From NCBI GenBank assembly GCA_000739535.1, contig DF820464.1, positions 466,722 through 507,660 on the forward strand: a stretch of DNA of 40,939 nucleotides, in the 5' to 3' direction. This stretch comes from Candidatus Vecturithrix granuli. GTDB lineage: Bacteria > Moduliflexota > Moduliflexia > Moduliflexales > Moduliflexaceae. Of the stretch, positions 1 to 40,939 are shown in pieces. The notes under the pieces are model-generated. The model was not told where the DNA came from. It saw nothing but the letters and a program-made list of their open reading frames with translations, and did not search any database. A program made the translations under genes and the position numbers. Position 1 is the stretch's first letter; the number at the start of each line of letters is the position of its first letter.

Positions 1-44
1 AGCGAAGTCGAAACGAGCCGCTCACTGTTCCCTTCGACTTCGCT
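1..44. repeat. Inverted repeat of the 'cgacttcgct' family, cut by the window edge
   Basis: AGCGAAGTCGAA at 1-12 is the exact reverse complement of 33-44, and the right copy continues into CAGGGAAC, which pairs with GTTCCC just before it. The same core reappears as an inverted pair at 20586-20630. It is a dispersed intergenic hairpin; no function can be assigned. The left side may extend beyond the window. Confidence 0.7.
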
Positions 45-155
45 CAGGGAACGCATCACTGACTATTTAACCACTACCGGATAATTTTGTAAAAATATGA
101 CAGCATCATCTGATAGTCAGTTTGTCCTTTTCTTTCAGGCTGATTCGAATTCCTG

Positions 156-184
156 TTGACAAGTGTAGTCGTTATTTTTATACT
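156..184 (+). promoter_or_regulatory. Sigma-70-type promoter for the alpha-2-macroglobulin gene
   Basis: TTGACA at 156-161, a 17-base spacer, and TATACT at 179-184 match the housekeeping consensus at 11 of 12 positions. It points at the gene starting at 375, leaving a leader of about 180 bases that contains the hairpin at 252-284. The rest of 1-374 shows no gene. Confidence 0.7.
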
Positions 185-251
185 GTATTGCAAATCTTAT
201 AAATTTTAGCTTTTTGCGGGATAGCATTATTCATAACAATTTGACACGACT

Positions 252-284
252 AAAAACCAGGTTTCTTGAAGAAAACTGGTTTTT
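252..284 (+). terminator. Terminator-like hairpin in the leader of the macroglobulin gene
   Basis: AAAAACCAG (252-260) pairs with CTGGTTTTT (276-284), and the inner TTTC/GAAA extends the stem. The 3' arm ends in five T, as in an intrinsic terminator. Because it lies between the promoter at 156-184 and the start codon at 375, it could act as an attenuator. It belongs to the same family as the hairpins at 6113-6145 and 14991-15022. Confidence 0.55.
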
Positions 285-374
285 GTGACAGGTATCAGGT
301 TAACGGTTCTGCATAATGCTGTAACGGGCTAATTTCATCACAGAAGCAGCTCTCATAAAGGAGGGTATCTCATT

Positions 375-3300
375 ATGAAAACAGGTTGGCTGAAATTTTT
401 CGTGCTGAGTAGTATCCTGCTCGTGGTCATCATCCAGAGCGCGCCGGCGACAGGTTATATGCAGCCGCCGACAGTGGCGGCATATACCTCGGGCGCTATT
501 TCTCGCGCCAGTAAGATTCAAATCGTATTTACCGAGAATGTGGTCACCCTGGAAAAAATCGGACAGGAAGTGGAAAAATCGCCCTTCACCTTTGAACCCG
601 AGATTGACGGCGCAGCAGTTTGGACATCGGCTTCCACTCTGGTCTTCATTCCCAAAGAAAAACTCTCACCGGGACAGGCATATAACGCAACCTTGCACTT
701 GAATGACATCATGGCGGTTGAACCGCCCCTTGATCCGTTTTTCTTTGAATTCACGGTCATCCAGCAAGCCTTTGACATCAATATTGACGGATTGCAAGCG
801 GTACATCAGGCGGATCTGAAATTATTGAAACTGACCGGAAAAGTGACCACGGCCGATACTGAAGAGGACGAGCATTTCCAGCATTTTCTCAGCGCACGCC
901 AGAATGATAAGCCGCTCGATATCCAATGGACTCATAGTAATAACAAGCGCGAACATGCCTTTGTCGTTAATGGCATTATCCGTGGACAAGGGTGGTCTTC
1001 TGTCATTCTGCAGTGGGATGGGTCGCACATCGGAGTGGAACAGAGCGATGACCGCTGGATCAGCGTTCCGCCCTCCAAAGGGCCGTTTGCTGTGCTGCAA
1101 GTCAAAGCCGTGAACCGCGACGAGCAGTATATTGAAGTCCGCTTTAACGATCCGGTCAAGAAAGATCAGGATTTGAACGGCCTGATTGACGTGGCCGGAA
1201 CAACAGGGCTGCGTTTCGCGCTTGAAGACAACATCGTACGCGTCTATAATCCAGTGCGTTGGCAGGCGCGCGTGCAATTGACCGTCCGCCCGGGCATTCG
1301 CAGCGATTTTGAGTATCGCCTTGAAAATGAGATGAGCACCGCGGTGGATTTCTCAGAAATCCTGCCGCAAGTGCGCTTTGTCGGCAAAGGTGTGATTTTG
1401 CCGACCACTCAAGGGCTAACCATCCCCGTCGAAACCATGAATCTCACCCATGTTCTCGTGGAAGCCATGCAACTGTATGAGACGAATATCCCGCAGTTTC
1501 TCCAGGTGAACGCTCTGGATGGGAATCAGGAGTTGACGCGCGTGGGTAAGGTGGTCTGGCGTAAAGTCGTAGATCTCGGTTTTACGCCTGAACAGAAGAA
1601 TCAATGGATTCGGCATGGTCTTGATTTGACGCCGCTAGTGCAAAACAATCCGGGCGGCATGTATCAGTTAACCCTGTCGTTCAAACGCCAGCACATTGTC
1701 TATTCCTGCCCTGAAAGCGAGGAAACCCTTGAAAACACGATGTACGAACTGGCGCAGGAAACCGGGGATTGGAACCTGGAAAACAGTTATTGGGACGCCT
1801 ATCAGGATAGTGAAGAGTTCGATTGGGATGATTGGTATGATAATCGCGAAAATCCCTGCCATCCTTCATTTTATCGGGAAAGATATTATTATTCTGATCA
1901 TACGGTTTCGGCGTCGCGTAACATTCTGGTCTCGGATATTGGCTTGATCGCCAAAACCGGGGGAGATAAACAGATCATTGTGGCGGCCACGGATTTGAAA
2001 ACGACCAAACCGTTAGCCGGAATCGAGGTGGCGGTCATGGATTATCAGCAGCAAATCCAAAGCATGGCCAAAACCGATGCCGATGGCATGGCGCTGCTGC
2101 GCTGCGAAGAGCCTCCATTCTTAATCGTGGCAAAACGCGGGGAACAGCGCGGCTACTTAAAATTAGAAGACGGCGCAGCCCTGTCGGTCAGCCATTTCGA
2201 CGTGCGCGGTCAGACCATTCAAAAAGGCCTGAATGGCTTCCTGTACGGAGAACGCGGCGTCTGGCGTCCGGGGGATACCATGTATCTGACCTTTATTCTG
2301 TTTGATAGTCTGCGCCAACTCCCCAAAGAGCATCCGGTCATTTTTGAATTGCTGAACCCGAAAGGCCAGCTTGTCAAAGTGCTGCGCAAGAAAGAAGGAC
2401 TGAATGGCTTTTATCCCTTTGAAGTCGCCACTGAACCGGACGCTCCGACCGGTAACTGGCTGGCGCGGGTCAGAGTCGGCGGCGCGACTTTTGAAAAAGT
2501 GCTGAAAGTGGCGACCGTGATGCCGAACCGTTTGAAACTCAAACTGGATTTCGGCGATCAACAGCAGATCGGCGCAGGCGAGAGCGTGACAGGCACGCTG
2601 GCCGCTGCCTGGCTGCACGGCGCAATTGCTAAATACCTGGACGCTGACATTGAACTGATGCTCTCCCAGGCCAGAACCTATTTTGCTGAATACCCGGAAT
2701 ATACCTTTGATGATCCGACCCGCCAATACGAACCGGAGAGCCAGAGGATTTTTGAAGGCACGCTTGATGAAAACGGTAATGCTGCCTTTAGTGCAAATAT
2801 CAATGCAGAGAATGTTTCGCCCGGTATGCTCTCTGCAAATTTCACGACCCGCGTGTTTGAACCGAGCGGCGCGTTTAGTATTGATCAATTCAGCCTGCCC
2901 TATCACCCGTATAACCAATATGTTGGTCTGCGTTTGCCTAAAGGAGATAAGCGCGGCATGCTGCTGACCGATACGCAGCACACCGCCCGCTTTGTGCTGC
3001 TCGATCGCCAGGCGCAGCCTGTACCGAGCGGACAGGTGGAGGTCAAGCTCTACAAGGTACAATGGCGTTGGTGGTGGGAAGAAGGCGCGAATTACGCCGA
3101 AGCCCCGTCGTTTGAACCTCTGAGTCAGGGCGTGGTGGACATTCATAATGGCGAAGGGGAGTGGTCGTTTCAGATCAAATACCCGGAATGGGGACGCTAC
3201 CTGGTTCGCGCCTGCGATCTCAACGGGGCGCACTGCACCGGCAAAACAGTGTATATTGATTGGCCGGGCTGGGCCGGACGTGCGTCAAAAGATATTCCCG

Positions 3301-6053
3301 GCGGAGCCACAGTGTTGAGTTTTGCGGCAGACAAAGATCGCTATGTGGTAGGCGAAAAGATTGTGCTCACAATTCCGACCGGGAAAGAAGGGCGCGGGCT
3401 GGTCAGCATCGAATCCGGCAGCAAAGTTGTGCATACCGCCTGGATTGAGCCTTCAGGCGCGGAAACCACACAATACGAATTTACGGCGACGCATGAGATG
3501 ACTCCGAATGTGTATGCGCATGTCACGCTCTTACAGCCGCATCTGCAAACCCAGAATGATTTACCGATTCGGATGTACGGGGTGATTCCGCTGCTGGTCG
3601 AAGACCCGGCCACGCGCCTGTCGCCGCAGCTTGAGACCCCGGAGCAGTTTATGCCGGAAACGACGGCGGAGATCAAGGTCAGTGAAGCCTCCGGCAGGCC
3701 CATGACTTATACGGTCGCCATTGTGGATGAGGGCTTGTTGGATTTGACGCGCTTTATCACGCCGGATCCCTGGAAACATTTTTATCAGCGCGTGGCTCTG
3801 GGCGTGAAAACCTGGGATGTCTATGATTTTGTGGCCGGAGCTTACAGCGGCGTGCTCGATAAATTACTGGCGATCGGCGGCGACGATGCTCTGCGCGGTA
3901 AAGGGCGCAAGAACGCCAATCGCTTTCCGCCGATGGTGCGCTTTATGGGGCCTTTTACGCTTGAAGCCGGGGCAGCCAATACGCATACGGTTGATATTCC
4001 GCAATACGTCGGTTCGGTGCGCGTGATGGTCGTGGCGGCGCAAGACGATGCGTTTGGTTCTGCTGAAAAAGCGGTGTTTGTGCGGAAGCCGTTGATGATT
4101 TTGGGCACGCTGCCGCGGGTGCTTGGCGTCCAGGAAACTGTAGAGATGCCGGTGTCGGTCTTTGCGATGGACCCGACGGTCAAAGATGTCGCGGTCACGG
4201 TGGCTGTCAACGGCCCGGTTTCAATTATCGGCGATGCGGAGAAACGCCTGAGTTTTTCTGATCCGGGTGATGATCTGATCACCTTTATCTTGAAGACGCC
4301 GCTGGAAACAGGCATTGCTAATGTCAAAATCAACGCTGTGAGCGGTTCTGAACGCATTACCCAAACCATTGAAATTGATGTGCGTATGCCCGGCGAGGCG
4401 ATGGTTGACGTCTATGGGGAGCAGCTTGCCCCGCAGGAAACCTGGCAGCAAAACCTGACGCTGCCCGGAATTAAAGGTACAAATGAGGTCACATTGGAAC
4501 TGTCGCGCATTCCACCACTGAATTTGGACAAACGGCTCAAATTCTTGATCCGCTATCCCTATGGCTGCGTGGAACAGACCACTTCGTCGGTATTCCCGCA
4601 ACTGTATCTGGATAAACTGTTAGAGCTTACGCCCGCGCGGCAGGACGATATTCAGCGTAACGTGCAGGCCGGAATCACTCGTTTGCAGCAATTCCAGACC
4701 ACCGAGGGCGGGTTTGCTTACTGGCCGGGCGAGAATAAGGGGGATGACTGGACCTCAAGTTATGTCGGCCATTTTCTGATAGAAGCTCGCAACGCCGGCT
4801 ATGCGCTGCCGCCGAATATTCTTGAACATTGGAGCGCGTACCAGCGCACCCAGGCGCAGCAATGGCAATCTCAGGCGGATCAGGGACAATCGGAATTGAA
4901 GCAAGCTTACCGGCTTTACACCCTTGCGCTGGCGGGCGCGCCTGAACTTGGAGCTATGAATCGGCTGCGCGAGATTGGGAATCTGGCGAATCCGGCGCGC
5001 TGGCGCTTAGCGGCCGCGTATCTGATAGCCGGACAGCCGGAGGCCGCGCAACAGTTGATCCTCAAAGCCACAACCACCGTGCCTGAATATCGAGAACTGG
5101 CCGGGACTTATGGTTCTAGCCTGCGCGATAAGGCCATGATTCTGGAAGCCCTGACGCTTTTGAAACAGGTGGAGCCGGCAAAACAGGTCGCGCAAGAAAT
5201 CGCCAGCGCATTAAACGCGCGTGATCGGTGGCTGAGCACGCAGGAAACCGCCTGCGCATTGATTGCTATGGCGCGCTATGCCGGCGTAACAGACCAGCAA
5301 AGCACGGATCCGGGACAATTCTCCTTTACCTGGAATGCTGAACCGCCGCAGACACTGAGACTGAGCGCTCCGATCCTTCAAATTCCTCTGACAGCCCTGG
5401 AAGTTGCGGATCAGGAAGCTCAGGCGGGTAAAGAGGAGGAAACGTCGGAAGATGAAACGGAAACTGGCATAGAAGACGTTGAGCCGGAAATGCCTGTGAA
5501 CACGCTTGAGGTGATCAACACAGGCGCGGTCATGGTATTTCCGCGTTTGATTGTCAGCGGCGTTCCGCGTCCGGGAACTGAAACGGCGGCCGAAAATGGC
5601 CTATCGCTTGCAGTCCAATACTTTGACCGGGATGGAGAGGCTCTTGACCCATCTATTGTGGAATGCCTGGAACAGGGCACGGATTTCAGCGTGCAAGTGA
5701 CTGTGACCAATACCGGTTACGCTGGAACCTATCAGGAGCTTGCGTTGACTCAGATCTTTCCATCAGGTTGGGAAATTCGCAACATGCGTCTTGATCCATC
5801 CGACCAAAAGGGAACGCCTGTACGCAGCGGGGCCGAATATAACTATCAGGATATCCGCGATGACCGTGTTTACACCTATTTCGATCTGAAACAAGGGGAG
5901 TCGAAAACTTTTACTGTCAAGCTGAACGCCAGTTATCTGGGCGAATTTTATCTGCCCATGATCACGGTCGAAGCCATGTACGACGCGATTATCAACGCCC
6001 GCGTGCCAGGACGCTGGATTTTGGTGCTGCAACCGGGCGAAATCCAGGGATGA
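375..6053 (+). CDS. Bacterial alpha-2-macroglobulin with intact thioester motif (YfhM/ECAM-like)
   Basis: A very large (1892 aa) secreted protease trap. Residues 1-27 form a signal peptide with a hydrophobic core and an Ala-x-Gly-type end; there is no lipobox cysteine, unlike E. coli YfhM, so it is probably soluble in the periplasm or anchored otherwise. The middle consists of repeated macroglobulin-type beta domains. The thioester motif GCVEQ is complete, with Cys1398 and Gln1401, followed by the alpha-helical thioester domain (about 1390-1660). An acidic linker rich in Glu and Asp lies near 1680-1700, before the last beta domain. In the family, cleavage of a bait region by an invading protease exposes the thioester, which traps the protease covalently. 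The start is set by AAAGGAGGG ten bases upstream. The gene is followed by pbpC, the classical partner that repairs peptidoglycan. The length exceeds the roughly 1650 residues of enterobacterial members. Confidence 0.93.
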   Translation: MKTGWLKFFVLSSILLVVIIQSAPATGYMQPPTVAAYTSGAISRASKIQIVFTENVVTLEKIGQEVEKSPFTFEPEIDGAAVWTSASTLVFIPKEKLSPGQAYNATLHLNDIMAVEPPLDPFFFEFTVIQQAFDINIDGLQAVHQADLKLLKLTGKVTTADTEEDEHFQHFLSARQNDKPLDIQWTHSNNKREHAFVVNGIIRGQGWSSVILQWDGSHIGVEQSDDRWISVPPSKGPFAVLQVKAVNRDEQYIEVRFNDPVKKDQDLNGLIDVAGTTGLRFALEDNIVRVYNPVRWQARVQLTVRPGIRSDFEYRLENEMSTAVDFSEILPQVRFVGKGVILPTTQGLTIPVETMNLTHVLVEAMQLYETNIPQFLQVNALDGNQELTRVGKVVWRKVVDLGFTPEQKNQWIRHGLDLTPLVQNNPGGMYQLTLSFKRQHIVYSCPESEETLENTMYELAQETGDWNLENSYWDAYQDSEEFDWDDWYDNRENPCHPSFYRERYYYSDHTVSASRNILVSDIGLIAKTGGDKQIIVAATDLKTTKPLAGIEVAVMDYQQQIQSMAKTDADGMALLRCEEPPFLIVAKRGEQRGYLKLEDGAALSVSHFDVRGQTIQKGLNGFLYGERGVWRPGDTMYLTFILFDSLRQLPKEHPVIFELLNPKGQLVKVLRKKEGLNGFYPFEVATEPDAPTGNWLARVRVGGATFEKVLKVATVMPNRLKLKLDFGDQQQIGAGESVTGTLAAAWLHGAIAKYLDADIELMLSQARTYFAEYPEYTFDDPTRQYEPESQRIFEGTLDENGNAAFSANINAENVSPGMLSANFTTRVFEPSGAFSIDQFSLPYHPYNQYVGLRLPKGDKRGMLLTDTQHTARFVLLDRQAQPVPSGQVEVKLYKVQWRWWWEEGANYAEAPSFEPLSQGVVDIHNGEGEWSFQIKYPEWGRYLVRACDLNGAHCTGKTVYIDWPGWAGRASKDIPGGATVLSFAADKDRYVVGEKIVLTIPTGKEGRGLVSIESGSKVVHTAWIEPSGAETTQYEFTATHEMTPNVYAHVTLLQPHLQTQNDLPIRMYGVIPLLVEDPATRLSPQLETPEQFMPETTAEIKVSEASGRPMTYTVAIVDEGLLDLTRFITPDPWKHFYQRVALGVKTWDVYDFVAGAYSGVLDKLLAIGGDDALRGKGRKNANRFPPMVRFMGPFTLEAGAANTHTVDIPQYVGSVRVMVVAAQDDAFGSAEKAVFVRKPLMILGTLPRVLGVQETVEMPVSVFAMDPTVKDVAVTVAVNGPVSIIGDAEKRLSFSDPGDDLITFILKTPLETGIANVKINAVSGSERITQTIEIDVRMPGEAMVDVYGEQLAPQETWQQNLTLPGIKGTNEVTLELSRIPPLNLDKRLKFLIRYPYGCVEQTTSSVFPQLYLDKLLELTPARQDDIQRNVQAGITRLQQFQTTEGGFAYWPGENKGDDWTSSYVGHFLIEARNAGYALPPNILEHWSAYQRTQAQQWQSQADQGQSELKQAYRLYTLALAGAPELGAMNRLREIGNLANPARWRLAAAYLIAGQPEAAQQLILKATTTVPEYRELAGTYGSSLRDKAMILEALTLLKQVEPAKQVAQEIASALNARDRWLSTQETACALIAMARYAGVTDQQSTDPGQFSFTWNAEPPQTLRLSAPILQIPLTALEVADQEAQAGKEEETSEDETETGIEDVEPEMPVNTLEVINTGAVMVFPRLIVSGVPRPGTETAAENGLSLAVQYFDRDGEALDPSIVECLEQGTDFSVQVTVTNTGYAGTYQELALTQIFPSGWEIRNMRLDPSDQKGTPVRSGAEYNYQDIRDDRVYTYFDLKQGESKTFTVKLNASYLGEFYLPMITVEAMYDAIINARVPGRWILVLQPGEIQG

Positions 6054-6077
6054 CGCCCGCGCCAGATGAAAATCAGG

Positions 6078-6110
6078 CTCGTAGTAGCCGCTTCAGCGGC
6101 GTTCCTGTAG
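6078..6110 (+). repeat. Copy of the 'gtagtcgccgcttcagcg' dispersed repeat
   Basis: CGTAGTAGCCGCTTCAGCGG resembles one arm of the perfect-looking inverted repeat at 32003-32055. The internal GCCGCTTCAGCGGC is itself a small hairpin. It lies between the macroglobulin gene and pbpC. Confidence 0.5.
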
Positions 6111-6112
6111 GA

Positions 6113-6145
6113 AAAAACCGGGTTTTTTGAAAAAACCCGGTTTTT
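6113..6145. terminator. Perfect terminator-like hairpin abutting the pbpC start codon
   Basis: Sixteen bases at 6113-6128 (AAAAACCGGGTTTTTT) are the exact reverse complement of 6130-6145, and the 3' arm ends in TTTTT. The ATG of pbpC begins at 6150, only four bases later. If transcribed from the upstream gene, the hairpin would act as an intrinsic terminator or would cover the region where a ribosome binding site should be. Confidence 0.75.
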
Positions 6146-6149
6146 ACGT

Positions 6150-8555
6150 ATGTGGATTGTAAAGAAAAAATATTGGCTTTATTTCGGACTCATTGGAATT
6201 GCCCTGCTTTTCTGCGTTTTGGGAGGAATTTTTTGGCATATTTCTCTACCCGCGCTTTTGTTTGACGAGCCGATTTCCACTGTCATTTTAGACCGCGAGG
6301 GCAAGCTGTTAGGCGCATCAATCGCGGCAGATGAACAATGGCGTTTTCCGCCAAATATGCAGATTCCTGATAAATTACGGAAAGCGGTGCTGTGTTACGA
6401 AGACAAACGCTTTTTTTTGCATCCGGGTGTTGATCCGTTAGCGGTGCTGCGGGCCTTCTGGCAGAATCTGTGCGCCGGACGGGTGGTCAGCGGCGCGAGT
6501 ACGCTGACCATGCAGGTCATTCGTCTGGCGCGGCATGGACAGCCGCGCACCTTCAAAGAAAAACTCTTTGAGGCTGTACTGGCCTGCAAATTGGAATGGA
6601 CGCTCAGTAAACAGGAGATTTTGTCCTTGTATCTGTCGTATGCGCCCTTTGGCGGTAATGTGGTGGGAGTTGAAGCCGCCTCATGGCGATATTTCGGGCG
6701 TTCGCCGGAACAATTGACCTGGGCTGAGAGCGCAATGCTGGCAGTGCTGCCGAACAGCCCGGCTCTGATTCATCCGGGACGTAACCGGGACGCGCTGCTG
6801 CAAAAGCGAAATGGCTTATTAGACCGTTTGCAGCGCGAAGGACGGCTTGACGCACTCTCCTGCGACCTGGCAAAACAGGAGACTCTGCCGCCCGCGCCAT
6901 ACCCTATTCCTCTGCTTGCGCCGCACTTATTAGCGCGGGTACGAGCGAAATCGAACGTTCCGACAGCCAGTATTCAGGAGCTTTTGCAGGGCAGAGCCAG
7001 AATTCGGACAACGCTTACCAAAGAACTTCAGATGCGCGCCAGCGAGGTGTTGCAGCGTCACCAAAAGACTCTGGCCGGAAACGGCATTCATAACGCCGCC
7101 GCCTTGATCGTCGAAGTGCAAACCGGGGACGTTGCTGTTTACATTGGCAACACCGGCGCGTTTGAACAGCATGAGCATGGCAATCAGGTGGATATTATCC
7201 CCGCGCCGCGCAGCACCGGCAGCATTTTAAAACCTTTCTTGTTTGCCGCCATGCTGCAAGCCGGCGAGTTACTGCCTTCGCAGCTTATCCCTGATATTCC
7301 CACGCGCATCGGCAGCTTTGCGCCGCAGAATTATTCCCGATCTTACCAGGGAGCGGTCACGGCGTACATGGCCCTGGCGCAATCGTTGAACGTCCCGGCC
7401 GTGCGCCTGTTGCGTTCCTATAGCGTGGATCGCTTTCAGGCCGCGTTGAAATCCTTTGGGATGACCACGTTATCTCGTCCGGCCCAGGAATATGGCCTGA
7501 CCCTGATTCTCGGCGGCGCGGAAGCCTCGCTCTGGGATCTCACCGGCATCTACGCCAGCATGGCGCGTTGTCTGAACAATTATCGCAGCGATCATCCTGA
7601 TATAGCGGCGTTTTTTCCCCCCCATTATCTTCCGGCAGCCGCTAATTCCCCGGTTACACGCCAGAATCCGCTTAATGCGCCGGCGATTTGGTTCACCTTT
7701 CAGGCCATGTTGGACGTGCTTCGTCCAGATCTGGAAGGCGCATGGGAGCTTTTCAGTTCGTCGCGCAGAATTGCCTGGAAAACCGGCACCAGCTATGGCT
7801 ACCGCGACGCCTGGGCCATAGGCGTGACGCCGCGCTACGCGGTCGGGGTCTGGGTGGGCAACGCGGACGGTGAAGGACGAGCGGGATTGACCGGACTTGA
7901 GGCGGCCGCGCCGATTCTGTTCGATCTATATGATTTACTTGACGGTTATGAGTGGTTTACGCCGCCGGAGGCGGATCTGGTTGAAATCGAAGTCTGCTCC
8001 CACAGCGGCTATCGCGCCGGACCCTATTGTCAGCAGACCCGCAGCATTCGCGCGCCCCGCGCCGGGTTGCAGACCCGCTCCTGCCCGTATTGCCAGCTTA
8101 TTCACACGGACGCTGCGCAGACCTGGCGTGTGCATAGCGGCTGCGAACGGATTGCGGCAATGCACACAATTTCATGGTTTGTGCTGCCGCCGGCCATGGA
8201 ATGGTTTTATAAACAGCGCCAGCCCGGATACCTGCCACTGCCGCCGTATCGCAGCGATTGTCTGGAATCCGGGGCGAGCGCAGAAACCAGCGTGATGACC
8301 CTGATTTCGCCAGATCAGGCCGCCCACGTCTATGTGCCGCTTGAATTAAGCGGCCAGCGCGGACGCATCGTTTTCGAAGTCGCCCATCGCCAACCGCCGA
8401 CAACGATTTACTGGCACCTGGATCAGGAATATCTCGGAGAAACCAAAGATCTGCACCAGATGGCCTTAGCGCCTGCGCCGGGCAAGCACACGCTGACCCT
8501 CATTGATGAAAACGGCGAGTTCCTGGAACGCCCATTTACAGTTTTGTCCCGTTAA
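6150..8555 (+). CDS. pbpC: Penicillin-binding protein 1C (transglycosylase/transpeptidase)
   Basis: An 801-aa bifunctional peptidoglycan synthase of the PbpC class. A short cytoplasmic tail and one membrane helix (about 9-30) are followed by the GT51 glycosyltransferase domain (about 50-230), with the EDKRFFLHPGVD motif containing the catalytic Glu. The transpeptidase domain follows (about 300-600): SILK with nucleophile Ser358 and Lys361, SLN at 412-414, and KTG at 544-546. A C-terminal BiPBP_C-type beta domain carrying a cysteine-rich linker (about 610-660) completes the family architecture. Substrates are lipid II and stem peptides at the outer face of the inner membrane. Pairing with alpha-2-macroglobulin is the well-known yfhM-pbpC arrangement. 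No Shine-Dalgarno sequence precedes the ATG; a perfect hairpin ends four bases before it. Confidence 0.95.
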   Translation: MWIVKKKYWLYFGLIGIALLFCVLGGIFWHISLPALLFDEPISTVILDREGKLLGASIAADEQWRFPPNMQIPDKLRKAVLCYEDKRFFLHPGVDPLAVLRAFWQNLCAGRVVSGASTLTMQVIRLARHGQPRTFKEKLFEAVLACKLEWTLSKQEILSLYLSYAPFGGNVVGVEAASWRYFGRSPEQLTWAESAMLAVLPNSPALIHPGRNRDALLQKRNGLLDRLQREGRLDALSCDLAKQETLPPAPYPIPLLAPHLLARVRAKSNVPTASIQELLQGRARIRTTLTKELQMRASEVLQRHQKTLAGNGIHNAAALIVEVQTGDVAVYIGNTGAFEQHEHGNQVDIIPAPRSTGSILKPFLFAAMLQAGELLPSQLIPDIPTRIGSFAPQNYSRSYQGAVTAYMALAQSLNVPAVRLLRSYSVDRFQAALKSFGMTTLSRPAQEYGLTLILGGAEASLWDLTGIYASMARCLNNYRSDHPDIAAFFPPHYLPAAANSPVTRQNPLNAPAIWFTFQAMLDVLRPDLEGAWELFSSSRRIAWKTGTSYGYRDAWAIGVTPRYAVGVWVGNADGEGRAGLTGLEAAAPILFDLYDLLDGYEWFTPPEADLVEIEVCSHSGYRAGPYCQQTRSIRAPRAGLQTRSCPYCQLIHTDAAQTWRVHSGCERIAAMHTISWFVLPPAMEWFYKQRQPGYLPLPPYRSDCLESGASAETSVMTLISPDQAAHVYVPLELSGQRGRIVFEVAHRQPPTTIYWHLDQEYLGETKDLHQMALAPAPGKHTLTLIDENGEFLERPFTVLSR

Positions 8556-8602
8556 CACGTCATGGTGACAGGAGTGGCAAAGCTTGTCTTTACCATCTGA
8601 TT

Positions 8603-9889
8603 TTACTTCCTGAACCGGATCGGAACATACGCCGGAAGATATTTCTCGACTAACCGAACGTTCAACCGCGCAAATCGTTGTAAGCCGTTTTCCAATCGGA
8701 TTTCAGGCCAACCTTGCCCGATTAACGGCTCGGCATAGCGCACAAAATCATCAGTCACGTCCAACCCGTCTGGTGTAATCCAGGGCGACGGCAAATGTCG
8801 GGCGGAATTCGCCACTACGTCCAGCGGTACGTGATCGAAATAGGCTTGATACGAGTCGCCCGGTTTCCGCAAAATCGTCGCCATCCAGCCGGTGCCCTGG
8901 TTGATAGCGATGTCAATGGCGTGTTGTCCGACATCATAAGCCTCCTGAATATCTACAGTGGAGGCAAAGATCGAGGTTGAGCGTTGAATCACGCCGGGCA
9001 ACTGTCCGGTAGCCTGGCCGCGGGCTTTGAGTCCCACACTATTCAAATAATTCGTCACGATCTGCGCCACCGTGTTCTGACTCGCGCCGTATTCAATGTG
9101 ACCAAAGCCGTCGCGGGCTTCCCCCAGGCTGCCCACGTCAAACCCTTCGCTCACCACGACGATGCACCGTCCGCTTTTGAGCAATTGCCGGTTGACATTT
9201 TCCGCCAGACTTTCCAGGGTATGGTGGGATTCTGCCAGATAAATCTGTAACGGCATCTCACGTTTTGGATCGGCTAACCGCGCCGCCGCCGGAATGTAGC
9301 CGGATTTTCTGCCCATCGCCTGCAACACCGACACTGGTTCTGACACGCACATGCCTCGGTTTTCTTCCTCAATGTTTTGGATCAGATACGCCCAATACCG
9401 GGCGGCGCTGCCATAGCCCGGCGTGTGATCAATAATAGTAAATTCCTCGTCACCGAGGTCGTTATCTATCGTTTTTGGGATACCAGTTACGATTAGCTCC
9501 AGTCCTTTTTCTTTCGCTAGACGGGAGACTTTATGCGCCGTATCCATCGAATCGTTGCCGCCAATATAAAAGAAATAGCCGACTTGATGCGCACGCATCA
9601 CGTCAATAATCCGGGCGTAATCCTCAATTTGCTCATCTTTGAGTTTATACCGGCACGTGCCAATTGCACCTGCCGCCGGAGTATAGCGCAGCAGTCCAAT
9701 TTCATGGCGAGGCTGCTGCGTCAGATCGATCAATTCTTCCAGCAAAACGCCTTCAATCCCATGCCATCCGGCAAAAATTTTGCCAAAATGATCGGGGTAT
9801 GCCAGGCAGCCGTCAATCACGCCCTGTAGCGAGGCATTAATCACCGGCGATGGTCCTCCGGATTGGGCAACAATCACATTTTTGTTCAT
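8603..9889 (-). CDS. 6-phosphofructokinase, pyrophosphate-type active site
   Basis: A 428-aa PfkA-superfamily enzyme converting fructose 6-phosphate to the 1,6-bisphosphate. The N-terminal GGPSPVIN loop (11-18), YIGGNDS (108-114) and PKTIDND (138-144) are the active-site motifs. In ATP-dependent enzymes the second and third would read GGDG and PGTIDND. The Asp after GGN and the Lys in PKTIDND are the residues that mark pyrophosphate dependence. The first Asp of the usual GGDD is Asn here. The conserved fold begins at the ATG at 9889, so the open frame further upstream, which runs into a palindromic repeat, is not coding. It is the third gene of a leftward group after the aminotransferase and oxidoreductase, separated from them by a 299-base repeat-filled gap, and may be transcribed separately. 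The phosphoryl donor is inferred from residues only. Confidence 0.9.
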   Translation of the reverse strand: MNKNVIVAQSGGPSPVINASLQGVIDGCLAYPDHFGKIFAGWHGIEGVLLEELIDLTQQPRHEIGLLRYTPAAGAIGTCRYKLKDEQIEDYARIIDVMRAHQVGYFFYIGGNDSMDTAHKVSRLAKEKGLELIVTGIPKTIDNDLGDEEFTIIDHTPGYGSAARYWAYLIQNIEEENRGMCVSEPVSVLQAMGRKSGYIPAAARLADPKREMPLQIYLAESHHTLESLAENVNRQLLKSGRCIVVVSEGFDVGSLGEARDGFGHIEYGASQNTVAQIVTNYLNSVGLKARGQATGQLPGVIQRSTSIFASTVDIQEAYDVGQHAIDIAINQGTGWMATILRKPGDSYQAYFDHVPLDVVANSARHLPSPWITPDGLDVTDDFVRYAEPLIGQGWPEIRLENGLQRFARLNVRLVEKYLPAYVPIRFRK

Positions 9890-9897
9890 GAGGTTCA

Positions 9898-10150
9898 GGA
9901 GTGCTAAAGCTTGCTTTAGCAGCCCGGCCCCACCCTCCCCCACTCTCCTCTGAATTAGCAGGGCTGTTAAGTTCTCCGTGGAGTCCACCTTCCGAGGTGG
10001 CCTCCACACGTGATGTCTTGCACATCCTCAGATGGAGGCCACCTTGAAGGTGGACTCCATCATGGTTTTCGAGAATTTAACAGCCCTGCCCCTAAGCCAG
10101 GAGGAGGGGTCGGGATTGTGCCGCGTTGCCAAAGCGAGCTTTGATACTCT
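9898..10150. repeat. Large mosaic palindromic element (MITE-like), copy 1
   Basis: The two halves of this stretch are imperfect reverse complements. CAGGGCTGTTAAGTTCTC at 9959-9976 matches the complement of 10071-10088. The inner pair TGGAGTCCACCT (9979-9990) and AAGGTGGACTCCA (10047-10059) continues the stem. The outer pair, with AAAGCTTGCTTT and AAAGCGAGCTTT cores, lies near 9905 and 10130. It fills the gap between the oxidoreductase and phosphofructokinase genes. The same end sequence bounds a second element at 20535-20678. No transposase lies within, so it would be non-autonomous if mobile. Confidence 0.7.
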
Positions 10151-10188
10151 TCAATCATTACGGTTTACGGATAGATTTTCAATCTTTC

Positions 10189-11334
10189 TTACAAAACGAT
10201 TTTTTCAACGCTTTTATTGTGGTGCGACTTGAGCGCAGCGGTTTGGAGCGCATGAGAAAGACGAGTCTCTTCCGGTCTCACACAGCCCCATACCGGTTCA
10301 GTCTTCCCTTCAAATTCTTGCAGGAACGCCGCCCACATTTGCAGAATGGCATCAGGAAACCCAAATTCAAAAATTCCTGCAGTAATACCTGGAATTGGCG
10401 ACGTATATCCAAGATCGACGCGCGACCACGCCTGTTCTTTCGCTTTGGTTTCTAAAAAGTAGAAAGATTTCGGATCACGAGTGGTAAATTTGGCGGAAGC
10501 GAGCAGTCCATCCACCTCGATATACCAGGTATTGGTAGCTCCCGGAGCTAATCGTTTTGTTTCCAAATACATCGGAAACAGATTTCCGTCGCGATCCGTT
10601 GTTTCGCAGACTAACGTGGCGTTGTCGTAGGTCAGACAGGGCGCCATGCCACCTTTGCCGTCCGGTCGTTCTGTGACAATCTTCGACAGTACCGCATAAA
10701 CCCGCTGCGGCGTCCAGCCCATTCGAAATGGAATATGCTGTGTGTGCAGCCCCAAATCGCCCATGCAGCCGTATTTGCCGTTATATTCGATCATGCGTTT
10801 CCAGTTAATCGGTTTGGTCACATCCATGTCGCTGGAATGGTGAAATCCGGATCGTACTTCGATAATTTTGCCGAAGCGATGCTCTTTGATCCACTGGATC
10901 ACCTTTTGCGCCCCCGGAAAATACGGAAATTCCGAACTACAGCGCACAAACAGATCGGGATGTGCCTGAATCGCCTGCAAAATGCGGGTATTCGCCGCTT
11001 GATCGATCCCGAACGGCTTTTCGCCCATCAAATGCTTGTTGGCGCAGATGACATCTATATAAATTTGTTCATGAAGATGATGCGGCACCGCGCAATAAAT
11101 CGCCTCGATCTCCTGGGACTGGAGGAGATCGCGATAATCCTGTGTCGCAATTTTAATGCTGGGGAAAAAATCGAGAAACCATTGATGCGTCTGCACGTTC
11201 GGATCGCAGATGCCGACGATTTCCGGGACAGGTCCTTGGGTCAGCAAATGGCACCAGCGCGCCGCTGCGCTGCCAAATTCTCTGCCCATCAACCCCAGCC
11301 CAATCACGCCAAATTTGACTGTTTTTCTTGCCAT
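10189..11334 (-). CDS. Gfo/Idh/MocA-family NAD(P)-dependent oxidoreductase
   Basis: A 381-aa cytoplasmic oxidoreductase. The N-terminal Rossmann domain carries GVIGLGLMGREFG (about residues 8-20), and the family motif GEKPFG sits near 103-108, where the Lys belongs to the catalytic site. The C-terminal half (about 130-370) is the alpha/beta substrate domain. Family members oxidise or reduce sugars, inositols and sugar derivatives; the substrate here is not evident. The start is supported by AAGGAGGAGGG nine bases upstream. Only 14 bases separate it from the stop of the upstream aminotransferase, so the two are almost certainly one transcript. The context suggests a keto-sugar made or consumed next to an amino sugar or polyol step. 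The C-terminus runs to the edge of a repeat-rich gap. Confidence 0.88.
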   Translation of the reverse strand: MARKTVKFGVIGLGLMGREFGSAAARWCHLLTQGPVPEIVGICDPNVQTHQWFLDFFPSIKIATQDYRDLLQSQEIEAIYCAVPHHLHEQIYIDVICANKHLMGEKPFGIDQAANTRILQAIQAHPDLFVRCSSEFPYFPGAQKVIQWIKEHRFGKIIEVRSGFHHSSDMDVTKPINWKRMIEYNGKYGCMGDLGLHTQHIPFRMGWTPQRVYAVLSKIVTERPDGKGGMAPCLTYDNATLVCETTDRDGNLFPMYLETKRLAPGATNTWYIEVDGLLASAKFTTRDPKSFYFLETKAKEQAWSRVDLGYTSPIPGITAGIFEFGFPDAILQMWAAFLQEFEGKTEPVWGCVRPEETRLSHALQTAALKSHHNKSVEKIVL

Positions 11335-11348
11335 GCGTTCCCTCCTCC

Positions 11349-12911
11349 TTATAAGTGTTTCAGAGCATCATCCATCTTGTCAATTAAAAATTCGATCATT
11401 TTGGGGGTACAGGTCAACGGCAATTTGGTCAAGGCCGATGGCGGACAATTGGCTTTATAGGTCTGCGCGCTGATGTCAATGCCCTGATCTGTCAGCAGTT
11501 TGCAGAATTTGACGGCGCTCTCGGTGGAATAAAAATATAGTGAGGATAAATGCCGCCGGCCTTCAATTCGTTCCAGATGCTGAGCATATTTCTGGGTTAA
11601 TTTTCGGAGGGCGTTCTCATAGAAATCGCCTAAATTTTTCGTATAGTCTTTATTTGCCATCGCAAACTCGATCGTAATGAGATACGCGAGGGACGCCAGT
11701 TCTTCCTGCCCGTTGGTGACTAACGCGCCAAATTGATTCAAATTATCCATCTGCGCCGTCGTAATCAGGCGCGATGCCGGGTATTCACCGCCCGGAAAGC
11801 CTTTGCCCAGCGAAACTAAGTCCGGGGATAACCCATACTCCCGGAATAGAAACAGTTCCGGCGACCAGATGCAGGATTGAATTTCGTCCACCATCGTGGG
11901 AATGTCACGTTCCTGGCAGACGGCATATACATGATGTAGGAACTTTTCAGTTAACCGGACGCCGCCATAATTCATGAGAATGATTTCATGGAAGAATCCG
12001 GCGATTTTGTAGTTGCCTGCATCATACTCTTTAACCAATTGATCGAAATGTTCCGCATCGTTAATTCTCACTGATTTTACCACCATTGCACCTGCGGTTT
12101 CTAATTTCGCAAAAAACGCGGGCCACATCCCTCGCATCATCTGAGTCAAGACGGTCGTGCCATGATAATTAGCTTCTTTACCGCCGTTATAATCGGCAAT
12201 AACGAGTACTACCGGGATTTTACCTGCGTATAGTGGCTCATTGAAGGTTTTATCTAATTGATAAAATCGGGCGAGCATCATTTTTAATGCTGCCTCGACC
12301 GCTAAACTCCCGGTTTCCAAATTCAACACGCGATTCAGCACATGCGGCTCAGTGGAATTTAAGACACACTGAAGCCCGCTGACATCCTGTTTATCAAGCC
12401 CGTTGATCAGACGGATAAGTTCTTGCTCTAACAAGCGTGTGATATAACCACGCGTGCTGTTATGCGTTGCATTTGGGACGCCTAATTTTTTAGCATAATC
12501 AATGAGATTATAGCCTGGGAAACTATGCCCTAACGAAGCGTGGTAATGTTCACTTTTGGTAATGAGGTACAGCTTGCCATCCTCGCCGAGCCGAAAGCAG
12601 CCGAAACCGGAGAGGGGCGACCAGCGGGTTTTAGTCGCTGCAACAAATGATTTGGTTGATGCTCCTTGCGCTGAGCGCGGGTACCCCGGGCACACTTGCT
12701 TGCCGATCTGGTCAACTAATTCATCGCCGCGCTGTTGAAACCACGCCGGATAAAACTCGACCGGCTGGTCAGCCAGCGCAAGCCAGGTTTGGGCATGTTC
12801 TCCTGTGAGAAAGGCTTTCGCCTCGCAGACTGCATGAAGATACTCTGCGCCTAACAAGTCATTTAACGAACGTGTCACGTTTGTTATCGGAGCTTTTTGA
12901 AAATCACTCAT
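11349..12911 (-). CDS. Class III (fold type I) PLP-dependent aminotransferase
   Basis: A 520-aa protein of the ornithine/GABA/glutamate-semialdehyde aminotransferase superfamily. VDEIQS near 338-343 holds the Asp that binds the pyridine nitrogen, and SLGKGFPGGEYPAS holds the Schiff-base Lys370. The protein is 60-100 residues longer than typical members, mostly through an N-terminal extension. The start is fixed by AAAGGAGT seven bases upstream. It leads the leftward operon with the Gfo/Idh oxidoreductase and faces the sugar-isomerase operon across a shared control region. The coupling to a dehydrogenase suggests reversible conversion of a keto-sugar, or an aldehyde, to an amine. The substrate and amino donor cannot be read from the sequence. 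A mutase role, as in glutamate-1-semialdehyde aminomutase, is possible. Confidence 0.85.
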   Translation of the reverse strand: MSDFQKAPITNVTRSLNDLLGAEYLHAVCEAKAFLTGEHAQTWLALADQPVEFYPAWFQQRGDELVDQIGKQVCPGYPRSAQGASTKSFVAATKTRWSPLSGFGCFRLGEDGKLYLITKSEHYHASLGHSFPGYNLIDYAKKLGVPNATHNSTRGYITRLLEQELIRLINGLDKQDVSGLQCVLNSTEPHVLNRVLNLETGSLAVEAALKMMLARFYQLDKTFNEPLYAGKIPVVLVIADYNGGKEANYHGTTVLTQMMRGMWPAFFAKLETAGAMVVKSVRINDAEHFDQLVKEYDAGNYKIAGFFHEIILMNYGGVRLTEKFLHHVYAVCQERDIPTMVDEIQSCIWSPELFLFREYGLSPDLVSLGKGFPGGEYPASRLITTAQMDNLNQFGALVTNGQEELASLAYLITIEFAMANKDYTKNLGDFYENALRKLTQKYAQHLERIEGRRHLSSLYFYSTESAVKFCKLLTDQGIDISAQTYKANCPPSALTKLPLTCTPKMIEFLIDKMDDALKHL

Positions 12912-13012
12912 TATAGACTCCTTTCATCTGTATGGATTATTTCACATAACATTCTTATCATTTTTACTGTGCATTAATTTTATCCTACCTCATAGTATGA
13001 TCATGATTATTA

Positions 13013-13041
13013 CGTCAAGCAAAATTTGATTGATTTAATCA
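13013..13041 (-). promoter_or_regulatory. Operator plus -35 of the aminotransferase operon
   Basis: On the minus strand the order is TGATT-AAATC-AATCA (13041-13027), eight bases, then TTGACG (13018-13013). Thirty-four bases here match the promoter of the binding-protein gene (19090-19124) at 29 positions, including the palindrome and its distance from the -35 box. No good -10 hexamer is evident 16-18 bases downstream. A nearby ATGATCATGAT may be a further half-site. Confidence 0.6.
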
Positions 13042-13098
13042 TAATGTTATTTTTGCTGATTTTATTTAATGATGTTTTGAAGAGTTTTTATGACAAAA

Positions 13099-13127
13099 TG
13101 ATTATATTTTTAAAAAAATGCTTGACA
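13099..13127 (+). promoter_or_regulatory. Partial copy of the operator/promoter module facing the isomerase operon
   Basis: TGATT at 13099-13103 is followed after 18 bases by TTGACA at 13122-13127. That is exactly the TGATT to TTGAC distance in the two full modules (13013-13041 minus strand, 19092-19120 plus strand). The right half AATCA of the palindrome is not kept at its usual place, but AATCA occurs immediately after the -35 box. The -10 element is unclear. The surrounding 12912-13190 is AT-rich and holds no gene. Confidence 0.45.
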
Positions 13128-13347
13128 TAATCATAAAATATTTCAAAAAAGATTTCATCTTATTTAAGGGGGCAAATATGAAGTTTTGACTATCTCGGAT
13201 GCCCTGCTTAATAGCCCTGTCGAATATGCCGGGGTGGTTTTGTCGTAATCTGCAATCTTAATAAAATAATCCCATTTATGTACTCCACTTTCATCCTCCT
13301 CGCCTCGTAGGAGACGGAGGGGTGAGGTCCCCATATAACGTGAATGA

Positions 13348-13384
13348 AGATTTGACAACTTTCCAGAAGTTGTCAAATCTTTTT
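13348..13384 (+). terminator. Intrinsic terminator in the leader of the isomerase operon
   Basis: AGATTTGACAACTT (13348-13361) pairs perfectly with AAGTTGTCAAATCT (13367-13380) across a five-base loop and is followed by TTTT. There is no recognisable gene immediately upstream on this strand. It therefore either ends a short leader transcript or attenuates transcription starting near 13127. Confidence 0.7.
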
Positions 13385-13435
13385 ATAAAAGGAGTTAACA
13401 CGAGCTAACCGCTCACCCGACGCAATGAACATACG

Positions 13436-13500
13436 ATGTAGCGCGAAACTCCAGTTTCGCGACTGTCAACAATGCGCGAAACTGGAGTTTCGCGCTACAT
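13436..13500. repeat. Perfect 26-bp inverted repeat in front of the isomerase gene
   Basis: Bases 13436-13461 are the exact reverse complement of 13475-13500, with a 13-base loop. Each arm is itself nearly palindromic around GCGAAACT/AGTTTCGC. The hairpin ends about six bases before the Shine-Dalgarno sequence of the gene at 13520. No T tract follows. Confidence 0.85.
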
Positions 13501-13519
13501 TTTCACAGGAGAAGTATCT

Positions 13520-14923
13520 ATGCCAATCGCTCAGAAGCCTTTCAAAATTGGGTTGTTGGTAACAGCCCTGTTAGAAGATAAATTCAATAAAACCGGGCAT
13601 ATCCGCGATGAAGCGCGGCGTGTGACCGGGTTGTATGCCGAGAAATTGAGTCAGTTCGGCGTTGTCGTTAATCCCGGCTTTTTTGAATATGAAGATCAGG
13701 CGTTTCAAGCAGCCTCTCACCTGAAAAAAGAAGCGGTGGATGTCATTGTTTTTATCGAACTTGCTTATCAAAAAGGCTTGATTCCCATGCGGGCATTGTT
13801 GCAGTTTGACGTGCCGATTATTATTTGGAACACGCAGCTTATCTCGGAATTTGGCGAAAACGCGGATTTCGATCTCATCATGGTGAATTCGGGGATGGCG
13901 GGGTTATCTGAAGTGACGAGCGCGCTTGTCCGGACAAAGAAGCCGTTTTTCGTCGTGACCGGGAGCATTGATGATCAGAGTGCACTGCGAGAATTGGGTG
14001 AATATATCCAGGCTGCTAAAGCGGTGTACCGTTTGAAAAATTCGAAAATCGGCATCATCGGACACCCGTTTGAGGGTATGACGGATTTGATGCAGGATGA
14101 TTACACCCTCTTAGAAACCTTCGGCTGTAGCTGCTGGCCTGTTGATCACGATGAAATTATTGATGAATACGGCAAGGTGTCGGAAAAAGATGCCGCTGAC
14201 CTCATCGTCAGTCAGAAACAAAAGGGGCGAATGATTGCGGTTGAGCAGGCGATGATGCAGCGCTCTGCCAAATTGGCCGTTGCGCTCGAACGCATAGTGA
14301 GTCTTCATCAGCTTGACGCGGTAGCAGAGTTCGATCAGGTATGGCTGTCGGATGAGCGTGTCGGGATTATCCCATTTTTCGGCACATCGCTTATGGTGGA
14401 AAATCACGTACCGTTTACCTGCGAAGCCGATGTGCTACGTGCTATTTCGATGCTGGTGTTGGAGGAAACTGCCGGACATGCCACCTTTTTAGAACATTAT
14501 ATTCTCGATTATCAACGGGATTTGATGTTTAATTCTCACGATGGGCACGGCAATCCGGCGTTAGCCGACGAGAACTATGGCGTGCAGATCGTTCCGACGA
14601 TTTATTATACCGGCGTCAAGGGAATGGGCGCATCCTTCAATTATGCTTATAAACCAGGCGATTTTACGTTGTTTTCCATCGGCAATATCGGCGGCGGGAA
14701 ATTGCGGTTCATCTCCTCGCAGGGGAAAACGCTCGCTATGCAGCCTCGCAGTATCGCCGCGCCGCAGACCATGTTTCAGTGGGAGGGTGGAAGCATCAAA
14801 GAATTTGCCCGGCAATGGCTGCTTTCCGCTCCTTCACATCATCATACTGGCGCGTATGGTAAGCTTAATCAGATGCTTGAAAAAGTCGCCGCAATGCTTG
14901 GCATTGAGCATGTGATTATCTAA
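13520..14923 (+). CDS. L-arabinose/L-fucose isomerase-family sugar isomerase
   Basis: A 467-aa member of the AraA/FucI superfamily of metal-dependent aldose-ketose isomerases. The metal and catalytic residues of AraA have counterparts at nearly the same positions: Glu302 (CEADV), Glu325 (FLEHY), His340 (SHDGHGNP) and one of His440-442 (PSHHHTG). E. coli AraA has 306, 333, 350 and 450. The segment HPFEGMTD also follows AraA. The start at 13520 is set by AGGAG eight bases upstream; the frame remains open to 13472, but that part lies in a palindrome. It is the first gene of a rightward operon with an FGGY kinase and a second isomerase-like protein. The sugar is not known, because residues outside the metal site differ from true AraA. 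The long leader contains a terminator and a perfect inverted repeat, which suggests leader control. Confidence 0.85.
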   Translation: MPIAQKPFKIGLLVTALLEDKFNKTGHIRDEARRVTGLYAEKLSQFGVVVNPGFFEYEDQAFQAASHLKKEAVDVIVFIELAYQKGLIPMRALLQFDVPIIIWNTQLISEFGENADFDLIMVNSGMAGLSEVTSALVRTKKPFFVVTGSIDDQSALRELGEYIQAAKAVYRLKNSKIGIIGHPFEGMTDLMQDDYTLLETFGCSCWPVDHDEIIDEYGKVSEKDAADLIVSQKQKGRMIAVEQAMMQRSAKLAVALERIVSLHQLDAVAEFDQVWLSDERVGIIPFFGTSLMVENHVPFTCEADVLRAISMLVLEETAGHATFLEHYILDYQRDLMFNSHDGHGNPALADENYGVQIVPTIYYTGVKGMGASFNYAYKPGDFTLFSIGNIGGGKLRFISSQGKTLAMQPRSIAAPQTMFQWEGGSIKEFARQWLLSAPSHHHTGAYGKLNQMLEKVAAMLGIEHVII

Positions 14924-14955
14924 AGAGCTATTCGTTGTTTTGGGTATGTAACTAC

Positions 14956-15083
14956 AAGGATAAGAGATAAGAAAGGGATGTCTGGACGAAGAAACCAGGT
15001 TTTTTCCTAAAAACCTGGTTTCTCGTGTATAATTATTTCTGAAAGGCTATACCACAGGATAAGAGATGAGAAAAGGATGTCTG
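14956..15083. repeat. Hairpin flanked by 29-bp direct repeats
   Basis: The 29 bases at 14956-14984 recur at 15055-15083 with three differences. Between them lies a hairpin: GAAACCAGGTTTTT (14991-15004) pairs perfectly with AAAAACCTGGTTTC (15009-15022). The hairpin belongs to the family at 252-284 and 6113-6145. The whole unit separates the isomerase and kinase genes. A TATAAT at 15027 has no convincing -35 partner. Confidence 0.75.
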
Positions 15084-15153
15084 ATTATTGCCTGAAAACG
15101 AATGTTTTGCCCCAGTTAAAAATTATTTGTCATCACTTATGAGGGATAAATCT

Positions 15154-16665
15154 ATGTATTTAACATTCGATGTCGGCACCACCTCGGTGAAAACGGCTCT
15201 CTATGATGCTGAAGGGCGATTGCGACATAAAGTGATCAAAGATTATCAGTTAGATTCTCCAGCAGTTGGGTGGTATGAAGTCAATCCGGAAATCTATTGG
15301 AAATCGGTTGTCGAAGGGTTTCAAGAAATCCTATCGCAAAGCGGAACGGCCGCTAGCGACATCAAAACCATCGCTGGGTGCAGCCAGGGGGAAACAGTGA
15401 TTTTCCTCGATCAACAGGATCATCCTACCCGTCCGGCGATGGTGTGGTTAGACGGACGCGCTCAAAAAGAGGCCGAGCAATTCAGCGCGATGGTGGACGT
15501 AGAGGAATTTTTCAGCGTTACTGGCATCCCGGAGATTGAGCCGACCTGGAGCGCGTGTAAAATGTTATGGGTCAAGCAGAACCAACCGGATGTTTTTCGA
15601 CAGACCGCCAAATTCATGCTGGTCGAAGATTACATTGTCTATAAATTGACTGGCAAATTTGTCTCGTCGGCGTCGCTGTTGTCGACCAGCGCACTGGTTG
15701 ATATTCATAAAAATATCTATTGGCGTAAAACCGTGGATTTTCTTGGCGTTGAAAGCTGTCTCCCTACAATAATCGCAGAAGGAAGTTTTGTCGGAGAAAT
15801 TCAACCGTCCGTCGCTGTTGATATTGGACTCAAATCCGGCATCCTGGTGTTCAAGGGTTCCATGGATCAAACAATGAGCGCGGTCGGCGCCGGAAATATT
15901 GTGCCGGGTGTCATCACTGAAACCACCGGCACGGCGCTGGTGATTGGCGTCACCGCCAGAACAGTTGATTTCCGAGGAACAGTCAAATTAGCTTATCAGC
16001 CGCATGTCATCCCGGCAACCTATCTGATTTTGCCCTTCGCCCGGACCGCCGGTATAGTCTATAAATGGTTCCGCGATCAGTTTGCCCGGGAAGAAATCCA
16101 GCAGATCGGGGATCTCGAATTAGCCTATGAAGCGTTGAATCAGTTGGCGGCGACAATCCCGGCGGGGGCCGATGGCATCGTCTGCTTGCCTTTTCTGGCG
16201 GGTGGCGCGCCCCCGCCAGACAATAATTCTTATGCCAAAGGGATTATTTACGGACTGACGCTGAAACATGGCAAAGCCCATATAGCGCGAGCGATTATGG
16301 AATCTATCGGTTACCTGTTGAAAAGCATCCTGACACATGTTGAACAGGCCGGGATTGCTATTCAGGAGGTACGTTCAATGGGTGGCGGTGCGCGTTCCGA
16401 CCTGTGGCTGCAAATCAAAGCCGACATCTGTAATTATCCGATTGTCAGAATGCAGGAAGAAGAAACTTCAACATTGGGTGCAGCCATTCTTTCTGCCGTC
16501 AAAGTCGGTGATTACGCCACAATAGAGGACGCAGTTCAAGCTATGGTAAAACCGGGAAAACGATTTCTCCCTAACCCGGAACAGACCGCCATTTATGCCA
16601 GGAGTTATGCGCTATATCGAGATCTCTGCGAGAGTTTGATGCCGCTTTTTAAAAAATATGCGTAA
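15154..16665 (+). CDS. FGGY-family carbohydrate kinase (xylulokinase-like)
   Basis: A 503-aa ATP-dependent sugar kinase. The N-terminus has the phosphate-binding FDVGTTSVKTALYD, the middle carries MVWLDGRA with the conserved Asp that acts as general base in the family, and the C-terminal domain has TTGTALVIG and the adenosine-motif region GGGARSDLWLQIKA. Length is typical of FGGY kinases (about 490-520). The chosen start has GAGGG eight bases upstream and begins directly with the first beta strand; an ATG at 15139 and an upstream frame to 15088 have no conserved sequence. Placed between two isomerase-like genes, it probably phosphorylates the ketose produced by the isomerase. It is closest in style to XylB; ribulokinase and fuculokinase remain possible. 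Confidence 0.88.
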   Translation: MYLTFDVGTTSVKTALYDAEGRLRHKVIKDYQLDSPAVGWYEVNPEIYWKSVVEGFQEILSQSGTAASDIKTIAGCSQGETVIFLDQQDHPTRPAMVWLDGRAQKEAEQFSAMVDVEEFFSVTGIPEIEPTWSACKMLWVKQNQPDVFRQTAKFMLVEDYIVYKLTGKFVSSASLLSTSALVDIHKNIYWRKTVDFLGVESCLPTIIAEGSFVGEIQPSVAVDIGLKSGILVFKGSMDQTMSAVGAGNIVPGVITETTGTALVIGVTARTVDFRGTVKLAYQPHVIPATYLILPFARTAGIVYKWFRDQFAREEIQQIGDLELAYEALNQLAATIPAGADGIVCLPFLAGGAPPPDNNSYAKGIIYGLTLKHGKAHIARAIMESIGYLLKSILTHVEQAGIAIQEVRSMGGGARSDLWLQIKADICNYPIVRMQEEETSTLGAAILSAVKVGDYATIEDAVQAMVKPGKRFLPNPEQTAIYARSYALYRDLCESLMPLFKKYA

Positions 16666-16709
16666 TTCGACAAGGTGAAATTCACCCAACAGAAGGGAGG
16701 AGGAAAGTT

Positions 16710-18062
16710 ATGGAACCATTAAAAGCTGGATATGTGTCTTTCGGTACGATGTATTATAAGCCGGAGAAGTTACGAGAGATCAGCGGCAGGGCCGAACAGC
16801 AGTTAACCGCGAGAGGGATTGAATTGATCAGAACCGATCCGGTGTTTGGCGAAGATCAAGAACCGGACCGGGCGATTCGAGAATTGAAGGCGCAGGAATG
16901 GGACTTTTTGATCGCCAACGTGATTAACTGGATAGACACTCGCGGCGTGATCCGGGTCTTGATGGAATTCCGCGACAAACCGCTCGTGTTGTATAGCTTC
17001 GGCGGATTTACTGAGGGGGATACGCTGATTTGTCCGGCAGCCGGAGCTGGCTCAACCTCTCTGCGTTTCCCATTGGAAAAATGGCGGTTTAAATTTATCT
17101 ATCTCTTTAATCCGCCGGATTCGCCGATGGATGTGGATGGGATTATCAAATTCGGACGCGCAGCGCAGGTCATGAAAAAATTGCGATATACGCGGGTCGG
17201 GATGATCGGCTTTAATGATATGGGGCTGTATTCCACCGATTTTAACGTGACCCGCTTACGCGATAAGATTGGTACCGAAGTGGAGAGTGTTGATCTATTG
17301 CAATTGCAACGCAAAATGGATGTCCTGAGCGCAGAAGTGGTGAAAAACGAAATGCAAAGAATCACGCGTACCTGGGAATATCCGTTAGGCAAGCCGCAAG
17401 ATGAGGTGATTGAGCGCGTCATTCGAATGTATTTGGCAACAGTAGCAATCTGTAAAGAGAAGAAATTCAGCGGATTCTCCTACAAATGCGTGGATGGGAT
17501 TGATCTGGAAATGAAAGCGACCCATGCCGTGCCGTCAGCCCTGGTCGCCTCCGCCGGGTATCCCTATGTTGATGAAAACGACATCGGCAATTTGATTGCA
17601 GAACTAATGTTGAAATGGATTTCAGGCAAGCAGGTTATGTTTTTAGAACATTATGATCATCACCCGGAATGGATTTTACTTGGCGAAGACGGCTATATTC
17701 CTGATGAATTTATTGACGGCAATCCGCAAATTAAAAATATTTCGACCGTCCTGCTCGGCGGAATTGCGCATTGTTCTAAAATGAAAACCGGACGAATGAC
17801 GTTAGCCTGTCTCTCCGAAGATGGCGACGGGTATCGGATGCACATCGTCTCCGGGGAAGGGAAAACCCCGCCGCAATGGGTTGAAATGGGGGTGCCGCTG
17901 CCATCCTGGCCGAGCGTCAAGTTTTTCCCGGATGCCAGCGTGAGAAGCATTTTGAATCATGTCCAATCACAGCACTTTGCCGCCGTTTACGGGGATTATG
18001 TGGATGAATTGCGGTATATATGTGATCTGATGGGGATAGAACCTGTGATAGACAGCAAGTAA
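16710..18062 (+). CDS. L-fucose isomerase-like protein (second paralogue)
   Basis: A 450-aa protein with the three-part fold of FucI/AraA-like proteins. The N-terminal part contains a Rossmann-like segment (GYVSFGTMYYKPEKL), the middle carries MEMKATH-type and DENDIGN segments, and the C-terminal barrel has LLGGIAHCSK and QHFAAVYGDYVDELRYICD, which resembles the end of fucose isomerases. It begins with GGGAGGAGG ideally placed upstream and follows the kinase by 44 bases, so co-transcription is clear. It is not a copy of the gene at 13520; identity by eye is low. Whether it isomerises a second sugar, forms a hetero-oligomer or has another lyase-type role cannot be told. Confidence 0.75.
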   Translation: MEPLKAGYVSFGTMYYKPEKLREISGRAEQQLTARGIELIRTDPVFGEDQEPDRAIRELKAQEWDFLIANVINWIDTRGVIRVLMEFRDKPLVLYSFGGFTEGDTLICPAAGAGSTSLRFPLEKWRFKFIYLFNPPDSPMDVDGIIKFGRAAQVMKKLRYTRVGMIGFNDMGLYSTDFNVTRLRDKIGTEVESVDLLQLQRKMDVLSAEVVKNEMQRITRTWEYPLGKPQDEVIERVIRMYLATVAICKEKKFSGFSYKCVDGIDLEMKATHAVPSALVASAGYPYVDENDIGNLIAELMLKWISGKQVMFLEHYDHHPEWILLGEDGYIPDEFIDGNPQIKNISTVLLGGIAHCSKMKTGRMTLACLSEDGDGYRMHIVSGEGKTPPQWVEMGVPLPSWPSVKFFPDASVRSILNHVQSQHFAAVYGDYVDELRYICDLMGIEPVIDSK

Positions 18063-18100
18063 TGCTTAACGAATTATTTACGCGATGTTTAAGGCTTTGA

Positions 18101-18138
18101 GTTGTTTCGGGAATTTCGTTTCTCATTCCCGAAACAAC
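18101..18138. repeat. 14-bp inverted repeat, also present at 30576-30614
   Basis: GTTGTTTCGGGAAT (18101-18114) and ATTCCCGAAACAAC (18125-18138) form a perfect stem with a ten-base loop. The same arms with an eleven-base loop lie at 30576-30614. It sits after the isomerase stop and before the regulator. No T tract follows, so it is a dispersed repeat rather than a standard terminator. Confidence 0.8.
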
Positions 18139-18203
18139 TGTCTCACAGGCATTTCAGAAAAACCTTGAATATCGAGGGTATTAAAACTCAGGCGCAACGT
18201 AAG

Positions 18204-18989
18204 ATGTCAAAGACCGAAATTCGTACTGTAAAATTGTTAGAAATGCTCCAAACCAATGAACGCGTTGATGTGAAAACCGTGACCGCCGCGCTAGATATTT
18301 CTGAAGCAACAGCCAGACGGCTGTTTGCGAAACTCGAACAAGAAGGCGAGGTCATCCGAACCCTGGGCGGCGTGAAATTAGCCCCACAGTTAGGGCATGA
18401 TTATTCGTTCCGGGTGTCCATCTCCCATCGGAGCAGAGAGAAAACCCAAATCGGCACTGCGGCAGCAGAGCTTGTCAACAGCAATGAACGCATCTTTCTG
18501 GATTCGGGCACCACGGTGCTAAAGTTGGCAGAGGCCCTGGCCGTAAAAATTCACACCGGAGCTATCGAGAATCTGGTGGTAGTCACGAATTCCGTGACGT
18601 TGATAGAAATCCTTGCCAAATCGTGCAAAGTGATTTTAATCGGTGGCGAGATTCGCGCCGAACGCCGGGATGTCTGCGGCACTATCGCCGAAAAAACCCT
18701 GCTGATGTTTCATGTTGATAAAGCCTTCCTCGGCGCGGATGCGATCAGCCTGACATCCGGACTGATGACTACGGATGAGCGCACTTCGAAAATGAGTGAA
18801 ATTATCATCGAACGCGCCGACAAAACCTACATCCTGGCGGATTCTGAGAAATTCCATAAGACCTCTTTTGTCACTTACGCCCCCGTCTGTGCCGCGACAA
18901 CTATCTTGACTGACGACGGCGTTACACCTGAAACTGTAGCGGCTTTTACCGACCTCGGCGCGCAAATAGAAATTGTTCACTCTTGCTGA
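18204..18989 (+). CDS. DeoR/GlpR-family transcriptional regulator
   Basis: A 261-aa repressor with the usual plan. An N-terminal winged helix-turn-helix (about 5-57) is followed by a sugar-phosphate-binding DeoRC domain (about 75-240) containing DSGTTVLKLAEAL, LIGGEIR and FLGADAIS. The start at 18204 leaves five residues before the first helix and gives the family's usual length; the frame extends upstream to 18102, but that part overlaps a palindromic repeat. The Shine-Dalgarno is weak. It lies inside the sugar locus between the isomerase-like gene and the transporter. Family members bind a phosphorylated sugar made by the pathway they control. The likely operators are the TGATT-N5-AATCA palindromes at 13027-13041 and 19092-19106. 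Confidence 0.9.
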   Translation: MSKTEIRTVKLLEMLQTNERVDVKTVTAALDISEATARRLFAKLEQEGEVIRTLGGVKLAPQLGHDYSFRVSISHRSREKTQIGTAAAELVNSNERIFLDSGTTVLKLAEALAVKIHTGAIENLVVVTNSVTLIEILAKSCKVILIGGEIRAERRDVCGTIAEKTLLMFHVDKAFLGADAISLTSGLMTTDERTSKMSEIIIERADKTYILADSEKFHKTSFVTYAPVCAATTILTDDGVTPETVAAFTDLGAQIEIVHSC

Positions 18990-19091
18990 GATGTCAATAG
19001 CGAAACTATTATGACCAAAATAGTCATTTTTATATAAAGTCAATCATTTTCGTTTTTAAAAACAGCTCAAATACGATAGAAGTATTAATTT

Positions 19092-19143
19092 TGATTAAAA
19101 TAATCATATTTTGTTTGACGTAACCAATGTGCCCTTTTATAGT
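19092..19143 (+). promoter_or_regulatory. Operator and sigma-70 promoter of the ABC transporter operon
   Basis: A perfect palindrome TGATT-AAAAT-AATCA at 19092-19106 is followed after eight bases by TTGACG (19115-19120), a 17-base spacer, and TATAGT (19138-19143). The palindrome-to-promoter layout and sequence match the minus-strand module at 13013-13041. The position upstream of the -35 box would suit an activator as well as a repressor. Confidence 0.7.
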
Positions 19144-19226
19144 GACTGTTCAATGTGATGAACAGGGAAATAGTCGAGATAGATGGGACATTAACATGAT
19201 CAATTAACCAAAGGAGGGCTTTACCA

Positions 19227-20507
19227 ATGAAGAACATCGGTTTCATCGCACTTCTGATAGTTATGGCAACGACATTCATGTTCACGTCGGTTTTTGCAGC
19301 CGAGGTGACAATCACGCTCATGCGTGATGCGGCGGAAATGCCAGATGAAGTGATTCAAGACTTTGAGCAAAAAAATCCGGGGATTACAGTCAATATTGTG
19401 GAAAATGATCCGGCGAAATTGATGACCATGATCGCCGGAGGCACTGCGCCGGATGTGTTTAGAATCAACGGCATCGGCAGTCCTTACTGGGTTCGAAAAG
19501 GCTTACTGCTGGACATCACGCCGTATCTGGAAAAATCCATAGACATGGATGATCTGTATCCGGTCAATGGCATGTTCCGGTGGGATGGTCAAACGCAAGG
19601 AAAAGGTCCGTATTATGGGATGGTCAAAGACTGGAATCTCGATTACATGTATTTCTATAATAAGGATGCGATGGCGGAAGCGGGCGTGACCCCGCCTAGC
19701 GATGATGTGCCGCTGACGTTCCAGGAATTCACCGACATGATCACGAAGCTTGTCGTTTACAAGGATGGCAAGGCCGAACGCTACGGCTTCGGCTACACTG
19801 ATGACGAGTTTAACGGTTATTTCATGTATCTACTGGCCTCGAAAGGGAAATTCCTGTTCAAAGAGAACGGCACGAAACTGAATATCGAAGACCCGGATGT
19901 CCGCGCCCTGTTTAAATGGTGGTTTGACATGGCGAAAACCCATCATGCCATGCACAATCCGCTTGATCCCGCGCCCGATTGGGATGGCCCATTATTCCAG
20001 GCCGGCAGAGTCGCGCTGCAATGGGACGGCTATTGGTTCGGCCCCATTATCAATGAAGGCGGGAAAATTCCGCCGGATCGTTTCGGGTTCGCTCCTGCGC
20101 CGATCTATGGCGACAAGCGCGTCAACGCGACTGGCGGCGGTACGGGCTATGTTATCTACAGTCAAACCAAAAACCTTGAAGCGGCCTGGAAATTCTATGA
20201 ATACTACATGTTAGGCGATGAAGCTCTGGCGCGCGCCAAAAGTGGCTGGGGATTGCCTGCTCGGAAGTCACTGATGCAGTATGTGCCGCAAGAGACGCCT
20301 TTTGATAAATATCGCCTGGAACAAGTGCAGAAAGAATTGCCGTATCAAATTATTCTCCAGTTCACACCATATTTGAGGGATAGCACGCTCGTCTCCGTGT
20401 ACAATCAGCAGATGGAGCCTGCGCTCAAGGATCAGGTAGATTTTGACACCGCGCTGAATAATCTGGCGCAGCAAATTGATGCGATGATTGAACGGGAACT
20501 GCAATAG
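19227..20507 (+). CDS. ABC sugar transporter, extracellular solute-binding protein (family 1)
   Basis: A 426-aa periplasmic binding protein of the MalE/UgpB type. Residues 1-24 are a signal peptide ending in VFA-AE, a type I cleavage site without lipobox, so the protein is free in the periplasm. The mature N-terminus (VTITLMRDAAEMPDEVI) and AGGTAPDVFRINGIG are family features. Aromatic residues around WNLDYMYFYNKDAM and WDGYWFGP suit sugar stacking. AGGAGGG precedes the start, and the gene has its own promoter at 19115-19143. It is followed by two permease genes. The specificity is presumably the sugar handled by the neighbouring isomerases and kinase. Confidence 0.92.
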   Translation: MKNIGFIALLIVMATTFMFTSVFAAEVTITLMRDAAEMPDEVIQDFEQKNPGITVNIVENDPAKLMTMIAGGTAPDVFRINGIGSPYWVRKGLLLDITPYLEKSIDMDDLYPVNGMFRWDGQTQGKGPYYGMVKDWNLDYMYFYNKDAMAEAGVTPPSDDVPLTFQEFTDMITKLVVYKDGKAERYGFGYTDDEFNGYFMYLLASKGKFLFKENGTKLNIEDPDVRALFKWWFDMAKTHHAMHNPLDPAPDWDGPLFQAGRVALQWDGYWFGPIINEGGKIPPDRFGFAPAPIYGDKRVNATGGGTGYVIYSQTKNLEAAWKFYEYYMLGDEALARAKSGWGLPARKSLMQYVPQETPFDKYRLEQVQKELPYQIILQFTPYLRDSTLVSVYNQQMEPALKDQVDFDTALNNLAQQIDAMIERELQ

Positions 20508-20534
20508 TGTGAAGTTGTCGGATGCCAGGCAGAA

Positions 20535-20678
20535 TTCCCCTCCTGGCGGGCAGGACTGTGAAGTTCTCGCAAAATATACCCGTCTCGACTTCGCTCGACG
20601 TGCGGTGTTCCGGTCATCGAGCGAAGTCGATCTGACAATCATCCGTAGAACTTAACAGCCCTGCTCCCAGGAGAGGGA
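20535..20678. repeat. Large mosaic palindromic element (MITE-like), copy 2
   Basis: The left end (CCTCCTGGCGGGCAGGACTG, then TGAAGTTCTC to 20568) is an imperfect complement of the right end (AGAACTTAACAGCCCTG, 20647-20663, then CTCCCAGGAGAGGGA). These ends match those of the element at 9898-10150. The core differs: here it is the inverted pair CGACTTCGCTCGA/TCGAGCGAAGTCG (20586-20598, 20617-20629). It separates the binding-protein and permease genes. Confidence 0.7.
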
Positions 20679-20702
20679 GTTTGAGGACTTTGAGAGGGGA
20701 TC

Positions 20703-21626
20703 ATGAAATTCCTGAACGGTCTTAAAATCAAGCGGGAAACACGGACCTTCTATTCGTTTACCGGGTTATGGATCGTGATGTTCATCTTTTTGAACGTCAT
20801 TCCGATGGTGTATAGCTTTTATCTTTCATTGACGAACTTCGATGGTATGACCGCACCGCGTTTCATCGGGTTTAAAAACTATCTCCGCTTGCTCCACGAT
20901 TATCGCTTTCTGGATTCGCTGAAGCACACCCTGACCTTCACCGCGTTCAATATCATCGCCACCTTAACCGTCAGCTTTCTGCTGGCGACGCTGCTGAACA
21001 AAGAGATCAAAGGCAAGGGATTTTTTCGCAGCGTGCTCTTTCTGCCGTATGCCGTTCCGATTATCGCCACCGTGTTTATTTGGAAGACGGTACTGAACCG
21101 GGAATCGGGCTTTCTAAACATGGTGTTAGGGATGATCCACAGCAATCTGTCGCTGAATTTGCTCGTCACCGTCCCGATGGCGTCACTGATCTCGATGTTC
21201 GTTTGGCAAATCGGCGGAAGCCTGATTATTTTCCTTGCTGGATTGCAGAATATCTCCCGCGATCTGATTGAAGCCGCCGAAATTGACGGTGCCAGTCAAT
21301 TGTGTATGCTCAGAAAAATTACGATTCCCATTATGTCACCGATTATCCTGTATCAGGCGGTGGTTGGCATTATGCAGTCGTTTAGCGTGATTGTGCAGCC
21401 GATTCTGCTGACCTCGTCGCCCGGCGCGGCGTTTACTGCCTTTCTGAATCAACAGCCGCCGTACCAGAATTACTTCACGCTTATTTATGCCTTTCAACAG
21501 GCGTTTACCAATCAAAGTTTCGGCAATGGCATGGCGGCGATTTGGTATATGTTTGCCGTGATGGCGATCCTATCATTCATCTTTTTGCGAGTCACCATGA
21601 GATATGTCTATTATGAATACGAATAG
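20703..21626 (+). CDS. ABC sugar transporter permease, MalF/UgpA-type
   Basis: A 307-aa inner-membrane permease of the CUT1 family with about six membrane helices, the first near residues 20-42. The cytoplasmic EAA loop that docks on the ATPase is clear: EAAEIDGASQLCMLRKITIP at about 196-215. The gene follows the binding-protein gene after a 195-base gap containing a palindromic element, and overlaps the next permease by 23 bases, indicating translational coupling. GAGAGGGG precedes the ATG. No ATP-binding subunit is encoded in the window, so a shared MsmX/UgpC-like ATPase elsewhere is likely. Confidence 0.93.
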   Translation: MKFLNGLKIKRETRTFYSFTGLWIVMFIFLNVIPMVYSFYLSLTNFDGMTAPRFIGFKNYLRLLHDYRFLDSLKHTLTFTAFNIIATLTVSFLLATLLNKEIKGKGFFRSVLFLPYAVPIIATVFIWKTVLNRESGFLNMVLGMIHSNLSLNLLVTVPMASLISMFVWQIGGSLIIFLAGLQNISRDLIEAAEIDGASQLCMLRKITIPIMSPIILYQAVVGIMQSFSVIVQPILLTSSPGAAFTAFLNQQPPYQNYFTLIYAFQQAFTNQSFGNGMAAIWYMFAVMAILSFIFLRVTMRYVYYEYE

Positions 21627-22488
21627 TGATACCATAAACTTGCGCTCGCACGACGCCTATCGACGAGATGTCTGGAAAACCTTGCAGTACGTGGTGCTCA
21701 TCGCAGTGAGCGTGCTCTTTTTGATTCCCTTATTCTGGCTGATATTAAGTTCGCTGAAAACACAGACAGAAATGGTGACGTTTCCGCCGAAATTCCTGCC
21801 GGAAATCCCCCAATTTCAAAATTATCTGCTGGCGGTCACCAAAATTGATTATCTGCGCTATCTGCTGAATACGGTTGAATTAGGGCTGATTTATACCGTG
21901 CCCGGCATCATGTCCGCCGCGCTGTTCGGTTATGCCTTTGCCCGATTCCACGCGCCAGGCAAAAATTTTCTGTTCAATATCGTGCTCGTGCTGATCATGA
22001 TTCCACCGGTGGCAGTCATGATCCCGGAATATGCATTTTTTGCCCGACTGCGCCTCATTAATACCTATTACATCTGGCTACTGTGGGGCATTGGCGGGAA
22101 TCCGCTCTATATTTACCTGTTCAAGCAATTCTTTTCCTATTTCCCCAAAGAATTGGAAGATGCGGCCCTACTGGACGGCTGCTCGCAGCTCGATATTCTG
22201 TTCAGAATTTTCCTGCCTCTCTCAAAACCGATCATTGTCACAGTTTTTTTGCTGTCGTTTCTGTTTGTGTACGGCGATTTCATGGGGCCGGTCATTTTTC
22301 TCAGCGGCAACAATACCACGCTGGCGGTAGCGATGGCGAACGGTTATGTGATTCGCAACGGCATTCTACTTGTTCCGGTGCTGCTCGCCGGAATCGTGAT
22401 TTATCTGATCCCAATCATCCTGATTTTCACCTTCGGGCAGAAATATTACATTCAGGGATTGTTGTCTTCAAGCGGAGTCAAAGGGTAG
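21604..22488 (+). CDS. ABC sugar transporter permease, MalG/UgpE-type
   Basis: A 294-aa second permease subunit with about six membrane helices. It has the EAA-loop variant EDAALLDGCSQLDILFRIFL at about 192-211. It begins inside the end of the preceding permease gene; ATG codons at 21604 and 21613 are both possible. The pair forms the heterodimeric channel for the binding protein at 19227. It is the last gene of the rightward sugar locus and converges on the TPM-domain gene with a gap of 94 bases. The transported sugar is unknown. Confidence 0.93.
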   Translation: MSIMNTNSDTINLRSHDAYRRDVWKTLQYVVLIAVSVLFLIPLFWLILSSLKTQTEMVTFPPKFLPEIPQFQNYLLAVTKIDYLRYLLNTVELGLIYTVPGIMSAALFGYAFARFHAPGKNFLFNIVLVLIMIPPVAVMIPEYAFFARLRLINTYYIWLLWGIGGNPLYIYLFKQFFSYFPKELEDAALLDGCSQLDILFRIFLPLSKPIIVTVFLLSFLFVYGDFMGPVIFLSGNNTTLAVAMANGYVIRNGILLVPVLLAGIVIYLIPIILIFTFGQKYYIQGLLSSSGVKG

Positions 22489-22582
22489 GGGATTACTCAT
22501 TCCGGAATGAGATACAAGGCTGATCTGCTCGAATTCTTTATGTCCCACTGACGCGCTATTCTGGAAACGATCATTCTCATCT

Positions 22583-23995
22583 TTACCAACTCCCCGAAGC
22601 TCCGCTGCCGCCTGAAGACCCCCCTCCTCCGCCATGAAATCTGGAAGAAGAACTGCGCTGACTATGGGCACTGCTGTCTGAACTTCTGCTGGTCCAGGTA
22701 TCACGGTCGTCAGATGAATCGCTCCTACCATGCCAGGGAAACCCTGCTTTGACGTTCTGATAACCGCCAATGATGAACAGAACGATCACAAAAATTCCAA
22801 TTCCTATGTATCTATATACTTCATCGAGGAGATATAAGGGCAGGAAGACAATTACGAATATCACAGGAGCAATGAGCAAAAACTTAAGCGATGACGTGTA
22901 ATACATGATGATCAGAAAGGGGGAAACGAAAAGAAAAATAATCGCCCAAAATTTATCATTCTCCGGCAGCAGAAACAGCAATAACCCGGTGGCTGTCAAA
23001 ACGATAAGCACACCGGCCAGAAATTTGGCAATCGGGTTTTGAGGAAGGAAATATGACTCAAGAAACGTGACAATCTTGCTGATGCTGCGAGATTTCGACG
23101 CAAACGGTCGCAGCGCGGCGCGTAAGAGAGACGCGATTACAATCACGCTGCTCAATCCGACAAAACACCCGATCAAAGTCCATTCAGCAAGGGTTCTTAG
23201 GGTGATCGGACGTCGCGGTTTGTGAGGCGCATAAGTGCCCTGAATCGTCCCTAAAATGCTGATCAATCCATTTTTAATTCCCTGAAAATACTGCTGGTGT
23301 TGAAATGCGGGCGCGATATCGTATGTGATAATGAGTTTGCAAGCCGCGTCTGTCAGAGAAGCTTCCAGTCCGTAGCCGACTTCAATTCTGAGTTTGCGGT
23401 TGTTGAGAAATACCGCCAGCAAAACGCCGTTATCCACGCCCTTTTGTCCCGGCTGCCAGCGTTCAAACAGTTCATTGACGTACTCTTCAAGCGTGAAATC
23501 TCTGGGAAGGTTTTGCATGATAACCACGAAGACCTGATGCGAGGTGGCTGTTTCAAAATCTTCTAAAAGCCTATCTAACTCCTGTTTTTCCTCAGAAGTA
23601 AGCGTCCCTGTGTAGTCATTCATCCACGAAGTCACCTTTGGAAACGTCGTTGTATCAGAGGGGCTTGTGGAAGGCGGTGAAGCCGGATTTTGCCCAGATA
23701 GGCCGAGTTTCTTCCTGGTGGCTGCATCCAGCTTGCCGGTATCTGGAAGTTGGTGATCCTGCTGAAATTTTTTGAGTGCCGTAATGGTTTTGTCCCCGAT
23801 TTTTCCGTCAACAGTGCCGGGATTGTAGCCCCATTCCTGCAAACACTGCTGAGCTTGTTTGATAAGCGGATCCACGCTGTCAGCCAGACTTTCAACAGGC
23901 CAATTCAGAGCGCATGCCAGCCAGATAAACAATACTCCGGCAGCAAGGAGAAAGATGCCATAATTTCTTATGAGGAACTGCCAACATGTTTTCAT
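22583..23995 (-). CDS. TPM-domain membrane protein with peptidoglycan-binding domain
   Basis: A 470-aa envelope protein. A signal anchor (about 11-29) is followed by a PG_binding_1 repeat (about 44-97: AQQCLQEWGYNPGTVDG, then ALKKFQQ). Next comes a TPM/TLP18.3 domain (about 115-250) with WMNDYTGTLT and DNGVLLAVFLNNRKLRIEVG. Several membrane helices lie at about 265-420, then a Ser-rich tail ends in GGGGGSSGGSGASGSW, a glycine-rich end common in TPM proteins. Cys28 follows WLA, which is a poor lipobox. TPM proteins have weak phosphatase or photosystem-assembly roles in studied cases, with no firm bacterial function. The addition of a peptidoglycan-binding domain in front suggests cell-wall attachment. 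There is no clear Shine-Dalgarno. Confidence 0.85.
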   Translation of the reverse strand: MKTCWQFLIRNYGIFLLAAGVLFIWLACALNWPVESLADSVDPLIKQAQQCLQEWGYNPGTVDGKIGDKTITALKKFQQDHQLPDTGKLDAATRKKLGLSGQNPASPPSTSPSDTTTFPKVTSWMNDYTGTLTSEEKQELDRLLEDFETATSHQVFVVIMQNLPRDFTLEEYVNELFERWQPGQKGVDNGVLLAVFLNNRKLRIEVGYGLEASLTDAACKLIITYDIAPAFQHQQYFQGIKNGLISILGTIQGTYAPHKPRRPITLRTLAEWTLIGCFVGLSSVIVIASLLRAALRPFASKSRSISKIVTFLESYFLPQNPIAKFLAGVLIVLTATGLLLFLLPENDKFWAIIFLFVSPFLIIMYYTSSLKFLLIAPVIFVIVFLPLYLLDEVYRYIGIGIFVIVLFIIGGYQNVKAGFPWHGRSDSSDDRDTWTSRSSDSSAHSQRSSSSRFHGGGGGSSGGSGASGSW

Positions 23996-24129
23996 AGAAA
24001 ATTGACGCCAATCGTCGTGAAAACGATGATCTGACTAATTCAGAAACACAAGGCAACTTTTACGCAAACACGAGTTTGTGCACCTGGCTTTACAAAGGAT
24101 TCAGGGTTGTTATACGGCGTTGGCGATTT

Positions 24130-24657
24130 TTATCGGAGAACTTTGCGAGGATAAACCGCCGTTCCGGCGATCATATCGTGCAGGCCCTGTCTTGTTCGAC
24201 TCAACACCAAAAAACATCCTAAAAACCAGATCAACCCTAACACTGCCCCGATTTTGGTCAAAATTGCGATTCCCAGAATGCCTGCCAGAAGGGAACAGAC
24301 AAACGTAATATTTTTCAGGAGATAGCGGAAAAACAATTTTCCGATTCCGGCTTTGGTCCCATCAGCATCGCCAATTTTCAATCCAATCAGCATTTTTCCG
24401 ATAGTCGCCCCGAACAATCCCTCAAGTAAATTATACAGCGTACCAAACACAGAAATTCCTATCAAAGATCCCAACACTCCTCCCCAAAATCCTCTTAAAC
24501 TTTCAAAAGAAGCGAGCATTCCTCCGAAGATACCCCCCAACACGGCGCCAAACACACTGCCGATCACTATTCCTCCCAAAATTATTAATACCAGATCAAT
24601 GAGGCTGGCAGTCAAACGCAGCCCAAATCCTGCTCTTGATTCCATGAGTGCTCCCAT
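24130..24657 (-). CDS. RDD-family integral membrane protein
   Basis: A 175-aa protein with the RDD pattern: an N-terminal GFGLRLTASLIDLVLI, where the Arg and Asp lie in the first helix, and a later basic loop with GKMLIGLKIGDADG. Three to four membrane helices are visible, two of them rich in Gly and small residues (VIGSVFGAVLGGIFGG). RDD proteins are small membrane proteins, some linked to ion or solute exchange; the role here is unknown. The start has GGGAGG seven bases upstream. It lies 134 bases before the TPM gene and may share a transcript from the promoter at 24725-24754. Confidence 0.85.
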   Translation of the reverse strand: MGALMESRAGFGLRLTASLIDLVLIILGGIVIGSVFGAVLGGIFGGMLASFESLRGFWGGVLGSLIGISVFGTLYNLLEGLFGATIGKMLIGLKIGDADGTKAGIGKLFFRYLLKNITFVCSLLAGILGIAILTKIGAVLGLIWFLGCFLVLSRTRQGLHDMIAGTAVYPRKVLR

Positions 24658-24724
24658 ATTTTTTCCTCCCTTGCCAGGATAGTTGAGTAATACACTTCTA
24701 TGAAATTACAGTAACTCATTCAAA

Positions 24725-24754
24725 ATAATAATCCTGTAATGATGGTTGTGTAAA
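24725..24754 (-). promoter_or_regulatory. Probable promoter of the RDD gene
   Basis: Read on the minus strand: TTTACA (24754-24749), an 18-base spacer and TATTAT (24730-24725), about 70 bases before the RDD start codon. Both hexamers match the consensus at five of six positions. Confidence 0.5.
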
Positions 24755-24805
24755 GAAAAATATGACAAAATAATATGCTTGCTCACAGTTTTTGTTAAAG
24801 GTTTT

Positions 24806-24850
24806 GTAGTCCCGCCCCGGGCGGAAGAACTCACTAAAGCGAGAACTATA
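24806..24850. repeat. GC-rich double hairpin after the chemoreceptor gene
   Basis: CCGCCCCGGGCGG at about 24812-24824 is self-complementary. The outer TAGT... and ...ACTATA parts with CTCACTAAAGCGAG give a second short stem. It overlaps the end region of the chemoreceptor transcript and resembles the short dispersed repeats elsewhere in the window. No T tract follows in either direction. Confidence 0.45.
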
Positions 24851-24857
24851 AGCCTTG

Positions 24858-27419
24858 TTACGATACTTTAAACACTTTCACAATCTGTTGCAGCAGATCG
24901 GATTGCTGTACCAGGTTTTTGACGGTATCACCGGAAAAATCCGTTGCTTTTTGCAAAATGTTTTCGGTGATGGTTTCAATTGTATCCATAGCATTAACCA
25001 TTTGTTCGGAGTGCAGTTTTAATTCATCGGTTTGGGCGGCAATGCCATTAAAACGATCGGTGACATATTCCATGCTTTGCGCGATTTCCTCAGCGGCTCG
25101 TTTTTGTTCCAGACTGGCCCGGTTGACTTGCTCTGACATGCCGCTGATACTCTCAACAGCCTGGCTGACTTGTTCAATGTCATGTTCCTGTTGTTGAATG
25201 GCGGTTTTGATGCTGGAGGCCATGCTGGTCATCTGATTCATTTGCGTATTGATCGCCTGGCTGCTGATGGCTGTTTGCTGGATCACCTGGGCAGTATCTG
25301 CCGCCCGCGTCGAGGAATGAGTCGCGCTATCGAGAATGGTTGCGAGAGACTCTTGCACAGCATGGGCCAATTGTATCCCCTGATCAGTTTTTTTCAATCC
25401 TTCAGCAGTATGTTCCACCCCTTGCGCCGCCTTTTTCTGAAATTCATGGATCAAGCTGCTAATTTCCCGGGTCGAAGCTTTGGTGCGTGTGGCTAATTCT
25501 TTGATTTCATTGGCGACCACGGCAAACCCTTTGCCATGAACGCCAGCCTGAGCCGAAATAATCGAGGCGTTGAGCGATAAGAGTGAGGTTTGTTCTGCAA
25601 TATCATCCACCATGTTCAGAATTGAACTGATTCGTTCGCTCCAGGTATTGACTTCCTGAATAATCTGGGCTGTTTTTAACACAACGGCTTTGAGTTCATC
25701 CATGCCATTCATTGAAGCTTCGACTGATTTTTGACCATGTATCGCCGCTTCCATGGTGGCTTTGGCAAATTGTTGGGTTTGGTCTGCATTCAACGAGACG
25801 TTTCGCAGCGACTGATCGATGTGTTGAACCTCGGTTTCCGTTTCCTGGGCGATATGCTCTAATTGTCCGGTATGTTCGCCGATCTGCTTCATGGTCTGAT
25901 TGATTTGATCAACCGATGAAGAAATCAGGACCAAATCGGTTGTTAGCGAATTGGTACTGGTTGTCACCTCCGCAACGCTGGCGCGGGTTTCCTGAATCGA
26001 AGAGAGAATCTCTGCCGCTGCTGAAAGGAGCGTATTCGTATTCTGTGATACATCTTCTATGAATTCTCGAATCTTTTTGATGGCAAGCGTGGTGTTATCC
26101 ACTGTCCCTGCTTGTTGTTCCATATTTTTGATGAGTATTTCCATTTGCTGTAAAATGCTGTCGGCTGTAGAATTGACAGAATTTGAAGCTTGTTGGACTT
26201 GACTGGATACTGAGCGAAGTTGGGTAATCATCTGATTCAGTTTTGTGGCGAGCATGCCAAGCTCATCATGGCTGAGGACCCTGGCTGTTTGACGCAGATC
26301 CCCTTCTGCGGCTGACACAATGACCGCGACCGTTTCCTGGATCGAATGAATAGTTCCCCGGCTAAAAAGGATTGAAAGTGCAAACGCCACTCCGCTGACA
26401 ATAGCTGCAATCGTGAGAACAGTGGTGATAATTTTAGCAATAGCTTGCTTTTCAATCTCCTGAGAGAAACTCACAGTGATCGCGCCGACAGCTTTCTCGG
26501 TATTTTTCAATACACAGCGCCCCTGATAATAGTGTTGGGTATTAAAGGTGATTGGAATCACTTCAACAGGAGACTGTTTATCGAGCAGCGCATCACATGT
26601 AACGGCATGTTCGAGCACATCAGCATCTATCTGTTGTTGAAGTGGCAGGGTTCCGATATTGAATTGCGTTCCGGCAAAAAAATTGACTGCCGTTTCAGAG
26701 AGAGAGGCAAAACGCTCAATCATGTTATCGGTATAGACAATCTCGCCGACGAGTAATCCGCTTATTTTTTCATTATAATAGATAGGAGCGAGAATTTGTA
26801 ATCCAAGTTTTCCTCCTTCACGAAACACTTGGGTGGTTGTGATTGTAGGCATCTCTCCCCCATAGAATGGTTTGAGGCCTTCCGGTAAAGGATTATCCGG
26901 AATCGTTTGATTTTGATAGTACATGGCAGAGATTTGCTCAAAATCATCCATTGGCAGATAGGTATCTTGACCTGTGCCTGAAATGACATATCCCCCAACG
27001 GTTTCTGAAGAGCCATCACGCCGATATGCGACCAACAGCCGTTTATTGGCTCCATACAGAAACAGTCGATCGGTTGCGATGGATGCTCCGGAGTTTTTAA
27101 AATCTTCCGAGATTTTAGCAAGGGAAGAAGCGATGAATTGGGTTGACCCTAGTTCATTTCGTACCTGAAGGTAGCCAGTAATCCAACTCAATTGAACATC
27201 TCGTGTTAAAAATTCATTAAAGCGACTGATATATGACTGTTGCTGGGAACGGAGGTCATCAAGAATAATATCAAAGGCAATTCGGATACGTTGCCGGGAT
27301 TCCCGATGTTTATCCTGCCGGGTCATGGTATAGTAAGCGATAGACATACTGACGGTTGTCAACAAGACGAGCAGAAGACATAACGCAAGTAATTTGGTCT
27401 GAATAGATGTTTTCATCAT
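24858..27419 (-). CDS. Methyl-accepting chemotaxis protein with periplasmic sensor domain
   Basis: An 853-aa chemoreceptor. Membrane helix 1 is at about 8-30, then a roughly 300-residue periplasmic sensor of Cache type (FLYGANKRLLVAYRRDG, LQILAPIYYNEKISGLLVG). Membrane helix 2 is at about 335-357, a HAMP domain follows, and then a long cytoplasmic coiled coil. The hairpin tip reads DIAEQTSLLSLNASIISAQA then GVHGKGFAVVANEIKELATR. The usual IEAARAGE is replaced by IISAQAGV, seen in a minority receptor class. No C-terminal CheR/CheB tether pentapeptide is present. The start at 27419 (or 27416) has GAGGAG seven to ten bases upstream; the frame stays open to 27536, but that region lacks signal or RBS. 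It follows the Lgt-like gene on the same strand after 113 bases. The periplasmic ligand is unknown. Confidence 0.92.
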   Translation of the reverse strand: MMKTSIQTKLLALCLLLVLLTTVSMSIAYYTMTRQDKHRESRQRIRIAFDIILDDLRSQQQSYISRFNEFLTRDVQLSWITGYLQVRNELGSTQFIASSLAKISEDFKNSGASIATDRLFLYGANKRLLVAYRRDGSSETVGGYVISGTGQDTYLPMDDFEQISAMYYQNQTIPDNPLPEGLKPFYGGEMPTITTTQVFREGGKLGLQILAPIYYNEKISGLLVGEIVYTDNMIERFASLSETAVNFFAGTQFNIGTLPLQQQIDADVLEHAVTCDALLDKQSPVEVIPITFNTQHYYQGRCVLKNTEKAVGAITVSFSQEIEKQAIAKIITTVLTIAAIVSGVAFALSILFSRGTIHSIQETVAVIVSAAEGDLRQTARVLSHDELGMLATKLNQMITQLRSVSSQVQQASNSVNSTADSILQQMEILIKNMEQQAGTVDNTTLAIKKIREFIEDVSQNTNTLLSAAAEILSSIQETRASVAEVTTSTNSLTTDLVLISSSVDQINQTMKQIGEHTGQLEHIAQETETEVQHIDQSLRNVSLNADQTQQFAKATMEAAIHGQKSVEASMNGMDELKAVVLKTAQIIQEVNTWSERISSILNMVDDIAEQTSLLSLNASIISAQAGVHGKGFAVVANEIKELATRTKASTREISSLIHEFQKKAAQGVEHTAEGLKKTDQGIQLAHAVQESLATILDSATHSSTRAADTAQVIQQTAISSQAINTQMNQMTSMASSIKTAIQQQEHDIEQVSQAVESISGMSEQVNRASLEQKRAAEEIAQSMEYVTDRFNGIAAQTDELKLHSEQMVNAMDTIETITENILQKATDFSGDTVKNLVQQSDLLQQIVKVFKVS

Positions 27420-27435
27420 AGCATGGCTCCTCTTT

Positions 27436-27456
27436 GCAAATAGATTTTCTCTATTT
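27436..27456. repeat. 8-bp inverted repeat just upstream of the chemoreceptor start
   Basis: CAAATAGA and TCTATTTG pair around TTTTC, ending a few bases before the GAGGAG ribosome binding site on the minus strand. It could be an operator or a 5' hairpin. Single occurrence, so low confidence. Confidence 0.35.
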
Positions 27457-27532
27457 GACGAAAAAATCGGAAATAGGATTATCCAAAAAACTGTTGGGAA
27501 TGCTGTTATAGCTCTGCATTTTCCAGGGGAAT

Positions 27533-28330
27533 TCAATCACAATCCGTTGATTCCTTCAATCCGCTGTGATGTTCTACCCCATGAACTGTAGAGAAAATAC
27601 GGGTTGGCAAGTCGAATACGAAGGCGAACGTGGCGATTATGAAAATTGCCAAGGCAAGCCATTGTGAAATGAGCATTCCTTGCCAGACATGTACAAATTC
27701 TTCGCGGTAAAAATCAACAGCAAAACGCAGAAGCGCACTCAGTAGGATATATGTAAGAAAGGTAACGCCGGGCTTCATTGGCTTTTTGTTCATGTGAAGC
27801 AAGATTGGGAAAAGCAGCAGATTACCCAGGCCTTCATACAATTGAATCGGATGCCTGAACGCGCCGTGTAGCGGAATCCCCCAGGGAACGGTTGTGATAA
27901 TGCCATAGTCGCAGCCGTTCAACAAGCAGCCAAGTCGCATGAAAAAAAGCGCAAGCGCTAAACCTGGCGCAAAGGCGTCGGCGACTCGCCAGACCGGTAA
28001 GCGATGATGACGAACCGCAAGCAGGGTCACAATTCCACCGGCAAATAATCCACCATGAAAAGAAAATCCGCCATCGAGTGTACCTAATGTACAAAATTCA
28101 CTCAGGCTGAGCGAGATTTGTTTATACGATAATAACAGAAACAGGGCGCGTGCGCCCGGAATCGCTCCCAGAAATCCCCATAAGACAATATCGGTCAGAT
28201 CCAGGCGGCTGATATTCCAATATTTCCCTTCATGGACAGCAACCAGAAGACCGACAATAAAGGCGATGATAAAAAGAAGCGTTTGGGTGTAGAATGTCAA
28301 CCCGGGCAATTCGAATAAGATCGGATACAT
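27533..28330 (-). CDS. Lgt-like prolipoprotein diacylglyceryl transferase family protein
   Basis: A 265-aa inner-membrane protein with about seven helices. Family motifs are GGFSFHGGLFAGG (87-99) with the essential His92, HPIQLYE (160-166), and RFAVDFYREE near the C-terminus. The signature loop that reads G-R-x-G-N-F-I-N-G-E in classical Lgt is RLGCLLNGCDYG (132-143) here, so the essential Glu is replaced by Cys. That cysteine-containing version defines a widespread paralogous family whose diacylglyceryl transfer activity is not established. No Shine-Dalgarno precedes the ATG, and a strong bidirectional terminator hairpin ends 11 bases upstream of it. It may therefore not be the housekeeping lgt of this organism. 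Confidence 0.85.
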   Translation of the reverse strand: MYPILFELPGLTFYTQTLLFIIAFIVGLLVAVHEGKYWNISRLDLTDIVLWGFLGAIPGARALFLLLSYKQISLSLSEFCTLGTLDGGFSFHGGLFAGGIVTLLAVRHHRLPVWRVADAFAPGLALALFFMRLGCLLNGCDYGIITTVPWGIPLHGAFRHPIQLYEGLGNLLLFPILLHMNKKPMKPGVTFLTYILLSALLRFAVDFYREEFVHVWQGMLISQWLALAIFIIATFAFVFDLPTRIFSTVHGVEHHSGLKESTDCD

Positions 28331-28340
28331 ATATGATCAT

Positions 28341-28380
28341 AAAAACGTCCCTTTTGAGTTGGTCTTAAAGGGACGTTTTT
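28341..28380. terminator. Bidirectional intrinsic terminator
   Basis: AAAAACGTCCCTTT (28341-28354) and AAAGGGACGTTTTT (28367-28380) form a perfect 14-bp stem with T runs on both strands. It ends transcription of the gene at 28406-29710 (minus strand). It also lies immediately upstream of the lgt-like start codon at 28330. Confidence 0.85.
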
Positions 28381-28405
28381 ATGTTTCGCGTGACATACCT
28401 GGCGG

Positions 28406-29710
28406 TTATTTTCGACCGTTGCGTCTGAAAATTAAACCAAAAGGAATAACGGCCCCCAGAAGCACAATGAGGTTCTTGAAGGTGGTCGTTGAAGAAACTT
28501 GTTGCTGTCCCGCCGTACTTGTAAAGGGGTTCCCAAGGCATAATGTCGTTCTACCGCCTGGTGTTGGCTGCCCAGGGACAGGGGTACGCACTCCTCCGAT
28601 TCTCTGCCACAGTCCGCTGCCAGTTGTTGGGGCCGCTACCTCATGATTTATGTAAAAAATAACATCCTGAATGGCGCAGGAATGATAATTTTCTGCAAAA
28701 CCAATCCGAATAGCTTGCTCGATTTGGGTATTATGTCCGATAATACTGACATACTCGCTTTGCGAAGTTGGCTGACCGCGCTGCGACATCAGAAACACGC
28801 GCAACATCCGTTTAGAAGATGGGGTATTGGGAGAAACAGAATACGTTAAATCCTGGGCAGCGACGACCGGAGCTAAGGTTTTGTCATTTGAAGCTAAAAT
28901 ATCGCCCATTGTAATCGTTCTGCCAGAGGAATAATAGCTCAGATTAGTCGTTACGACCGTCACAAAGCGGATACAGTCACCGGCTGGAGGCGTCGGCGAT
29001 ACATCAATCGCTCTTAATTCAGGAAAGGCGGTTTCCCACACTTCGAGCGCTTCATCGGATAAATACATATTGCCCTGAGTATAAAACAGAATGGCTTCCT
29101 GAATGCTGCGGTGAGAAGCCCCCAGACGATCGCCTGTACGAATAAGCTGTTCAATGATATAATCGTGATCGGTTAACGCAATTTTCCAATAGCCGCGTCC
29201 ACTCTGATAATTGTAATAATCCCCGGTATATTGGTCGTCCTCCTTTCCCACTGGTATGATCTTCTGAATTTGAGCAGTGTATGGATATTGCCGGGATGAC
29301 TCAACGGTGCTTGAGGGCGTACCATAACGCTGGCCAAGAGCGCGATAATTGTCCGACGTGAGTTGATACATTTTGCCTTTTGAACCAGTTGTATACAACT
29401 GATATGGATCAATATCCTGATATACAATAATATCAAAAATTCTTCGTTCACTTGGCCGTAATTGCAAAGAAATATCCTGCCCAACAATCAGATAAGGGGC
29501 ATTGGGATTCGCTTCAGTTGATTTGGCGACATCGCCAATTTCAAGCGAAAATCCCTGCGTGGTATATTCCGGATTAAAAATGTGAACCTTCGCGATTTGG
29601 GGAGAATACGTCTCCTCCCAGCGAATATGCCAATCCAGCGCAGCAAAACTTGTGATAGGAAGCCCTATAAGACAAAGTCCTATCAGTACAATTCTCCAAT
29701 ATGTTTTCAT
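28406..29710 (-). CDS. Secreted protein of unknown function with C-terminal anchor-like tail
   Basis: A 434-aa protein I do not recognise. Residues 1-23 are a signal peptide (SFA-AL cleavage). The body is rich in Tyr, Ser and Thr and predicted to be mostly beta, with two similar segments near 205-240 and 355-385: SIQEAILFYTQGN and AIQDVIFYINHE. A Pro/Thr-rich linker (TPVPGQPTPGG) is followed by a Ser/Thr stretch, a single hydrophobic helix (NLIVLLGAVIPFGLIF) and the basic end RRNGRK. That three-part end resembles sorting signals processed by exosortase/rhombosortase-type enzymes or a plain C-terminal membrane anchor. The start at 29710 is set by GGGAGGAG, and a promoter lies at 29805-29833. 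It ends in the terminator at 28341-28380 and is monocistronic. Confidence 0.8.
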   Translation of the reverse strand: MKTYWRIVLIGLCLIGLPITSFAALDWHIRWEETYSPQIAKVHIFNPEYTTQGFSLEIGDVAKSTEANPNAPYLIVGQDISLQLRPSERRIFDIIVYQDIDPYQLYTTGSKGKMYQLTSDNYRALGQRYGTPSSTVESSRQYPYTAQIQKIIPVGKEDDQYTGDYYNYQSGRGYWKIALTDHDYIIEQLIRTGDRLGASHRSIQEAILFYTQGNMYLSDEALEVWETAFPELRAIDVSPTPPAGDCIRFVTVVTTNLSYYSSGRTITMGDILASNDKTLAPVVAAQDLTYSVSPNTPSSKRMLRVFLMSQRGQPTSQSEYVSIIGHNTQIEQAIRIGFAENYHSCAIQDVIFYINHEVAAPTTGSGLWQRIGGVRTPVPGQPTPGGRTTLCLGNPFTSTAGQQQVSSTTTFKNLIVLLGAVIPFGLIFRRNGRK

Positions 29711-29804
29711 TATGTCTCCTCCCAACACGAAAAGAACCTCCCGAAAGCATTGACAAAAATACAAGGATTTGCAAAAGGATGTTATCGAAAATTACATAAT
29801 GCGA

Positions 29805-29833
29805 ATAATATCGGGAAAACCGGAGAAAGTCAA
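29805..29833 (-). promoter_or_regulatory. Sigma-70-type promoter of the secreted-protein gene
   Basis: On the minus strand: TTGACT (29833-29828), a 17-base spacer, TATTAT (29810-29805). Ten of twelve positions match the consensus. It lies 95 bases upstream of the start codon at 29710. Confidence 0.65.
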
Positions 29834-29918
29834 GAAAAAAATGAGGAGGAGAGTTTCTTGCAACACCTTGACAGGGGTGAATATTTGCTGAATAGACTCA
29901 GAGCGTGATCAGGAGTGC

Positions 29919-29964
29919 AAATTTTAGTTTGCAAAATACCGACTAATCTGGCGAACTAAAATTT
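29919..29964. repeat. Inverted repeat upstream of the SurA-like gene
   Basis: AAATTTTAGTTTGC (29919-29932) pairs with GCGAACTAAAATTT (29951-29964) with one mismatch and an 18-base loop. TTGACA at 29868-29873 upstream could be a -35 box, but the -10 is poor. The repeat lies in the 5' leader of the gene at 30008. Confidence 0.6.
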
Positions 29965-30007
29965 ACCCTTCAGATTGATACAGAAGGAATGTTGAGGAGG
30001 GCGTTGT

Positions 30008-30556
30008 ATGAAAAAAATGATAGTCTCGTTGTTCTTAGGTGGTCTGGCGGCAGGATTCTTTTTTTCCGGACTGATTGTCCGGGCCGAGGTCATTGATAAA
30101 ATCGCTGCAATTCTTAATGATGAAGTGATTCTGTTGAGTGAGTTACATGAGGTGATGGAGAATCCGGCGGTGAATGTGCTGGTTCATCTCGATAGTGCAA
30201 ACTCGAAGATTCAGGATGTGTTGCAATACGTCATTGAACGGCAACTTCTGGCTCGGGAAATTCAGTATCTGGCGACGCCGAAAGACCTGGAGACGGTAAA
30301 GTCATTAGCAATCCAGTATATCGTGAACACCTATTATCAGCAACAGAGGCAGCCATTTGACCAGCAGCTTGCCACAAGTGGCATATCAGAAGCTCAATTG
30401 AATGATGAACTGCTGCTGTATATGAAGGGGGTTGATTATATTCGGCGCAAATATCGCTTTAATGCGAATATTGACGATCAAGACGTTGTCATGAATTTAT
30501 TTCAACAGTGGGTCAAGGAGTTAAAGACAAAAGCCCAGGTTCAGATTTTGGAATAG
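30008..30556 (+). CDS. SurA N-terminal-like periplasmic chaperone without PPIase domain
   Basis: A 182-aa exported protein. Residues 1-27 form a signal peptide. The mature start (VIDKIAAILNDEVILLSELH) is the hallmark of SurA, PrsA and related chaperones, followed by helices typical of the SurA_N fold. The parvulin isomerase domain that follows in SurA is absent; the protein ends after a final helix and LKTKAQVQILE. GAGGAGGG precedes the start. It is transcribed away from the secreted-protein gene at 28406-29710, so it could assist export or folding of envelope proteins, perhaps that neighbour. A stand-alone small chaperone is more likely than a broken surA, as both ends look intact. Confidence 0.75.
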   Translation: MKKMIVSLFLGGLAAGFFFSGLIVRAEVIDKIAAILNDEVILLSELHEVMENPAVNVLVHLDSANSKIQDVLQYVIERQLLAREIQYLATPKDLETVKSLAIQYIVNTYYQQQRQPFDQQLATSGISEAQLNDELLLYMKGVDYIRRKYRFNANIDDQDVVMNLFQQWVKELKTKAQVQILE

Positions 30557-30575
30557 GCGAATGTCTCAATGACCG

Positions 30576-30614
30576 GTTGTTTCGGGAATTTCGAAGACTC
30601 ATTCCCGAAACAAC
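30576..30614. repeat. 14-bp inverted repeat, second copy of the 18101-18138 hairpin
   Basis: GTTGTTTCGGGAAT (30576-30589) and ATTCCCGAAACAAC (30601-30614) are identical to the arms at 18101-18138. It lies between convergent genes, where it could end both transcripts, although T tracts are missing. Confidence 0.8.
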
Positions 30615-30630
30615 GTGAAAACTGTTCGAA

Positions 30631-31812
30631 CTATTGTAATTCCATGCCTAACACTTGACAGGCTAATGAAAGCACTTCCGTATGGTCGTGGGGCAGGATT
30701 AAGTGATGGTTACCCAGCGGATTTTCACGCAAGGCTTGCACCGCGCTTGGAGGGAGTTTCACCTCAAGCTGTGTGCGGCAGGCGCTATCATATTTGGGGC
30801 GTCGCAGCACTTTGCCCGGGGCGATAAAGGCTTTATCTAACGTATTATTCAAGCGTAGCACAGTCACCTCTTCTTCCCTGAAATACCCCTGGATTGCTGT
30901 GCCTTTCCCAGTTTCAAAATGGGTTGAGATCGTGTAGTCGGTAAGCAAACCGGGCGAAATGGTACAATGGGCGAACAAACCCATATCGCCGAAAATTTTG
31001 ACCGTATTCGCCATCCAGGGAATCACACCTGTTACCTCTTTTGCCAGCATCATGCCGACAATGCTCACAATATCCCCCTCACACCCGGCAGGCACACCAT
31101 CGGCATTGAATTTTCCCAGCGGCAGACAAGCGGTGACAGCATGTTCTGTCACCAGGGAAAAACATTCGACCGTGATTGCATCAAGTTGTTCGCGATCAAT
31201 ACAGGCTTTAAACAAAGCATAGACTTTTGCGGTTGCTTCCAAATTCGATGAATACTCAGTCTGAAAGGCGCGCAGAAAATCTTCTGCGGGGCGCTGTTCT
31301 TGATACGATGGTAATTGCGACCAGGGGATCTTTCTCAGTTCAATCCCTAATCTCTCCTGAAGCAAAGGTGCTTCGATTTTCGAGGCGATCAACCAATCGG
31401 AAACGTCGCCGATTAAGCCTAAGCGTTGTCCCCGGAGTCGTTTGATGCCTTTGAGCGACTGATACAGATTCTTGACAAAAAAGCGCGTCCCCCGACTATC
31501 ATAGTCCAACAGTACCGACCGCGCCCCATGTTGATTATAGTAGGCTTTGACTTCGGTTGCGGCCGCATAGGAATTGCCTTCGTGAAAGGCGATCAAGGTA
31601 TAAAATCTGTTTGGCTCTAACATGTCGGCGGCCGCCCGCTCCGACCCGCCGGACAGAAAGAACAGCACATCCGGCTGCTGGTCAACAAACTCAACATATT
31701 GCCGCTCAAGAAGCTGCGTAAATTTTTCCGTGCCTTGTTGGTATAACTCTTCAGGAGCGTTGCGATAAGCTAATAATTTCACTCGGAGTGTTATCATCGT
31801 ATTGTTTAGCAT
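30631..31812 (-). CDS. L-fucose isomerase-like protein (third paralogue)
   Basis: A 393-aa cytoplasmic protein related to the gene at 16710 and, more distantly, to FucI/AraA. The conserved part is the second half: ITVECFSLV, PAGCEGDIVSIVGMM (Glu and Asp in the position of the family's metal ligands), HCTISPG, and a C-terminal HHLILPHDHTEVLSLACQVL. The N-terminal third is shorter than in the 450-aa paralogue. Two ATG codons (31812, 31797) are possible; neither has a strong Shine-Dalgarno. Its own promoter at 31886-31915 is very good. It stands alone, about 8 kb from the main sugar locus. Confidence 0.7.
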   Translation of the reverse strand: MLNNTMITLRVKLLAYRNAPEELYQQGTEKFTQLLERQYVEFVDQQPDVLFFLSGGSERAAADMLEPNRFYTLIAFHEGNSYAAATEVKAYYNQHGARSVLLDYDSRGTRFFVKNLYQSLKGIKRLRGQRLGLIGDVSDWLIASKIEAPLLQERLGIELRKIPWSQLPSYQEQRPAEDFLRAFQTEYSSNLEATAKVYALFKACIDREQLDAITVECFSLVTEHAVTACLPLGKFNADGVPAGCEGDIVSIVGMMLAKEVTGVIPWMANTVKIFGDMGLFAHCTISPGLLTDYTISTHFETGKGTAIQGYFREEEVTVLRLNNTLDKAFIAPGKVLRRPKYDSACRTQLEVKLPPSAVQALRENPLGNHHLILPHDHTEVLSLACQVLGMELQ

Positions 31813-31885
31813 CGTAAAAGCCCAAAGTTACGAATACCATCTTTGACTTTGCGTCTTCAGAATCCCCTTTTCACAATTTATGAAT

Positions 31886-31915
31886 ATTATACGAATTCCC
31901 CCCGGAACTTGTCAA
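31886..31915 (-). promoter_or_regulatory. Sigma-70 promoter of the third isomerase-like gene
   Basis: On the minus strand: TTGACA (31915-31910), an 18-base spacer, TATAAT (31891-31886). Both hexamers are perfect consensus. The start codon at 31812 is about 70 bases downstream. Confidence 0.8.
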
Positions 31916-32002
31916 GAAATATAGTATCTCATAAAAATGCTTGACGGAGATGTTTTTTAAGAGCAGTGTATATTGAAATTCCTTTTCAACTCAAAAATTA
32001 CG

Positions 32003-32055
32003 TTTGTAGTCGCCGCTTGAGCGACGTGATACAACGCTGAAGCGGCGACTACAAA
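32003..32055. repeat. 21-bp inverted repeat next to the RBS of the WD40-caspase gene
   Basis: Arms 32003-32023 and 32035-32055 (TTTGTAGTCGCCGCTTNAGCG) match in 20 of 21 positions. The hairpin ends about five bases before GGAGAG at 32060-32065. A related single arm occurs at 6078-6100. Confidence 0.8.
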
Positions 32056-32071
32056 CATTGGAGAGATTCTT

Positions 32072-34969
32072 ATGAAATACTTCAGAACATGTTATTGGAT
32101 TGTCTGGTGTTTCTTACTCCTGTCTCCAAACGCCTATGCCGCCGAACCTATTCTGGTTATTGATCCGCACGGACATTCATCGCAAATCAGCGCGCTACTC
32201 TTTACTCCTGACGGCAAAACATTGATTTCTACCTCCTGGGATAAAACGATTCGGCTGTGGGATGTCGAAACAGGAGATTTGCGCAAAACTCTTCGGCATC
32301 AAATTGGCGCAGGACACGATGGCGAAATCCACGCGGCCGCGCTTTCGCCTGATGGGAAAATCCTGGCTGTTGGAGGCATTGACTGTCCGGAAGACGACGC
32401 CGGAACTCCGGTTTATCTCTTCGATCTTGAGCGCGGCGAAGTGATCGGGCTGCTACGAGGCCACCCTGATATTATCGGCGCGTTAGATTTTTCACGTGAT
32501 GGCAAATGGCTGGCAAGCAGCAGTTATACCACAATTAGTATCTGGGACATGTCGCAGTTGACGAATGAGCCTGTGCTGATTTTGGAAAGTGAAAGCGAAA
32601 TGATTGATCTCGCTTTTGCTCCTGATACGCAGCATCTGGTTTCATCCCATGTTGATGGCAAGCTGCGATTATGGAAATTGCCTAAGAACATGGCGCAAGC
32701 GGAGCATCAGAACATCACAAAGCCTGAGAAGGTGATGACCAAACATGCAGCTAACGCGAGCCGTGTGGATTATTCTCCAGATGGCAAATATATTGTCTCC
32801 GGCGATTTTGACGATAATGTGTTTCTCTGGACCAGTAAAGGGAAATTTCAGAAACAACTTGACGTGGTTGATACGCCAGGCATGGTTGTCTTTTCACCAG
32901 ACAGCAAACAGGTGTTTGCCGGTGAGGGCGGGAAAGCGATCCTTTTCTCCATTCCAAAGGGGAAACAGGAACTGACCTTTGAACAGCATGTCAAGCCCGC
33001 TCAAAGAACGGCTTTTTCAAGCATGGTCACTGCCGCAGCATTTTATAGTTCCGACCTGATTGCTACGGCTGGCGGCAATGAGTATGAGATCTATATCTGG
33101 AATCGCCGTAGCGGGGAGGTCAAAACCCATATTGTCGGGCAGGGAAAGCGCGTTGAGGCTGTGGCCTTTGGCGCGGATTTGCACCTTGCATTTGGCAATA
33201 CGTTCGACGTTCAGAAGCAAGAGGGCCCTTTAGAACGTTCTTTCGATTTCGCCCAGATGCAGCTCTCACAAAAACTGCCTGTTGAACAGACCTTCAATCG
33301 CTATCAGACCGAATATCAGGGACACACATTACAATATACCTTTGGCAAGTGGTATGAATTGCAGGTGACGCCAGACGTAACGATCCACAACAGTCCGAGC
33401 GACGGTTGGGTACGCTCTTACACCTTTACCTCAGACGGAAGTATTATTGTCGGCAGTTCACAAGTGCTGAAATTGCACCGCCCTGATGGGAGCGTCCTGC
33501 GTGAATTTGTAGGACATACCGGAGAAATCTGGGCTGTGTCACTTTCGCAGGACGGGCATCTGCTGGCCTCGGCTAGTGACGATCAGACCATGAAAATTTG
33601 GAATATTGCAACTGGCGAATGTCTCGCCACGCTTTTTATTGCACGTGACCGTGAATGGGTGTGCTGGACGCCAAACGGGTATTATGCGGCCTCGGCCGGC
33701 GGCGAAAAATATATCGGCTGGCAGATCAACAAAGGGTTGGAGGCTGCGGCGGAATTTTATCCGGTGTCAGTGTTCCGAAAGCAGTTCTATCATCCGGAAT
33801 TGGTCAAACAAACCCTTGCTTTAGCAAGTTTTGATCAAGCCTTTGCCGCCTTCATTCAAACAACCCCAAAAATCGAAGAAACTACAGTGACTCAGGTACT
33901 TCCTCCGAAAGTTCAATGGATTCTCCCTGAAACTTCTCCTATCGAAACCTCCAATGCTTTGTTACGGATTCAAGCTGAAATCAACTCTGAAACGCCGCTC
34001 ACACTTGTTAAAATCCTGGTGAATGGCCGCACGCAGGCTGTCAAACGGGGGCTGACCTTGCCTGCTCAGCAGCGAGAAGTTCCTCATCATACGATTGATC
34101 AGGACATTACTCTGGCGCCAGGCCAAAATATCCTTTCGATCTTTGCCGCTAATGAAAACGCCGGAGCCACTTCTGAGGAACGCATTGTGCTCTATCACAT
34201 CACCGGGCAGGAAGAGTTAAAGCCTGATCTGTATCTGATTTCCATTGGCATCTCAAAATACCTGCTCAAGAATCTGGAATTGGTCTATGCTGATGATGAC
34301 GCCAGAGCTATTAGCCGTGTATTCCAGGCGCAGACGGGAAAATTGTACAAGACAGTCCAGATGAAGGAGTTATACGATCGCGAGGCGACCCAAAAGAACA
34401 TTCTTCAGGCGATAGAATGGGTCAACCAATCCGCGACTCCCAATGATGTGGTCATCATCTTTGTTGCAGCACATGGCATCAATGATCAGGGGCGGTACTA
34501 CATTTTACCGGCGGATGGATTAGTGGAAGATCTCGCGCAAACAGCCGTCAGTTGGCCTGATTTTGCGGATATTCTGGGCAACTTGCCCGCACGCGTTCTT
34601 CTGTTTTTGGATACCTGCCATAGCGGACAAATCGGACTGGATGTGTCTGCGCAGACGAGCCAGCGCGACAATACCGAAGCGATTCGTGAATTGGCTTCAG
34701 ATGATTATGGGGTAGTCATTTTAGCTGCTTCAACCGGCCGAGAATTTTCGCTTGAAGATCCCGGATGGGAACACGGCGCGTTTACCAAAGCCGTGCTTGA
34801 AGCCCTGGAGCAGGGAAAAGCGGATTACTCAAACGATAGCCTGATCCATCTGCGTGAATTAGACCTGTATGTCGCCGAGCGTGTGGAAGCGCTGACCAAT
34901 GGGGAACAACACCCGACCACCCAAAAACCTTCTACCATCAGCCGTTTTCCCATTGTGCAACTTCGTTGA
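32072..34969 (+). CDS. Exported WD40-repeat protein with C-terminal caspase-like (C14) domain
   Basis: A 965-aa protein. A signal peptide (1-24, ending YAA-EP) is followed by about ten WD40-type blades: seven or eight at about 30-380 and two or three near 440-540. A typical one reads LISTSWDKTIRLWD. A beta sandwich linker follows (about 620-710). The caspase-like domain (about 717-930) keeps the dyad: His801 in FVAAHG and Cys849 in FLDTCHSGQ. Such bacterial orthocaspases cleave after basic residues in studied cases. The signal peptide places the protease in the periplasm or outside, unlike cytoplasmic ones. The start has GGAGAG. The last 70 bases overlap the cyclase frame downstream. What the propeller senses and what is cleaved cannot be told. 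Confidence 0.88.
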   Translation: MKYFRTCYWIVWCFLLLSPNAYAAEPILVIDPHGHSSQISALLFTPDGKTLISTSWDKTIRLWDVETGDLRKTLRHQIGAGHDGEIHAAALSPDGKILAVGGIDCPEDDAGTPVYLFDLERGEVIGLLRGHPDIIGALDFSRDGKWLASSSYTTISIWDMSQLTNEPVLILESESEMIDLAFAPDTQHLVSSHVDGKLRLWKLPKNMAQAEHQNITKPEKVMTKHAANASRVDYSPDGKYIVSGDFDDNVFLWTSKGKFQKQLDVVDTPGMVVFSPDSKQVFAGEGGKAILFSIPKGKQELTFEQHVKPAQRTAFSSMVTAAAFYSSDLIATAGGNEYEIYIWNRRSGEVKTHIVGQGKRVEAVAFGADLHLAFGNTFDVQKQEGPLERSFDFAQMQLSQKLPVEQTFNRYQTEYQGHTLQYTFGKWYELQVTPDVTIHNSPSDGWVRSYTFTSDGSIIVGSSQVLKLHRPDGSVLREFVGHTGEIWAVSLSQDGHLLASASDDQTMKIWNIATGECLATLFIARDREWVCWTPNGYYAASAGGEKYIGWQINKGLEAAAEFYPVSVFRKQFYHPELVKQTLALASFDQAFAAFIQTTPKIEETTVTQVLPPKVQWILPETSPIETSNALLRIQAEINSETPLTLVKILVNGRTQAVKRGLTLPAQQREVPHHTIDQDITLAPGQNILSIFAANENAGATSEERIVLYHITGQEELKPDLYLISIGISKYLLKNLELVYADDDARAISRVFQAQTGKLYKTVQMKELYDREATQKNILQAIEWVNQSATPNDVVIIFVAAHGINDQGRYYILPADGLVEDLAQTAVSWPDFADILGNLPARVLLFLDTCHSGQIGLDVSAQTSQRDNTEAIRELASDDYGVVILAASTGREFSLEDPGWEHGAFTKAVLEALEQGKADYSNDSLIHLRELDLYVAERVEALTNGEQHPTTQKPSTISRFPIVQLR

Positions 34970-35993
34970 CAGCTCGGTCTATACGGCGATTGAACCAATT
35001 ATTTCAACACTCTCAATATTGCTTGGGTGGCTATATACGTATGTGCTGATCGCGATAGATATTCCTTTGCACGGCAATATGTATGTGAGTGGCGTTGCTG
35101 TCCATATTGCCGCAATCTTTATCTTTTTACGCTTTGTTTATGCACTTGTTGTTATCCCCATAATGTGGATTGGATTTGGTTGCATTCTACTTCTTTTTAC
35201 CGAGATCCCTCATGTGTATGTCTTGTGGCAATTTCTTTTTCTTGCTGCCCTGAGTTTCTTTTGTGTCTTGAATATCTATCTCCGGGAACGTTCAATGCGT
35301 GAAAATTTCTATCAAAAGCATGTCATTGAAGAACGTGAGAAAGAACTCGCAAAACAACAAGAAAAAAGCGAACGATTGTTACTGAATATCCTTCCGAAAC
35401 CGATTGCTGAACGGCTCAAGGAACATCATCATATCATTGCTGATGTGTTTGATGAAACAACGATTTTATTTGCGGATATTGTTGGTTTTACGCAGCTATG
35501 TAAACAGATCCCTGCTGAAGAGCTTGTGACTATCCTCAATACCCTCTTCTCACTATTTGACGCATTGACTGACAAATTTGGATTAGAGAAGATTAAAACG
35601 ATTGGAGACGTCTATATGGCGGCTGCCGGATTACCGGAACATCAAGCAGATCATGCTGACATGATTGCGAAGATGGCCTTAGAAATGTGCCAAACCATGA
35701 CGACGTATAACACCACCGCTTCACATCCTCTACAACTTCGAATTGGCATTCATTCCGGTTCTGTCATTGCGGGGGTGATTGGGAGAAAGAAGTTTACGTA
35801 TGATCTGTGCGGAGATACGGTCAACACTGCGTCTCGCGTGGGGTCTCATGGGATTCCGGGACAAATCCAAGTCACTCAAACGGCATACGAATTGCTGAAA
35901 CACAAATTTACGTTCTCCGAACGAGGAGTTATTGATGTGAAAGGGAAGGGGGCAATAAGAGTGTATTTACTGGATGGAAGCCGTGAATCATAA
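34899..35993 (+). CDS. Membrane-bound class III adenylate cyclase, probably 5'-truncated
   Basis: The open frame gives 364 aa; true homology appears to begin only after the caspase stop near 34970. Four or so membrane helices (about 25-135 of the frame) lead into a short coiled coil (REKELAKQQEKSERLLL) and then NILPKPIAERLK and the catalytic domain. Metal-binding Asp193 (FADIVGF) and Asp237 (KTIGDVYMA) are present. Lys233 and Asp302 match adenine-specifying positions, and Asn309 and Arg313 complete the site, so cAMP is the expected product. Family members with this membrane module usually carry further N-terminal helices, so the gene may have lost its 5' end. No Shine-Dalgarno fits the ATG at 34899 or the in-frame ATG at 35079. 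Translation may depend on the upstream gene. Confidence 0.85.
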   Translation: MGNNTRPPKNLLPSAVFPLCNFVDSSVYTAIEPIISTLSILLGWLYTYVLIAIDIPLHGNMYVSGVAVHIAAIFIFLRFVYALVVIPIMWIGFGCILLLFTEIPHVYVLWQFLFLAALSFFCVLNIYLRERSMRENFYQKHVIEEREKELAKQQEKSERLLLNILPKPIAERLKEHHHIIADVFDETTILFADIVGFTQLCKQIPAEELVTILNTLFSLFDALTDKFGLEKIKTIGDVYMAAAGLPEHQADHADMIAKMALEMCQTMTTYNTTASHPLQLRIGIHSGSVIAGVIGRKKFTYDLCGDTVNTASRVGSHGIPGQIQVTQTAYELLKHKFTFSERGVIDVKGKGAIRVYLLDGSRES

Positions 35994-36038
35994 TATCTCA
36001 AAATATCATGACGGTAGGATTACTTAGAGGAGGTACTC

Positions 36039-36425
36039 ATGAGTCTGGAAAAAATGAAAAAGTGGGTTAGGTGGAATGCTGTAATAAGCGGATTACTCGG
36101 GTGCCTATTTATCGGGTTTATTTTCGTTTTTTGGATATGGGGATGGTCTTTACCTGTAACCCCTCCGCCAGGACAAGACGGTGTCGATTTTGCCGTACAA
36201 TCCAGTGGAGAGGGGATTGTTATGATGGTACTTTCAGTGATGGGGGTAGGATCCGCTTTTGCTTTTTTTATCATTTCATTGAGTTGTTTTCTCTATTATA
36301 AGAGGTTGTGCGGTAAGGGGCAAATTGGAAGATTTGGAGTGCCCTTTCAGGTACTCACCAGTATATTATCCAGTATTGGAGTCTTGTTTCTCGCTTTTTT
36401 CGTGATAGGTATTTTCTTTGGATAA
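36039..36425 (+). CDS. Small membrane protein of unknown function
   Basis: A 128-aa protein I do not recognise. Three membrane helices are visible at about 12-36, 58-84 and 105-127. The loop after the first has TPPPGQDGVDFAVQSSGEG. A GAGGAGG ribosome binding site is ideally placed, so it is likely to be expressed. It lies 45 bases after the cyclase. Its stop codon is 22 bases before an attC-like palindrome (36448-36587) in the same orientation, the arrangement of an integron gene cassette. Confidence 0.6.
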   Translation: MSLEKMKKWVRWNAVISGLLGCLFIGFIFVFWIWGWSLPVTPPPGQDGVDFAVQSSGEGIVMMVLSVMGVGSAFAFFIISLSCFLYYKRLCGKGQIGRFGVPFQVLTSILSSIGVLFLAFFVIGIFFG

Positions 36426-36447
36426 TTCATATCTCCGGGGTGTGAAT

Positions 36448-36587
36448 GCTAACAAACATTTGCAGTGCGACCAAAACCGCGCTCGGTAGTTTTGAGCATA
36501 ATCCTATCGCCTATGATTTGGTGGTTTCTCAAACTGCGTTGCCCGTCATCATGGCGCGCTTTTGGCCGCTGAAATGAGGCGTTCGGC
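36448..36587 (+). other. Possible integron attC-type recombination site
   Basis: A 140-base imperfect palindrome. GCTAAC at 36448-36453 faces GTTCGGC at 36581-36587. After an unpaired spacer, GCAGTGCGACC pairs with GGCCGCTG, leaving one or two bulged bases. CCAAAACCGCGC (36471-36482) pairs with GCGCGCTTTTGG (36554-36565), and the centre holds GTTTTGAG facing CTCAAAC. Outer core boxes, an unpaired spacer, inner boxes with bulged bases and a variable middle are the structure of attC sites. The last box deviates from GTTRRRY by one base (C for R). No integrase gene is in the window. Confidence 0.4.
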
Positions 36588-36790
36588 AGCATACAGTTAT
36601 ACACGATAGAGAATCAATATCATACGCCAATTTTTAGTTGACTATTTCACACGATATCGTACTGTGTCAACTATCACGTCAATATCATAACTCGAACGTA
36701 TCAATATTGCGAGGAAATACGATACGAGTAAGCATACGATTGTTTGAGAAATAAGAGATTCTATCATCACGATGTATTTTTTGATAAAGC
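36588..36790. other. AT-rich intergenic stretch without recognisable gene
   Basis: This part has many short TATCG/CGATA motifs and a weak palindrome, AGTTGAC (36636-36642) facing GTCAACT (36666-36672), with ACGATATCGT between. No gene, promoter or RNA could be supported. Confidence 0.4.
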
Positions 36791-36943
36791 TTATCGTTTC
36801 GTATCATAGACATGACAACCATTGCCATCCAAATACCTGATGTGATTGTTGAATCCTATCACCATAACCTGGATACCATGAAACAAGGCATCCAATAAGG
36901 TTTCATCATTTGGGAATACTTGAATGGGCACGTATCGCTTGGC
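36791..36943 (-). pseudogene. Coding-like remnant abutting the truncated IS3 element
   Basis: On the minus strand one frame reads AKRYVPIQVFPNDETLLDAL then FHGIQVMVIGFNNHIRYLDG and stops at 36793-36791. It has the look of a protein C-terminus and is a different frame from the transposase. I do not recognise the family. It may be the tail of a gene broken by the insertion, or chance. Confidence 0.3.
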
Positions 36944-37893
36944 CGTTCCACAAACACATTGTCCAGCGCCCGCCCCCGACCATCCATGCTCATCTGAACC
37001 CCGGCACCTTCGATCAAGCTCGTAAAGGCCTGAGCGGTGAATTGCACGCCTTGATCCGTATTAAAAATCTCAGGCTGGCTCTGGTCAAAGGCTTCTCTCA
37101 CGGCCTCACGACAAAAGTCGTCGTCCAACGTATTGGAGACTCGCCACGTCAGGACATAGCGGCTGAACCAGTCGATAATGGCCATCAGATACAGAAACCC
37201 TCGGTGCATCGGAATATAGGTAATATCCGCACTCCAGACCTGGTTCGGACGGGTAATGGCCAGCCCCCGAAGCAAGTACGGGTCCACCTGATGCCCCGGT
37301 GCCGAAATCGTGGTGCGCGGCTTCGGGTAGACGGCCTGAATGCCCATTTTGTGCATGAGCCGCTGCACGCGTTTATGATTCACCACCTCGCCAAGCCCGC
37401 GCAAATGCGCAGTCATCCGCGGCCACCCATAAAATGGCGTCCGGAGATCTTGTTCGTCAATCAGGCGCATGAGGCGAAGATTCGCCGCCGATTCCGGCAC
37501 CGGCTGATAGTACCAGGTTGACCGATTTACGCCCACCAGTTCGCATTGTCGGCGGATACTGAGCGTTGGATGCGCCAGTTCAATGTCCTGCCGACGCACG
37601 TCAAGCGCCTCGCTCGACTTTTTTTTCAACCAGTCCAGTTCCATTTTTAAGCGCCCGATCTGTTCATAGAGTTCCGCTTCCCGTCGTGTCTGCTCGCCTG
37701 ACTCGTCTCGGCGGCGTTTATCGCTAAAGAGCGTTTTCCCCTCCTGAAGCAGGGGCTGTTTCCAGCGGCTGATTTGATTCGGATGCACACGCTGCTCACG
37801 CGCGACTTGCGCGATGGTTTGCTGCTCTTTCGCAGCCTGCAAAGCCACTTTGAATTTGAATTCTGCACTATGCTGTTTCCGATTCGTGACCAT
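36859..37893 (-). pseudogene. IS3-family transposase, C-terminally truncated, OrfA and OrfB fused
   Basis: About 344 codons. The N-terminal OrfA part (about 1-85) has a helix-turn-helix (AQVAREQRVHPNQISRWK) and a leucine-zipper-like helix. The OrfB part carries HTH_21 (YGWPRMTAHLR) and the rve integrase core with DDE residues in SADITYIP, NTDQGVQF and DNVFVER. After the Glu the sequence leaves the family abruptly, near 36943, and runs on in unrelated sequence, so the last 40-60 residues are missing. OrfA and OrfB join in one frame across an A8 run (37619-37626) that resembles the A-AAA-AAG frameshift signal of this family. The start at 37893 has GGAGGG. It is probably inactive. Confidence 0.85.
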
Positions 37894-37969
37894 GCAGTGA
37901 CCCTCCAATATCATCCCTCAAATTGTCTACTTTTTTCCATCTTAAATGATGGTCTAATTTTCAGGGTCA
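36940..37969 (-). mobile_element. Truncated IS3-family insertion sequence
   Basis: The right end is marked by the terminal repeat TGACCCTGAAAATTAGACCA (complement of 37950-37969), in front of the transposase. The matching left end is not found, and the transposase is cut near 36943, so the element is a fragment of about 1.03 kb. No target duplication can be assigned. Confidence 0.75.
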
Positions 37970-38295
37970 ATTATAAAGCTACACGATGTGTCTGCACCTA
38001 TTGATGTTTCAAACTTCACAATGTGCTTTCATCAAAAGACTATATTCACATCGCACTTATTTATTGTGGACGCGCTGACACAGCATTTCCCACAAGGGAG
38101 GTTCAACGATTTCACACACCGCGTGGAGCTTGCGATGGGCGTTGAAGAAATTACCAGTCTCAGGCGCGGGCGAGGTGCTCTGCCTCGCACCACGGCGGCG
38201 CACTCAACAGTGGCATGGATAGGAAGTGAACAGCGATTATTCTGTGAGCACAATGATCACTAAACGGCATGTTTCAGAGAAGGCCCGGTATCCGC
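37970..38295. other. Intergenic stretch with a short hairpin, no supported gene
   Basis: An open frame of 91 codons on the plus strand (37988-38263) lacks a ribosome binding site and resembles no family. The only structure is GCGAGGTGCTCTGCCTCGC, a short hairpin near 38167-38186. It may be old sequence disrupted by the neighbouring IS. Confidence 0.4.
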
Positions 38296-39099
38296 CTATT
38301 CAGACTGTTGTCGTTCCTGAACCACCTGTTTGAGGATATTCGTGCCATTGATGGCCGCCGGAAAGCCTGCATAGACTGACATTAAGAGCATAATTTCGCG
38401 AATATTTTCAATAGTTAAACCGATATTCAAACCGGCGTTAATGTGAAATTTCAATTGCGGTTGGGCGTTTCCTAAGGCTGCCAGGGCGGCAATCGTCGCA
38501 ATCTGGCGATAGGTTTTCGCCAAATTATTCCGGGCGTAAATATCGGCATACCCGAATTCAAGCGTAAATTTCACAAGCTCCGGGGAAATGTCATGGAAGG
38601 CCTCCTGCAAACGCTCGACCTGGCAAGGGTCTAACTGCGATAATTCGGCGGCGCCAGTCTCATAGCGCGTTGCATGACTGGCTTCATTTGTCGGAGCAGT
38701 TCCGGGTATATCCTGGATGCCATGTTTCTGCCGGTCTTTTAATACCTCTTTCAAGGCAGTCATGGCATTGAGGCAGCAGGGAAAGCCTGCATAGGCCGCC
38801 ATTTGCAGAATCACTTCTTTGACTTCATTGATAGTGCAGCCCACATTTAATGCGCCGTTGAGGTGGACGTTCAATTGCGGGCGCGCGGTGCCTATCGCGG
38901 TCAATGCCGCCACTACTGCGATTTCTTTGGATTTCAGGTCAAGTCCTTCTCGCGCGTAAATATCGCCAAAGGAATATTCGATGATAAATCGTCCTAAATC
39001 CGGGGAAATATCTTCTAAACTTTTCAGGACTCGTTCGCCAGCTTCCCCATCGATCTCTTGAAGCTTCTGCAACCCTCTCTCATATCTGTTCTCATTCAT
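38296..39099 (-). CDS. Tandem carboxymuconolactone decarboxylase (CMD) family protein
   Basis: A 267-aa protein made of two CMD/AhpD-like halves. Each has the pattern FGDIYAREGL or YADIYARNNL, then KEIAVVAALTAIG or RQIATIAALAALG, then HLNGALNVG or HINAGLNIG, and AYAGFP. The halves cover about 25-125 and 155-260. The AhpD CxxC thiol pair is absent; a PCC in half one is not in that position. CMD proteins range from gamma-carboxymuconolactone decarboxylase to antioxidant or uncharacterised roles, so function is open. AAGGAAAAA precedes the start. It follows the phosphatase gene by 18 bases on the same strand, so the two are probably co-transcribed. Confidence 0.85.
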   Translation of the reverse strand: MNENRYERGLQKLQEIDGEAGERVLKSLEDISPDLGRFIIEYSFGDIYAREGLDLKSKEIAVVAALTAIGTARPQLNVHLNGALNVGCTINEVKEVILQMAAYAGFPCCLNAMTALKEVLKDRQKHGIQDIPGTAPTNEASHATRYETGAAELSQLDPCQVERLQEAFHDISPELVKFTLEFGYADIYARNNLAKTYRQIATIAALAALGNAQPQLKFHINAGLNIGLTIENIREIMLLMSVYAGFPAAINGTNILKQVVQERQQSE

Positions 39100-39117
39100 A
39101 ATTTTTCCTTATAAATT

Positions 39118-40854
39118 TTATACTCCTCTTGACAAAAAATCAGATCGAATCTTCGCGACAACAATTGTCCAATCATCATAGACTTCCGCGTCGCCGATAA
39201 AATGACGAAGGTTCTGCAAGACACAGGCTAACATGGAATTGGCACTTTGACAATCGGCGGCGGTAATACTTTGCGTTAAACGTTCAAATCCATACATTTC
39301 ACCCTCTCGATTCATGGCTTCGACCAGGCCATCGGTGGTCAAGAAAATGAAATCACCCGGAGCGAGCATCTCTTGAAACTCGGAATAGTCAGGAGTTCTG
39401 ACCGCACCTAAGGGGAGTCCGGCGACATCTAACCAGGTCATGGTTCCGTCAGCATGACGGATGAGCGGTGCAATCAATCCGGCGTTTACGGCCTGAAGCA
39501 TCCACTGCCCATTGGCTGCTCCATTCGGCGTTGTCAGGGAAAGATAGCCCAGGGCAGTATTCATTTTGTTATGTCTGGTATGCGGGCGAAGCTCTCGATT
39601 CAAGGTTTTCATGAGAGCAGAAGGCGTCGCAGCGCGATGGACTTCAGTGGTTAACAACCCGAAAGAAAGCGCCATCATCAGAGCGGCTTCCATGCCTTTG
39701 CCGGACACATCGCCGACAGCAATGCCCAGATGCTGCTCATTGAACACAAAGACATTGAAAAAATCACCGCCGACTTCACGGGCCGGCTGGGAAAACCCGG
39801 CGATTTCAAGCCCCATGATGTCCGGTATGTCATGCGGTAGTAGGCTCTTTTGAATCTGTTGGGCTGTGAGGAGTTCGCGTTCAATGCGTGTCCGGACTTC
39901 CGCATGAAGTTGGGCGTTATACACGGCAATGGCCACCTGAGTGGCAAAGGCAAACACTGTTTCGGCGTCTTCTTTGGTATAAGGCGTTTCATTTATGCTG
40001 CCGACAGCCAGAATGCCGATCGGCTGATCTTTGACCAATAATGGAGCGCACAGAAACGAGCGAATGCCTTGCATGGTTGGAGTCTGACGCCAGCGTTCGT
40101 CGCGGTTCACATCCGGCACGAGCACCGGGGATTGGGCACGTAACACCTCAGCATTAATCGGGTATTCATCGGCAATGTAGGAGTAAGACGGGATCGTCCC
40201 GCCTAGTTTATCCAGTCCAGCCACCAGTGTCAATATATTCCCATTGAGTAATGATACAGTCGCTCGATGAAACGTAATCACATGTTCCAATTGCGCCAGA
40301 ATAAGTTCCAACACCTTTTCTTGTTCCAGGGTGCTGCTCACAATCCGTCCGACTTCGCGCAGTGTATCGGAGAGTTGCCGTCGCTGCTGTTCGCGATAAT
40401 AAAAGCTTTCTAATTGCTGCCGCGACTCACGTAAGGCTTCTTCGGCGCGTTTACGTTCGGTAATATCTTCTTTTACCGCGATAAAATGGGTAATCTTGCC
40501 ACGCGCATCGGAAATTGGTGCAATCGTTGCCTGTTCCCAATATAAACTACGATCTTTGCGTTTATTGTGAAATTCGCCGTGCCATTCGCGTCCTGACATA
40601 ATCGTCTGCCACAACTTTTGGTAGAATTCAGCGTCCTGTTGGCCGGATTTCAGTATGCGCGGATTTTGCCCTCGAACTTCTTCGACTGTGTAGCCAGTAG
40701 TTTCGGCAAATTTCGGATTGACATATTCAATATTGCCCTGTACATCGGTAATCACCACTGTATTCGCGCTTTGTTCCACAGCCTGCGAGAGTTTGCGTAA
40801 TTCCGCGCTCTGACGCGAGATGAGCAGATCAGCGCGCTTGATGATCACAAACAA
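39118..40854 (-). CDS. PAS-GAF-PP2C (SpoIIE/RsbU-type) phosphatase, N-terminus probably damaged
   Basis: About 578 aa from a TTG at 40854; the frame is open to 40881 and then hits TAA. The first residues (ELAVLYLVLFVIIKRADLLI) are the end of a membrane helix and a following linker, so an N-terminal membrane sensor part seems lost or frame-shifted. A PAS domain (about 20-135, SANTVVITDVQGNIEYVNPK) is followed by GAF (about 165-325) and the PP2C-type phosphatase domain (about 345-570). Its metal-binding acids are in EVGGDFF, VGDVSGKGM, TTDGLVE and DDWTIVV. Such proteins dephosphorylate anti-anti-sigma (STAS) partners in stress or sigma-factor switches; none is in the window. The adjacent CMD gene follows by 18 bases. 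Confidence 0.85.
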   Translation of the reverse strand: MFVIIKRADLLISRQSAELRKLSQAVEQSANTVVITDVQGNIEYVNPKFAETTGYTVEEVRGQNPRILKSGQQDAEFYQKLWQTIMSGREWHGEFHNKRKDRSLYWEQATIAPISDARGKITHFIAVKEDITERKRAEEALRESRQQLESFYYREQQRRQLSDTLREVGRIVSSTLEQEKVLELILAQLEHVITFHRATVSLLNGNILTLVAGLDKLGGTIPSYSYIADEYPINAEVLRAQSPVLVPDVNRDERWRQTPTMQGIRSFLCAPLLVKDQPIGILAVGSINETPYTKEDAETVFAFATQVAIAVYNAQLHAEVRTRIERELLTAQQIQKSLLPHDIPDIMGLEIAGFSQPAREVGGDFFNVFVFNEQHLGIAVGDVSGKGMEAALMMALSFGLLTTEVHRAATPSALMKTLNRELRPHTRHNKMNTALGYLSLTTPNGAANGQWMLQAVNAGLIAPLIRHADGTMTWLDVAGLPLGAVRTPDYSEFQEMLAPGDFIFLTTDGLVEAMNREGEMYGFERLTQSITAADCQSANSMLACVLQNLRHFIGDAEVYDDWTIVVAKIRSDFLSRGV

Positions 40855-40939
40855 GACAAGATATAGAACTGCTAACTCACTTTACGCAGTAGATAAAAAA
40901 GTTCTTTGACAAATATCTTGTGATCATGTTCAGATCCTC

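Follow-up and report, generated by a model that had tools for sequence, protein, structure and literature searches.

Regulators of the DeoR family mostly repress neighbouring sugar genes, several of them bind palindromes, and their effectors typically are phosphorylated intermediates of the respective pathways (PMC2222622, PMC12632272). Sugar regulators of this type are commonly local, those of Thermotoga being autoregulated (PMC3870299, PMC3750489), and the motifs published for the family often are direct repeats with a 10-11 bp period, not palindromes (PMC3870299). The locus analyzed here is part of a 40,939-nucleotide stretch of the Candidatus Vecturithrix granuli genome (hereafter, the window). 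It resembles the E. coli DeoR/deo system, in which a DeoR repressor acts through multiple palindromic operators at the promoters of nearby sugar-catabolic operons (PMC2222622, PMC12632272), the RhaR regulons of Chloroflexales, Rhizobiales and Thermotogales, in which a local DeoR-type regulator is clustered with an ABC transporter, an isomerase and a kinase and regulates from one to several operons (PMC3870299, PMC3750489), and the SugR system of Corynebacterium glutamicum, in which sugar phosphates release a DeoR-type sugar repressor and one group of its sites is located upstream of the promoter (PMC2222622).

The locus also differs from each of these systems. The palindrome found here is located upstream of the -35 box, whereas that of deo lies over the -10 box, and the recognition helix of the regulator carries RRLF in place of the RRDL or RRDV of most other aligned DeoR proteins. 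The E. coli deo operator differs in sequence from the module described below. RhaR motifs are imperfect direct repeats with a 10-11 bp period; inspection of the present sites did not reveal two such repeats, and the best-conserved element is a 15-bp inverted repeat, possibly combined with a second subsite. The enzyme set is distinct as well, with an aminotransferase and a Gfo/Idh dehydrogenase that set it apart from the RhaR clusters. Finally, SugR recognizes a 21-bp AC-rich motif that is not palindromic, and its targets are distant PTS genes.

The DeoR-family protein of the window (positions 18204-18989, plus strand; 261 aa) consists of an N-terminal HTH_DeoR domain (PF08220; 42.7 bits against a cut-off of 21) and a C-terminal DeoRC sensor domain (PF00455; 146.3 bits against 31.8). 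The start at position 18204 given in the sequence-only reading, an ATG, is correct; a longer open reading frame from the TTG at 18102 crosses a dispersed hairpin repeat, GTTGTTTCGGGAAT...ATTCCCGAAACAAC, that occupies positions 18100-18140 in the gap between the second isomerase gene and the DeoR gene and makes the DeoR reading frame seem 34 residues longer than it really is. The same hairpin is found at 30576-30614, with further copies on contig C19. The regulator gene is embedded in the sugar cluster that it is proposed to regulate, between the two operons with full sites. On the minus strand, a class-III aminotransferase (11349-12911) is followed after 14 bp by a Gfo/Idh/MocA sugar dehydrogenase (10189-11334) and, after a 180-bp gap, by a phosphofructokinase, PPi-type by model (8603-10009), that possibly belongs to the same operon. 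On the plus strand, the regulator is preceded by a sugar isomerase with the arabinose-isomerase fold (13520-14923; the likely start is the ATG at 13520, with a ribosome-binding site), an FGGY sugar kinase for which the xylulokinase model is nearest (15088-16665) and a second isomerase with a fucose-isomerase C domain (16710-18062), and is followed by the binding protein of a sugar ABC transporter (19227-20507) and two ABC transporter permeases, of the MalF/UgpA type (20703-21626) and the MalG/UgpE type (21604-22488). This enzyme set (two isomerases, FGGY kinase, dehydrogenase, aminotransferase and phosphofructokinase) indicates no single known pathway.

The DNA upstream of the aminotransferase operon (site A) and that upstream of the binding-protein gene (site B) had been noted to be nearly identical. 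In the best 35-base register, 13045-13011 (minus strand) against 19088-19122 (plus strand), 30 of the 35 bases agree, so that the similarity stands; the coordinates originally assigned to site B, 19090-19124, are off by 2 bases and yield 8 matches out of 35. In 400 first-order Markov shuffles of both intergenic regions, the best 35-base match was between 20 and 25. Both sites contain, as had been claimed, the palindrome TGATT-N5-AATCA followed after 8 bases by TTGACG: site A reads TGATTAAATCAATCA-AATTTTGC-TTGACG (13013-13041, minus strand) and site B TGATTAAAATAATCA-TATTTTGT-TTGACG (19092-19120, plus strand), each 5' of the first gene of its operon. The site A palindrome occupies 13027-13041 and, if TTGACG is taken as the -35 box, the predicted palindrome centre is near -51 at both sites, with transcription predicted to begin near 12983 and 19150. 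A good -10 box, TATAGT, follows site B (19138-19143, plus strand; spacer 17), and a possible one with a weak match, TATGAG, follows site A (12989-12994, minus strand; spacer 18). A weak second palindrome, TGACCAAAATAGTCA, is located 80 bp upstream of site B (19012-19026, plus strand); it is a possible auxiliary operator, not significant alone.

The exact pattern TGATTN5AATCAN8TTGACG is present at exactly two places in the 8.38 Mb genome, sites A and B. The palindrome TGATT-N5-AATCA by itself is found at 29 places and hence is not specific. When a sequence model was derived from A and B only, the next-best places genome-wide were C14:95935 and C14:85610, with E-values near 1 each, so that these scores prove nothing alone and the strength comes from location: C14:85610 is about 0.2 kb from the start, and C14:95935 about 10.5 kb from the gene, of the sole close paralog of the window regulator (C14:84614-85402; 70% identical), which was identified by a protein search separate from the site model. 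For two places picked at random, the probability of both lying no more than about 11 kb from the paralog is estimated at (22/8385) squared, or about 7 in a million. Models trained on all four full sites revealed no fifth full module in the genome; all four are located inside two sugar loci, each with one DeoR paralog, and not at random among unrelated genes. The palindrome consensus TGAYTAAAATMATCA has five exact genomic matches, four of them in the two loci and the fifth within a coding sequence, translated as LIKIISG, that by eye resembles an ABC ATPase. Weak matches in the same genome (11-15 bits) are mostly within reading frames, and none was recognized as a further member. Among 59 genomes, including this one, a 32-base model gave at best 21.3 bits elsewhere compared with 30-32 bits for the real sites. 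A control with the reversed pattern is of little use as a measure, since the order of bases in its words differs and such words are scarce in this genome. Given that the module occurs only at two sugar loci, each with a DeoR paralog, shared DeoR control is the simplest explanation, and this genome-wide confinement supports the earlier suggestion that the two operons form one regulon under the DeoR-type protein. A common predicted operator is found at the target operons and is absent elsewhere except for the locus of the paralog, as in a local regulon.

In the locus on contig C14, an arabinose-isomerase-type enzyme is encoded directly behind the module P1 (TGACTAAAATAATCA-AATAATGC-TTGACT, with TACAAG as -10 candidate at a distance of 17 bases), and the gene of the DeoR paralog itself has a near copy, TGATTAAAATGG-TTGACATAATCG, pointing towards it. 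A URO-D-like protein, an amidohydrolase, two permeases, a binding protein and an FGGY kinase are also encoded there. The isomerase, permeases, binding protein and kinase show 22-38% identity to those of the window, compared with 70% for the DeoR proteins. Another site, P2 (C14:93978), about 0.3 kb 5' of the binding-protein gene, has a perfect palindrome but no downstream half and appears to be positioned downstream of a TTGACA box. P3 (C14:95935; L073 3935-3975), a full module (TGATTAAAATCATCA-AATAATGC-TTGAGT, with TACATT at a distance of 17 bases), is oriented away from the FGGY kinase gene, into DNA where the same strand has no obvious gene and the opposite strand carries a 142-residue reading frame. 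The contamination of the genome bin is 10.75%; contigs C14 and C20 carry the same dispersed repeats, so that both loci very likely come from a single genome. Separately, aldehyde ferredoxin oxidoreductase domains are spread over several reading frames at L072 7192-9858, either a broken gene or a sequencing error.

Over 15 positions of the recognition segment (SEATARRLFA), the two DeoR proteins share 13 residues, including the RRLF motif, compared with 5-6 for the seven other DeoR proteins of the genome. Nearly the same reading heads together with the same putative operator at two loci are what would be expected of a duplicated regulator with a retained operator. No DeoR ortholog with more than about 33% identity was detected in the other genomes, including four genomes of the phylum; relatives on GTDB contigs reach 26-32% identity at most, and none was found on viral contigs. 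The support for the operator comes from paralogous loci in one genome, and both the motif and this DeoR subfamily appear to be undescribed so far.

Site C, a partial copy 5' of the isomerase operon (13099-13133, plus strand; TGATTA ... TGC-TTGACA-TAATCA), lacks the AATCA arm. The third site that the sequence-only reading had pointed out is indeed there, with TGATT at 13099, TTGACA at 13122 and the 18-base spacing preserved; the spacing between palindrome and -35 box matches that of the full modules, with the centre again predicted near -51. With a 45-base model, site C scores 12.6 bits versus 41-42 for the full sites and is conspicuous in its neighbourhood but not in the genome as a whole, in which random matches reach 13-15 bits, so that it is persuasive only by its position in front of the operon for isomerase, kinase, isomerase and DeoR protein. 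Because the site is partial, the membership of this operon in the regulon is likely but less certain. The isomerase leader has features of its own. Downstream of site C, an A+T-rich stem of very high stability, with a T run behind it, can form at 13346-13385 (-20 kcal/mol, z -5.1) and is terminator- or attenuator-like. At 13440-13500, GTAGCGCGAAACTCCAGTTTCGCGC faces its own complement in a REP- or MITE-like dispersed inverted repeat; with one mismatch allowed and both strands counted, the 17-base core of this element matches 360 genomic places, and copies also adjoin the C14 binding-protein and permease genes.

Conservation of the module extends past the -35 box. Immediately 3' of the hexamer, the sites continue with TAATAA (A), TAACCA (B), TAATCA (C), TGATTA (P1) and CAATTA (P3), and the extension at site A, taataatcatga (13001-13012, minus strand), fits a weak TAATnA consensus common to B, C and P1. 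The pattern TGNTTGACNTAATCA is found without mismatches at one genomic place, site C, and with at most one mismatch at 21 places including A, B and the promoter of the paralog itself, counts that are descriptive because the pattern was partly derived from the same sites. Conservation through TTGAC into TAATnA suggests that the regulator site and the -35 box probably overlap. The module can be read as a palindrome and, some two helical turns from it, a putative half-site merged with the -35 box; a regulator bound in this manner could cover the box. Thus, of the original proposal that one regulator binds just upstream of the -35 box, the shared control is retained, and the upstream-only placement is replaced by one in which the protein probably covers the box as well. 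A more specific version, namely a composite operator with fixed phase that is read by a small RRLF subfamily of DeoR proteins and kept by two possibly cross-regulating paralogs, is tentative and less likely than not.

From these comparisons, the 35-base site is almost certainly the predicted operator of a local regulator, and sites A and B and, with weaker support, site C are probably operators of the DeoR protein encoded at 18204-18989, acting as a local repressor released by a sugar phosphate. Under this model, the regulator (DeoR1) would bind at the 15-bp palindrome near -51 and probably at a second subsite over the -35 box, and when substrate is lacking would keep RNA polymerase off the aminotransferase-dehydrogenase and ABC-transporter operons; its own isomerase-kinase-isomerase-regulator operon would probably be repressed as well. 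Release would be brought about by a phosphorylated sugar formed by the FGGY kinase; the presence of both a kinase and a transporter gene in the cluster is consistent with such an effector. The C14 paralog, with nearly the same DNA-reading helix, would use the same operator at the second sugar locus. The palindrome centre at -51, which is not the commonest position for a repressor, the orientation of P3, which points to no obvious gene, and the frequent direct-repeat form of published family motifs (PMC3870299) count against this model.

Alternatively, the DeoR protein could act as an activator, placed immediately 5' of the -35 box and in contact with RNA polymerase. The spacing between palindrome and -35 box is indeed fixed in the four full modules and at site C, with predicted centres near -51 at A, B and C, and the DeoR family has activator precedents such as that of the E. 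coli L-fucose operon. However, the conservation crosses the -35 box, P2 seems to follow a TTGACA promoter in a repressor-like arrangement, and the described family members mostly repress (PMC2222622, PMC12632272), which together make activation an unlikely reading. The sites could also belong to a different, for instance global, regulator, with the DeoR association being incidental, given that palindromes of such shape are bound by other families as well and that the module bears what we take to be a loose likeness to the Fur-type 7-1-7 box. Such an assignment is decidedly improbable: DeoR is the only regulator family common to the genes annotated near the sites at both loci, and the restriction of the four full modules to the DeoR loci is unlike the pattern of a global regulator. 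Least credible is that the match stems from a repeat, mobile or dispersed, or from coincidence between two A+T-rich promoters. Dispersed inverted repeats are abundant in this genome, and some are located in these same intergenic regions, but the module exists in only four copies, all intergenic within the two loci, and the similarity stops at the module edge. A chance match between A and B was rejected because the shuffles, with a maximum of 25 of 35 identical bases, never attained 30 and the exact pattern is limited to these two sites. An Rfam search yielded no riboswitch or other Rfam element.

Local repression by the DeoR protein thus remains the preferred interpretation. A local DeoR-type sugar regulon is a well-known kind of system; here, a likely operator, regulator and set of target operons are assigned for an uncharacterized sugar pathway in a sparsely sampled phylum. 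Two regulators with 70% identity and four near-identical predicted operators in one cell constitute a natural experiment on repressor cross-talk and, if the composite operator is real, two different sugar pathways in this lineage may be cross-regulated.
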